Positions 1 through 64,000 of a DNA stretch of 64,000 nucleotides are shown here, in pieces. Below the pieces are notes generated by a model. It was not told where the DNA came from. It searched no databases and was given only the letters and a program-made list of their open reading frames with translations. The stretch spans positions 62,001 to 126,000 of the forward strand of contig CATKHK010000104.1 of the NCBI GenBank assembly GCA_949751835.1. The letters are read 5' to 3'. The position numbers were made by a program, and so were the translations under genes. How positions within the stretch are numbered: position 1 is the stretch's first letter; the number at the start of each line of letters is the position of its first letter. The DNA comes from Blepharisma japonicum. Lineage: Eukaryota; Ciliophora; Heterotrichea; Heterotrichida; Blepharismidae.

Positions 1-627
1 TATCTTTACGACAAACTGGGCATGTTAAATGTTGAGATTTCTTTGCTCATTCATCTAGGCACTGAATATGGAATAAATGGTCGCATTCAGTTTTCGTAAG
101 ACATTCTCAAATATTAAAATCCCCTAAGCATATTGAACAGGCTTTTTGTTTAGCAAATAAATCTTCTGTACACTTTACAATTTCTACTGCTGGAATTCTC
201 TTGACTGCTGGCAAACTTTGTCGCTCTGAATTCTGCTGCAGACCAGACCTTTCTCTCAATATTTGAGATTCAGATATAAAGTTATTCCATCTGTTTATGG
301 ATTCTCTATCTGGTGGTGGAATTGAACCTTCTCTACCTTGAATAACTTGACTCTCTTCTTCATCATCTTCACCAAAGCAGTTGTTTTCATTACTCACTAA
401 GCACTTTTTTCCAGCTTTTTTCCAGCTTTCTTACGCTTCCAAGCTGTATATATAACTATGCCTATTACTGCTATCATAAATAGTATTCCTATAATACCTC
501 CTGCTATTGGGCCACCACTGTTATCGTTATCTTTACTGTTGTCAGAGCCAGCATCTCCATCTTGAGCATGAATAAGAGCAATCGCAGTGATAATAATCAA
601 TGAGAAACATGGGCGATTAAACCCCAT
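1..627 (-). CDS. Membrane-anchored RING-H2 finger protein, copy 1 (3' end off window, frameshifted)
   Basis: Probable single-pass membrane E3 ubiquitin ligase. It starts at 627 with a signal peptide (MGFNRPCFSLIIITAIALIHAQ), a short acidic lumenal stretch and one membrane segment near residues 43-61. The cytoplasmic tail ends in a RING-H2 finger: CSIC, then CDHLFHIQC, then CPVC at the window edge. The stop at 107 in the standard code is TGA, read as Trp; a second TGA gives the conserved RING Trp just after CLDE. The membrane half ends at a TAG (397-399), while the RING half runs in another frame that overlaps it across an AAG-CTGG-AAAAA direct repeat (about 397-430). I found no 15-nt intron that joins them, so this is a real frameshift, a repeat-length error, or an unrecognised intron. 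Homologous to the copies at 1366 and 3561. Confidence 0.75.
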
Positions 628-1365
628 TTATATCTTTATAATCTAAATGCAATTAATTGCTCATTAGAATATCTCCTTAAGCAGGATAACTAATTTCTGA
701 TACCTGATTATTCATTGGAAAGAATTTGATGAGCAAAAATTATTAGCATGGATCTGAAAATAAAATATAATTTTCTAATTATAATATGACGCAGAAAAAG
801 AGAACTCTTGTATGGGAGTTCTTTTGCTTTTTGCAGCTCTTCAGGTATAGCTGGCTCATTTATCTCCTCCTTTCTTAGGCTTTAGCACAATATTTAATTT
901 ATTAGTAATTATGATATAAATAACACTAGAATACTACAGAACTAAATATTTTAATGCTGTTTCTTATAAAAAACATTAAATAGAAAATTTAAAACCCCTA
1001 GCCTTGATGGCTGGAAGTGGATGGTTTAATTAAGGATAAGGATGAATAATTATATGGTTTTGAAAAAGCTTAGGATTTTTTTGCTATAAATATGGTAGGA
1101 ATTAATTATTTCCCTCTTTAAAAGAAACAATTAAAATTAATGTTTCCTTTTAATTCAATAGAATATCAAGTTTGATTTTCTTTTAATTGAATAAAATTGG
1201 CCAGTAAATATAATATTTTAATGATTAGGGTTTTAACATTCCGATTATTAGAATATATATATTCTCTAAATTTTATATATTTTTCCCAGCTAGAAGATAA
1301 TAAATTCTATTTAACAGTCAAATCTCGAATTAGGCAATCCTATATTAAATTGGAATTGATAAAAA
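628..1365. other. AT-rich intergenic region
   Basis: Spacer between RING copies 1 and 2. The first 150 bases resemble the upstream regions of the other copies (including a shared ATTAGCATG element), as expected for tandem duplication. No ORF or RNA gene was recognised. Confidence 0.6.
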
Positions 1366-1893
1366 TTAATTAACTGGCCTGGAGACTTCTTTACGGCAAA
1401 CTGGGCATGTTAACTCTTGAGTATGCTCTGCTCAATCATCTAAGCATTTAATATGAAATAAATGATCACATTTGGTCTTAATAAGGTATTCTCCTTTTGT
1501 AAAATCGGCTAAGCATATTGAACAGGCTTTTTGCTCAGAAATCGAATATTCATTGCAATTTGCCCTTTGATCTCCAATTAAACTTGACAAACTTCGTTTT
1601 TCAGCTACTGGCAAATTTTGCCTTACTGTATTAACTTGCTGCGCAGATCTTTGTCTTAAGGACATTTCAGCTTTATATTTCTTAATTATTCATGGAACAA
1701 TGATGAGTAAAAAGATTACAAATCCCACTCCTACCAAAATGCCTATTATAGCTCCACTAGAGATGTTTTTACTGCTATTACTACTATCTGAATCAGAACT
1801 ATCGTCAAAGCCATCGTGACGCTCATGTTGAGCATTGATATTAGCAACTGCAGCGAAAATGATCAAGGAGAAACTTGGGCAATTTAATTCCAT
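1366..1893 (-). CDS. Membrane-anchored RING-H2 finger protein, copy 2 (intact)
   Basis: Intact 175-aa member of the array and probable E3 ligase. MELNCPSFSLIIFAAVANINAQ is a signal peptide. An Asp/Ser-rich lumenal segment follows, then a hydrophobic membrane span (about residues 45-68) and a basic stretch. The C-terminal RING-H2 has CSIC, CDHLFHIKC and CPVC. Two in-frame TGA codons are read as Trp: one at the cytoplasmic end of the membrane span (VPWIIKK) and one at the conserved RING Trp after CLDD. The stop is TAA at 1366-1368. I chose the ATG at 1893, not the one at 1920, because it aligns with the MELN/MGFN starts of the paralogues. Substrate and membrane are unknown. Confidence 0.85.
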
Positions 1894-2429
1894 CTTTGTA
1901 TTTTTATAGTCTGCATGCAATTAATTGCTCATTAGAATATTTCCATTAAAGCAGAAAAGCTAATTTCTTTTCCTGATGGCTCATTAAAAAGAATTTGATG
2001 AGCAAAGAATTATTAGCATGAATCTGTAATAAAATACAATTTTTTAATTATTATAGAAAATTCATTTTATTAGATTAAATGCATGGTAATCAAAAATGGA
2101 AATAATTTGATAGAAAACTGTAATTAAATTGTAGGATTATGAAGCTATTTTATGTATAAATGATGCAAGATCTTGAAGAACTGAGTAAATTCAATAATAA
2201 TTATTGTATAGAAATCAAAGAATGTGAAGATAAAGAGTGAAAAAATTAAATTTATTGCAACTAAAGACTTTCATTTTAAATAGAGATATTTAAAATATTT
2301 TTTATAAGTTTTATGTACTGTATAAAGTTTAATTTTATCTAAAATATAATTAACTTTATTAATTATATATTTATGAATAAGTCACCTTCAGATATTAAAT
2401 TACAAAAAATAAAAAATTGTTTTCTCGTG
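1894..2429. other. Intergenic region
   Basis: AT-rich spacer of about 530 bp. It contains a motif (TTATAGAAAATTCATTTT, near 2050) that recurs upstream of the RING copies near 3300 and 4400, showing that the duplication unit included 5' flanking DNA. No gene seen. Confidence 0.55.
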
Positions 2430-3212
2430 ATATCTTTAGTAAACTGGGCATTTTAACTGCTGAGCCGTCTTTTTTATTCGTCTAAGCATTTTATATGAAA
2501 TAAATGATCGCATTTCTTTTTTTTAAGATATTCTCAAATGTTAAAATTATCCAAATATATCGAGGGTCATTTTTTGCTATTGAATATTTTTACATTTTGG
2601 ATTCTCTTCAATTAAAGCTCATTCACATAATGGAAAAAATTGTCTTATTGAACTCCCAGCAAGCAGAGCTTACTCTTAATTCTTGAGACACTCTTAAAGA
2701 TTGATTCTGCCAATTTAAGCATTCTATACTTGCGAGCTGAGCTCTATTTTCTATGTCTAACTCTGATGCAAGATTTGCTGGCTGGGTTCTGATTTCTATC
2801 TCTAATCCTGATTTTTGATTTTCTTGCGCTTGCGGCTAATCTTTATCTTTGCAGAATTCTAAGAACTGGCAATCTCAATCTATTCTATTTTTCGAATTAT
2901 GCATGCAATGGCTCATAGTATGATTATAATAATCATTGATCCCAAAATAGGCTCATAAATTAACTCAATAAAAGACTAATTGTTTTGCAATTTTAAATTT
3001 CTATAATGATAATACTTAATTTATATAATTTATAAAATCTTTTGTAGACTCAATTTATCATTTATTTGTTTTTCAAAAAAGAGCCAAATACTCCTACTAG
3101 CTGGAGTTACTACTATTGTCTTTTTGGATATCTGAATCATTATCTTAAGCATTACTTAAAAAATAATTATAGCAGTAATGGTTAGCAAGAAATTCGGACG
3201 ATTTAATTCCAT
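2430..3212 (-). pseudogene. Decayed RING-H2 membrane protein copy
   Basis: Relic of a third array member. The start region at 3212 still reads MELNRPNF on the minus strand, and the 3' end near 2430-2560 still resembles the RING (CLDE, CPV). The RING is interrupted by stop codons and its final cysteine is gone: CPVC has become CPVY followed by TAA. There are several frame changes in between, and no open frame spans the region. It lies between intact copies on the same strand. Confidence 0.75.
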
Positions 3213-3560
3213 CTTATATATTTATAATTGAAAAGTATTTAATAATTAAAAAATAATTTGTGACAATCTCTAAGAGAATTAATTACAATTTTTAATTATT
3301 ATAGAAAATCATTTTTATGGAATAGTTGGCATTATATTCAAAGTTAATTTAAATGCAACATATTTTTTAACGGATAATTTTATATTTAATTTAAATATTA
3401 GATTCAAAGAAAGATTCATCAATAATTTTTAAAATAATTTTAATATTTAATAGTGCTAACAAAAAAGGTTAATTCTTAAAAATATAACAACTTTTATTAA
3501 ATTATCAATTTATGAATTAGTTAGCTTTAGATATTAGACTGCCAAAGATAAAAAAATAAT
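3213..3560. other. Intergenic region
   Basis: AT-rich spacer similar to the flanks of the other RING copies. No coding or RNA feature seen. Confidence 0.5.
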
Positions 3561-4233
3561 TTATTGTTTTCTGCAGATATTTTTACGGCAAACTGGGCAT
3601 GTTAACTGTTTAGACTTATTTTTTCATTCATCTAAGCATGCAATATGAAATAAATGATCGCATTTTGTTTTCGTAAGATATTCTCCAATTTTAAAATCTT
3701 CTAAACATATCGAACATGTTTTTTGTTGTGCAATCGAATATTCTTTACACTTTTGACCCTCCCAAATTAAAGCTCTATCAGTTATTGGCAAACTTTGGTT
3801 TTCCAAATTTCCTCTCAATGCAGAGCTTTCTCTTAATTCATGAGACTCTATTATAGATTGATTCCGCGGGCTTATTCTTTGTATAATTGCTGGTTGAGCT
3901 CTATTTTCTCTGTCTGATACTGATCTGATACTTATCAGCTGTGCTCTATATGATACTTGATTTTCTTGCGTGTTTGGCTTAGTTTCGAAAAGACAATCAC
4001 AATTATATTTATCTAAGAACTTACACTGTCCAGGTTTTTTATATTTCCGAATTAAGCACGAAATGACGCATAGCATGATTAAAATAATTATTGATCCCAA
4101 AATACCTCCTACTATTGCACCAGAAGTATTATCTTTTTTGTGATCTGAATCATCATCATCATCATCTTTAGCATTACTTGAAATAATTGCAGCGGCAATA
4201 ATCAGCAAGAATTTCAGACGATTTTAATTCCAT
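3561..4233 (-). CDS. Membrane-anchored RING-H2 finger protein, copy 4 (1-nt frameshift near start)
   Basis: Largest member of the array, about 223 aa. It has a lumenal Asp run (DDDDDDSD), a membrane span (about GAIVGGILGSIIILIMLCV), a cytoplasmic linker of about 90 residues, and a C-terminal RING-H2 (CSIC, CDHLFHIAC, CPVC), with TGA as the RING Trp. The stop is TAA at 3561-3563. The expected ATG at 4231-4233 aligns with the MELN starts of the paralogues but is out of frame with the rest by one base. There is one extra A/T in a run at 4222-4225, so as written only a frame without an ATG reaches the signal peptide. This is either a sequencing error in a homopolymer or early pseudogenisation. 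Confidence 0.75.
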
Positions 4234-4902
4234 CTTGTATATATATATGATCTACATGCAATTAATTTCCCATAGCAATATCACCATAAAGCAGGGGTTT
4301 TATTTCTGATTAATAAAATGCTCTACTGATAGATTTAAAAGTACTTTATGTTTAAAAGTTTATTGATGGCAATTTCTAGTAGAAATACAATTTTTTAAAT
4401 ATTATAGAAAATTCATTTTTATTAGAATAATTGGCGTTTTTAGAATTAATTTAAATGTAATATGTTTTGTAGTGGATAATTTTATATCGAATTGAAATAA
4501 TAGATTCAAAGAAAGAAAAGAATATAAAGACTAAAGGTTAAACATAGAAAGTTCGATCATAAAGTCAAGGAGCAAAAAAGAACTTGCAAAATCAGAATTG
4601 ATAAATTAAGAAAGAGTGGCTTTAATATAATTAATAAATAAAAACTTTATTGATCAATTTTCAGCATTAATTCTCTCAAGTTTAATTTTTAGAACTATTT
4701 TCTCTTAAAAATCAAGCAGTTAGGATGAAATAAAGAATTTTGCATTGAACTTAAAATAAAGACAAGTATTTTTCATTAAAACAAAATAGAGATAACAATA
4801 AACTTAATCAAAATTTTATATTTTGAGGAGAAATCCAAGATTCTGTTTTGCTGCTTGAGTTTATTTTAAATTTATACTGTCATCATGTTTTAAAAATTTA
4901 TA
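4234..4902. other. Divergent intergenic region
   Basis: Shared upstream region between the RING array (-) and the G-beta gene (+); AT-rich. No ORF with coding character was seen. Confidence 0.6.
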
Positions 4903-5979
4903 ATGGATTCAAGCGATCTTCTTTCTAAAATAGAAGCTGTTGAGCACTCAGTTGATTTATTAAAAGCTCAATTAGAAGACAAGCAACCAAAAATATCTAT
5001 ATCTAACTATAAATCTGCACTCCAGCCTATCAAATGTTTATTTATTGAAAGTTTGAAATTAGAAGCTCATGGTGATAGAGTTTATTCATTATCCTGAGCT
5101 GGTGGCGATTTAGCTAAGAAATTCTTAGCATCTGTAAGCGGTGATGGCCGAGTTATCATATGGAATTCATATACAGGAAATCCATCCTGCGAATGAGTTG
5201 TTAAAGACACTAATCCTACACTTATGACATGTGTGTTTGAAAAATCTACAAGCCAATTACTTGCTACTGGAAGTTTTATTGGAAAGTGCTATATTTTCCA
5301 AATCGAAATGAACCGTAAGAAAAAAATCGAAGGCAAAAACAAGCCTTTAATGGCATTTCAAGCCCATCAAGGCTATTTATCATCATTAAGTTTTATTACT
5401 CCAAAAAATCTTGTTACTTGCTCAGGTGATTCCACAGTTTGCCTCTGGGATCTCCCAAAAACAGATTTACCAGTCCACAAATTTGAAGAGCACACCGAAG
5501 ATGTCATGACAATCGACACTTGCAAAGCTAACCCTTATTTAGTTCTAACCGGCTCTTGTGATAAAACCGTCAAACTCTGAGACTTACGTCAGCAAAATTC
5601 ATCTGGAAATTCTTATCCTCACCAAGGGGATGTAAACTGTGTCAAATTTTTGCATGATTCTAATAATACCTTTTTATCAGGCTCTTCTGATGGATTTATA
5701 CGGCTTTTTGACATAAGGGCCCTCAGAGAGGTGGGAGTTTATAACGTAGGCCGAGGAGTAGAAGCCTTAGAAGTCTCTAAAAGTGGAAGAATCATTATAT
5801 GCGGCACTGACCGAGGCGATGTTATGCTATGGGACACTATTAATGAAGAACGATGCCTACAAAATTTGCCTGGGCATTCGGATAAAACTACTTCTGTTGA
5901 ACTGTCCCCTGATGGAATCCACTTAGCTACTTCTAGTTTTGATAATACTGTTGTCCTTTGGCAACACGCACATACATAA
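4903..5979 (+). CDS. Heterotrimeric G-protein beta subunit (WD40)
   Basis: A 358-aa single-exon gene close to the usual 340 aa of G-beta. It has the N-terminal helix that pairs with G-gamma (residues 1-35) followed by seven WD40 blades. Family landmarks include SVSGDGRVIIWNSYTGN (blade 1), LVTCSGDSTVCLWD, LTGSCDKTVKLWDLR, FLSGSSDGFIRLFDIRA and a closing LATSSFDNTVVLW. TGA is read as Trp at VYSLSW, at CEWVV and at the canonical blade-ending KLWDLR. It couples a seven-helix receptor and G-alpha at the plasma membrane to effectors. Only 39 bp separate it from the methyltransferase downstream. Confidence 0.9.
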
Positions 5980-6018
5980 TTAAAAATTATCTAAAATGGC
6001 TTATAACTTTCGCGCGAA

Positions 6019-6828
6019 ATGGTGAAGAAGCGGACTGTAAAATCTAAGCAAAGCAAAACTTATATTCCAAGCAGCCAAGAATCAGAAGTGATTTATATAT
6101 AGACATATACAGATAGTTATAATAATGGGATACCCCAAGAGGATTTAGACCAAATAGACAAATACATTTACCAGGAAGAAATGAACTTTTTCAAGCAGGA
6201 ATTCGATAAAAGGGAAATAGAGAAAACTAGTGTACCTGAAGATTCGATACCTATATGCGCTGATGTGAGAAATTATGACTTTCTGCAGCTTGCAAAAATT
6301 CATCAAGAAGTTAAAGGGAAATTATTTGATGTTATTATGATGGACCCACCTTGGCAGCTATCAGGAGCAAATCCTACAAGAGGGGTGACTATTTCATATG
6401 AATCTCTGCCTGATCCAAGTATAAGGCAACTTCCTATCCCAAAGTTGCAGAATCAAGGATTAATTTTTATATGGACAATTAATGCAAAATATAGAATGTC
6501 ACTCCAGCTGTTAGACTGCTGGGGATATAAATATGTTGACGAAGTGGTTTGGGTAAAGAAAACCTGCAATAACAAAATAGCGAAAAGTCATGGTTACTGG
6601 CTGCAGCATGCGAAAGAAACATGTTTGGTTGGAGTAAAAGGAGATCTGGATATTAGTGACAAAGAAATTCCTGATATTATTTTCAGCTTAAGAAGAGGGC
6701 AAAGCCAGAAACCTGAAGAAGTCTATCAGATGATTGAAGAGCTAGTGCCTAATGGCTGTTATTTAGAGATTTTTGGACGCAGAAATAACCTTAGAGCAGG
6801 ATGGATCACTATTGGGAACGAAATTTAA
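6019..6828 (+). CDS. MT-A70 family adenine-N6 methyltransferase, MTA1-like
   Basis: A 264-aa S-adenosylmethionine-dependent adenine methyltransferase of the METTL3/MT-A70 superfamily. The catalytic DPPW motif is intact (VIMMDPPWQLSG), followed by the family blocks GLIFIWT, VVWVKKT, KETCLVGVKG and YLEIFGRRNNLRAGW. There is no CCCH zinc finger. The short length and an ASGANPTRG-like loop resemble ciliate MTA1, the catalytic subunit of the DNA 6mA complex, more than METTL3; that assignment is an inference. The start is ATG at 6019; a 15-nt intron at 6088-6102 removes an in-frame TAG. N-terminal residues are basic (MVKKRTVKSKQSK), consistent with nuclear import or DNA contact. An mRNA m6A role cannot be excluded. 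Confidence 0.85.
6088..6102 (+). other. 15-nt intron in the MTA1-like gene
   Basis: GTGATTTATATATAG, phase 0. Removing it deletes an in-frame TAG. A at position 10. Confidence 0.85.
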
Positions 6829-6926
6829 TTAAAAACAAATTAAATTAATTTTCCATCATTGCGTTTCTAAAATTAAAAATATCTAAAATAATTTTTACTG
6901 ATTTTTATAAGTGTAATAAATAGTCT

Positions 6927-8093
6927 ATGGGAGTTTGCTGTGTAACCAAAAAACACATTAATATCGAAAAATTTATCTCAAACAAACTAATTGAAGCCAT
7001 TGAAAAAAACTCTGCAGAAAGAATCCGTCAAATCCTCGAACAATATTCAAAAACTAATATTTACTATAAAGACCCTTCAATACTGATTGACGATCCTCTC
7101 ATCAAAATCCACCAAGTCGATATGAACCCTTTAGGCTATGCCCTTTACTTGGGAGCAACTTCTGCATTTAAAACTTTATACGAAGAAGGGCACGCCAAGC
7201 TGTCAGTAATGACGAAATATTTCCTGCAATTAGGAAAACGCCCAATTGAAGTTTTATGTGAGCTTGGCCATTTAAACTTACTAGAATATTATTTGCCATT
7301 ATATTTAGCTAATAAAGATCAAGTTGAAAATTCAGATGATGAGCCAGATAGTGAAGAGCTTTCAATATTCGCGAAGTCAAGAAATACAAAATCTCATACA
7401 CAGGAGAGAAGTAAATTGGCGGCGCCGATAAGCACAATGACACCTATACAGAGAGCAGTCGAAAAAGGAAGGTTGGAGCTCATAAAGTTTTTTAGAGAGT
7501 ATTTTAGAGAAAAGCCTAATAATGAATTTAGCGTGCACTTTATAGATGAAACCACTGGAGAAAACTGCGCTTTAATTTCCTGTAAAACTGGAAACCTAGA
7601 ACTCATCAAATATCTATATGAATATATGGGAGCTAATTTCCAAATTGTAAATAAACGAAAAGAAAGTGCCTTGCAGATAGCTGCAGTATGATCAAAAAAG
7701 CGAAAAAATAAAAATTTTAAGGAATGCATAAGGTATTTAATAGAAGAAGCAGGGGTCGATTATACATATGAATTTGAAGAAACCCTTCTCGTTCTAGAAG
7801 ACAAGAGCATAATTGCATATTTAGAAACTAAACTACATCATGACGGTATTTCTGTAAGTAAAAGTAGGATCGATGATAAATATTGTTTATCTAAAAATCG
7901 GCCTCCAACGCTTATGGACCCAAATATGGAAGAAAGACTAAACAAAATAAAGGGCACTGAGTTCAATTTCACTGAACTTTTTAGAGAAGAGCTTGAAGAT
8001 TCTAAGTCTAATATCAGCTCAATTAGTGTAGTGCAAAGCAAATCTTTTAGTCAAGTAATGATGGATTCTCCTATAGAGAAACCTCAAGTGTAG
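6927..8093 (+). CDS. Ankyrin-like protein with N-terminal acylation signal
   Basis: A 388-aa protein, read through one TGA (Trp, near 7687) after the LQIAAV of an ankyrin repeat. The N-terminus MGVCC fits N-myristoylation at Gly2 plus palmitoylation at Cys4/Cys5, suggesting membrane anchorage. Ankyrin-like units are visible: NPLGYALYLGATSAFKTLYEEG, RPIEVLCELGHLNLLEYYLP, TPIQRAVEKGRLELIKFFREYF, NCALISCKTGNLELIKYLYEYMGA and SALQIAAVW. A Ser/Asp-rich C-terminal tail carries no recognised domain. Function unknown beyond a scaffold role typical of ankyrin proteins. The long minus-strand reading frame opposite is a shadow. Confidence 0.8.
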
Positions 8094-8183
8094 TTATAAG
8101 TTATAGATAAACCTTTTTATGACGAGATGAAGATAATTTAAAATAATAATTTTAATAACGAAAGAGGCTTGCAGTATATTGGC

Positions 8184-8717
8184 TTAAATGGAAGCTTCTT
8201 CTTTTAAAGTAATTGCAGATTTCCTAAATTTAAAGGGATTATAACCGTGCTTATGTATGTGTGAAATTTGCTTCTTTAGAGTTCCTATGCATAAAGCTAA
8301 AAAATAAATCATAAAAATCGGCCAAGGAACTTTTATATCCAAAAATTGAATAAATGTGCAAGCATTTGAAATAATTATACAGATAAAAGAATTTCTCCAT
8401 AAACTGAATTCTTCTAATTTTCTTATAATAGGTTTAAATTCATTTATTTCATCAATAGGTAGAACAGGATTATCTTGCTCTTGATGCTCTAAATTTGACA
8501 TAATTGGAGTAATAAAACTCAAAAAAACGCCAAGCAAATAAATTGCTAATAAGCATGCAACCAAATAAAACCCTGCTTAAAAAATACCTTTTAAGACAAT
8601 AATCCTATACGCAAAAATTAGCAATAAAATTGAAGCTAATAGTCACCTCTTTGCTTTATGCCGAGAAATTCAATCAAAAAAGCCTTGAAAAGAAATGCTA
8701 CCCTTACATTTTTCCAT
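8184..8717 (-). CDS. RER1: RER1-family ER retrieval receptor, paralogue B
   Basis: A 172-aa four-helix membrane protein of the RER1 family, which returns membrane proteins from the cis-Golgi to the ER in COPI vesicles. Family signatures are RHKAKRWLLASILL (TM1), GFYLVACLLAIYLLGVFLSF (TM2), FKPIIRKLEEFSLWRNSF and LKKQISHIHKHGYNPF. Two TGA codons are Trp (FDWISR, KRWLL). A 15-nt intron (8573-8587) splits the Gly of LKG-FY. It is less conserved than its neighbour: the PVFWP block is KVPWP here. It starts at 8717 and stops with TAA at 8184. Confidence 0.88.
8573..8587 (-). other. 15-nt intron in RER1 paralogue B
   Basis: GTATTTTTTAAGCAG on the minus strand, phase 1, at exactly the same codon as the intron in the neighbouring paralogue. 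A at position 10. Confidence 0.85.
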
Positions 8718-8749
8718 TTCTAATACTTTATTATGAATTTTCTTATTAA

Positions 8750-9301
8750 TTAATCTTCTCTCCCTCTCAATTTTCCGCTTTGATATGTAGTTTTCCCAAA
8801 ATCAAAAGGAATATACCCATGTTTATACATATGAGCAATTTGCCGTCTCATAGTTGCCACAAACAAAATGATAAAATAAATCACTAAAACTGGCCAAAAC
8901 ACTTCAATGTCTAAAGATTCAATAAAAGTGCAATATACTGAAATGACTGTCCCTATAAAAGTATTTTTCCAAAAGCTGAATTCATTTAATTTGCGGAGAA
9001 AAGGCTTGTATTCATTTGATTCTCGCATAGGAAGTACAGGATTGTCAGATTCTTCATCTTCCATGTCAGACATAATTGGGGTCAGGAACCTTAAGAAAAG
9101 GTTAAGTATATAAATTGATAAGCAGTAAGCTACAACATAATATCCTGACTATTAGATACCTTTTAAGCTGATAACTCTCTGAAAGAAAAAGATAAGGAGA
9201 ATAGAAGTTATCAGTCATCTCTTTTTCACATGTGGTGTTATTCTGTCAACGTAGGTTTGGATATAAATGCGAAGTCTTTCTTTGAATCCTGACTCTTCCA
9301 T
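8750..9301 (-). CDS. RER1: RER1-family ER retrieval receptor, paralogue A
   Basis: A 178-aa RER1, the more canonical copy. It has KERLRIYIQTYVDRITPHVKKRWLITSILLIF, GYYVVAYCLSIYILNLFLRFLTP, NEYKPFLRKLNEFSFWKNTF, FIESLDIEVFWPVLVIYFIILFVATMRRQIAHMYKHGYIPFDFGK. TGA encodes the Trp of KKRWL. A 15-nt intron lies at 9145-9159. It is 32 bp upstream of paralogue B on the same strand, so the pair is a tandem duplication. Role: Golgi-to-ER retrieval. Confidence 0.92.
9145..9159 (-). other. 15-nt intron in RER1 paralogue A
   Basis: GTATCTAATAGTCAG on the minus strand, phase 1; it removes an in-frame TAA. A at position 10. Confidence 0.88.
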
Positions 9302-9774
9302 ATTCAAATGAAATTATCCTTTATAAAATATATCTATTAAGGTTTTATTTTGACACCGAGTGCATGCATTAAAGTTCTTGATTTTTTAATATTGCAAAGC
9401 TTTGAATTTCTTCTAGAGAATGATACATCATGTAGAAATCATATATGGATTTCTAAGATTTATATATTATACTGAGTTTTATTATTCATAATTAGAAAGA
9501 TAAGCATTCAGTTAGTATTTCTCTTTATATGCATGATTCTTCATATACAGGATAATTCAACAATAATGCCATAAAAAAATTCTGTAGTTATATCAAAATT
9601 TCTACGTTTGTCTTTTTCTATTACAATCATATATCTATTCTTTATTTCCTGCAATTATTCCTATAATAATCATTAATATGCTTCTTTAAAACTTCCTTAA
9701 ATATGCTTTCTCATCATTTTGGCTTACCTATATCTAATCCATGGCTAATATTTTAAATCAATATTACTAGTTAT
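9302..9774. other. Divergent intergenic region
   Basis: AT-rich region between the RER1 pair (-) and the CDPK (+). No ORF or RNA gene seen. Confidence 0.6.
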
Positions 9775-11229
9775 ATGGGCTGCATATCAACGAAGAAAAA
9801 GACATTCAGCTTATACCTCGAAAACATGCAACAACTTAAAATCCGCCCTGAAATTTTCGTTACTGAAAGTCATGATCAGTTTTCAAATGAATATGAAATC
9901 ACGAAGGAACTGGGCCGAGGAGCCTTCTCCAAGGTTTACCAGTGCATAGAAAAGGTCACTGGTAATACTTATGCTGTTAAAATGATAATAAAAAAACAAT
10001 TAAGTCAAGAAATGCTGACTTCCACAAACAAGCTTCAAGAAATTCAAGTTTTAAAGACGTTGGATCATCCAAATATTTTAAAGGTTTTCCAAATTTTTGA
10101 AGATAAAAATCATTTTTATATTGTCATGGAATTCTGTCCTGGAGGTGAATTATTCAGTAAAATTTCACAAAAAGGACACTTCAGTGAAAAAGAAACAGCA
10201 CACATAATGTATCAATTACTATCAGCAGTGAGCTATTGCCATTCGAAAAATATTATACACCGAGATTTAAAACCTGAAAATATTTTAATTGAAGATGCCA
10301 ATGGAGAAATCACAATAAAAGTAGCTGATTTTGGGAGCTCAGTTATTTTCCAAAAGCATAAAATTAAAGGATGCTTTGGCTCAGTATATTATGTCGCTCC
10401 AGAGGTACTAATAAATTCATATAACGAACTATGCGATGAATGAAGCTGCGGAATTATATTGTATATACTATTAACTGGGAAACCACCGTTTAGTGGAAAA
10501 TCTGAAGCAGAAATTTTACACAATGTAAAATATGGGATCATTTTAACTGAAGGACCTCATTTTCATAAAATTTCTGAAGGTGCAAGAGACTTAATGAGAA
10601 AATTGCTTGAAAGGGACGTCTCAAAGCGGATCACAGCTCAAGAATCCCTCGCCCACATCTGGCTTCAATCATATAAAGTCTTAGAATTCCCTACGTCTGA
10701 CCAAATCCTTAACATTTTTACACAGCTTAGCTCATTCAATGCTTCAGTAAAGCTCCGTAGTGCAATTTTTACCTTTATCACAACTCATTTAGTAACACAA
10801 GAAGAAAAGCGAGAGCTCCAAAAATCATTCCGAATGCTTGACCAAAATGGAGACGGTAGGGTAAGTAAAGAAGAGCTGCTTAAAACTTATAACGAAGTAG
10901 TAGGAGGACCGAACAATGAGACTGTCATTGATAGAATTATGAAAAATGTCGACACAGATGGAAGCGGATTTATCGATTACACAGAATTTATCCAAGCTAC
11001 CCTGGATCATGAAATTCTATTTTCTAGGAGAAACCTTGAGATGGCTTTTAAAATTTTTGATAAAGATGGAAGTGGGTCAATTTCTACAGATGAGCTTAGG
11101 AGAATGCTAAGCGGAGGGAAAGGATCAAATGACGCAGTTTGAGAAAGCATTATAAAGGAAGCAGACCAGAATGGGGATGGAGAAATTGACTTAAAAGAGT
11201 TCACAGAGCTTGTTTTGGAAAAAATGTAA
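9775..11229 (+). CDS. Calcium-dependent protein kinase (CDPK)
   Basis: A 484-aa kinase with the standard CDPK layout. The N-terminal MGCIS suits myristoylation and palmitoylation. The kinase domain covers about residues 40-300: glycine loop LGRGAFSKVYQ, YAVKMIIKK, HRDLKPEN, VADFGSS, YYVAPEVL and CDEWSCG, whose Trp is TGA. An autoinhibitory junction follows, then four EF-hands: DQNGDGRVSKEE, DTDGSGFIDYTE, DKDGSGSISTDE and DQNGDGEIDLKE. All four loops keep acidic residues at positions 1, 3, 5 and 12, so four calcium sites are likely. A second TGA (Trp) lies at DAVWES. It converts a calcium rise directly into Ser/Thr phosphorylation. Its 3' end is 11 bp from the convergent IQ gene. Confidence 0.95.
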
Positions 11230-11240
11230 AACGTGTATGC

Positions 11241-12584
11241 TTAAGGATAAATATAAGTCGTGTACATTAATGGTGGAGTTTGTATTGGAGGTAAAATTTC
11301 ACTACCAGTATGTCTATGCCCTATTCTTGGAACTGGAGTTATCAATGTAGTTCTCATCTTTGGTGTATGTTCTCTCGGTAAAAATCTTCCTCTTGCACTC
11401 GAAGAAGCAGTAGCGCTTCTGTAATTATTCCTTTTTTTATTAAAAGTTCGTTCAAAGATATTTCTCAGCTGGTTTTCTTTTGTTTTTGATTTTACGTCAG
11501 AAACCTTTAGAGGTTTCACTGAATATGAAAGCTTTCCTAATTTTATTTTTTCTTTTATTTTTTTTTCAAGTAATGCTTGAATTCTTCTTGCCTCCTTAAA
11601 AACATCTTGAGAATCCTTATTTAGTAAATCGTCTTGGTTTATGCTACTCTCCTCATCATAATCCTCATATCTGTCAGACCCCAAGATTCTCCTTGGACTT
11701 GTAGGGCTATTTGGGTCTCTTATTTTCTCTTTGGCCATGCTCAATAAAAATTTTTGATACATTTCTTTGTTCTGCATTGCAATTTTTTTTTGTTTATATT
11801 TTGAAATTTTATCTTTCATTATTTTGTAGGTAAATTTTCTTTGTTTCCAATATGATTTTATAGATAAAATTGCCAAATTTTCTCTTATTTCTTTAAGCCT
11901 TTCTGTTTTGAATTTTTCGAAAATTAATAATTTCACTCTGAATTTAGCTATTATAATTCTAAATGATTTCCGAAGAAATCGCAAAGATTGCTCTTTTTTA
12001 TCTTGGCAATAAAGATCAAAACATATCTGGAAAACTCTTAATTTTTTTCTAATTACATGCTTGCGGTAGGCTCTTTGTATTTTTATTGCAGAATTTTCAG
12101 TTCTCTCGCCTAAATGAAATAAGCATATATCAGCATGAATTTCCATATCGGATAAATTATAATTAGCCTCATTTTGTCTTTTGATCATTATTATAGGGTC
12201 GATTTTCTTCTTTATTAAAAATCGCCTTGCATGCTTTTGGATTATTATTGCAGATTTTTCGTCCAAAAGATTTTGTTCGTTGTGTTTTTGCAAGTTTTCT
12301 ATCATGATTGCTTTTCATTCTTCATTTCTTTTTATTGAATTTTGGACTATTTGGACAGCTTCTTTTTGCTTTTTAAGCCGCTTCTTTATAGATTCAAGCT
12401 GAATGTCAAGATTTTTTCTCTGAAGGGAAATGCTATAATCTTTTTCAGAAGAAAAGCTTCTAAAATTTACTGCTGTGCTGGAAAATGAATAAGAGGACCC
12501 ATGCCAAGCCTTTGATGATGCAGGGTTAGGGTGGGATAGCATAAACGTCGGTGATGGTGTTCGTATTTGAGTATCATTAAACAT
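11241..12584 (-). CDS. IQ-motif protein
   Basis: A 447-aa basic protein with at least two IQ motifs, SAIIIQKHARRFLIKKK and SAIKIQRAYRKHVIRKKLR (about residues 105-165), which are calmodulin or centrin binding sites. A coiled coil precedes them (residues 50-90). The C-terminal half is Arg/Lys/Ser-rich with no recognised fold. The two standard-code frames join through one TGA (Trp, RNEEWKA). I chose the ATG at 12584 rather than an upstream in-frame ATG in AT-rich DNA. Partner and location unknown; such proteins are common in ciliate cortex and cilia. Confidence 0.8.
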
Positions 12585-12778
12585 AGTTTTAATGCTAAAA
12601 ATTAAAAAATTTAATCTTTTTATTCTATATTCGTATAATAGAAACAAATAAGATAGAAATGATAATTAATAATTATAGAATATGAATGCTATTTTCAGAC
12701 TGCAATTTTATTTCCAAAGCCCAAATTTCTTAATCCAATTTTTTAAATTTAAAACCACATCCATTTGCTATAAAAATA

Positions 12779-13348
12779 ATGGTAAGTACTCGTAAAAAGG
12801 CTCAAAAATCTAAGACAGAAAAGCCTCTTCCTAAGTCAGCAAAAGCTGAAAAAGTATCAGCAGACAAGAAAAAATCAAAAGCCAAGCAGGTGAAAAAAGA
12901 AATTAAAGTAGAAAAAAAGAAAGATAAAGCAGCCGCCAAAAAAATTCAGAAAAGGCAAACCCCTCCTCAGTTGGTAAAGGAGTCAAAAAAGCAAAAAGCT
13001 AAACCGAAAGCTTCACCCCAGATTTTAGGCTATACACCAGATCAATATGATAGATATAAACAATTGATCATTGAGTATAGCGAGAAAACCAATGCAGAAC
13101 TAAAATCAATATTAAGGAAAAACGAGCAGAAAATCTCAGGAGCCAAAGATGAACTGGCCGAAAGAATTGCTGACGGAGTAGTGTTAGGTGCTATCCCAAA
13201 ATGCCCTAACTGTGGTGGCGGGAGACCAAAATTTGACTATAAAAAAGGTACTTACCATTGCAATGGCTATAGAGATGATGTTGACTTTGTGAATTGCCAT
13301 AAAACATATGCGCTTGCTGATCTCCCAAGAAACTCTTGGTTATTATAA
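12779..13348 (+). CDS. SAP-like and PADR1 zinc-finger protein
   Basis: A 189-aa single-exon protein. Residues 1-75 are a Lys/Ala-rich, histone-H1-like disordered tail. Residues 95-135 form a SAP-like helix pair (NAELKSILRKNEQKISGAKDELAERIADGVVLGAIPKC). Residues 135-185 match the PADR1 zinc-binding domain of PARP1-type proteins (CPNCGGGRPKFD, YHCNGY, VNCHKTY), with four ordered Cys/His ligands. There is no WGR or PARP catalytic domain, so this is a stand-alone PADR1 protein. It probably binds DNA or chromatin; this is inferred from the domains only. Confidence 0.82.
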   Translation: MVSTRKKAQKSKTEKPLPKSAKAEKVSADKKKSKAKQVKKEIKVEKKKDKAAAKKIQKRQTPPQLVKESKKQKAKPKASPQILGYTPDQYDRYKQLIIEYSEKTNAELKSILRKNEQKISGAKDELAERIADGVVLGAIPKCPNCGGGRPKFDYKKGTYHCNGYRDDVDFVNCHKTYALADLPRNSWLL

Positions 13349-13393
13349 TATTTATTCCAAAACTTATTTTATTAAATATTGAAAACTCATGCT

Positions 13394-14647
13394 TTATATA
13401 TGAGCTATATTTATATTTTTAACAAGCTTTGATGCAATCTCCGATGGGATACCTGGCAATGCGTTCACTAATTCAGTCTATATAATTTTTACAAATTTTT
13501 CTTCTCTTTTTAATGATATAAAACTTTGTGATTGGGTATTGCGAGAATTTTTTAGAATCATTGTTTTGTTGTTTTGATTAAGATTTGAGTAATCTGCAGA
13601 CACTCGATTTATATGACGATTAGGAGTGGTATTAGGAGAACTACCAGCTGATCAAGTTTTATTATGAGAAACTGTGTGAAATGCTACTTGCTTTGACTTT
13701 GGTTGTGGGGAGGTTTTTGATTTGCTAAGAACTTCTTCATCTCTCTTGGGAGATCGAGGTGGAAGATTTGCTTTGCTTTTAGCTTTTAAATATTCATTAT
13801 TATTTTTTGCTGCTTGAGGCAAACATTTATTATTACTTTTTCCTGCTCCAGGCAAACACTCAATCAAAGTTTGCAGTTTCTTCTCTTTTTCCATCAAAAT
13901 TTGTTCTTTTAATTCAAGCATTTTCTCATGTGCAGAGTTTTTTAATTCTCTATATCATTGAAAAGTTTCTAATTTATCCTCAATATCCTTATCACTCAAA
14001 AAACTTGAAAAATTAGATATATCACTGATAGCTCTTTTCATCATAAAATCTGGGCTACTTTCTTCTACTTCTATAGATTTATCAACTTTTATTATTGGTA
14101 TTTTTCTCTTTTGAGTCACAGGAGCATATACATCATCAATAATATTTTCACTTAAAGCTTCTTTTGGGCTATCTTCATATCTTCTTGCAGAAGGACTAGT
14201 ATCATTGCTTCTTGTGTGGTTTAATTTTTTAAAGATCTGGATTGGTTTTATATTTTGGCTACTTTCTATAAGAGTAGATGAAGATCGTTGTTTTGGCTTT
14301 TGCAGCTCAATGCTTTTAATCGAATAAAAAGGATATTTATTTTTTGGGTCCACTTTTTCTTCATATTCAGCTGTTTTAGCTCGTCTTATTTTTGGTGATT
14401 TTTCTACTGGCTCTACTTCTTTCGATTCTTTAATGCCTTGTGAAGAGCGAATACTTTTTGCCATTTCTTGCTGTTTAAGCAATTCTTCACGCTTCTTTTG
14501 AAGCTCAATTTTTGCTTGATTAAGATACTCTTCAAAGCTAGGGTCAATGCTCCCTTGCTCTTCTGCTTCTCTAAAATAACCATCAATTGTTTCTTCTTGT
14601 TTAGCAATTTCTAATAATAGATTCTCATAAGTAGTTTTGGATTCCAT
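13394..14647 (-). CDS. Coiled-coil protein of unknown function
   Basis: A 412-aa hydrophilic protein joined across two TGA codons (Trp at LETFQW and HNKTW). It has a 15-nt intron (13478-13492), without which the protein would end at TAG nine residues before a well-formed C-terminal helix (TELVNALPGIPSEIASKLVKNINIAHI). Two coiled-coil segments are visible (about residues 1-65 and 220-265), separated by Ser/Lys-rich linkers. No domain is recognised. It probably has a structural or scaffold role; that is a guess. Confidence 0.72.
13478..13492 (-). other. 15-nt intron in the coiled-coil gene
   Basis: GTAAAAATTATATAG on the minus strand, phase 0; removes an in-frame TAG. A at position 10. Confidence 0.75.
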
Positions 14648-14773
14648 ATGCTAATTAATTGTATATAGACAGCGATATTTTAATTTTGAAAAGCTAAAAC
14701 TTAAGAAAATCCCTCTTAAATCTAAATAATATTAATAAATAAGTCAGCTTTAATTCAATCCTTGCAGATATGG

Positions 14774-15661
14774 CTAAATAAAAATTACATGTTGCAAGCA
14801 GTCATAAGCAGAAATCCTTCTATTTGGATCCATTGATAACATTCTTGAAAGCAAATTTTGCCCTTCTGGTGCTATCCGAGGAAACAAATTTTTCATTGAA
14901 ATTGTTGACCATTTTGGGAACTCTGCTGAATATTTTGGCAAACTTCCAACCCCACTTCAGTTTTCTTCATTAGGCGTCCCCATAATTCTAAAAATCGCAT
15001 ATAGTTGATTAGCTTCACTTGTCCCAGGGAATAGTGGAACTCCAGCTACCATTTCAGCAAAAATGCACCCAATTGACCATATGTCAATAGCTGTTGTATA
15101 TGTAGTGCACCCCAATAATATTTCAGGGGCGCGATATCATAATGTTTGGACTGATGTAGTAGACGGTCTGATTGGGATCTGAAAAATCCTGGAAAGCCCA
15201 AAATCAGCCAGTTTTATATTTAAATTGGTATCTAGTAACAAATTTTGAGGCTTTAAGTCACGATGGATTATACGACGGGAGTGGCAATAGTAAAGGGCTT
15301 TTAGAATTTGCAATAGAAAACGCTTTGCTTGTTCTTCTGAAAGATAGTTATCAAGGGAAGAAAGAAATGATCCAAGGTCTTGATCAAGAAGCTCAAAAAT
15401 AAGGTATAGGCTTTTGTCTGTCATAATTACATCTAAGAGAGAGACAATTCCTGGGTGGGAAAGCTGGCGGAGAAGGCAGATTTCTCGCATGGTGCTAGTT
15501 GGGATACCTTCTTCATCCATGCTGATTAAAGATTTCTTTAGGGCGACAAATGTATTGTTGAGTGAATCTCGAGCCTTGTAGACTTTGCCGTAGGCACCTT
15601 TGCCTAGGGTTTGAATTCGGTGAAAACGGCGAACATCGCTACCAAACGTAAAAGTACTCAT
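14774..15661 (-). CDS. Cyclin-dependent kinase, CDK1/2-like
   Basis: A 295-aa minimal Ser/Thr kinase. It has a glycine loop [12 protein letters not shown] (inhibitory Tyr kept, Thr replaced by Ala), VALKK, a PSTAIRE-type cyclin-binding helix with the variant [23 protein letters not shown], and a T-loop running into [14 protein letters not shown], whose Trp is TGA. A second TGA (Trp) lies in NEENWSG. The length and the absence of extensions match cell-cycle CDKs. The variant helix means its cyclin partner may differ from canonical CDK1. It stops with TAG at 14774. Confidence 0.92.
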
Positions 15662-16447
15662 TATAAGATACTTAGGATACTTTTAGATCGGCAAGATATG
15701 ACATTTATTGCAAGAAATTTATGTGAATTATTTAAAATTAATTTTTATGCATTTGGCTTAAGAATGTATTTTAGGCATTCTCAACAAGGATTTTAGGATT
15801 TTAATAAAATTACATTTCAGGCTTAACAAGCAAATAACTAATAATATGGAAAAATGTAAAAAGTTTTGCAATTCACCAATGACGAAAAATTTTATAAAAT
15901 CTAATAAAACACAATGTTATCTTTATATATTAATTGAATTTTCTGATTTTTTATTTCATTAATGGCTCCCAAGGTAGCTGAGATATGGATTTTCCCAAAG
16001 GGTCGAATATGAAAATATAGTCACTGCTGCAGATTGTTATTTTTGATGACACTAATCCTCAATTACATTGAGATTTATTATAAAAGTAAAGAAATGAAAG
16101 TTTAATATAATTGGTATCAAATTTTTAAATTTTGGTATCTTCAAATACTTTTTCTGTATCTTTTGTAAAATTCTCAAATAACTTTAGTTTCAATCAGGTA
16201 TTAATTATATATTTTATACATATTCAGCTTAGTCAAACTCTTTACTCTATTGCTTTAATGCCTTATGGAAAATAAGGGTTTATTATTTAATAATAATTAA
16301 TTGAAATATATCAATTTTTTTGTGAAAATATATAATTATATTTCAAAAGGTTTATTTCTTAATGTCATTAGTTGCATGCGTATTCCAAACTAGTTATTTT
16401 ATTATAACAAATATTAATAAAATAAGACTTATTATCCTAATAATCTT
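15662..16447. other. Intergenic region with one doubtful small ORF
   Basis: AT-rich. The only coding-like stretch is 15962-16105 (+), 47 aa with TGA as Trp, beginning MAPKVAEIWIFPKGRIWKY. It has no homologue that I recognise and may be chance. Confidence 0.4.
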
Positions 16448-17551
16448 TTAATGTTTAGAGCCTCTCAGTTTTCTATCATGGCGCTGTAGAACCTCCAAAG
16501 CTTCCTTTGCAGCTTGCGCTTCATCAACTAAGCCTCTTCTCAGTGTTACAATGTCTTCTCTAATTTCTGAATCGCTAGGGAGAATGATATCATAATCAAT
16601 TCTAAATGGCCTGATATGTCTTGCATCCCAATATCTCTTGCCGTCAATTTCAATATGTCCACAATAAGTCCCGCTGATTTCACTTATTTTATTCCCATAG
16701 ATGTCAGTAATTTCTCCACTTATATAATCGCTTGGCAAGTTTTTATTGAACGCAAATTCTACTTTTGCTTTGTATCTATTTAAACTATCAGTAAATACTA
16801 AAACTCCTAAACTCTCATGTCTCATTGTCCCGAAAAATGTCCCTGCGAATAATTCATTTGGCAAGTTATGAGTGATTATTTGTCCATCTGGAAATTGAAA
16901 AACCTTTTTTCCGACGTTGGTAATCTACATAAATTTTACTGTTACAGAATTCAGCCCTGCTTTTGCTGTATAGTTGTAATAGCCGTGACACACATAATTT
17001 TTATTCGGGCCTTCAATGTAAAAGTGAGAAACTGGTGGATGGTGACTGGTTTGCTCCGCCCACATTTCTCCACCATCTTCCAGTCGGGCATGCAAAGTTT
17101 CGCCTAAAATAGGGTTAAGAGGCTTCAGAAAAGTTGAGGTGTGTATATATGAAGAAATGCTACAAACAATCACCAATTTCATCCTTTCCAATGGATCTGA
17201 CGTAGCTGCAGCTTTATTCAAATACAGAGGGCTCATAAGAGATCCTTTAAGTGTATTATGGAGAGCAGTATTTGCCTGCATGCATCTAATAGGGAAGGAA
17301 ATTTGTGTGAGATTGAGGTGTCCACTCAGGATTTTTCTGCCGATTTCTTTGACGATTTCTTTTCCTACGCTTCGCATTTTCGACACTGTCGCACTGTCAA
17401 GAAGGGCAATTCCTCCATATGCGTACGCATTTTCTACTCTATAGTCGTCAGTATTATCAATAGGCTTTCAATTTACAGCTTCTTCGATGACTTCACGCTC
17501 AGGTCTCAGATTGCTTTGGAAAGCAACTTTATGCTCCTCTATGCCTTCCAT
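16448..17551 (-). CDS. Oxysterol-binding protein-related lipid-transfer protein (short ORP)
   Basis: A 362-aa lipid-binding (ORD) domain without PH or ankyrin extension. Family signatures are NPILGETLHA, the phosphoinositide-binding EQTSHHPPVSHFYIEG and the C-terminal YWDARHIRPFRIDYD. TGA is Trp at AVNWKPI. A 15-nt intron (16925-16939) removes a TAG between SVTVT and ITNVGKKV. It likely exchanges sterol or phosphatidylserine for PI4P at membrane contact sites; the substrate cannot be read from the sequence. The start at 17551 is the first in-frame ATG. Confidence 0.9.
16925..16939 (-). other. 15-nt intron in the ORP gene
   Basis: GTAAAATTTATGTAG on the minus strand, phase 0; removes an in-frame TAG. 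A at position 10. Confidence 0.88.
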
Positions 17552-17698
17552 TTCATAATTTCGACAAAATTGATATTAGTTACATGTGATTTTATGTGAA
17601 AAATAAAAGTGAGGAATTGCTGGGAATTTCGCCAAAAAATAGCTGAAAAAATATTAATCATATAAAAAATGAATAATTATGCTTTAAGACTGATTATT

Positions 17699-20600
17699 TT
17701 AAGGCTTATTAAAATGTCTCTTATCACGGCAGTTCGATCTCGGCTTCGTGTATGGGACGAATGTGCCACTGCTTCTCATGAAAACGTGTTCAAAGTGATC
17801 TCTTTGGTGAGGGAAAGCTTCGAACCAATCTTCTTTTCTGACATTATCTTTATGGGCAAGATAAATTTTGTGGGTAAATTTCTTCTTAGGTTTCCACTCT
17901 ATGAATTTTGGATTTAGTTTTAGATTGTCCATGATTAGCTTGACTCCTTTGTACTGACCTGTAACAAGCATTTTGGCTTTCTCAATTACATGTGGAACGT
18001 GGCTCATAGCTAAACTTTTTGCGAATAGTGGGAACCCAATATCACCTTGATGCAAGCCATGGGCAAGTCCAGCCGCTTCGTTCAGATCGTCAGTCATAGC
18101 AAAGGTTAATGCCTTTTGCTGGGCTTCTTTTCCTTCAAGCTGAGCAATAAGTTGAGATTTGAATGATAAGACTTCTCTATTTAAGGCAGCTGTATAAGAG
18201 TTTTGAATAAAAGCAACACTTGCTTCTTTGTCAAAAGAATTGGTGTAAGCGTTGGTATTTATGGCTTCTTTACGATCTAGGATTTTATGATGACCGATCA
18301 CTTGGAGTAAAAATGCAAGTTTTTGCTCATTTTCAGTCAAGTTAAGGTCTTCAAGAGTATTTACAGATAGTCCGAGTACTGATAGAAGTTGTGAGAAAGC
18401 TCCAAAAGCTTGGTGTTGTAGTTCTGAGTAGAGTTTATCAATAGCTTCATTTGTTTCTGCACTTAGTTCCAGAATTCTTTCTTTAAATTCATGTTTTTGA
18501 GCCACAGCAACTGGCTCTTCTTGTTTTGCGTCCTCTTCTTTTTTCACTTCTTCTGTCTCTTTTACTCCGGTAACACTTTCAAGCAAAACTAAAAATCTCT
18601 GTGCAAATGAAGATTTTTTGTCCACAAAAGAAGTTTTGACAGCTTCAATTTCTTTGGTGGCGTCAACTTTCAACAATTTTATGCATAATTCATGGAATTT
18701 AGTTTCTGGGTACTTGAAAGATCTTCTGACCTCTTCTTCGAAAACAAATGGCAAAATCTCTCTAAATTCAGTAATATCCCCAACTAAGTTAGCAATATAT
18801 AATTGGCTCAAAAAGATCTGGTTACTAGGGATAGAGTCTTCAAGACGTATAGCAGCAACAGCAATATAATTTTCGACCTTGTCTTTTAGACTCTTAAGCA
18901 TTGTATCTTGATTGTCAAGGTAAATTTGTCTGCAGGTCTCTTGAATCAAGCTATGGGTCTCTGGAGAAATTTTAGGCAAGTTTAACTCAAAGGACTTGCA
19001 TAGGAGCATGAATGGGAAATAGAGCAGCTGATCAGGCTTGAAACCTAAAACATCAACAGTTATATCATAGGCTAGCATAGAATTGAGTCTTAATTTTGCG
19101 ATTTTCCAGTGCTCTGGAGATAAGAAAAGAGGAATTACTGCATTTAAAGGCTCATGAGGAAGCTTAGGATCAAGGGTGTGTGCTGATGGAGTTGGTTGGC
19201 CATGCTGATAGCTTCTAGGGCCTTGTATAAGCTGTCCTGCTTTTGTTTCGAATAATGGTGACTCTAGGAAAGTATCATGGGATATTATGGCTGATGAAAT
19301 ATTTGTGATTTTAATATCAAGTGGGTTTCCTTCAAGATTTTGTGGTCTCTCTACACAGAAGGTAAGGCATAAACAGTCGCCAGAAGTGACAGCATCAATC
19401 CAGTTTTTTCCAGAAAGAATGCAAGTTCCTTGTCTTTGGAAGTCTGGATATCTTTCAACTAATTCTTTTCTTTCAAAATCGTGCATTAATTCTTCAGTCT
19501 GATCATCGGCTTGGAAAAGCAATGGTAGATTTGGTCCAGCCTCTTTAGCAATTTTCTTTTCGAGGTTTTTTCTTAAGGAAACTTTGTTAGCATAGCCATT
19601 TAGCTGAGCTAAAGTTTCGTTTCCAATTTCTCCACCTCCAATGGTTCCAAGAGTGGAAAAATAGAAGCTAATTAAATCCTTTGTAGCTGAAAAAAAGGAT
19701 GCGAGCTGTTTTTGTTTGTATGGGCGCAATCTCTTTGATTCTTGCAATAAATTTTCAAGTCTTCTGTCCATTTCATCTAAAAGAGGACAAAGCTCTCTTA
19801 GCTTCTCGCCTGCTCCTTGTGTACCTTGTTCTAAAGCTTGTGAGACTTTAAATGAAATGAATCTTGTAACCAAGTCAACTAAGTCAAAGAAATTTTTGGA
19901 GTCTCCTCTTGTAGGCTCAAGTTCTACAGAAACAACATTAGAGCCTTTATGGATTTCAATTTTGCAGTCTTCTAAATCGTTTTCTGAGATATAGACTAAA
20001 GCCTTCAAGCCTGGAGTTTTGGATTCTTCATCTCCATCTTTATCAACATTGACTTTGTAAGAAACAGCTCCACCTTGAGATACCAATCTTGCCCATGTTG
20101 TAGACTCATATGCTAGCTCATAAACATTGTTGACTGCAACAGGAATTCTTCCACCTTCAGGGACATATTGGAATGTTCCAGGCCTGGTTCCACTCTGCGA
20201 TAGTTTAGTTAATAGAGTGGCATCGTGACCAGAGCCAAAACCAATACAATGCACTGCAATTGAAACCCCTTTAGCTTCAAGACTGTTCTTAAAAGCCTCC
20301 ATAACTGGAGTTAAGCTTGCTAAGCCATTATTATCTTGCCCATCAGTGAGCCAAACAGAAAAGACGTTCTTTAAGTTCTTTTCATTTATTTTTTGTTCCA
20401 TCATTCTAATAACGCTTTCAAAAATAGTCCCACCGCTCGCTTTAAGTGCTTGTAAATTTTTTACGAGTTCATCATAACCCATTGCATCTGAACTCCAATC
20501 TTTACTTGTGTTAGAAAAAGGATAAACAGTGACAGGGACGTCCATTTTACGGAATTTCACTGTCAAACTTTCAGCTGCTCCTTTAGCATCATTCATTGGG

Positions 20601-20761
20601 GAGCCACTCATGGACCCACTTTTATCAACTGCGAACATTGCATAAAGCTCTCCTCCTTCGATAGTTTCTCCTGCTTCGACCTCTGGGATCGTAAAACGTA
20701 AAGCCATGTAGTCTGCAACTAGATGGACTAGTTCAGCTTGAACTACTGTTTGGGATGTCAT
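17699..20761 (-). CDS. Large VWA-domain protein
   Basis: A 1020-aa protein encoded by one uninterrupted frame. A von Willebrand A domain fills about residues 40-220. It has a perfect MIDAS metal site, DKSGSMSG, with the distal Thr in ASGGTIF and Asp in WLTDGQD. The remaining ~800 residues are mostly helical and include a Glu/Lys linker near residue 755; I recognise no domain in them. No signal peptide or membrane span, so cytosolic. All seven Trp codons are TGG and there is no intron, unlike most neighbours, which may reflect high expression. It is probably a Mg-dependent protein-interaction scaffold; partner unknown. Confidence 0.85.
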   Translation of the reverse strand: MTSQTVVQAELVHLVADYMALRFTIPEVEAGETIEGGELYAMFAVDKSGSMSGSPMNDAKGAAESLTVKFRKMDVPVTVYPFSNTSKDWSSDAMGYDELVKNLQALKASGGTIFESVIRMMEQKINEKNLKNVFSVWLTDGQDNNGLASLTPVMEAFKNSLEAKGVSIAVHCIGFGSGHDATLLTKLSQSGTRPGTFQYVPEGGRIPVAVNNVYELAYESTTWARLVSQGGAVSYKVNVDKDGDEESKTPGLKALVYISENDLEDCKIEIHKGSNVVSVELEPTRGDSKNFFDLVDLVTRFISFKVSQALEQGTQGAGEKLRELCPLLDEMDRRLENLLQESKRLRPYKQKQLASFFSATKDLISFYFSTLGTIGGGEIGNETLAQLNGYANKVSLRKNLEKKIAKEAGPNLPLLFQADDQTEELMHDFERKELVERYPDFQRQGTCILSGKNWIDAVTSGDCLCLTFCVERPQNLEGNPLDIKITNISSAIISHDTFLESPLFETKAGQLIQGPRSYQHGQPTPSAHTLDPKLPHEPLNAVIPLFLSPEHWKIAKLRLNSMLAYDITVDVLGFKPDQLLYFPFMLLCKSFELNLPKISPETHSLIQETCRQIYLDNQDTMLKSLKDKVENYIAVAAIRLEDSIPSNQIFLSQLYIANLVGDITEFREILPFVFEEEVRRSFKYPETKFHELCIKLLKVDATKEIEAVKTSFVDKKSSFAQRFLVLLESVTGVKETEEVKKEEDAKQEEPVAVAQKHEFKERILELSAETNEAIDKLYSELQHQAFGAFSQLLSVLGLSVNTLEDLNLTENEQKLAFLLQVIGHHKILDRKEAINTNAYTNSFDKEASVAFIQNSYTAALNREVLSFKSQLIAQLEGKEAQQKALTFAMTDDLNEAAGLAHGLHQGDIGFPLFAKSLAMSHVPHVIEKAKMLVTGQYKGVKLIMDNLKLNPKFIEWKPKKKFTHKIYLAHKDNVRKEDWFEAFPHQRDHFEHVFMRSSGTFVPYTKPRSNCRDKRHFNKP

Positions 20762-21429
20762 AATTTTATATGGCTTTTTAAGAATTTATGGATGGTTTAT
20801 CCAATCATATTAAAGAAATGGCATCAGAACTGATAAGATGGAAATTGGATAGATATGGTATGGATTATATGAATTAAGACTCTAAAAAAAAGAATCATGT
20901 GAAAAAGTGGAAGAGTAGTGAAAATTTTGAAAAATAATTATGATTTTAGAGAAATTATTGAACATAAGAGAAGCTGTAAAAGGATTTAAAGTTTAAACTA
21001 TTAAAATAATTTTTTCCAGATTTACTTTAATAAAGTAGTTAATTTATACTTTTAATTATTAGTTAGTTCCATTATGATCATGTTTCAGTTATTTTAGTAT
21101 AAAAGCTTCAAAAAATGATCCTAAATCTAAACAAGATAAAGCTTTACTACCTTTGAGCTGTAAATTTTAAACAGAAAATATATTAAATAATCATTGCTCA
21201 GATTATCATAAAACCACTCCAATTAATTTAATAGTGAGATATTGGTTCATCTGTGTGTACTTAGTTATCATTTTCTGAATTCGAAAGCTCTTATGGATCG
21301 TTAAAGTTCTTTCAGGGCTATATTCATTAACAAATTTTTCCCTTTCTTCCAATTTCATCAGCAATTTCCTTCAAACCCTTTTTACGGCAATTTAAACTCA
21401 TTTCATTGGCACATAGTTGTTGAAATTAA
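20762..21429. other. Divergent intergenic region
   Basis: About 670 bp of AT-rich DNA between the VWA protein (-) and centrin (+). No ORF or RNA gene seen. Confidence 0.6.
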
Positions 21430-21939
21430 ATGGCAGGAAGAGCAGGAGCAGGCGCAAAAGCTTTCAATCCAAAGCAATATGAGCGTCCAGGCCTCACTGA
21501 AGATGAGATCGAAGAAATTAAGGAAGCCTTCGATTTATTCGATACCGATGGATCTGGGACAATTGACCCTAGAGAGTTAACTTCAGCCATGCAATCACTT
21601 GGCTTTGAAGCTAAAAACCAAACCATTTATCAAATGGTTAGTGATTTAGACAAGGATGGGTCTGGAGCCATTGACTTTGATGAGTTCCTTGACATGATGA
21701 CTGCAAGAATGAGCGATAAAGACACCAGAGAAGACATTCAAAAAGTCTTCAGACTTTTTGATGACGATAAAACTGGAACTATCAGCATCAAGAACCTAAG
21801 AAGAGTAGCAAAAGAGCTAGGAGAAACCATGACTGATGAAGAGCTGTTGGAAATGATTGAAAGAGCTGACAGTGATGGAGATGGACAAGTGTCTTTTGAA
21901 GACTTCTACAACATCATGACCAAGAAAGCCTTCCCTTAG
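21430..21939 (+). CDS. Centrin
   Basis: A 169-aa EF-hand protein of basal bodies and contractile fibres. A short N-tail is followed by [29 protein letters not shown], which is diagnostic of centrin. Four EF-hands: [36 protein letters not shown] (last position Asn, so probably weak) and [12 protein letters not shown]. The C-terminus KKAFP resembles the usual KKTSLY tail. Centrins nucleate basal-body assembly, and in heterotrichs they also form the contractile myoneme system. Single exon. Confidence 0.95.
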
Positions 21940-22061
21940 AACTAAACTTCTTATTTAAATTGCTTAATCATATATTGAGAACTATTCTTGGCCAATCACA
22001 TGATAATTAGCAATTAAAATTACTCATTATTTTGTTTAACGAAAAATAAAGATTATAAATT

Positions 22062-23504
22062 TTATTGATTTAATACAGAATGCGCACTGTTGATTAAAGT
22101 GCCTTTTCTTACTGCTGGTCCTGCAAGCTTCGTTATAACAAGCCCAGGGAACTCAAAATCCTGCCGAGAAGGGGCTTGATAATTCATTTGCACTTGTCTT
22201 CTTTTTCAGCTGTCCCTTGTTTCATTGAACCTTCCTCTTGGTGGCGGGCCTAAATACAACTCTTCTCTTTTCACATGTGCTGACGGTGGATTTTGCCTTT
22301 TTCTTATTCTTATTCTTGCCTCATTTTTAGCTGCAATTTGCTGGCCATTTACAGTCAATTCTTGGTTTAATGATTGTGTTCTTACCGGCATAGTTACATT
22401 TAAGCACTCAATTTCCAATCCTTTTAATACTGGATAATGATCTGCAGGGCACATATAATTTTCTTCTTGTAAATTGCTTAATAAGCAGGCATCATGGACA
22501 CAGTGTCCACAATCTAAAAGTTTCCATCTATTGCAAGGCTGGTTTATACTGCAAATAACGCATATAGAAGCCTGACCATTTGGGATTACAGTTAAAAGGT
22601 ATTCAAAAAGAGGAGGATTCCTATCAAGCTCTAGTAGCTGCTCATAGTCTTCTGAGCCCAATTCTCGGTTTTCAAGATTTCTGAATTCATTTAGTCTAAT
22701 CACAGGCTCCCATTTTTCAGTTTCTGATTTTTTTTTGATGAAAGGATGATCTCCATGACTATCTGCACATTTTTTACATAAGTCACATCTCGGACAAATT
22801 AGACAGTGAAATCTATCACCTCTTATAGGGTGCTGCCCACATCCAACACATGCTGCTGACTTATGCTGCTTTTTAGGCTTTTTTGACTTTGCTAATAGCC
22901 TATTTAGCTCTGCAAGTACATTATTTCCTCAGTCAGTTCTGCATAATGGACATGTAATGCTATCTCTTTGAGAAACTTTATGCTCTGCCCAGATTTTCAT
23001 ACATTTTATGTGAAAGTTATGCCCACAACCAACTTTGCAATAAACTAATTCTGACATTTCTTTCATGTCTTCTTGACAAATTGGGCTACATATTTCTTAC
23101 CATCCCATTTCTTCTGATAGAGAAATTCTTTGGGTATTTGAATTCGGTTTTCTGTTCTTTTTAGCTTCTTTTTTTTCTAACATAGGATTATGTCGATTTT
23201 TTATCAGTCAATTGATTTCTGAGTCAATGAAAGATATCTGTCAGAGAATTGGATTGTCTGGGAGTATCCTGAATATTTTCAATAAAACATAGAGGGTGTG
23301 CAAGCAATGCTCTCTTCCACCCCCACATGAGCAGGTATGACGACTGCCAAGGCTGACTTTTATAGGCTGTTGGTTTTCGTCTTTTAGGAGAAATGATGTA
23401 GGTCCAGACTCATGGACCAGAAAAAATGTGCATTGTAGAGCACTTTGAACTAAGTCGAAAAATCCTTCAGGAGGCTTGGAAATATAAGGTTTTTCACGTG
23501 ACAT
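22062..23504 (-). CDS. ZSWIM2-like SWIM-RING-ZZ-RING protein
   Basis: A 475-aa protein in which five open stretches are united by TGA=Trp and one 15-nt intron. Domain order: SWIM zinc finger near residue 65-75 (CSC, CLH); first RING near 135-185 (CPICQED, CGHNFHIKCMKIW, CPLCRTDW); ZZ finger near 210-255 (CVGCGQHPIRGDRFHC, CPRCDLCKKCADSHGDH); second RING-like finger near 315-360 (CVICSINQPC, CGHCVHDACL, CPADH). This order is that of ZSWIM2/MEX, an E3 ubiquitin ligase expressed in testis. The intron at 23086-23100 splits the first Cys of RING1, so splicing restores it. A ciliary or developmental role would fit but is inference. Confidence 0.88.
23086..23100 (-). other. 15-nt intron in the ZSWIM2-like gene
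   Basis: GTAAGAAATATGTAG on the minus strand, phase 2; it splits the first RING cysteine codon (TG|C) and removes a TAA. A at position 10. Confidence 0.9.
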
Positions 23505-24372
23505 TTTTTATCGATTTAAATCATATAGAATAAAAAGCTTTTAAATAGCAAAAATAAAGAAAGAAAGAGATATGGAGTAGAAATTAAAACAATCAAAATA
23601 TTAAACCAAAAAGGCTAATGAGCTAATAGAAAAGAAATCAGCTGCGTTATAGTAAGGAGCGTATACAATATTCTAATGGCTTAGAAATATTATGAATTTT
23701 TATTGGATTGTAGAATTTAATATTTTTGATTTCAACTTATATTGTAAAAATTGAAGCATAAAATATGTAGCAAGTCTTTAATCTAAAAAATAAAATTAGG
23801 TTTACTGATCGAGCTGCTATTTATTTCTTTATTCAAATTTATTTTGTTTAATCTTTATATAAGTATTTAATCAGCTATCTAGATTTTTTATCGAAAGGTT
23901 TTTAAAGTTAAGCGGGCATTGGTTTTGCCAAAATTTCTGATGTTATCATGCCCTACTTTAAGCTTATCCTAGATTAATGATTTGAAAGTAATTTCAACAA
24001 TTTAGCTGAGAGAAGAGCACTAAAGTTCAAGGCTTTATGAAAAATTAATTAATCTCATCGACTTTGTTGTGGGTGTTTTAGAAAATCAGACTTGCATTAA
24101 AATCTATAATGGAGAATAATAAAAATAATTCAAAAACTTCCAAGCTTTCACACTTAAAAATTAATTCTTAATTAGACCAATGATCGAAAGCCAACATGAA
24201 ATTTAAAGCATTATAATAAGTACATTTATATAAAAATTTTATTCCTAAGCATTCAGATTCTATTTCTGATATATATAAATGGCCAAACAAATTTTCAATT
24301 ATTAGCCTATCACCCTTTCAACCGGATAAAGGCTATAAAAAGGCTATTTTCTACAGCTAATATAAATATTTA
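23505..24372. other. Divergent intergenic region
   Basis: About 870 bp of AT-rich DNA between two divergent genes. A TATAAAAAGGC-like box occurs near 24332-24345, about 30 bp before the CNOT4-like start. No ORF of coding character seen. Confidence 0.5.
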
Positions 24373-25362
24373 ATGGAGCGCAAATTGTCTTGCCAAATTC
24401 CTCTCCATCCTCGTGCTGACACAGATCATCCCTTTTCACCTCTCAGTGGCTCGAAAACGTAATATCTACCCAGGACACAGCGGCAAACCAAGAAATTTCA
24501 GCCAAACTCTGGCGACCTTTCGAAAATGCGTATAATTCAAACTGACTTGGTTTACATTATTAACTTGCCTCCATCAGTTGCCGAGGAGACGATTTTGAAA
24601 AGTTTTGCCTATTTTGGGCAATATGGTAATATTAAAAAATGCGTTGTAAACAAGGCCAATGCATACACAAACGGAACCTCAGGGGTCTCTTTTGGAGCTT
24701 ATATCACATATTCGAATGAAGAAGAATCCTCACTCTGCATTAAGGCATGCAATGAGTTTGTGCTTGAAGGCAAGTCATTGACAGTTGCGTTTGGGACTAC
24801 AAAATACTGCACTTACTTTCTTGAGGGCGTGCCTTGCCCAAAACCAGAATGTTTGTATCTTCACAAGCTTGCTCCACAATCTCAGATGATACCAAGAGAT
24901 TCAATGAACCAAGCAAGGAGTGTTCAGCCGAAACACACCTTATTAGACAAACTTAAAATAATAATCGACCCACCTCCCTACGAAAACACAGTTTTGCCTA
25001 GAGCAAGAATAATCCGCGAAAGAGCTATGACAGAAGCTTTTTCCCCAAAAGTTACCTTCAGACCTAGAGTATACTCTAAAGACTTTGAAGCTACCCATAG
25101 TAGATTCAATTTTGTTCAAGAAAAAGAAACAGAGGAATCTCCTTATGAGTTTCCAAAATCAGTTATCGACTTAATAAGGAATAATTCTCCCTGCAAAGAA
25201 ACAGTGGAAGTTTATCCTGACCAATACAAAGAAATTTTATCACCATCAAGCCCAGACAAGTGGGCTAATGATATATTACAAGTTGTCGATATAAAGACAG
25301 ATTTCAATTTGGATAGCCACGACCAACACATCTACGTTGTGGCATCAAAAATTAAAGCCTAG
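24373..25362 (+). CDS. CNOT4/Not4-like RRM and CCCH protein lacking the RING
   Basis: A 324-aa protein matching the RRM plus C3H part of CNOT4/Not4: RIIQTDLVYIINLP, EYFG-type FAYFGQYGNIKKCVVNK, SFGAYITYSNEEESSLCIKACN and GTTKYCTYFLEGVPCPKPECLYLH. In CNOT4 an N-terminal RING (C4C4) precedes this block; here the N-terminus is 47 residues with no RING cysteines. The ATG at 24373 is supported by a 15-nt intron (24459-24473) joining MERKLSCQ...SGSKT to TQRQTKKF. It may act with CCR4-NOT in mRNA decay as an RNA-binding subunit without ligase activity. The C-terminal half is unrecognised. Confidence 0.85.
24459..24473 (+). other. 15-nt intron in the CNOT4-like gene
   Basis: GTAATATCTACCCAG, phase 2; removes a TAA. 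A at position 10. Confidence 0.82.
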
Positions 25363-25398
25363 GCAAGGCATTTAAGATAAAAATTAGAATTAATAAAT

Positions 25399-25728
25399 AT
25401 GGGAATTCTTGAAGAAAAACTTTGGTTGAATTCTCAGCTGAATAGGATTAAAAATAGGGAATTTAGTGGCAGCAATCCAACAGAAAGAAATATAGCAAGA
25501 ACTCTAGCAGAGTTGCGTGACGCCAAGCAATGAATTCAGATTTTTGGAGCATCTATGGGGATGAGTGTAAGCTGAGTTATATTTAGGCATATCATCAATC
25601 CAAAAATTAAGCTTTTTAGCTCAGTTTGTATGGTATTGGCGTGTAGAGAGTATGCTTATACTTATTTCCATGAAGATTTTATAGGCGCAGTCAAAGAAGT
25701 GCTGCAAGACTATGAAGAACCTGAATAA
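25399..25728 (+). CDS. Small helical, possibly membrane protein
   Basis: A 109-aa ORF visible only when TGA is read as Trp (two sites, AKQWIQIF and SVSWVIF). Residues 50-68 and 75-93 are moderately hydrophobic and could form a helical hairpin; the ends are charged. It sits 36 bp downstream of the CNOT4-like gene on the same strand and 98 bp before the next. I do not recognise a family; a small mitochondrial or ER membrane protein is possible. Confidence 0.65.
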
Positions 25729-25826
25729 GGGTAAAAGTGTAGGATTTGAGGGTAAATAAGTGCTTTTTTGGTGATTTTAAGATCTATTGATAAGAACCTA
25801 TTTTTTGATATAAATAATAATTTAAA

Positions 25827-27134
25827 ATGGGAAATAGTGCTCCTGTCCCTGTATCTAATAAAAAACTTGGCGTTCCTATAGCTTCACACGTGACCTCTAA
25901 TCGTATGTATCCAATACAGCAAAGAGGACCAATTTTAAGTGCTTTTATTTTATTTCCAGACGCAAGCAATGCTTCCGAGTATTCACAGCTTTTCCATGTA
26001 ATCACAGTTAGTCCCAGAAATATAGACATGTTCTGTCTTCTCACCGGAGACATAAGAAGTCCCAGATACTCGCCTGCTCATGGTGTCCAAATAATTTCAG
26101 CTGTAAATTGCAAAGAAAGCATACTAGGAAATGTGATTGTAGTAGGAGAATCAGATAAAGTCTTTAAAGTGATTGATTCATATTCATTGCGAAGCATTTC
26201 TCAGTTTAGCGCTGCAGGGACTGGAAAAATCACAACTATGATTTCTCCAGTGCCGGATTTGCTTTATGTAGGGTTTCATGATGGGTGCATCAGAGTTTGG
26301 CATCTTGCAGCTCAAGAGCCTCAATTAGAAATTAAAGAATCAGGAAAAATACCTGGAGTCAGAGCACTCGCTTATTCTAATAGGCAAAGATTTATTATAT
26401 CAGGGCATGATAATTCGTATCAAGCTGATGATGGGAGCCAAGTAAAATTGGATTCGAACCCTTTAAAAATTTTTTATATGAATGCTTTGGCACAAGCTTT
26501 TGAGCCGATTTTATTAGAAGGATTTACTGGGAGCTGCTTTTCTATTTCCTTGGTTGAGTCAAAGAATTTTGCTATTGCGCTGAGCTCACAAGGAAGTGAA
26601 ATCCATATATGGGACTATTTAACTTGTTATAAAATTCTTAATTTTAGTGTCCCAAGCACTGGAATCAACCCAGAAATTTCATGCAAAATTTTTAGTTTGG
26701 TTTTGCCAGATGAAAATGACTGTTTATTGATAGGGAAAAGTGATGGGTCAATTTTAGCAAGCACACTTATGTTTTCACTTGAAAACTTATCGTTGACATG
26801 GACTCCACAACAAAGAATTATGCCAAAGCTTCAAGAAAAAGGAATTGAAGGCATTGAAATGGTTACTTTCATTGATTATGTTCCTACACTTGATGCAGTG
26901 CTTATGGGCAATGCATCATCAAGTGCGATAATTATTTCCAATTTTTTTAGTGATTGCTTAGGTTTAGAAACTCTTGACGAGAGGAGAAATATTTTGAAAG
27001 CAAATGATACTGTAGAAGAAATTGTGGAACTGAAGCCTGGAAGTGAGTTAGGGATGAGCTCAAAAGAAAAGATGTTTGAAGAGGAGAGACAAAAAATATT
27101 GAAAACTGCAGATGAGGAAATAAAGAATAATTAA
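25827..27134 (+). CDS. WD40-like protein with N-myristoylation signal
   Basis: A 435-aa protein beginning MGNSAP, a good myristoylation site. Divergent WD40 blades follow: VIVVGESDKVFKVIDSYS, LLYVGFHDGCIRVWHLAA, FIISGHDNSYQ, FAIALSSQGSEIHIWDYLTCYK and CLLIGKSDGSILASTL. The last 40 residues are a charged helix (KEKMFEEERQKILKTADEEIKNN). Single exon. A membrane-associated scaffold is likely; no orthologue is recognised. Confidence 0.75.
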   Translation: MGNSAPVPVSNKKLGVPIASHVTSNRMYPIQQRGPILSAFILFPDASNASEYSQLFHVITVSPRNIDMFCLLTGDIRSPRYSPAHGVQIISAVNCKESILGNVIVVGESDKVFKVIDSYSLRSISQFSAAGTGKITTMISPVPDLLYVGFHDGCIRVWHLAAQEPQLEIKESGKIPGVRALAYSNRQRFIISGHDNSYQADDGSQVKLDSNPLKIFYMNALAQAFEPILLEGFTGSCFSISLVESKNFAIALSSQGSEIHIWDYLTCYKILNFSVPSTGINPEISCKIFSLVLPDENDCLLIGKSDGSILASTLMFSLENLSLTWTPQQRIMPKLQEKGIEGIEMVTFIDYVPTLDAVLMGNASSSAIIISNFFSDCLGLETLDERRNILKANDTVEEIVELKPGSELGMSSKEKMFEEERQKILKTADEEIKNN

Positions 27135-27351
27135 ATATTATGGTTTTATTGGAATTAGAATAAAAATATTGGTGATATTAATATTTTTGCACGTAAATTT
27201 ATTAAATAGAATATAGCTAATAATTGCAAAGTGTTTAAAATACCTAATTAAGCATCAAAATTTTACCATTTTATCAAATGTGTTTTTGATATGTTGGGAA
27301 ATAATTCCATAATATAAAGCGATATTTCATAGCAAATAGAGCTTTATAATA

Positions 27352-28258
27352 ATAACAAGGATTGTCTTTTAATTTAATCAAACTAAAATAAGCTATAAGA
27401 AAACAGCATTCCTTGCAGCAATTGCAATCATAAGTGTTATATTCTTAATTATGATTATTACTCTTTCTTCAGAAAATCGTCACAATATAGCCCTTCAACA
27501 TTTCAACTTTAAAAATATGAGTTTCAAATCTTTATAGTTCTCTATGCAAGAAATACTCTAACAAGAATGATACGCTCGATGATTCATATCTACAATATAA
27601 TAAAAGGGTGAAGTTGACTTAAAGAGAATTCTAAAGCGCATTCCCTTAGGAGCAGGCTAGAACTTTTTACTTAGTTGCTGAAGATGAAAACCTTATCCAC
27701 TAAATTAGATACTTGGGCTTAGGAATCCTTACCTAAGGTAGATGAAATTCAAGCTTATCATATGAAAATCATTCGGACTGAAGAGAACTACCCATATATA
27801 TCTGGAAATTCCTCTAACAGTACTAATGGTACATATCCAGTCTGTAATTACTGGTATGAGTCACTTGCAGTTGCATGGATTTCTAACTACACTGATGTGT
27901 ACCCTAGTAACTCATCTGCCTTATTGGCATCTATCTTTTTGACTCCAGTTTCTGTAGCTGTTGATGCCTCTTCATGGCAATTCTACGATAGCAGAGTCAT
28001 TACAAAATTTCTCCTTTAAATTGGGACAAAATAATCTGTTTTAAGAAATGTGGACATGATTTAAACCATGGAGTTCTTGCTCTTGGGGGTATAACACCAA
28101 AACTAAGAAACCTTATTATATTGTCAAGAACTCTTGGGGGGCTGATTGGGGAGAAGATGGATATGTCAGGGTTGGAATCAAGGATGGAAAAAGGGTGTGT
28201 GGTATCCAAAATGGCGGCATCATACCCTCTTGTCGTTCTAACTATACTAAGGCTTAAC
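27352..28258 (+). pseudogene. Decayed cathepsin-L-like gene (psi-1)
   Basis: Clear relic of the neighbouring cathepsin genes. The 5' flank is kept, but the ATG position is AAG. The membrane anchor region survives in broken frames (AALA, then SSENRHNIALQHFNF). The segment that should hold the catalytic CGSCWAF is missing or scrambled (about 27540-27760). 27762-28019 keeps NYPYISGNS...[10 protein letters not shown]..., with frameshift and stops, and 28050-28258 keeps the His and Asn regions ([14 protein letters not shown]) in shifted frames. It is closest to the intact gene at 29872. Confidence 0.88.
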
Positions 28259-29871
28259 TTAGTGTTATTCATGAAATTGCGAATTAAACTAATAAAAATA
28301 TGAAAATCTTATCCAGTAGGTCCATGAACATTTTGTATTTATCAAATCTTAAAAGATTGAAAACATTAGCTATATATCTTTAGATCAATTTTTAGCTTTT
28401 CACTCTAAAAAATATTAATTATTGTGTCAAATTATTTTAAAATAATTTAAATAATTTTTAATATAAAAATTAGCAAAGAATAATATAGTCTATATTTCTA
28501 TCCTCTTGTCTAGCAGGATAATTTCGATTTTTTAGTGATGACCTTCATGCTATCACAATTCAAATACTCCATTCTGAAGAAATTGATCTTAAAAAATTTA
28601 TTCACCTCACCGCATCTAATGAAAATAATTGATCCAAATATAACTAAAGCAATAACATTCACAATTTTCAAGAAAATAGAGGAGAAGGTTTCATTTTTTT
28701 GTTGCAAAAATCGCATATTTCACTATTAAAGAATTTTTTAAATAAAACTCTTCACAATAAAATTGATAGACACAGACAAAGAAATTAATATTTCTGAATA
28801 TAGTATTTACTCCATAATTGCAGACACTTTTGTTTTTCATAGTTGTTGATTTAGATTTTATTAACATCCTTTATTGCTATTTCTTAAAATATATGTAAGT
28901 GAACTATAAAAATTGTAATTGATAATTAATGTTTAATGAATAAAGATATACTTTACTTTATTGATTCAATTTATTAGTATCGGCAATTTACTATTCCTCA
29001 CATAGAGAACAAAAAATTTGAGAACTACAGATGAAAATTAAAAAATGCCCAGACATTTTGGTCTTTATTAAAATTAAAATGCAAAGTGCTAGGAATATTA
29101 TATTAAAAGTTTGAATATATAGAATATAGCTATGCTTAAAGTGCTCGCTTGCTTATTTGGAATATTAGAGGTAAAATTATTCAAATAGAAATGCTTCAAA
29201 AGTAAGATTAGTCAGAAATTTGTATTATTTTATAAGCAAATAATTTTCGAAAAGATTGAAATTAAATTTAGGATATCAAATATCAAAATTATAAAGTGCA
29301 GTTTGAGATTTGTTATCAATTGAAGATATATTAATTCAATAAATTATAAAGTAGGATAAAATGATAAAAATTCTAAAAAAATCAAGTGTCTTTTAAAAAA
29401 TAATTGAAAAGATAATTTAATAAGCTAACAATTATTTAAACAGTAGTAAACCCTTTGATTTTCTGATTTTTCTTTATCTTCATTTTTGAAACATAAAATC
29501 ACCAGCTTCACCTAACCATTTTTCTTGTCGAGGAAATTTTTAAACATGACAAACTTATACGATTTCTGAATAATTGTCCCAAATAGCTGTCATAATTCTT
29601 ATAGTTGCTTCTTGCCTTAATTTTTTTAGAATTCTTTCTTTTTGTAACGCTTTTTACTTAACAATTATTCTAGTTTCCCAATTTTTATTTTTCTTGGTTT
29701 TTCTTTTGATGCCTAATGCTTACTTAGTTCAAAATCCTTCCGAATGACTTCAGAAATTTGGCTATTTCAATTAAATTTTGCCATTTTTATCTTATTTAAC
29801 TTGATATCTTTGGGGAAGAAATTCCATTTTACAAAGCCATATTACGTAATAAATAAACCTTTATAATAATA
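28259..29871. other. Long intergenic region
   Basis: About 1.6 kb of AT-rich DNA without a convincing gene. Opposed short ORFs around 28510-28729 show no family resemblance. A 5' flank similar to that of psi-1 (CCATATTACGTAATAAATA... against CATAATATAAAGCG...) precedes the next cathepsin gene. Confidence 0.5.
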
Positions 29872-30963
29872 ATGGACAGCCTTTATTTTGATTCAGCTAA
29901 AACAAGCAACAAGAAGAAAGCAGTCTTCGCAGCCCTTGCAGTCATCGGTGTTGTTTGTGTAGTTGGTGTTATTGCTCTTTCTTCTGACAATCGTCACAAT
30001 CTTGCCCTCCAGCAATTCCAACTTGAAGAAGCCGAGTTCCAAAGCTTTATGGCCTTCTATGGCAAGAAATATTCATCTGAAGAAGAATACGCTAGAAGAT
30101 TCCAAATCTATCGCGAAAACTCAGCCTACATCAGAATTCATAACGCAGACGAAGAAGACTGGTCTTTGGCAGTCAATCAATTCGCTGATCTCACCTTTAG
30201 AGAGTTTGAAAGCCAATACCTCACTCACAGAGTTGACGTCCACAGACACCTCAGGACCCAAGTCCTCCCAGAAAAACTTACTTATCAAGCTACTTGGGAT
30301 TGGAGAAAACATGGAGCTGTTACACCAGTAAAGGATCAAGGACAATGTGGAAGCTGCTGGGCTTTCTCTGCCACTGGCGCTGTAGAGGGTGCCTGGTTCT
30401 TGGCTAACCACACTTTGGTGTCTTTAAGCGAGCAAGAGCTTGTTGATTGCTCAAGATCTTATGGAAACGCAGGATGCGATGGAGGAGATATGGATTCAGC
30501 TTTCCAATTTATTGCTCAACATGGTCTAACCACTGAAGATAACTACCCTTATGTATCTGGAAATTCTACTAACACTACAAATTCAACCTGCAACTACTGG
30601 AGAGAGGCTGAAGCAGTTGCCTGGATTTCTAATTACACTGATGTATACCCTAATAACTCAACTGTATTATTGGCATCTATCTTTTGGACTCCAGTTTCAG
30701 TAGCTGTTGATGCTACTTCATGGCAATTCTACAAGAGTGGAGTCGTCACCAAGAAATGTGGAACTCAATTAAATCACGGAGTCCTTGCTGTTGGGTACAG
30801 CACCACTGCTAAGAAGCCTTTCTATATTGTCAAGAACTCATGGGGCGCACTTTGGGGAGAAGATGGATATATCAGAGTTGGTATCCAGGAAGGAAAAGGA
30901 ATTTGCGGTATCCAAATGGCACCATCATACCCTGTGGTCGCCTATAATTATACTCAGGCTTAA
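29872..30963 (+). CDS. Membrane-anchored cathepsin-L-like cysteine protease, copy A
   Basis: A 363-aa papain-family (C1A) protease. Residues 1-17 are cytosolic ([16 protein letters not shown]) and 18-36 form a signal-anchor. An I29 prodomain covers about 50-115 ([29 protein letters not shown], an ERFNIN-type helix). The mature enzyme has the oxyanion Gln and catalytic Cys in [10 protein letters not shown], the His in [10 protein letters not shown] and the Asn in YIVKNSWG. Several N-glycosylation sequons (NHT, NST, NTT, NYT, NNST) support entry into the secretory or lysosomal route. All Trp codons are TGG. Likely a food-vacuole or lysosomal protease. Confidence 0.95.
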
Positions 30964-31239
30964 TTTAGCTTTATTCACGAAACTGTGTTAAAATAATAAA
31001 TATGATAAAATCTTATCAATAAATATTGATAAACATGTGTTAAGAAAAGACAATTTCATAAAAAAATGAAAAACTTTTACGATGTTTCGTTAAGATTGCT
31101 TTCTAAATTTTCAATCTATAATAGAAATTTTTGCAGTAATCATTATTTTTACTGAAAGTAAGGAATTATACAGTTTGAAGCCAAAAATATTAGGCAACAT
31201 TCTAAAAAATTTCAATTATTAAAATCTAATTTTAGCTTT
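30964..31239. other. Intergenic region
   Basis: AT-rich 3' flank of cathepsin copy A; nothing recognised. Confidence 0.5.
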
Positions 31240-32035
31240 ATTGTATATACTTGGGAAGGTTGAATATCATACTTTCTAGGATAGGAGACAATATTGGCTG
31301 CTGGGTTTGTCCACTATAGAGCTATTAAAGAATCTGGTTCTGGCTATAACACATTATTTTATTTCAATGAGCAAAAATTTGCCTTGCTCTTCTGGATATG
31401 CGATGAAGTCTGCATGAAGAAGTGTATTACACTTTTCAGTTTTTCATTCTACATGAGATTGATTCAGAATATAATTATTCTTATGCTGGAACTGATGGAG
31501 TGTATTATTAAAAAGAAGCAGAAGTTTTGGTGGGCATTAAAAATTATAGAGATATTTTGCCAAATAATAGCACATACTTTCTGTAAGCTATTATACAGGA
31601 AGCGTTCCTCTGTTGGGGTTGATTGAGATTCAAGATCTTGGCAGTTTTTCAAGAGAGGTATCGTGAAAAAGAGGTGGAGACTGAAATGGATTATAGGATT
31701 CAGATCTTAATTATTTTTAGTAATCCATATAGAAAAAAGTATTGAGAGCATCAATTAGGCAGTCTAATAGGATTGACGAACTATATCTGATAAATAATTC
31801 GCAAGTATTGACTTTTAGAGATATTTGTGCATATATAAAATCATATACATGCCCTAATACATAATACGATAGAAAGAAAAAGTTATTATATTGTCAAAAG
31901 TCGATGGAATATAGATTGGGATAAATGAGTACATATAAAGCTAGGCATTAAAGAAAGAAAGGAATTTTGTGAGACCTAGATGGAGTCATTACTCTGTGGT
32001 ATCCATTTTGCTCAAATGAATTTTAATTCTAATTA
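31240..32035 (+). pseudogene. Strongly decayed cathepsin-L-like gene (psi-2)
   Basis: Fragments in order match the cathepsin neighbours. Around 31285-31330 a GCW and VEGAWFL-like stretch remains from the catalytic Cys region. Around 31466-31510 EYNYSYAGTDGV corresponds to NYPYxxxNGTC. Around 31875-31960 KSYYIVKS and the following Trp-rich segment correspond to the catalytic Asn region. Frames change repeatedly, and no prodomain or start is visible. Same orientation as the intact genes. Confidence 0.65.
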
Positions 32036-32663
32036 TTTTCTGAAGGTTTATCATGCAATACTTTTTTTAGATAAATTAAATTTGAGTCAAAACTCGAGCC
32101 GCTGCATAGCTTTTAGTTAAATTTTTTTAATTTTTAAAATTTTAGTATTATCTTCTAAATCTTTTTATTATCTAAATTATTCTAGCATAAAAAATAAAAT
32201 ATTCAAGGAATAATTCCAGGCTTTAAAATTTAATGACTCTCAATGTTTTCAATTTATTCAGAAAATGCTATCTCAAAGAAGCCTCTAGCACACAATTTAA
32301 ATTACTATCTCGAGTATTCACAATCTCAAACTTTTCCGCCATTTATGCTGTTGAGTAAAATCAAAAAATGAGTGAGATTTGATTTTTTAACCTTTTCAGT
32401 CACATTCTCCCTAATTTTCACTCTTTATCAATTCCAATGAAATTGCCAAGTCATATCAGCATTTCCTTATAATTTCTACAATTTAAAATGAAATTTATTA
32501 TAAACAATGTTTGGCAAGCCTTATTCATTTTTCGATTAATTATTCACATCCCAGAATATTCCCTTCTTAAAAAGTGATTAAATAAATTTAGGACATATCT
32601 TTGGTGAACAAATTCATATTATCAAAGCCATTTTTACATAAGCTGGTGAAGTTTATAATATAA
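32036..32663. other. Intergenic region
   Basis: AT-rich upstream region of cathepsin copy B. No gene seen. Confidence 0.5.
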
Positions 32664-33758
32664 ATGGAAAGTCTTTATTTCGATTCTTCAAAGTCGAGCA
32701 AGAAGAAAGCTCTTTATGCAGCTCTAGCAGTCATAGGGGTTGTTTGCATAGTTGGAGCTATCGCTCTTGCAACTTCAGGGCCAGGTTCAATTGCCCTTCA
32801 GCAATTCCAGCTCGAAGAACAAGAGTTCCAAGAGTTTATGGCTCTCTACAATAAAGAATACTCCACACCTGAAGAATACGTTCACAGATTCCAAGTCTTC
32901 CGTGACAATGCAGCCTATATCAGAATCCACAACAGCCTAGGAGAAGACTGAACCTTAGGAGTCAATGAATTTGCTGACCTTTCCTTCAATGAATTTGGCA
33001 GTATTTACCTCAAGAGTAAAGTCCCTAAGTCTGCACTTAAAGCTACTACTGCTCCTAAAGCTGTGCCAAGTGATGTTAAAATTTATCCATCATGGGACTG
33101 GAGACAGTGGGGCAAAGTAACCTCAGTTAAGAACCAAGGAAAATGTGGAAGCTGTTGGGCTTTTTCAGCTACTGGAGCAGTTGAAAGCTTGTGGGCGATC
33201 TCCAATCACACTTTGATCGACCTCAGCGAGCAAGAACTTGTTGACTGCTCGTCTAACTTCGGCAACTCTGGCTGCCAAGGCGGCTGGATGAACAATGCAT
33301 TTGACTTTATTCAGCAAAATGGCTTGACCTCTGAAGCAAACTATCCTTATACTGCTACTAACGGAACCTGCAACTACACTTTGGCAGCACAATCAAATAT
33401 CACTCGTATTGATGGGTATCAAGTCCCAGTTGCGAACAGCAGCGTTTGGCTTGAAATCAGCCTCTTAACTAATCCAGTATCTGTTGCAGTCCAAGCCGAC
33501 CAAAAAATATGGCAGCTTTATAAGGGAGGAGTAGTGACCAAGAACTGTGGAACTGACTTAGACCATGGAGTACTTGTTGTTGGATATAATTCAGTCGTGC
33601 AAACACCTTACTTTATTGTCAAAAACTCTTGGGGCACTCAGTGGGGAGAGCAAGGATATATCAGAATTGGAGTCCAAGATGGTGCCGGCGTTTGTGGAAT
33701 CCAGATGTACCCATCTTATCCGTTCTATCTGAACCCTTATAATGCCACTAAGGCTTAA
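32664..33758 (+). CDS. Membrane-anchored cathepsin-L-like cysteine protease, copy B
   Basis: A 364-aa C1A protease with the same plan as copy A: cytosolic MESLYFDSSKSSKKK, signal-anchor (about 17-35), I29 prodomain, then QGKCGSCWAF, DHGVLVVGY and YFIVKNSWG. One TGA (Trp) falls in the prodomain (GEDWTLGVNEFADLSF), which breaks the frame in the standard code but is the conserved Trp of this motif in copies A and C. Many sequons (NHT, NGT, NYT, NIT, NSS, NAT). Likely lysosomal or phagosomal. Confidence 0.94.
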
Positions 33759-34356
33759 GGTTAATCGTTAAGATTCCTTCTGAATTTTGACTTTTAATTT
33801 TTCTATTAATATGAAAATAAATGCAAGTCATATTGCAATACTTTGAAAAATAAATAATAAGCGAGCTTAAGCTTATTAAATCAATTCAAATTTATGTTTT
33901 ATGCTTCATTTATATTCTTCCATAAATTAATTTTAAGGATTTGAATAAAGACTTTGATTAAGAGCCATATAAAGATCTGAATTGTGTGAATAACAAAATA
34001 TAAACTAAATTTTCAAGATATTATAATAGGTTTCAGTCTTCTAATTCTAATAATCCTATATAAGAAACCTTCATTATATAATATAAGCCTCTTCGTTTAA
34101 ATTTTTAATTTCTCCACTATTTGATCTAATAATAAGGAATTTATTTCATCATACAATGTGCACTATATTCCTCTATATTATATTGTGCTTTTGTGGCGAT
34201 TTCACTCAAATAGTGGTTAGCACTTCTCGTGCTACTTTAATTTTCTTTGCTATAAATTAAACTGCAAGCTTTTATTAGTGTCTGTGGTCTCCTTCAAATG
34301 CCTATTATCTCTAATGCTGTTAAATATTTCGACTTTGTTGAATAAAAATAAATAAG
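33759..34356. other. Intergenic region
   Basis: AT-rich, about 600 bp; no gene recognised. Confidence 0.5.
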
Positions 34357-35412
34357 ATGGATTCCTTATCCTTTTATACCTCTTCAAAAAAATCCAAAAT
34401 CTTCTACACATCTCTTGCCATTTTTGGAATTGTCTGTGTAGTCGGCGTCATCGCTCTCACATCTTCAAATCCCCCTTCACCAGGACTTCAACAATTCCAA
34501 CTAGAAGTTGAAGAATTCAATCATTTCCTTGCCCGTCACAACAAGCTGTATTCAACCGCCGAAGAGTATGCCAGAAGGTTTAAGGTGTACCGTGACAACT
34601 CAGCTTTTATTAGAATTCACAATTCACAAGCAGGAAGCTGGGTATTAAAAGCAAACCAATTCGCTGATATCTCATTTGCAGAATTCAAGAGCCTTTATTT
34701 AGGAACCAAGACTCAAGCTCACTATGCAAAGAGGGTAGCTGAAGAAAGCAATGTAGTAATTCCTGATGCAATTGACTGGAGAGAAGCAGGAGCAGTGACT
34801 AAAGTAAAAAACCAAGGAGGATGTGGAGGCTGCTGGGCTTTTTCTACAACTGGAGCTGTAGAAGGTGCTTGGTTCTTGGCTAACCATACCTTAGTGTCCC
34901 TTAGTGAACAAGAGCTTATTGATTGCTCAAGATCATATGGGAATGAAGGTTGCAATGGAGGACTTATGGATTACGGCTTTGAGTTCGTAATACAGAATGG
35001 TCTAACTACAGAAAAGCATTATAAATATACAGGGAGAGATGGAGTTTGCAACCAAACTAAAGTTGCAAATGTTTCTGCTACCATTTCTGCATATGTCGAT
35101 GTATCGCCTAATAACAGTACCGCATTACTTGCTGCTCTTACTCATGGCCCAGTTTCAGTCGGTGTGCAAGCTGATCAAGCTGCCTGGCAATTCTATGGAG
35201 GCGGAATCATAGACAAAAGCTGCGGGACAAACCTAGACCATGGAGTACTTGTAGTTGGCTTCAATAGAACCACAGTTCCTGCTTACTACATCGTCAAGAA
35301 CTCTTGGGGACCTTACTGGGGTGAAGACGGCTACATCCGAATTGCAGTAAAAGAAGGAAAAGGCCTTTGTGGAATACAGATGATGCCCTCTTATCCTATA
35401 ATCAATAAATAA
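34357..35412 (+). CDS. Membrane-anchored cathepsin-L-like cysteine protease, copy C
   Basis: A 351-aa third intact array member: short cytosolic tail, signal-anchor (about 18-36), I29 prodomain, mature C1A domain. The catalytic motif is QGGCGGCWAF (Ser before Cys replaced by Gly, seen in some active papains). His is in DHGVLVVGF and Asn in YYIVKNSWG. The activation region is VVIPDAIDWREAG. All Trp codons are TGG. It ends 24 bp before the HP1-like gene on the same strand. Confidence 0.94.
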   Translation: MDSLSFYTSSKKSKIFYTSLAIFGIVCVVGVIALTSSNPPSPGLQQFQLEVEEFNHFLARHNKLYSTAEEYARRFKVYRDNSAFIRIHNSQAGSWVLKANQFADISFAEFKSLYLGTKTQAHYAKRVAEESNVVIPDAIDWREAGAVTKVKNQGGCGGCWAFSTTGAVEGAWFLANHTLVSLSEQELIDCSRSYGNEGCNGGLMDYGFEFVIQNGLTTEKHYKYTGRDGVCNQTKVANVSATISAYVDVSPNNSTALLAALTHGPVSVGVQADQAAWQFYGGGIIDKSCGTNLDHGVLVVGFNRTTVPAYYIVKNSWGPYWGEDGYIRIAVKEGKGLCGIQMMPSYPIINK

Positions 35413-35436
35413 TCCTTCCTTTGATAATCATAAAAT

Positions 35437-36042
35437 ATGCAGAAGTTTTATTACACACGAAAATGGGCCCCAAAGAAAAAACCTCTGTCCCAAGCAAGCC
35501 TTCTGCAGGATAAGCTACGGAAGAAGCCAATTGTCTGCTATATTTCGAGCGACTCAGAAATGAGTGAAGATGAAATGGCGGGACTGGGCTATTTTGTCGT
35601 TGATAAGATTATAGAGAAAAGAGGTGAAGGAAAAGAAGAAATGTACTTGGTGAAGTGAAAAGGATATGAAAATCTGACGTGGGAGCCTAAAAAGAACTTG
35701 AAAAGCTGCCTAGAAGCAGTTGAAGAGTTTGAAGAGAAAAGGCATAATCTCAGTGGGGAATCTATATTTGAGCCTGAGCTTGAGAATAAACAGCTGCCTA
35801 AAAAAAGGCTGAGGAAGACAAAATACAAGCCGAAGATGAAAAGATTAAAGCCTTCAGAGCCAAGAAAAGGAATTTTAGGAAAAGATCAAGCTCTGAAGAT
35901 CACTGAAGCTAAGATCATAGATGGAAAAGTCTATTATGGCGTTCTCTTTAAAGAGATTCCAGGAGTTTCATGAATAAGCCATGAAGATGTCATGAAAAAA
36001 GCTAATCACCTTATTCTCAAACACTTTAATTCTCATGTATAA
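35437..36042 (+). CDS. HP1-like chromodomain protein
   Basis: A 201-aa basic protein. The chromodomain (about residues 50-100) reads GYFVVDKIIEKR...YLVKWKGYENLTWEPKKNL. The aromatic cage that holds methyl-lysine is complete (Tyr/Phe near 51, Trp74, Tyr77), and Trp74 is encoded by TGA at 35656-35658. A basic linker follows. The C-terminal ~60 residues (ALKITEAKIIDGKVYYGVLFKEIPGVSW..., second TGA Trp) have the length and position of a chromo-shadow domain, but the match is weak. Probably a heterochromatin reader of H3K9me or H3K27me. In ciliates such proteins also take part in programmed DNA elimination; that role here is only a possibility. Confidence 0.88.
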
Positions 36043-36069
36043 TTATTGGTCATTTATTGTCATTATAAA

Positions 36070-37251
36070 TTAATCGCACCATTTGATTCTTTTCCCATCC
36101 TTCCACTCCCCCTCTTTGCCGGTCCCGTTCGCTGTATAATAAATCCCTCTCCCATGCTGTTTTCCATTATACCAGTTCCCCTCATATTTTTTGCCATCTG
36201 GCCATTCGAAAATTCCATACCCTTGCTTTTTGTCATCCACATAGCCTCCTTTGTATATTCTTCCGTCATTTCACGTAAAAGTGCCTATTCCTTGCATTTT
36301 ATTATCAGCCCACTCTCCAACATATTTTCTGCCATCATTTCAAGTATAGACTCCAACTCCATCTATATTGTTATCATGAAATTCTCCATCATACATGCTC
36401 CCATCTGCCCATTCGAATTTTCCTCTTCCTTCTTTATTTCCACTCTTATACTCTCCTTGATATCTTGCACCATCTGGCCAGGTCTCAATCCCATACCCAT
36501 CTTGCAAATCGTTGCTTCAGGTTCCTTCATATCTTGCTCCATCTGTATGAATATAAATGCCAACTCCATGAGATTTGTCATTTTGTCAGTCTCCTTCATA
36601 AATTTCTCCATCTGCATGAATGATTCTTCCTTTAAAATGGGCCTGGTCGTTTTTCCAGTATCCTTCATATCTGGACCCATCGCTCCAAATTTGGATTCCA
36701 AAGCCATGGCGTTGATTGTCCTTATTCCACTCACCTGTATAAATAGCTTGGTTTTCTAGCTCGACTGGGCCACGCTTGGTTCGAGGATCATTGTCTGGGA
36801 ATTCTTCAGTAATTTTGAAAGGGCCAAGCCGAGAGAGTATTAAACGAGTTGCATCAGTTGAATAGTCAGGGACTTGAGACTCAGAAATTTCTTTGATAAA
36901 AAGTCGAATGACGGGCTCAGAAGAGTTATTGATGGAGTGCTTTACTTGATTTGAGGAAGTAATGGAGTTGGAGTCTTTAAGGATATCTGTAGAACGGTTA
37001 TCATTTGACTCTTGGGAATGTTTGAAATTGTACACCTTTTTAATTGTGCGGCGGTCTAGGTAGCCACGAAGGACGCACTGCAGTTTTACAATGTCTTCTA
37101 AGGATAAAATTGCATTGCTATTTGTTTTTAAATCCTGCTGCTGGAGGGATTTAAGTTTAACTGATTCCATTTGTAAAACCTTCTCTCCGTCAAGTCGTAA
37201 TTGTTTTTCATCAGTGGTGGAGTTGCGGAGACATGAACAATTAAGACCCAT
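36070..37251 (-). CDS. MORN-repeat protein with IQ motif and acylation signal
   Basis: A 393-aa protein. The N-terminus MGLNCSC fits myristoylation and palmitoylation. An IQ-like helix lies near residues 53-70 ([16 protein letters not shown]). From about residue 165 to the end, eight or more MORN repeats follow ([29 protein letters not shown]...). Several repeat Trp codons are TGA (for example GDW, GTW, YTW, FTW), others TGG. MORN arrays bind membranes or extended partners and are common in basal-body and cortex proteins. The 237-aa plus-strand frame opposite is a shadow. Confidence 0.88.
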
Positions 37252-37505
37252 TTATATATGAATTAATAACGTTTTTTTATAATAAGCACCTCGTTATTAT
37301 CGCTTGTCTAATTAATTACTCAACAATACACACTAAACTAAACTCTTTTAAATAAAGCATTTTAAATCTTAATAAACTGCAATAATTTTTTTAGTGATAG
37401 CCAAATAAATCTTGTGGCTCAAATCTTTTCAAAATTTCTCATTACTCTTTATTTTTCCTCTGAGTTTATTTTTGTCAATATTTATGAATTATTAATATTG
37501 TTAAA

Positions 37506-39764
37506 ATGTCTACTGAAGAAGAAAAACAGTTTATAGAAGAAGATGAGGACAAATCACAAGAAGACGACCTTGCAGATTTAGTGTTAATCTTCAAGAACCC
37601 CTACACCGATCCTGACAAAGGCTTGCTGTGCCAGCTCAATTCTTGAATGAAAGAAAAAGAAGCCAAACATTTTTATCGAGTCCTTTTCAAACTCCACGAC
37701 AAAGAGACCGAAATCCCTCTGTTTCAACAGATTGAAAAAGAAATCGACCCCCTAATTGAAGGATGTGCCAAAGAAGGCTGGGTGAATCTCAAAGATATTG
37801 GCTCTTCCATCATCGAAAATATCTTCAAGGTTTTGCAAGACCACTTGAAGCTACAGATTCAGCTCTTTTATTCAAGAGACCGTGATGAAATTTTTTGCAG
37901 GGTCACCTGTAGCGAAACAAACCTGATGGTGCAGGCAGACCTGATTGATTACCCTTTACAGTTTAAAAAACGGATATTGGATTTACAGGACTTCAAGCAG
38001 GTATCACCATATGGTCCTTTTGAAAAGACAGAAAACTCATTAGAACTCTATAGGAGGTATGATGAAATGGAAATGGAGACTTCTGACGAGAAAGGCACCT
38101 TATTCCAATACAAGGACAGAGAAAGAATTGTGTACTCAATTATCAATAGTAGCATAGATTTGGCTAACCTTCAAGCAGAAGGACTGCTAAATAATGTTTT
38201 AGCCTTGCATAGGAAAAAACAATTAGATTATTTCATACAAACCTGGGCACTCAATAAAAATCCCTTTAAGCGCCAAGATGTTGATAGGCTAAGAGTCTAC
38301 TTCGGAGAAAAAATAGCTATGTATTTTGCATGGATTGAGTTTTTGACTGCATTTTTGGCTCCTTTTGCGATTATTAGTATTATTTTAGGTATCATTTTTT
38401 ATGCTTTACAAGATGAGGATGACGAGGATGACTCACTTTCAGGTGGAGAAGTAACCATTGTAATCCTTGCTTTTATGCTGCCTATTTTGTCCACATTTTA
38501 TGACCAATTCTGGCTCCGAGAACAATCAAAGTTGGCTTGGCGCTGGGGAACTACCGAAATTGAAGCCTTGAACGAACAAAGACCACAGTTTCGAGGAGAG
38601 TTCAGAAAAGATGAAATAACTGGAAGAATGAAGAAAGTTGCACCAGTTACTCATTGGACAACAACAAGGAAAGCAATAGGCTTTTCTGTGCTAGCACTTT
38701 TCGTCACCCTTGTCTTGGCCTGCGTTATTGTTTTGTTTGTTTATAGATCGACCTTAGATCAGAGGTCGTGGAAAGTTACAGCTGTAGGAGTAGGAAACGC
38801 TATTCAAATCAAAATTTTCAACTTAATTTATGCGAGAGTTGCTCAACAGCTTAATGATTGGGAAAATTATGAAACCTATAATGATTATAATGATGGACTC
38901 ACTCTTAAACTTTTCTTGTTTCAGTTTATCAACTGTTATTCTAGCTTATTTTATATTGCTTTCTGCAAAGGAAACTTTGAAGGGTGTGTTGATGAAGACT
39001 GTATTTATGAACTTACAAAGCAGCTTGAATCAATTTTTATTACAAATTTCTGCTTAAATCTAGTAGAAATTTATTTGCCATTACTAACTACTAAGTACAA
39101 AAATTGGTCTGAAGAGAAAAGGGTCAAAAAACTTAAAGAAACCGACCCAAGCTATAGAATAAACTTAACTCCAGCTGAATTCCAAGCAAAACTATCTAAA
39201 TATGATACTCCCTTATCTGTAACTTTTATGTAGGATTATATGGAAATTATTATGTCATATGGATATGTCATACTTTTTGGAGCCAGTTTTCCGTTCTCCT
39301 TGGCTTTGCTTTTCTTCTTAATTTTCGTAGAAATTAAAGTTGACTCTTGGAAGATGTGCACACTGACACAAAGACCATACCCTCAGAGATCAAATTCTAT
39401 TGGAGTTTGGCTTCAAATTATCCAGGTGATTTCTTTTATTGGGGCAGGAACTAATATGGCAATAATTATATTTACAACTGATGCTTTCGAAATTGAGGAT
39501 ACCAAAAATAAATGGTTGATATTCCTCATTCTTGAGCACAGTTTGATTATTCTGAAAATAATCCTTAATGTCCTAATCCCAGATATCCCAACTATTGTGA
39601 CAAAAGGCCTTATGTGGAGTAAGGTTCAAGTCGACGAAAAATTATATGGAAAAATTTCTGATGTAGATAAATGCAGGAGCCTCAAAAACCTAGAGTTTGA
39701 GGACCCTCCAAATACGCAAAAAGTAAAGACAGATTTCAAATCGATTCCTTTTACAACTGAGTAA
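37506..39764 (+). CDS. Anoctamin/TMEM16 family membrane protein
   Basis: A 747-aa anoctamin. The acidic cytosolic N-terminal domain ends near residue 240. The channel/scramblase block follows: YFAWIEFLTAFLAPFAIISIILG, VTIVILAFMLPILSTFYDQFWLREQSKLAWRWGT, the intracellular loop RPQFRGEFRKDEITGR, and after the intron MSYGYVILFGASFPFSLALLFFLI, which matches the QYGFVTLF block near the calcium site. TGA is Trp at LNSW. The 15-nt intron (39219-39233) removes a TAG that would cut off the last quarter. Likely a calcium-activated chloride channel or lipid scramblase; which one cannot be told here. Confidence 0.9.
39219..39233 (+). other. 15-nt intron in the anoctamin gene
   Basis: GTAACTTTTATGTAG, phase 0; removes an in-frame TAG. 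A at position 10. Confidence 0.88.
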
Positions 39765-39875
39765 TTCATAAATTAACTCTTCATTTAAATTTTAATTATT
39801 TTTCAATTATTTATAAAATAGTAATTAATTACGAACTATTATTAAATTTATGAGCAGGTAAAATTATCAACTAAT

Positions 39876-41816
39876 CTAACCACTTAGCATCTGTTTCCCA
39901 TGAATAAAAAATTCTTTTTCATCATAAGCGACTTTTCCTCTGACATAAACTTTGTGGATTTTCCCATGCATTTCTTGACCTAAAAATGGAGATATTTCTT
40001 CATTTTCTGAATAAATTTCATTAATTTTAGTTCGCTCATAAGGAGACCAAATGACCAAATCGCAGTATTTTCCTTTTTCAATGGAGCCTCGCTTGTCTTG
40101 GATGTTCAAAATCCTAGCTGGGTAAAGTGATAATCATTTCGAAATCCTGATGATATAATGCTCTAATTGCGACTGAGTAGAAACAGGGATATTCAACATT
40201 GACCAAATAGCCTGCAGAGTAAATCCGATGCTGCAAATCCCATTTAAAGCTTTGTGAAAATTCCCGTTTTCTATATCTTTACCTCTTGGAGAAATGCAGG
40301 CATGTTGAGAGGATATGCAATCAATTGCCTTCATTTTCAGCAAGTCCCATAATAGGTTGCAATTACCTCTATTTCTGATTGGAGGGGAATTTTTAAAAAT
40401 TGTACTCCCATCTTTTATAGAGTCGCATGTAAAATACAGATGTGGAGCAGGGATTTCACATGTTAACTGTGGGAAATGCTCCTTAGCTTGCCTAATTTTA
40501 TTAATCGCAATAGCTGAAGAAACTCCTACAATATGCAAAGGGATTTCTGGTCTTAGATTTGCTAAAATTTTATCAATTCCTGATGTTTCTCAATGTTCTG
40601 AATAATTTGCGAGATGGTACACATAAATTCTTTTTTTATCTTCATGCTTTTCTTGCTGTGGTTTAATGCTTAAAGCTTGAGGTCTTCGGAATTTCATTCG
40701 ATCTTCATAAGTGTTCTTCAAAGGCTCTGCAGGAATTTTCGGCATTTCCATAATTGGGATGCAATTTCCTACAAACGGAAAGCTTTGCCTTCTAAACTCA
40801 GTCCTCCCAGCTTGTTTGTAGGTAAATTGTTCGGCTTGAGAAATATTTTCAATACTGACCTGGTTTTGCTTGATTCTTTTGTCTAAGTCGTCGAAAATAG
40901 TATGAGTTTTTGATCGTAAGTGGGGAGATTTACTGCTATAAATGAGCAATGAGTATTCATCAGTATCAGGGGCTGGGGAAATTTCTTTTTGGATTTCTTT
41001 ATGGATTAGCTGGCACTCAAAGTTTTCACCAGAATTTGATCGAGATTTTATCAGCTGATGTTGTAGCTTCTCCAAGTCTTCGTTTCAGAACGACCGTGTT
41101 ACTTCCAAATCTGGGATAGACTGACTTGACTCAGAATCATCTTCAGAATCAATTGTATCAGGAAAAGCTGCTGCGAAAACATTATAGTTTTCTGACTTTT
41201 CTGCTGTATTTCTTTCTTCAACTTTTTCAAACCTCATTGGTGAAGCCATAAACAACATTCTTGCATCAGGCAAAGTAGGATCAATAAAAATAGGTAACTT
41301 CAGCCCAGAAACTCTATCAAAAAATACAGCAAGATCAGAAGGGACAGTTTGCACCGACGTACTTGGAGGGAAAAGGTAGCTTTTAACTGCAAGATATCCT
41401 TTGCTCTCTATTTCCTCAAGCCTTTCAAAATTGTTCCTGTCAAGTACCAAGATTTTTCCAACATCGCAATAGAGATCTCCATTTTGAAAATCAGCTGTAT
41501 AAAATCCATCTTCTTCTATGATAAGAGAAACTCCTCCACTAACAGCTGATTTAGTTAAAAATGTATAATTTTCAAATTCCCTTCTTACATTCAGATCAAT
41601 GATCCCAGGGGAAATATAGAAATTCGTAAAGTCCTGAGGGTTCCACTCAGTGTATTTTTCTATAACTGCGTTGACAGGAACGTTATCATCTAATATGATA
41701 ACATCGGAAATAAATTCACCTTCGATCAGAATTATCCCATACATAGGGTGATGGGAGTATAGATGGCTATCTCCTGAAAGAACGATATGTTTGCTAACGA
41801 TGGCTTTTTTACCCAT
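39876..41816 (-). CDS. Allantoinase/dihydropyrimidinase-like protein, probably catalytically dead
   Basis: A 646-aa amidohydrolase-superfamily protein closest to allantoinase, joined across three TGA (Trp) codons. The scaffold is clear: SPGIID at 69-74, TKSAVSGGVSLIIEE, LAVKSYLFPP (the carbamylated-Lys position), LHIVGVSSAIAINKI, FKNSPPIRNRGNCNLLWDLL, and C-terminal RGSIEKGKYCDLVIWSP. The metal ligands are lost: the HxH after GIID is NVR, the strand-5 and strand-6 His positions read IDP and IVG, and the Asp of SDHSP is replaced (SSQHACISP). A poorly conserved insert of about 160-200 residues interrupts the barrel. It probably serves a non-enzymatic scaffold role, like CRMP proteins. Convergent with anoctamin. 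Confidence 0.82.
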
Positions 41817-41922
41817 AATATATTTACATACTTAAACCAGTGAGATTAATATAATAAAAACTAGGAAAAAATAGTGTGATCTAAAAATACGTCACTATGG
41901 ATTATTTAATAATTCAGAAATA

Positions 41923-43297
41923 ATGGTATCGATTGAGCCGAAGCAGCAGAATGAAGTCGAATTTTATGACGAACAAGAAAATCCAGTATATCATGAGTAA
42001 AATATAGTAAGGAAGCAAAGCCCTTTTCAAGAGCTCTCGGCCCAGTTGAATTCTTTAGAGATTTTCAATCAGGAATCCCCAAATCTTGCTGACTGAGAAG
42101 ACTTGCATAAAGCTGATGCTTCATTAAAGTAACCTTAATCATAGAGCTGCTCTTTTCCAAATTCAGTCCGTTATAGATATGGTTGAGATGTGTCGTCCTA
42201 GTGAAGCAAAATCAAACTCAATTGGGAAATTAGTAGGCAGAATGGGGACGAGGCAATTCTTTTCTATTAAGCATTTAGTTAAGCACAAATCTACACCTAT
42301 AAATTGGCTTGAAAGAATTGCGCTTAAATATAAAGCTTTAGCAGATTGTGAAAGCATTATGGATGATAAAATTACATCAATTGAAGAAAATCAGGATCGG
42401 CAGCGAATTTTTATACACAATTTATTAGAAATTAGGAAAAAATGAAAAATCTTAAGGGAAGGTAACTCAGTTTATGCGTTAATTTGAAATGGACAAATGA
42501 AAAACTTGGTTGGGGATATTCATAAAGCATTTTTGTTTATCGATAAGCAAGAAGGCTTCAAGGTGCAACTACATCCAGAAGTCAAAAAGATGAAATTTTT
42601 ACATGTAATTATGAAATCAAATAATCTATCATTACCAGCTTTGAATTTATTTAAAAATGATGCTATAAATGAAGATTTATTCCGGGCTGAAGAAGCTGTC
42701 AAGGATTTCGCATTAATGAAAACAATTTATAACGAAATAGAAGAAACAGAACTGTACAGTGTTAGAAAATTTAATGAAAAAAATATAGAAATTCGAGTCA
42801 ATGTAATGGAGATATAGACAGAAGTTAAAGGAATAAGCTTGACCTTGCAGTTTGAAACAAAAGATGAACTGCAAGTGAACTCTACTGAAAAAAAAATTTT
42901 GGATAAATTATTTGAAAAATTTATAATTAAGAAGGAAAGAGGAGGGAAGCTACTTGTAAAATTTATAAATATTTTGGTACATAACTCAGTAAAGCTTGAA
43001 GCTTATGGAATTCTTGTGAAAATTTTGGAAAGAAATGAAATTAATTATAGGATTCAGTCGAAGTGTAATGGTGAGCTGAATATGACTTATATAGTTTTTA
43101 ATGAAGCAGGAAATAATAAGATTATTGATTTAGAAATTAATCAAAGCAAGCTGAGATGCTCGACATATCAGCAGCTTTATATCAATAGATTCATTCCTCT
43201 GAGACCAATTATGGAAGTAAAGCTTTGCGAGCTGGAAAGTCTTTTATTGACTACAATAAATTATCAAAAAGAAATATTACGACAAGATTTTCATTAA
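41923..43297 (+). CDS. Unknown protein with three tiny introns
   Basis: A 442-aa protein reconstructed by removing three introns (41997-42011, 42129-42144, 42803-42817), each of which removes an in-frame stop. Four TGA codons are Trp (for example ADWEDLH, RKKWKIL, LIWNGQ). The N-terminus is acidic; the rest is a mixed alpha/beta, Lys-rich soluble protein with no signal peptide, membrane span or domain that I recognise. A decayed copy of its last exon lies at 48187-48640, showing that the gene was partly included in the receptor duplication downstream. Confidence 0.78.
41997..42011 (+). other. 15-nt intron 1 of the unknown gene
   Basis: GTAAAATATAGTAAG, phase 2; A at position 10. An internal TAG at positions 9-11 is not used as the acceptor, because the frame requires the later AAG. 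Confidence 0.72.
42129..42144 (+). other. 16-nt intron 2 of the unknown gene
   Basis: GTAACCTTAATCATAG, phase 2; the only clear 16-nt intron in the window. Confidence 0.75.
42803..42817 (+). other. 15-nt intron 3 of the unknown gene
   Basis: GTAATGGAGATATAG, phase 0; removes a TAG. A at position 10; the only 15-nt intron here without T at position 9. Confidence 0.78.
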
Positions 43298-44107
43298 GTT
43301 TTTAGTCAAAGAAATTATAAAATTTATTAATTTATTTTCTTGATGGATAAATTAAATTGATCTTTATAAAACTTCATTTGATTGATATAATCTAAATGAA
43401 ATTTTAAAGTAATTAGTTATTCTCATAAAAAAGTATTTTGATATAAAAATTATTAATTGATAATTTGCTAAAATTTTTCAAAATTAAATATGAAATAATT
43501 TTTTTATTAGATGTATGATTAAAGCTGTAAATGCCAGATAAACTCCGAATTTGGCAATTCAAATCTTCCAGCTCTCTTTATTTGAATCTGAGAGGTAATA
43601 ATAAGAACTCTACTAATCAAAATTAAATAATATCAAGATCATCAATTATTTGTAAGGCTGGAAGATTAAAAACTTATTATAGCCACAACATTATTTTTAT
43701 AAAATAGTGATACACCCTGATTTTACTATCTTAAATAAGGTTCATTATTGTTTCGTCACATGAATTCAAAGGGATTTGAATTGATTTGAAAGTATTTTAG
43801 AGCTTAAGGATATTAATTGATATTAAGAAATATTCTGTTGAATGTTATATTAAATTAAATTTTCCATTCAAAGCTTATAAAATTACTGATTAATTTAATT
43901 TATCTAATATTCACTATTTTCATAATTATTATAAATTTTATTATTCATCTTTAATAATGTTGGGGAAATTTCAAACTCAGATAGTAATTTTAAAAATACT
44001 TTGAGTTAAATTTTTATTGCAAGCCAAATAAAAGCTTACTGGACGCTAGTTAGTAATTTTAAATATATTAAATGGGTAGGCTTTGATCAAGATTTTATTA
44101 ATATAAA
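43298..44107 (+). other. Upstream region of receptor 1 (duplicated)
   Basis: About 810 bp, AT-rich. It is recognisably similar to 48641-49439 upstream of receptor 2 but more diverged than the coding parts, with indels. The last 70 bp (GGCTTTGATCAAGATTTTATTA...) are strongly conserved in both copies and may hold the promoter. Confidence 0.6.
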
Positions 44108-47100
44108 ATGATTGTTTTTTATTTTGTTATAAACTATATGCAGCCTATTCAATGTTACCTTTTGAAAACGCTAGTACTCTTTGTTCTTTTAGGTAAAATC
44201 AGTTCAATAGAAATCATCTCAATTTTTTCTGATAATCCTCAAACAAATGCGAATTCTGACAGCATATACGCAAATAAGCCCTATTATCTTGAAACTTTTA
44301 AAGTTGTTGAACCTTTTGCTGAGTTTCACGAATGCAACTTTTCCAAAATATTTGAGTGTCTTTCATCTTATCCAAATAGTTCCATCTTGCTTGACTTGTC
44401 AAGCGATCTTGATGTCCACCTTTCCCTTTCCCAAATCAGCAAAAACCATATGTTGATTCATTTGGTTTTTAATAATGACCTGAAGTACTCCAATAAGTGG
44501 ACTTATTCAATCACGCCTTCAAAATCAAGCCAAATGGATTCGTTTTTTTCCTTGCTCAGATATTTTAATTGGACTGAAGGAATAGTATTTTTCAACGACC
44601 TAAGCTATGAGTTAAAAACTGAAATTAATCAGTTTTCATCAGAGCTCAAGTTTATCTCTGTGGGATCAGATACAAACATTGATCAACTGGTCAACAAAAT
44701 AGTTTTTCGGCTTGGAGAAACTCTTTACTATATTCTAACAGATTCCCTACAATCAGTTTACTTGCAAAATTCTTTGAAAAATGCAGATCTTTTGAATGCT
44801 GGAACAGGAATTATTTTAGATCAGAAAAGCGGCTACAATTGTACATGTGAAGGAGCACTGATAATTACTGAAATTGGCCATGAATTTGATTCCAGCCCTA
44901 CCGAGTATATAGTAAAATCCATCATTGATATCGTTTCATATTTACTGAATAATATTTCTTCAGAATCTCTCAACGAACTTGTGTCGTTGCTTGATTTTTA
45001 CCTTCCAAACAAAAGTATAAAAAATGAGTTTTCAATTGTCAATATTCAAAACGGTCAAAGAGTAATTGTTGGCTCCATTATCAATAATAAAGTTAATCTT
45101 ACTAGGGACCTAGTTTTCCCTGGTAAAGAAAAAAATACTCCAAAATCAACCAAAAAAGTACTAAAAATCAGCATAAATGATGGTACATCTAATCCTGGCT
45201 TTGCTCCCAGTGAGGGCTCAAAATCCCGCTCAATGGGCTCCTATATAGCTGTAGATAAAATTAATGAAGGTACAAATATTTTATCTAATTTCCAAGTCAG
45301 TATATACAGTTTCGACTGCGGGGTCACTATATTTAACGAGTCATTTGCAAAAGCCTGTTTCACAAAAGATGCTGATCAATTGGGTTTAGCCCATTTAACT
45401 AGTTTTGGGTCTGCAGTAGCAATAGGGACGTTGCATTTGCTTCAAAAACTAAACATGAGTATTCCATGCATCGGCAGCACAAATATGGACCCATCTTTGC
45501 AGTCTTCAGCGGCTTTCCCGATGTATGTAAGAACGATTGCTTCATCTACATATGGACAACTTATATCATTAGTAAGTGTAATGAGATGGAAAAAGGCCAC
45601 AATAATTTATGAAAATAATGGATGGAGCATCACTGCTTATAAGCTCATAGTAGATATGTCAAAATACTTGGAAATTGAGTTTATTAACCCTGCAAACTTA
45701 CACGCTATACCTCCAGGATTGAACGGAACTACAATTTTGGACTATGCGAACGTTTTCCAAGCGATCATAAATTCGCAAGCAAGGTTATTAATACTACTAT
45801 GCCAGTACCCGACATCTAATTATGCAGCAGAATATTTGTATGATTTAGGGATGAGGAAAGGAGATCTTGTTATCTATGCAGGAGCATCTGATACTCTTAA
45901 CTATTTTTTAACAAATGATACGAATTTATATAAAAGATTTGCAGTTGGATATTCAGCTGTACAGATCCTTTACCCAGTATGAGCTGGAGAATTGGGACAA
46001 GAGACCAAAAATAGAATTTTTAACAAATATCATAAACAGCCAGCTGGAGCTAGTTGCTCTTATTATGATTCTGTTTATTTAGTAGGAAACGCTTTAGACT
46101 ATATAATTAATAGAGGACAAAATTATACTGACCCAAAAAAATTAATGAAGGCAATAAGAAGTACGAAATTCATCGGATGCACGGGAACAGTAAGCATTGA
46201 TAATGGTAGCAATGACCGAATTTTTGATACCTTTTTAATTCAAGCAATTAAAGCTAACGAAGATGGAAATCCATTAATCTATACTGTTGGGGAGATGAAG
46301 CCATTCAGTTCCCAGCTCTTGTCTATTAAAGAGCCTATAACTTATGCAGATGGGACAACAAATAAGTCAAGCGATTTAAGAAACGCTAATTATGAATGCC
46401 CGTTCCCTGATGATAAAGTTCAAACTTTTGCCAAAGGACGAGCGATTCTCTTCATAATTTGTTTTGCAGTTAGTTTGACCACTATAGTAATAACTTTTAT
46501 AATATGAAAACAATGGTGAAATATTCCTATTGAAGCTCTCAAAGATAAGCATGAAATTTCTTTACAAGATACTATAGTGGGGCTGACTATTGCTATAGAA
46601 TTTTTTCAATTCTCAGCTATGGGGCCAGATGCCTCTCTTATAAGTTCTTTCCTCTATAATATTAGCAACGCTTTGTCTTTAAATTTGGGGAATATTTTTA
46701 AAATGAGAAATGGGATTTTTTGGATTGTGGTGGATGTTGTTTACGGAGGAGTATTTTTATGGGTCATATTTTGTACAGTTGTTTTATTTAGACTTGACGA
46801 AAAATGGCAATTTATATGGATTTTTAGATTTTTAGGATCAGCTGAAGATTACCTAATGCCGGTTTTGGGAAATCTTTGCTTTATTCCTTTTGTTTCAATC
46901 TGCCTCGATATATTTGTGTGTGATCAATCTGTCGGTGATCATTTCACTGACAGTTTTCTTGCGAAAGACTGTTTTTATTTCTGCTGAAAAGATGAACATT
47001 TATATTATGCTTGCTTTGCATTTATTGCATTAATAGCTTATGAGCCGCTAGCTGTATTTTGTCGTCCCCTTTGGCAAGAGCTACAGCCAACACTTCATGT

Positions 47101-47572
47101 AAAATCGGCTCCATTATTTTTGATGATGAAAACTATTATTCAGACGATTTTAATTGTATTGAATAAGACAGTAAAAAGGGCATCAGATATTGGTCATGGA
47201 ATTGTATTTATTGCTGTCATGATCATTTATATAGCATTTATTTTTCGGTTTAAGCCTTATAACTATGCAAGATTCAGCTTATGGCAAGGCATGAGCTTGA
47301 TAGGAGTCGTGTGGTTAGCATTGCTATCAACAATTGGGTTGGGTTTTCAAAGTAGCAGTCTCTCAACACCTTTGCTGCTTATTTTGATTTTTGGATGGAT
47401 TTTGATGGTTTCTTTTGGACTTTATGTGCAGCATAAAAAGTATCCAAGCATGCTTTATAGAGCTAAGGCGAGAGACACCAATACTCTATTTAAATTTGCT
47501 TTTACATTTGGCAAGGTGTCAAAGAAGAGGCTGGAACAGTTTAAAAAGGGATCAAAAACTGTTTCAATCTAA
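44108..47572 (+). CDS. Large receptor with extracellular ligand-binding lobes and multi-pass membrane region, copy 1
   Basis: A 1154-aa single-exon protein; the frame runs through TGA (Trp) at 45980-45982, 46505-46507 and others. Signal peptide: about residues 12-35. The extracellular part (36-780) looks like two periplasmic-binding-protein/ANF-receptor lobes: one at about 36-345 (FFSLLRYFNWTEGIVFFND is typical of the family) and a clearer one at about 360-770 (SRSMGSYIAVDKINEG, LTSFGSAVAIGTLHLLQKLNMSIPCIGS, YGQLISLVSVMRWKKATIIYEN, SYYDSVYLVGNALDY). A membrane region (about 780-1110) with seven to nine spans follows, then a short basic tail. The membrane part does not show class-C GPCR motifs that I recognise. 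Probable chemoreceptor; ligand unknown. Confidence 0.82.
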
Positions 47573-48186
47573 TAAATATAATTTATATAAATTGAAAATA
47601 CTAAATGTCCTTTTGCAAATATATAAAGCAGAGTATTTAATTATCCTTTTATACATAAATTTTAGAAGTTTACTTATTATGCATAGTTTCAGCTTTAGCT
47701 TTTGTTTAACTGCAGATTATAAGATCAGTTTAATAATTAAGCAATAATATCATATTTTCAAAGCTTTCCTGGTTTTCCATCTAATTAGGTGTATAAAAAA
47801 TATCCTTAGTTTTATCACAAAAACTTTCATATTTGAGACATGCTACAATTTTTGATTGAGGCTTTGAATATATGTTTCATTTGCTAAATCATCATTTCAA
47901 GGGCAATCTATATCTATACTTATCTATTTTATAAATAAAAAAAAATTAGCAATATTTTTATAAAGAGTAGCCGAGCATTTTGATATGTTAAAATACACTA
48001 AATCAAGTGTGCAAAATACTTTTATAAGTTATGAAATGAGCATATAGTATAGCATACGTTATTAAATAAAAGACTTTGTTTTATTGGGTAAATAAGTTAG
48101 ATTGATTGGATTAATTAAATAACTGCTAATCCTAGGTGTACAAAAGTAAACTTCTATAAATTGCATTACTAAAGGATTTTATAAGT
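47573..48186. other. Intergenic region downstream of receptor 1
   Basis: AT-rich. 47619-47920 is similar to 53163-53460 downstream of receptor 2, so the duplicated segment extends about 330 bp past the stop codon. No gene seen. Confidence 0.6.
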
Positions 48187-48640
48187 TTGACCTTGCAGTT
48201 TGAAACCAAAGGTAAGCTGCAAGTGAGGTCCACAGAGAAAAAGATTTGGATAAATTATTTGAAAAAATTATAATTAAGAAAAAAAGAGGGATGTTATTTG
48301 TAAAATTTATAAATATTTCTTGGATAATTCAGTAAAGCTCGAAGCTTATGGAATTTTTGTAAAAACTTTAGAAAAATGAAATAAATTATAGGATTCAGTT
48401 CAAATTTAATTGTAAGCTGAATATAACTATTATAGTTTTTAATGAAGTAGGTAATAATAAGATTATTTATTTAGAAATTAATCAAACCAAGCTGAGATGC
48501 TCTCTATATATCAACAGCTTATATCAATAGATACATCCCTCTGAGGCAAATTATGGAAGTAGAGCTTTGCGAGCTGGAAAGTCTTTTATTAACTGCAATA
48601 AAATATTAAAAAGGTATATTAAGAAAAGATTTTATTAAAT
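48187..48640 (+). pseudogene. Decayed 3' copy of the unknown gene at 41923
   Basis: Nearly collinear with 42838-43297 (last exon of the intact gene): TTGACCTTGCAGTTTGAAAC at the start, then recognisable LDKLFEK, KLEAYGI, RIQ and MEVxLCELESLLLT segments, broken by deletions, frameshifts and stops. The 5' exons are absent, so the duplication breakpoint lies inside this gene, near 42838/48187. Confidence 0.85.
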
Positions 48641-49439
48641 TTTATTTATTAATTTATCATCCAATTAATAATTTATTTTTTTAAATTTATTTTGATAAAT
48701 TGATATAATTTAAATTAAATTTTCTTAAGTAATCGGCAATTTTGCATAGAAAGAGCATTTTGATATAAAAAATATTAATTAATAATTTTTAAAATTAAAG
48801 ATGAAATAAAGGTATTCATATTTTTCAATATTCTGCTGCTAGATGAGTGAATAAAGCTGCAAGTGCCAGACAAACTCTGAACTTTTCAAGCTAAAATTTT
48901 CCTACCCTCTTTATTTGGGTCTGAGTGGTAATAATAAGAACTTTACTAATCAAATTTAAATACTATCAAGATTCTCAATAACATGCTAGGTAAATTTTTC
49001 AAAAATTATTATAGCTACAGCATTATTTCTAATAAAGTAAATTATTTAACTTGATTTTTACTATCCTAAATAAGGATAAATATTGTTATCGCATGAAATC
49101 AAAGGGATTTGACTTGATTTGAAAATATTTTAGTGCCTAAGGAATATGAACTGATATTTAAGAAATGTTCTTTTGGATGCTATTTAAATAAAATTTTGCA
49201 TACGAAAGCTTATGAAATTACAGAATAATTTAATTTGGCTAATATTCAGTATTTTGTAGTTATTATAAATTTTATTATGCATCTTAATAAATTTAGGTAA
49301 ATATCAAACTCAGATAATAATTTTAAAAAATTTTGTGTTTAATTTTTATTGGTAGCCAAATAGAAGCTTGCTGAATGCTGGTTAATAATTTAAAATATAT
49401 TGAATGGGTTGGCTTTGATCAAGATTTTATTACTAAAAT
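48641..49439 (+). other. Upstream region of receptor 2 (duplicated)
   Basis: Diverged counterpart of 43298-44107. The final ~70 bp before the ATG are the best conserved part. Confidence 0.6.
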
Positions 49440-52400
49440 ATGATTGTTTTTTATTTTTTTACAATTAATATGCAGTCAATTCAATGCCAACTTTGGAAAG
49501 CACTAGTGCTCTTTGTTCTTTTAGTTAAAATCAGTTCAATAGAAATCATATCAGTTTTTTCTGATAATCCTCAAACAAATGCGAATTCTGATAACATATA
49601 CGCAAATAAGCCCTATTTTCTTGAAACTTTAAAAGCTGTTGAACCTTTTGCTGAGTTTCACGAATGCAACTTTTCAAAAATAATTGAGTGTCTCTCATCT
49701 TACCCAAATACTTCCATCTTGCTTGACTTATCAAACGACCTTGATGTCCACCTTTCCCTTTCCCAAATAAGCAAAAATCATATGTTGATTCATTTGATTT
49801 TTAATAATGACCTGAAGTACTCCAATAAGTGGACTTATTCAATCACGCCTTCAAAATCAAGCCAAATGGATGCTTTTTTTAGCTTGCTCAGATATTTCAA
49901 CTGGACTGAAGGAATAGTATTTGGCAACGACCTAAGCTATGAATTAAAAACTGAAATTAATCAGTTTTCATCAGAGCTCAAGTTTATTCCTGTGGGATCA
50001 GATACAAACATTGATCAACTGATCAAAAAAATAGTTTTTCGGCTTGGAGAAACTCTTTACTATATTCTAACAGATTCCCTACAATCAGTTTACTTGCAAA
50101 ATTCTTTGAAAAATGCAGATCTTTTGAATGCTGGAACAGGAATTATTTTAGATCAGAAAAGCGGCTACAATTGTACATGTGAAGGAGCACTGATAATTAC
50201 TGAAATTGGCCATGAATTTGATTCCAACCCTACCGAGTATATAGTAAAATCCATCATTGATATCGTTTCATATTTACTGAATAATATTTCTTCAGAATCT
50301 CTCAACGAACTTGTGTCGTTACTTGATTTTTACCTTCCATACAAAAGTATAAAAAATGGGTTTTCAATTGTCAATATTCAAAACGGTCAAAGAGTAATTG
50401 TTGGCTCCATTATCAATAAGAAAGTTAATCTTACTAGGGAACTAGTTTTCCCTGGGAAAGAAAAGAATACTCCAAAATCAACCAAAAAAGTGCTAAAACT
50501 CAGCATAAATGATGGGATATCTAATCCTGGCTTTGCTCCCAGTGATGACTCGAAATCCCGTTCAATGGGCTCCTATATAGCTGTAGATAAAATTAATGAA
50601 GGTTCAAATATTTTATCTAATTTCCAAGTCAGTATATACAGTTTTGATTGTGGAATTACTATATTCAATGAATCGTTTGCAAAAGCCTGTTTCACAAAAG
50701 ATGCTGATCAATTGGGTTTAGCCCATTTAACTAGTTTTGGGTCTGCAGTAGCAATCGGAACGTTGCATTTGCTTCAAAAACTAAACATGAGTATTCCTTG
50801 CATTGGCAGCACAAATATTGACCCATCTTTGCAGTCTCCAGCAGCTTTTCCGATGTATGTAAGAACGATTGCTTCGTCTACATATGGACAACTTATATCA
50901 TTAGTAAGTGTAATTGGATGAAAAAAGGCTGCAATAGTATATGAAAATAATGGATGGAGCATCACTGCTTATAAGCTCATAGTAGATATGTCAAAATACT
51001 TAGGAATTGAACTGATTAACCCTGAAAATTTACGCGCTATACCTCCAGGATTGAACAGAACTTCAATTTTGGACCATGAGAATGTTTTTCAAGCGATCAT
51101 AAATTCACAAGCAAGGTTATTAATACTATTGTGCCAGTATCCAGTATCTAATTATGTAGCAGAATATTTGTATGATTTAGGGATGAGGAAAGGAGATCTT
51201 GCTATATATGCAGGGGCAGCTGACACCCTTAGCTATTTTTTAAAAAATGATACATATTTATATAAAAGATTTGCAGTTGGGTATTCAGCTGTGACAATTA
51301 TTTATCCAGTATGAGCTGGAGAAGTTGGTCAAGATACCAAAAATAGAATTTTCAACAAATATCATAAACAGCCAGCAGCTAGTTGCTCTTATTATGATTC
51401 TGTTTATTTAGTAGGAAACGCTTTAGACTATATGATTAATAGAGGACAAAATTATACTGACCCAAAAAAATTAATGAAGGTAATAAGAAGCATGAAATTT
51501 GTTGGATGCACTGGAACGGTAAGCATTGAAAATGGTAGCAATGACCGAATTTTTGATACTTTTGTAATTCAAGCAATTAAAGCTAACGAAGATGGAAATC
51601 CATTAATCTATACTGTTGGGGAGATGAAGCCATTTAGTGCCCAGCTCTTGTCTCTTGAAGAGCCTATAACTTATGCAGATGGGACAACAAATAAGTCAAG
51701 CGATTTAAGAAACGCTAATTATGAATGCCCGTTCCCTGACGATAAAGTTCAAACTTTTGCCAAAGGACGAGCGATTAACTTCATAATTTGTTTTACAGTT
51801 AGTTTGACGACTATAGTAATAACTTTTATAATATGAAAACAATGGTGAAATATTCCTATTGAAGCCCTCAAAGATAAGCATGAAATTTCTTTACAAGATA
51901 CTATAGTGGGGCTGACTATTGCTATAGAATTTTTTCAATTCTCAGCTATGGGGCCAGATGCCTCTCTTATAAGTTCTTTCCTCTATAATATTAGCAACGC
52001 TTTGTCTTTAAATTTGGGGAATATTTTTAAAATGAGAAATGGGATTTTTTGAATAGTGGTGGATATTGTTTACGGAGGAATATTTTCATGGGTTATATTT
52101 TGCGCAGTTGTTTTATTTAGACTCGACGAAAAATGGCAATTTATATGGATTTTTAGATTTTTAGGATCAGCTGAAGATTACCTAATGCCGATTTTAGGAA
52201 ATCTTTGCTTTATTCCTTTTGTTTCAATCTGCCTTGATATATTTGTGTGTGATCAGTCTATCGGTGATAATTTCACTGACAGTTTTCTTGCGAAAGACTG
52301 TTTTTATTTCTGCTGAAAGGATGAACATTTATATTATGCTATTTTTGCATTTATTGCATTAATAGTTTACGAGCCACTAGCTGTATTTTGTCGTCCTCTT

Positions 52401-52901
52401 TGGCAAGAAATACAGCCAGCACTTCATGTAAAATCGGCTCCATTATTTTTGATGATGAAAACTATTATTCAGACGATTTTAATTGTATTGAATAAGACAG
52501 TAAAAAGAGCATCAGATATTGGTCATGGAATTGTATTTATTGCTGTCATGATCATTTATATAGCGTTTATTTTCCGGTTTAAGCCTTATAACTATGCAAG
52601 ATTCAGCTTATGGCAAGGTATGAGCTTGATAGGAGTCGTGTGGTTGGCATTGCTATCAACAATTGGGTTGGGTTTTCAAAGTAGCAGTCTCTCAACACCT
52701 TTGCTGCTTATTTTGATTTTTGGGTGGATTTTGATGGTTTCTTTTGGACTTTATGTGCAGCATAAAAAGTACCCAAGCATGCTTTATAGAGCTAAGGCGA
52801 GAGACACCAATACTCTATTTAAATTTGCTTTTACATTTGGCAAGATGTCAAAGAAGAGGCTGGAACAGTTTAAAAAGGGATCAAAAACTGTTTCAATCTA
52901 A
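49440..52901 (+). CDS. Large receptor with extracellular ligand-binding lobes and multi-pass membrane region, copy 2
   Basis: A 1153-aa tandem paralogue of the receptor at 44108, one residue shorter (KQPAAS against KQPAGAS). Same layout: signal peptide, two ligand-binding-type lobes, seven to nine membrane spans, short basic tail. The frame reads through TGA at VIGWKK, YPVWAGE, FIIWKQWW, IFWIVV and FCWKD. At two of these codons copy 1 has TGG, a synonymous TGG/TGA exchange. The last 150 residues differ at one position (KMSKK against KVSKK), while the N-terminal 100 residues differ at many, pointing to uneven constraint or gene conversion. Ligand unknown. Confidence 0.82.
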
Positions 52902-53713
52902 TAAATATAATTTATATAAATTGAAAATACTCTGAATCATTTAATTTCGCTTACTGAACAAACGAATTTTAAGACCAAACTCTATTTTAAGCAAATAGAA
53001 TAATAAATCATTTGAATTTTAGCTTGAGACCTCAAAAAACTGCGAATAATCAAAACCCTAGGCTTAGTTGATTAGCAACTACCTATAAAATTGAATTTTT
53101 ATAAACTGCAAATGGCAATCCTCATAAAATGCCAAGATAGAAATTGCTACTATTTCATATTGCATATACATAAAATAGACATTTAATTATCTTTTAATAC
53201 ATAATTTTAGAAGTGTATATATTATGTGTAGTTTCAGCATGAGATTGTTTAACTACAGATTATAAGACAAATTAAATAATTTAACGATAATATCCTATTA
53301 CCAATTTTTCCTGATTTCCAACTAAATAGGCTTATAAAAATATCCTTAATTTTACAACTAATAATCAAAAGACTTGTATATTTAAGGCATGCTAATATTT
53401 TTGATTGAGGCTTTTGAGTATACGTCTCATTCGATAAATTATCATTTTAATGACTTCTTTTTCATAACACAAAATTTTTGGAAAAATCTCAAAATTTGTT
53501 GCCAGGCCTAAAATTCTAAATATACCAAAAACATTGCACACTTTTATATTACTTTGAACAAACCAAATTTTCATTTTTTTTGGTTGGCTTGTATTTTTTT
53601 CTCCATATAATTCGTATTTCAAAATTGTTATCTTCTTTCGATCCATCCTTATACCATAAAACTGATAAAGTCTTAAATTTTCGTAATTTAGAGGTTACAA
53701 TTAAATTTTAGCA
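52902..53713. other. Intergenic region downstream of receptor 2
   Basis: About 230 bp (52935-53160) has no counterpart after receptor 1, so it is an insertion here or a deletion there. Then 53163-53460 is homologous to the flank of receptor 1. The minus-strand frame 53392-53646 lies in this diverged repeat and is not supported. Confidence 0.55.
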
Positions 53714-54034
53714 TTAAAATAAAATACAAGCACATGAGCATTTGTCTTTTCCTACTAATTTGGACTCAAATCCCTTCAAATTAATTTCAGCGCTCTTTCC
53801 GTCTCTTGGGGATTCTTCAGCTGAATCTACAGTGATCTTTTTGGAAGGGTTGGGGCTATGCAATTCATTTTCGTTTTCTTCTTGAATCAACCAGAGAGCT
53901 TCTCTCATAGTAGATACTGATTTTTTGCTAAAGCGGAAATTATTATGACATGGAGATGGCCCTTCACTTGATTCCCATTGCTCAGAGACTTCTGATATTC
54001 GAGATAAAATTGTATCAACGTTACCTTCTGTCAT
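53714..54034 (-). CDS. Small lipid-anchored (CaaX) protein
   Basis: A 106-aa acidic, Ser-rich protein without a recognised domain. The C-terminus is KCSCACILF: CILF is a CaaX box, and Phe at X favours geranylgeranylation. The two cysteines just upstream could be palmitoylated, as in Rab or Ras tails. There is no GTPase fold. All Trp codons are TGG, no intron. Probably a membrane-tethered regulator or a substrate of kinases (many Ser/Pro sites); function unknown. Confidence 0.68.
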   Translation of the reverse strand: MTEGNVDTILSRISEVSEQWESSEGPSPCHNNFRFSKKSVSTMREALWLIQEENENELHSPNPSKKITVDSAEESPRDGKSAEINLKGFESKLVGKDKCSCACILF

Positions 54035-54846
54035 TTTTATTATTTCATATTTATCTGCTTTATTTTACAAGGAATTTAAGTGAGCTAAAAAACATTTGAA
54101 TGAAGTTTATTAATATAAAAACTAGCTCTTAAAAATTTTGTAATCGTTAAAAATATAAGAATATAAGAGCGCAAAGCCTACTTGATAAATTAAAAATCAA
54201 TGATGCTAGATGGATGCTGAAAAGCATTAAGGGTTAGAATAAATTAAGAAAATGAAATAAATCTATAAAACAGAATAAGAATTTGGATCGCTAAGGATGG
54301 TATTAGGTAAAGCTAGATTAAGATGCAAGAAAATGGAGGGTAGGACAGGAAGGTAAAATTGCCCAGTGTAAGAAAATTTAATAAAGTGATAATTGCTCAT
54401 ATCTCAGCTAAAATTCGCTAAAAAGTTGGTATAGATGTAAAGATATTTAATAAACGCTTTTTTGTGCAAGAAGTGTAATAAATAAGAAAATATATGTAGT
54501 CTAATGACGAAAATTAAAATCAAAATTATGAGACAGTATCAATGTTTATTTATTTAATTGTTTAAAGTAATAATAAAAATCTATATTTTATTTGATTTTA
54601 ATAGAAAGCGTATTTTTATAGGTTTGCAATTGAAATGGTATTTATAAATATAACTCAAAAATCTTAAGAGATCTACATGCTTTATTGGCTTCAATCAAGA
54701 CAAGGATATTGCTAGGAATATTTTAAGCATATTTTGATATTTCATATATAAAACGGCAGAATTATGCTTACTTCAAACACCAAAGCGTTTCGCTATACAA
54801 GCTATTCAGATGCAAAGTTATATCAGCCAACTTATATTCATAATAA
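54035..54846. other. Divergent intergenic region
   Basis: AT-rich. A 33-codon ATG frame (54764-54868, beginning MLTSNTKAFRY) overlaps the VPS9 start in another frame and could be an upstream ORF. No 15-nt intron links it to the VPS9 frame. Confidence 0.45.
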
Positions 54847-55877
54847 ATGGGAGATCGTGGAATTAACATAAATTCTTTTAAAGAAAAGCTTCAGCATCCT
54901 TCATCTAAAAAGCTCTTAGACCAAATCCTCTAGTATTCCATATCCAGCTTTCTTGAATACCGTCTCACTCCTGATCTTCCAAGATCTGAAAAAAGTGCCA
55001 GAATTCATGCTCTAGTAGAGCAGTTTGAAAAACAGCTAGGAAACTACTCTTGCTGGCGAGGCTCAGATTGAAGCGAAATTGATGAAAGTTCTGAAGCGCT
55101 GGAGTACATAATAACGAGAGAAAAATACAAGTAAATTTTATTCAGGATTTTATTCGAGACAGAGCCTCTTGAAAGAAATTTGGACGAGCAGCTCATGCTT
55201 GCTTTCAATTCATTTGAATTTATAAAACCAAGACACTTAGACATCCTAATCCCACCAGATAAAGAAATTATTTTTACCCCAGCAATTGAACGTATGTATT
55301 ATATCAGATAGATATACAAAATATCAATAAATACACCTCACCACGAGATAAACTAGTATGCATTTCAAATTGTTTTAGAATTATTAACAGTAGACTTTAA
55401 ACAGAAATTATATCAAGCATTAATGAAGGAAGTGTGGCTCATGGCGCTGATGAGTCTTTGCCTATGTTTGTATATGTGGTTTTGAAGTCTAAAACTCCCA
55501 AGCTTTTTAGCAATTATTATTATATCAAAAGGTTTAGGTACCCTCCAAGAATTGATCATAGAGATAATGTAGAGTTTAGATGAACATTTACAAGCATGAA
55601 AATTGCTTTGAAATTTATATTAGAATTGAGCGAAAGCAAATTGAAATTAGATTCTAATGAAAATTATGAAGACTTAACAAAAGGGTCAAGAGAAAAATCG
55701 AGGTCTTGCCAGACTTCTCCAATTCCCCCTGAAAATCCTGAGGTTGAGCTCGAGCCTATTTTTAAACCAAATTATAAAGGTACAATTTCAGTTGATCATT
55801 TTGTGGAGAATCCAGAAGATTTAAGGCAGTTTATTGATGATTATTTTGCGCTATTAGGATCTAAACATCAAAAATAA
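54847..55877 (+). CDS. VPS9-domain Rab guanine-nucleotide exchange factor
   Basis: A 321-aa protein assembled from five exons. It matches the VPS9 domain of Rabex-5-type Rab5/Rab21 GEFs: EALEYIITREKYKILFETEP (lead helix), then SPRDKLVCISNCFRIIN, HGADESLPMFVYVVLKSKTPKLFSNYYYIKRF, where the conserved Asp of GADE contacts the Rab P-loop. Introns: 54933-54947, 55131-55145, a doubtful one at 55292-55311, and 55390-55404. Two TGA codons are Trp (GSDWSE, EFRWTF). The start at 54847 gives MGDRGIN. The short Lys/Pro C-terminus is disordered. Acts on early endosomes or phagosomes by activating a Rab5-type GTPase. Confidence 0.82.
54933..54947 (+). other. 15-nt intron 1 of the VPS9 gene
   Basis: GTATTCCATATCCAG, phase 2; removes a TAG. 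A at position 10. Confidence 0.8.
55131..55145 (+). other. 15-nt intron 2 of the VPS9 gene
   Basis: GTAAATTTTATTCAG, phase 2; removes a TAA. A at position 10. Confidence 0.85.
55292..55311 (+). other. Unusual intron 3 of the VPS9 gene (20 nt?)
   Basis: The reading frame before (DKEIIFTPAIE) and after (NKYTSPRDKL) differ by two, which fits removal of 20 nt beginning GTATGTATTA and ending AGATAG. The first 16 nt (ending CAG) would match the normal intron pattern but would leave a TAA in frame. Confidence 0.45.
55390..55404 (+). other. 15-nt intron 4 of the VPS9 gene
   Basis: GTAGACTTTAAACAG, phase 1; removes a TAA. A at position 10. Confidence 0.8.
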
Positions 55878-56090
55878 TAAATATAGAGCATATAAAATCA
55901 TTAATTATAATATATAGCATTTCTAAATATATTATTTCTATTTATTATTTTTGAAAACAATTAAAATCTAATTTAGCTCAAATTTGTAGCGATATAAAAA
56001 GTATTAGAAGATTATGAAATAATCGCAACTTAGTTAGTTGATTCATTATCATTGCTCTGCCAAATATATATATATAAATAAACATTAGCA

Positions 56091-56690
56091 TTATTGAGGA
56101 TTTGCCTCTTGTTTTGGGGCTAATAAATACGATTTTTTTGTCGGTTTTGGTGGCAGTAGCAAGTTTTCTTCTTTTTTTTGTTTCTTCTTCACGAAATCTG
56201 CAATTAGGGCCTGATACTCTTGTTGATTCATAGAAACTAGTCCTTCTTCTTCCATTAAAAGAGCTTCATCAATTTCTTTCATGGCAGACTCATCCAACCT
56301 TGAAATTCCCAGCATCTCTCTCAAATGTTTATTCTCTCTTATTAAATGGTCAATTACAAGCTGATCCTCTTTATCTTGTTCAGAGATCTCAAAAGCTGCT
56401 TGTCTCATCACTTCAAGCATACTTAAATATCTTTCTTTTAGTCGAAAATTGGACTCAGCCAAAGAGTCAGCTTTTTTTCTTTCTTGGTTTATTTGTTCTT
56501 CTAAAAAATCAACTTTTTGGCCGCGAATTTTTTCATTATCGAATTCCTTTTTAAGATCTTTTAGTTTGTCTGCGACTGCTTCTAGGACTACTCGAAAATC
56601 TTCAACATCTTCATGCAAACTTTTGTTGTCGGAAATAAGATTTCTGATAAGAGTTTGAGTGTAATTTAGATCAGATTTCAGAGGTTTCAT
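56091..56690 (-). CDS. Coiled-coil protein of the FGFR1OP2/SIKE type
   Basis: A 199-aa, almost wholly coiled-coil protein (residues 10-140). The block ENKHLREMLGIS near 118-130 is characteristic of FGFR1OP2/SIKE, adaptors of the STRIPAK phosphatase-kinase complex. A basic, Pro-containing tail follows (PPKPTKKSYLLAPK). Assignment rests on that motif plus length and is therefore moderate. No TGA codon, no intron. Confidence 0.65.
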   Translation of the reverse strand: MKPLKSDLNYTQTLIRNLISDNKSLHEDVEDFRVVLEAVADKLKDLKKEFDNEKIRGQKVDFLEEQINQERKKADSLAESNFRLKERYLSMLEVMRQAAFEISEQDKEDQLVIDHLIRENKHLREMLGISRLDESAMKEIDEALLMEEEGLVSMNQQEYQALIADFVKKKQKKEENLLLPPKPTKKSYLLAPKQEANPQ

Positions 56691-56797
56691 TATTTTATTT
56701 AATTTAAAGCTATTTTATTAAATATTTATAATTTACTTGGTATTCCAAGAGTTTTGCATAATAATTACCTAATTAAGATATCTATTTGAAAGTTGTA

Positions 56798-58876
56798 TTA
56801 TCTTATATTTGATGAATTAACTGCAATAGAATAGACTTTTGCATTTTCTCCATTGCTTGCAGCTAGAATTAGTTCCTGGTTTATATTTTCAGGCAAAATC
56901 CAGTCAATTGCTTGCCACTCGCCTTTAAGTTTAACAGTTAATATTGGTCCATTATTTTTTCTCTTCAAATCCCAAACCATTAGCTGCTGATTCATATCTA
57001 TACAATAAAAAATTTCTTTTCCATTCGGATCCCAGCCAATCCTTATCAAGCTCCCGCAGACATGCCCCCAATTTTCTTTCGGGGCGCTAAAATTTTTATC
57101 ATAAAGTGCTATACTTCCACAACTAAATCCAACAAGAAAATATTTGAAGTTTTCTGAAGAGGAGTATGCAACACATGTAGGAGTGCTCCCTATGCCTTCA
57201 AAATTATTAGGACTTGCCCAGTTTCCAAATCTATTTCCATGATATAAATTTCCAGAATTTCCATATATGAATTTTTGGTTATCGCTTGGGTCAATCCCAA
57301 ATACGCTTCCACTTGCAACTCGAAGCTTGAATAAATTAGGAATTGCTAAGCTATTACTTTTCACTATTTTTACTCTTCCGCCTACTCTTAGTCCTAAATC
57401 AATCTCCGATCCTGCTAAATCAGCGATTGGGAGCTCTGCAATACTCCAAGAAATTAACTGCCCAGAGTTATCCAAGCTTGCAATGGAAAAGCTTTGTCCT
57501 TTAGGCCCAGCTAATTCTATAATTTTTTGTACAGAGCTTATGTGAGAGTTTTCAACTACTCCTTCAGTGCTATAAGTAGGTCTTCTAAGGGTATATTTTT
57601 TATCGTCAATATGAATAATCTCATGAAAAGATGATGATTCTCGCAAGTCTCATAATAAAATCCCACCTACATCTGTGCCAGCAATTGCAATATGCTCACT
57701 ATTTCTTGAAATAACTACTGTAGTTACAGTAGAATCTGATAATAATAGCCGAGATGGCTTTCGAGGCTGCTGGACATCCCATACCAAAATTAAACTTCCT
57801 AACTTTTCTAATGAATACACAATTGTGAGGTAGTTTCTTTTTTGAGGGAAAAATGCTAAATCGGTGATTTTAAAAGAAGAGTTTGGGAATCGGGTGCCCA
57901 AAAATGTCGGCACTGGAAGAGAAAGCTGAGACTTGATATATTCAGTTTCTGGCTTTTCTTGAGCTTTCAGTTTTACTTCTCCTGTTTTATTTGTTATATT
58001 TTCTTCCAATAAAATTTCCATAGCCGGCAGCACTTTTCTAAGAAATTTATTTATAGATCCTGTAGGTTTTAAATTTTCTTCATTAATCTTTCCCATATCT
58101 CCAGGCCATTGAGTTGCTTTACTTTGATATTCAATTTCTGAAGTTTGTATTTCCTTTTCTACATCATCACTATTAGACTGAGTAGTTGAATTCTGTATCA
58201 TTCCTTTATTCAGCTTTTCTATCATTAAATCAAATTCGCTCAATTTATACATCAAATTATTTTGTTCCTCCTCTTCTTTCAGCACAGCAGACTCTTCTGC
58301 TTTTTCTTGAGAAATTTCTACTTCTTCTACCTGCTTTGGCGCAGATTTTATATATGAAATTACTCCACTGCGGCTACTAGGGCGTTCCTCTTCTTTCTCT
58401 TTTTTTATTGCTATTTCATTCTGACGCACTATTTCTTTTTTAATGTCCTCGATTGAATAGTCGATTTTTGATGATGAAGAAGCTGATGACTGCCGCTTTC
58501 CGCCTATTGGAGTGATATCTCTTGCACCTTTTTTAGGCTTTGGAGGCGGAGGTGGAGGAGGGGGAGGCGTTTCTTCCTCTTCTATAGGCTCGAAATCTTC
58601 TTCATATATTTCTTCATCTCTTACTTCTTTTTCTTTGGGCTTGGGTTCTGATTTTTTAGAAGATTCACGCATAGGTGGCTGAGGGGGAGGAGGCGGCAAG
58701 TCTTCATTTTCTTTTAGTCTAATCATTTGCTTGAAGCGTGAAGGTTGATCGGCTGTTTCATTTGCTTTTAATAAGGGTTTGGCTTTACGGTTCTTAGCCA
58801 TGATCTCAAACTCTTTGCTGATAAACTCGTCGATGTCGTGAGATTTTTTGACTCTTTTACCTTTTTTGCCTTTCAT
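56798..58876 (-). CDS. WDR60: WDR60-like intermediate chain of cytoplasmic dynein-2 (IFT dynein)
   Basis: A 692-aa protein, two open stretches joined by TGA as Trp in ILLWDLRESSS, the WDR60 hallmark. The N-terminal ~280 residues are charged and Pro-rich (two polyproline runs, LPPPPPQPP and PPPPPPPPPKP), the disordered tail that binds dynein light chains. The C-terminal WD40 propeller has SLILVWDVQQPRKPS, IAIAGTDVGGILLWDLRE, FLVGFSCGSIALYDKNF and QLMVWDLKRKN. It carries retrograde intraflagellar transport dynein in cilia. Length is shorter than vertebrate WDR60 because the tail is shorter. Confidence 0.85.
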
Positions 58877-59339
58877 TTTTATATATTAGTCTTAGAGAGA
58901 TATCAAAGTAGATGGTTTGTTTAATATTTATTTACTTACTTTGATATAATAGCTCGATAGCACTTTATAAAATAGATAATTTATGATTAATCCATTAAGT
59001 GAAAATCATTTCAGTTTTATTTATGCACATCATTTACTAGACTCAAACAATTCCAACACAATAATAAATTAAATGAATCAATATTATTAATCTTGCTCTT
59101 ATGCAATAAATAATTGCTAAAGTGCCTAAAATAAATTTAGCTTATAGTTTAATTTTTTAAAAATTCCAAAAAGCATATAATATAAGGATTGCAATTTGCA
59201 ATTCAAAAAAATGATTTTTTTTAATTGATAGTCTCTCCATATATCTTTTCTATGGAATAAATTTATATTTTAGGTTTAAAAAATAATCAAAAATCAAGTT
59301 TAAGAAACTAATTAAATTATTGTGGAAAGAAAATTTAAG
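58877..59339. other. Intergenic region
   Basis: AT-rich upstream region of the WDR60-like gene; no gene seen. Confidence 0.5.
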
Positions 59340-59600
59340 TGAAATTCATAATTCACCTATTAAACACTGAAGTCTTCAATCAAGGCAAGAATAGACAAAT
59401 CTCTCTTATGCATACTTGTGTGGCCCTTGTGCTAGGCAACTTCTAGAGAAGCATTAAGGCGGCACCAGAGCACTCTGGCAGGCTAATTGCCATCTGATTC
59501 AATCAAGTTGAAACTTGACATTGCAAAGTTGATGAAACTTCTGCGGGATCCATGGCGACTACGCTCTCAATATGGCTCTCGCCTGCTGCTAATTAAGCCA
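59340..59600. ncRNA. GC-rich, hairpin-containing island; possible structured RNA gene (strand undetermined)
   Basis: About 260 bp with GC content near 45-50% in flanks that are well below 30%. No long ORF on either strand. Several short inverted repeats can be seen: CCAGAG/CTCTGG near 59468-59482, TCAAGT/ACTTGA near 59503-59518, AGTTGATGAAACT near 59528, and CTAGGCAACTTCTAG near 59440. TGATGA and CTGA motifs occur, but spacing and terminal stem for a box C/D snoRNA are not convincing. I could not match it to U1-U6, SRP or tRNA. Either a ncRNA or a decayed conserved element. Confidence 0.35.
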
Positions 59601-60018
59601 AAATGGTATCTTTTTGAATTGATGCTGAATGATCAATATACTAGCACGAAATATAATTAAGACTAAAAATAAAATTGAGTCACATTTTATGCTTTTTTTT
59701 ACGACCTCTATGTCGTAGTTGCTAAAAATAGATGAGGATGGCCCATTTATTTTTGGTTTATTTAAATTCACCCTTTTTGCTTAATTAATCAACTAGTTAA
59801 AATAATATCAGACTCTATTTTACAAATAAGTTTGTTTAGTTTCTTTGACATCTAAAATTTTTTAATTTCAAATAAAATTCTATATCTAATAGCATGAATT
59901 AAAAACAGATCTACAAAAATTAATTGATTATGCACTTATTTTGCATGAAAATCGTCTTTTTTGCTTAAACATAATAATATTAATATAAAAATATAACGAA
60001 TTTAGTCAAGCTATTTAT
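59601..60018. other. Intergenic region
   Basis: AT-rich. The minus-strand frame 59589-59771 has no family resemblance and overlaps the edge of the GC-rich island. Confidence 0.45.
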
Positions 60019-60684
60019 TTAGAGATTTGAAGCATTAGCTCCATTATTGATATTTCCTGCTAAAAACTGTGAATTCTGGATTACAGGATAATAATACTGG
60101 GGACTAGATACTTGCTCCATCTGCCTAGGAATTGTCATGGCTACATATAGTGGTTCTCCTGTCTCAACATTGTATACGACTTGAGTATTTTGATTCATAT
60201 TTTGACTTGACGAAATTAGTGAGCCCATAATTATTCTTGACGCTTTTCTCCCTCTCCAGGCCAAATAAGTAGCTCCTGCAAAGTAAACTATGTATAAAAG
60301 ATAAAAGTCATAGCCAAGACCAGTGTTTTTTTCATATCAGCTGCCAGATGAAACGCTAATCAAAATACTAAATAATAAGAAAAACAGCACCGCATTGACA
60401 AGAGAATATATCATCATAATGGAAAATAGTATAGAAAGGCATTTCATACGAGCAGGCTTAGTACTTTCGAAGAGCACGACTCCCGACGCCCCTGAAATAG
60501 GAAAAGCACAGGAATACATCAGTCAAAATACAGCAAACCTTCACAAAGGTTCTCCACTTCAGTAGATGCATATATATAGTATAGGGAGAGGATATAGAAC
60601 TATAGCTATAACTGAGCATATTAGCAGCCTTCGTTTAGGGAAGCAGCGATAGGTGATCCCTTGTTGAACAAAGTTTTCGTTCAT
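60019..60684 (-). CDS. Four-span membrane protein, paralogue 1
   Basis: A 221-aa protein seen only with TGA as Trp (IYWSGE, PLWRF, FWLMY, GSWYEK). Four hydrophobic segments: about 20-38, 48-65, 80-100 and 118-135. The first loop carries SGASG. Cytosolic-looking C-terminal tail rich in Asn/Gln (MNQNTQVVYN...). After TM4 comes LAWRGRKASRIIMGSLI, matched by MAWMGIKASKNLRNMLI in the gene at 63030, so these are distant paralogues. Family not recognised. Confidence 0.75.
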
Positions 60685-61756
60685 ATTTTTATATTAGATT
60701 TTTAATGCTTCTATTTATCATTGATTTTACTACTACAGTCAAAACACTCTGAAATGGTTTTTGATAGAGCATTTAATTTATCATAGAATCCTATACTCCG
60801 TTAACAAATTTTAGGGTTTCACAAATCGAGTACAATTCCACCTAATGGAATCGTAAGAAGTTTATCTTGGGAGTATATATTCTCTGTATGGCCTTTCCAT
60901 AAATGTCCACTTTTATTTCTTTCACCTAATTTAATATTAAAATTTAAATATTTTTTGGCAGTTTTGTTGATATTTATATCAAAACGCTTAATAAAGTAAT
61001 CTTTAATAAATAATTCAAAGAAAATTACCCTACTCCTTCCTTTAAATTCTAACAAATTATGAATAAAATTTCAATTTCACATAAATCTATTGCAATCAAT
61101 CTTAAGCAAAAAATTTTAAAATTCTCATCGAGATTCCCTATAATTGGCTTTGTCTAGTGTTATGTGAACAAATTAATTGGATTTTATATGAAAATTCCGA
61201 GACAAAAAATCAGCGTTAAAAAGCTCAAAAAATAATAAAAATATAAGTCTAGAAAATTTGGCTCATGCTATGATGACATAGAAATCTAGTCAGATTTAGT
61301 TAATATACATGGGATGAAAATAATTGTATTGAATCCATCAAATCTGTGTTTGATAAACTTCTTAATTCTAAAGCGGCTAATCTTAATAAGAATTATAATA
61401 AGAATTTGATAAAAATTATAAAAAAATTAAATGCTACAAAATTACTTATATCAAAAAAAATACAATTAATTGCTATTTATTAACTCACAGAGAAATGGCT
61501 CTTCAGTTTAAAATATGTTTATATCCTGATGAGCTTATCAATATTTAGCCAATAAATAGCTTCAAGCCAAATGTTCATCATAAGCGAGATTCCAAAATAA
61601 TAGGAATCCAAGCTGCAGAATCCCTACAAAAAAATTTATTCAGCTCATTTATCTGAATTCTATGAAACTAGAAGACCCTAAACAAGCTTAATACTCGAGA
61701 AATTATTTTTTTAAATTTCCCTTTTAAATTTTATTTTAAAATAATTTTGTAACAAT
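60685..61756. other. Intergenic region with doubtful fragments
   Basis: A minus-strand frame at 60819-61055 (about 78 residues, running through TGA to a TAA near 60801) and a plus-strand stretch at 61497-61700 that begins MALQFKICLYP and is quickly broken by stops both look like possible relics. Neither is recognised. A TATATAAAT-type AT-rich background prevails. Confidence 0.4.
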
Positions 61757-62302
61757 ATGGGTATTCTAGACTTCTCACATTCAATCGAGGATTTATATGC
61801 AGAATATGGAAAGTATCATACAATTGCAATGTAAGTTTTATTTAGAAATAAGATAATTCACGTTATCTGTGTTCCTCAGATTCTATATACGATAATAAGC
61901 TTATTCGGTCATTTTTCATGGCGTATCGGGACTGATCCGCTTACTGAAATTCACCTTGGGGCAATTCCTTTAGCTATGATTCTGTTACTTTACATCAAGC
62001 TCGATTTTCCTTCAGGATTGATTGCAGCACTCCTTTATACCTCCCTATATTTTATAGGCAATTATACGCTAATTTATTTCGGCCCAAGCCACCTAAAATT
62101 CGTTGGACTTGTCCAGCTTTTTGGCTGGGGACTTCAATTTTTGGGACATGCATTAGAGAATAAAAGGCCAGCGCTGGTAGACAACATTTTACTTACTTTG
62201 GCAGCCCCATTATTTGTTGTGATTGAAGTAATGTTTTTCTTTGGTTACAAGCCTGAGCTCCATAGACTATGCGAGTCTAATCTCCAGAAAAAAGATAGAT
62301 AA
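61757..62302 (+). CDS. MPO1/DUF962-family fatty-acid 2-hydroxy dioxygenase
   Basis: A 176-aa ER membrane enzyme of the Mpo1 (DUF962) family, Fe(II)-dependent dioxygenases that shorten 2-hydroxy fatty acids in phytosphingosine breakdown. Signatures: YHTIAINKIIHVICVPQ (first His-Asn-His cluster), LVQLFGWGLQFLGHALENKRPALVDN (second His cluster) and APLFVVIEVMFFFGYKPEL. Three to four membrane helices. A 15-nt intron (61831-61845) lies inside the first His motif and removes a TAG/TAA. It starts at 61757. Confidence 0.9.
61831..61845 (+). other. 15-nt intron in the MPO1-like gene
   Basis: GTAAGTTTTATTTAG, phase 2; splicing restores IAINKIIH of the family motif. A at position 10. Confidence 0.9.
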
Positions 62303-63029
62303 TAAAATTAATTACTAGTTATGGTAAAACTATTTTTTACACTCCAAATAAGAAAGCATGAGTGCCCTCAAACCCAAAGCTATCTGAAAAGGTTTCCAAT
62401 GAAGCTTATAATTATTGGATACAAATATGTTCCCAAAATTATCAATTGGCCCACTATATTTCACATAAAAATCTTTCTAATTGCCATATGTTTATAGCTT
62501 CAGCCAAAATCCACTTGGGCTATAAAGTGTTTAATTTAAAGGCATCATAATGTTTTGGAGGCTTACTGTATTTTATTTTTAGTAACTCCTCTGATTATGA
62601 CCTAAAATTTATATTAATTTAGAGCTCAGTCCAAAGCAGAAGAATGGTTTGCTGCTGCCACGGCAGCTATGACATTTCTTCAATCTAACAGGGAATTTTT
62701 CAAATATTTCATATAAATAACTGGATCCAGATCTGCTGATAAAATTGAATCACAAGTATTTGATTTCGATGCACTGAAAATGGCTTTTACAAAAGAATTT
62801 TTCTATTTTAGAGGTAAGCAAGCTTTTCACATCATCCTCTGGAGCCAGCAATAATGCAGCTGCTTATGGCTTATTGAAGATTATGTATAAAGAATCTCCG
62901 GAGAGGAGCAGAAGTTGATAGCTCTAAGGCCATAAGTTAAAGCATCTCGAGCTATTATGAGATACTATAAATCTAAAGCTTAGAATCTTAAATGTTTGAA
63001 GGATTAGAATTAGGGTTTTTAATCGTGCA
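62303..63029. other. Intergenic region with possible gene relics
   Basis: Stretches at 62357-62560 and 62620-62950 have somewhat higher GC and coding-like composition (for example EEWFAAATAAMTFLQSNREFFKYFI), but are broken by stops and frame changes. They may be relics of an unidentified gene. Confidence 0.35.
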
Positions 63030-63605
63030 TTATACTGTAGATGAATAATTTGCAAGATTAATATATACAGGATTGTTTGGACTTAAAAATTGTTGATTTC
63101 CACTTGAAGATCCTTCGATTAACATATTTCTAAGATTTTTTGAAGCTTTAATACCCATCCATGCCATTAAAATAGCAAGCAAAATATATGCTATCAATGT
63201 AACATATAATGCTAAGGCTATGACTACGCCAGCTCTGTCATGGCTATCTCTATACTCATCACTCTTATCAGAAGTTCCGGAGGATGTAAATTCATCGATC
63301 ATCAATGAAATTCAAAAAATGCTCACTATAAAAGCATTAAATGCACAATAAACTAAGAAGCAGACGAATATTGTGTTTAGAATCTTCAAATGAGTAGGAT
63401 TATTAGTTTTTGACAATAGTAACCCTGAAATTCCTGCTATTATGAACGGGCTACAGTATAGTAACATCCATATAGTAAATTGTAGTGTTATCTTATCTAT
63501 TAGAAATAAGATCGGGATCATCAATAGGAATAAAAGCGAGCCAGAACTTGTTTGTATGATTTTTTTATTTCTGATGCTCTCTGATTGGAAAATGCTGTTG
63601 TTCAT
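63030..63605 (-). CDS. Four-span membrane protein, paralogue 2
   Basis: A 191-aa protein with four hydrophobic segments (about 22-40, 43-62, 78-98, 128-150). TGA is Trp at VSIFWISL between TM3 and the loop. The loop before TM4 is acidic (DEFTSSGTSDKSDEYRDSHD). A motif after TM4 (MAWMGIKASKNLRNMLIEGSS) matches paralogue 1 at 60019. Same strand as paralogue 1, with the MPO1 gene between them on the opposite strand. Family not recognised. Confidence 0.75.
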
Positions 63606-64000
63606 ATTTTATTTATCAAAATTTTAATTATTAATAATATTGACCGATAAAATTTTATAAAAATTGTTCTGTGATAAGCCTAAAAAGTTCTATTTAAGAA
63701 TAGTTCTGCTGTTTATTATCAAGTATTATGGTTAATCTTATGTTTCAAATCGAAAAATCTCACATTTTACTTTCTTCTCCTCTTTTAATATTAAAATGGG
63801 TAAAATATTGTGTGGCAGCTTGTCAGTTACTCTCATAAATATTTATATTTCATATGGATATAAAGGAGAGCATTTACTATAACGAATTCGAGGTTTGAAG
63901 GGCTATTCTGAGGATTTGAGGAATTGCTAGCAAAGATAAAATGAGAATATTAAGAAGAGCTCAATATTTCTAAACCCCAGGCAGGATAGTAATATCAGCA
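63606..64000. other. Terminal intergenic region
   Basis: AT-rich; no gene recognised up to the window edge. Confidence 0.5.

Follow-up and report, generated by a model that had tools for sequence, protein, structure and literature searches.

A large Blepharisma gene family is predicted to join two Venus flytrap domains to a membrane core that matches no catalogued family

Two neighboring genes of Blepharisma japonicum appear to belong to a large family of ciliate surface chemoreceptors, expanded partly by tandem duplication, in which paired Venus flytrap (VFT) domains would act on a membrane core that gates ion flux or recruits a partner, rather than on a G protein. We give this reading a probability of about one half. 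The receptor and chemosensory role is read from protein architecture and family pattern, and the mechanism within the membrane is a guess. VFT receptors are well known; what looks new is their joining to a membrane core that matches no catalogued family. The genes lie in a stretch of 64,000 nucleotides (the window; C104:62001-126000), and we searched the 45.2-Mb assembly of 224 contigs to which it belongs.

Both genes were found where a sequence-only reading of the window had placed them, as stop-to-stop frames in which TGA is read as tryptophan. Gene 1, which encodes the 1154-aa protein P0001, occupies 44108..47572 on the + strand, with an ATG at 44108 and a TAA stop. Gene 2 (49440..52901, + strand, ATG at 49440) encodes P0002, a protein of 1153 aa with the same layout. 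The two frames, 1156 and 1154 codons from stop to stop, are uninterrupted when TGA, which occurs in frame four times in gene 1 and six times in gene 2, is decoded as Trp, while use of translation table 11 splits the 44108-52901 region into fragments. In Blepharisma stoltei, UGA is reported to encode Trp (PMC9942806). Since the same full-length layout is retained in an alignment of 29 sequences (A1; the window pair and 27 other full-length loci, with L029 excluded for its broken frame), the frames are not due to chance. At about 1150 residues, "giant" was too strong a word for these proteins.

P0001 and P0002 are 93% identical, and we conclude that they are tandem duplicates. Their overall dN/dS of 0.23 fits protein constraint under purifying selection. 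The synonymous divergence between them is uneven (dS: VFT1 0.09, VFT2 0.25, core 0.11), a mosaic pattern suggestive of patchy gene conversion.

The pair has many relatives. A search with P0001 gave 337 candidates, and all 40 matches listed were nearly full-length and 47-100% identical to the query, which is itself included. When 30 loci were cut out, window pair included, 29 contained open code-4 frames of 1135-1175 codons; in the other, L029, the longest frame was 677, with a TAG inside the match. An 18-base degenerate DNA pattern for R-P-L-W-Q-[EQ] had 125 exact occurrences and, read backwards, 0. Using the core of the divergent member L004 as query, all 103 matches listed (263 candidates) were at E<1e-32. 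A genome scan with PF01094 gave at least 106 matches (102 of 267 candidates scored), and the window genes were not among the matches listed. Of the 103 listed core matches, 49 were preceded on the same strand by a listed ANF match, at a distance of 142-196 bases. For 52 of the 106 listed ANF matches, the core list had no entry within 3.5 kb. These 52 include two matches to one gene (the C133 pair), as well as L001-L003 and L006-L008, which do carry the core. From 103 core loci and about 50 further ANF loci, we estimate that there are perhaps at least about 150 related loci, a rough count of loci rather than of intact genes.

Relatives cluster. For 22 of the 29 sequences, the nearest relative was on the same contig, compared to a mean of 8.9 and a maximum of 17 in 1000 shuffles, and contig C19 holds 22 of the 103 listed core matches. 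Mean pairwise identity was 0.45 for VFT1, 0.49 for VFT2, 0.65 for the core, and 0.68 for the tail (aa 1109-1140). Variable VFTs on conserved cores, with many genes in tandem arrays, look like a chemoreceptor pattern. Only a genome-wide view shows the pair to be part of a very large family, much of it in tandem arrays, a point absent from the sequence-only reading. Using tblastn, we found 0 relatives in viral_contigs (12 pattern stretches) and genome_contigs (60), which by their descriptions cover viruses, bacteria, and archaea, so that the result bears on those groups and not on ciliates.

Gene 1 begins with a signal-peptide-like hydrophobic N terminus (44108..44209, hydropathy peak at residues 21-39), followed by a degenerate VFT1 (aa 35-345; 44210..45142) whose terminal segment reads FSIVNIQNG...VG...FPG and by VFT2 (aa ~353-745; 45164..46342), an ANF_receptor domain. 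The ectodomain thus has the length of about 745 residues that was originally proposed. A short stalk (aa 746-779; 46343..46444), in which C-P-F at aa 764-766 is invariant in A1, connects it to a membrane core of about nine spans (aa 780-1108; 46445..47431), which is followed by a predicted cytosolic tail (47432..47569) with a conserved DT..LFKFAFTFGK motif. In gene 2, VFT1 (49542..50474, aligned to gene 1), the ANF_receptor VFT2 (50496..51671), and the counterpart of the gene 1 core (51774..52760) follow in the same order; all of these features are on the + strand. In both proteins, the conserved, basic tail is short and contains no enzyme domain, and no cyclase domain was among the Pfam matches at E<=10.

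The anatomy of VFT2 is solid. The ANF-receptor features ascribed to the second domain were confirmed by an HMM search with PF01094 (curated cut-off 25.4 bits), which gave 71.5 bits for P0001 (E 8.8e-20, aa 380-705) and 78.7 bits for P0002 (E 5.4e-22, aa 380-706). When a VFT2 profile of the 29 paralogs was compared with the PDB, the top matches were mGluR7 ectodomains (E 3.1e-10), with other mGluRs, a plant GLR, taste receptors, and GABA-B receptors lower.

The anatomy of VFT1 is good, by a less direct route. On its own, VFT1 of P0001 scored 16.9 bits with PF01094, under the cut-off of 25.4, and 18 of the 29 family members matched this model in VFT1 at E<=1 (best E 5.4e-5). In the PDB, a VFT1 profile matched the ends of GluN1 amino-terminal domains (E 0.011 and up) and taste receptors (E 0.12 and up). 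Because direct profile comparison of window-type VFT1 with VFT2 aligned only 11 residues common to both cuts, the identification of VFT1 draws on deeper relatives (an alignment that excludes L009-L011, which are other proteins). Of six relatives scanned, L001, L002, L003, and L006 each matched ANF in two stretches and Peripla_BP_6 in two or three, and L004 and L007 contain one of each. In L001, on C133, the genome scan gave separate PF01094 matches of 62 bits for the first domain and 147 bits for the second. The first and second VFTs of the four relatives aligned over 352 columns (hhalign P 1.2e-7; reversed control 0.26). Window-type VFT1 aligned with the first VFT of the same relatives over 275 columns (P 2.6e-4, at 42% probability by hhalign; P 0.71 for the reversed control) and with their second VFT at P 0.061. 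An hmmsearch with a small profile of the relatives' first VFT recovered one of the 29 window-type VFT1 domains at E<1e-3. Remote homology, not the window proteins alone, supports the assignment of VFT1 as a degenerate VFT. Two VFTs in series therefore stand; what had been called a "lobe" is in each case better termed a two-lobed VFT domain.

Hydropathy over the 29 paralogs revealed nine main hydrophobic peaks in the core, at residues 781-799, 822-840, 873-891, 919-937, 965-983, 1000-1018, 1028-1046, 1062-1080, and 1089-1107, at the upper end of the seven to nine spans suggested earlier. The peak at 822-840 (1.29) is barely over ectodomain peaks of 1.0-1.16, and there are lesser peaks at 842-860 and 902-920. 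Within the core, RPLWQ is invariant in A1, and residues 939-963 form a Cys-containing loop. Loop 4 is acidic, with two conserved cysteines; 25 of 29 sequences carry a glycosylation sequon in loop 6; and the tail averages 8.4 K/R versus 1.1 D/E. Nine spans, with the N terminus outside and the C terminus inside, best fits the cysteines, the charges, and most sequons. Two features do not fit this predicted topology: the basic character of loop 6 (2.9 K/R), which it puts outside, and a sequon found in 14 of 29 sequences in loop 1, which it puts inside.

The core is not recognized as that of any receptor we compared it with. As first described, it looks unlike class C GPCRs: searches for 7tm_3 came up empty in P0001 and P0002 (E<=10) and in 24 core sequences (E<=1). 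In Pfam, these 24 cores had no credible match (best E 0.0092, to S_4TM, which three members matched) and no recognizable transporter domain, and the window proteins had no NCBIfam match at E<=1. A core profile had one match in the PDB, at E 0.9, and no class C GPCR at E<=10. No known family in Pfam or NCBIfam covered the window proteins over their whole length. AlphaFold predictions were too low in confidence to be of use, both for the core alone (pLDDT 41.2, pTM 0.22) and for a full-length model based on P0001 and P0002 (pLDDT 28.1, pTM 0.22). We also considered that the core might be shared with ephrin-receptor-like PF07699 proteins of this genome, but the 10 loci we looked at (sets of 8 and 2, among 87 matches listed) did not bear this out (best E 0.29 and 0.084).

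These results weigh against a rather unlikely alternative, that the proteins are very divergent class C GPCRs, GABA-B-like in having a short stalk and no cysteine-rich domain, which gained an extra VFT and extra spans and signal via G proteins or a substitute. Like GABA-B receptors, mGluRs, and T1Rs, they would place an ANF_receptor VFT on a multi-span domain, and VFT2 is best matched by mGluR ectodomains, followed by taste and GABA-B receptors. In addition, L001 has WGGGSSSPPADEW ahead of its first span, with variants in L002-L006, which we take to resemble GABA-B, and a G-beta gene lies within the window. However, the family differs from class C GPCRs in having two VFTs per chain and about nine predicted spans. 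Beyond the negative 7tm_3 and PDB comparisons, the three matches to PF00003 across the genome, one of them over cut-off, were all other proteins, and full-length G-alpha was not detected.

The G-beta gene had been noted before, and we confirmed it at 4894-5976, about 38 kb from the pair (PF25391, 164.6 bits against a cut-off of 150). A functional link between it and the receptor pair is unsupported. A six-frame search of the assembly with PF00503 (with prokaryotic controls and no eukaryote) did not detect a full-length G-alpha. All 19 matches fell in profile positions 159-264, presumably the stretch common with ARF-like GTPases, and none was over cut-off singly; one 676-aa frame passed it once its neighboring stretches were summed. 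Because full-length G-alpha was not detected, coupling to a G protein is doubtful, and this result, together with a core without 7tm_3, tilts the balance against a classical GPCR. The G-beta gene, the 7tm_3-type proteins, and the 676-aa frame nevertheless leave room for some form of G-protein-like signaling. We favor a channel-type or other non-GPCR receptor.

A tentative version of a channel, which we consider a possibility though clearly not the leading one, is that the core is one of the fungal-type TRP-like superfamily (PF06011, Flc family), making the proteins VFT-gated Ca2+ or cation channels. The two share a large ectodomain, a polytopic core, and, by eye, motif order. For this comparison seven stretches of the genome were taken, of which L057 and L062 were dropped from the profile for frames under 250 residues. 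By hhalign, a broader core profile was collinear with TRP-like domains of the same genome over 277 columns, with a score of 28.8 (P 0.008), higher than a reversed control (16.7) or another 7TM family (L009-L011; 13.1). The genome also encodes a second large family, with at least 57 matches, in which cysteine-rich ectodomains sit on TRP-like cores. However, the sequence link to the core is not significant: one of 30 block-shuffled controls scored higher (29.2), the narrower core profile A5 scored 20.5 (P 0.1), which is the level of shuffles, two comparisons on a smaller scale scored 20.5 and 24.8, and PF06011 was absent at E<=1 from all 24 cores.

Kinship with ionotropic glutamate receptors is very improbable. 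These receptors and plant GLRs also have two stacked clamshells, and their LIVBP-type amino-terminal domains resemble the VFTs here; VFT2 of L001 matches a plant GLR3.4 chain (E 4e-18), and the end of VFT1 weakly matches the GluN1 amino-terminal domain (best E 0.011). But the second clamshell of the family is again ANF-type, the membrane region differs, and neither the Lig_chan pore nor the type II binding domain was found in the window proteins and six relatives, so that missing pore and ligand domains already disfavor this explanation.

The proteins could also bind or take up ligands at the surface without signaling, as endocytic receptors for nutrient capture or as nutrient transceptors. 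VFT domains derive from solute-binding proteins, and a model of branched-chain amino acid binding proteins weakly matches L001 (23.2 bits, cut-off 477). Against such a role, which we regard as improbable, are the conservation of core and tail with no recognizable transporter domain and a family pattern that resembles that of chemoreceptors.

If the proteins are receptors, their VFTs offer hints about ligands. Two VFT positions, a Thr and an Asp, are the class C sites that hold the alpha-amino acid group. L001, L002, and L006 retain both, so amino-acid-like ligands may still be bound by the deeper members. In the 29 window-type sequences, which were mapped to these positions through an alignment at about 22% identity, the Thr position is occupied by S (10), T (8), G (5), M (2), A (2), I (1), and L (1), and Asp is found at the Asp position in 0/29. 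Since these class C residues are missing, the window group has probably changed ligand, to one that is not a plain amino acid. S435, R475, and D654 are invariant in all 29.

A model for the favored receptor, acting through ion flux or a partner, is that the ectodomain would face outward and VFT2, and in some members VFT1 too, would close on a small ligand. By analogy with the amino-terminal domain of ionotropic glutamate receptors, VFT1 might serve mainly in dimerization or tuning. The stalk would relay closure into the membrane core, and either the core itself would gate ion flux or the tail would recruit a partner, in place of action on a heterotrimeric G protein. Variable VFTs on a steadier core, multiplied over many paralogs, could give one signaling output for many ligands, much as in olfactory families. 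In weighing this model, we counted against it the non-significant TRP-like resemblance, the weak VFT1, the 676-aa frame, the topology misfits, and the low-confidence AlphaFold predictions. A bolder form of the model, for which the odds are poor, is an undescribed chemoreceptor class in which stacked VFTs gate a nine-span, G-protein-independent core, with 150 or more genes as the analogue of an olfactory repertoire in one cell.

To our knowledge, which receptors ciliates use for food, mates, and poisons is largely an open question. A VFT family of this size would provide concrete candidates for amino-acid-type signals, among them gamone 2, described as an amino acid derivative (PMC10892320). 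From its sequences, the family looks like a unicellular sense of smell or taste. With no Pfam model for the core and no evident full-length G-alpha in the genome, the family would also raise the question of how VFTs can signal without heterotrimeric G proteins.

The layout had been thought to lack any described counterpart, and for two VFTs on a multi-span core this agrees with a literature search of titles and abstract openings, covering little of the subscription literature and few preprints, which returned no tandem-VFT multi-span receptor. Tandem VFTs as such have a precedent in the receptor-type adenylate cyclases of Trypanosoma, a multigene protist family whose members, in the available text of one article, mostly have two VFTs, one membrane span, and a cytosolic cyclase (PMC6027212), whereas the present family has about nine predicted spans and lacks an enzyme domain. 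A survey that covered 24 ciliates, Blepharisma not included, and screened with PF00003 and BLAST, reports no class C GPCRs in its accessible sections (PMC9960496), and a 2025 survey, as far as its accessible text describes, sought glutamate-type receptors, ciliates included, with PF00003 (PMC12716839). Because PF00003 does not recognize the core, such screens would miss the present family.

GT-AG stretches of 15 and 16 nt are present around a neighboring VPS9-domain gene; introns of Blepharisma stoltei are reported to be mostly 15 and 16 bp (PMC9942806).

The tandem receptor genes P0001 and P0002 (window 44108-47572 and 49440-52901, both on the forward strand) have diverged unevenly. Comparison of the two revealed a dS of 0.25 in the second Venus-flytrap domain (VFT2), versus 0.09 in the first (VFT1) and 0.11 in the C-terminal membrane core. 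Since synonymous divergence is higher in VFT2 than in VFT1 and the core, the pair looks as if it has undergone patchy gene conversion. Among the 30 near-full-length family loci cut from the assembly, the frame is broken in one alone, L029.

Elsewhere in the genome, three frames of 431-433 amino acids (L009, L010, and L011) contain spans resembling 7tm_3, the class C GPCR membrane domain, and for one of them the match exceeded the cut-off (38.2 bits). Their C-terminal part presumably resembles an RGS domain. Genome-wide, no full-length G-alpha was detected, although G-beta is present; contig C42 carries a 676-amino acid frame with two G-alpha-like stretches.

In a second large family, TRP-like cores (PF06011) bear cysteine-rich ectodomains (L052-L055; contigs C15, C110, C139, and C69). 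For this family, 57 matches are listed in the genome, several with internal TAA or TAG. L042-L049, which combine ephrin-receptor-like repeats, Kelch-like repeats (the latter recognized by eye), and hydrophobic stretches, are another multigene surface family.

Elsewhere in the window are three consecutive papain-type cysteine protease genes (29857-35412) and a gene for an anoctamin-type membrane protein (PF04547; 37401-39233).
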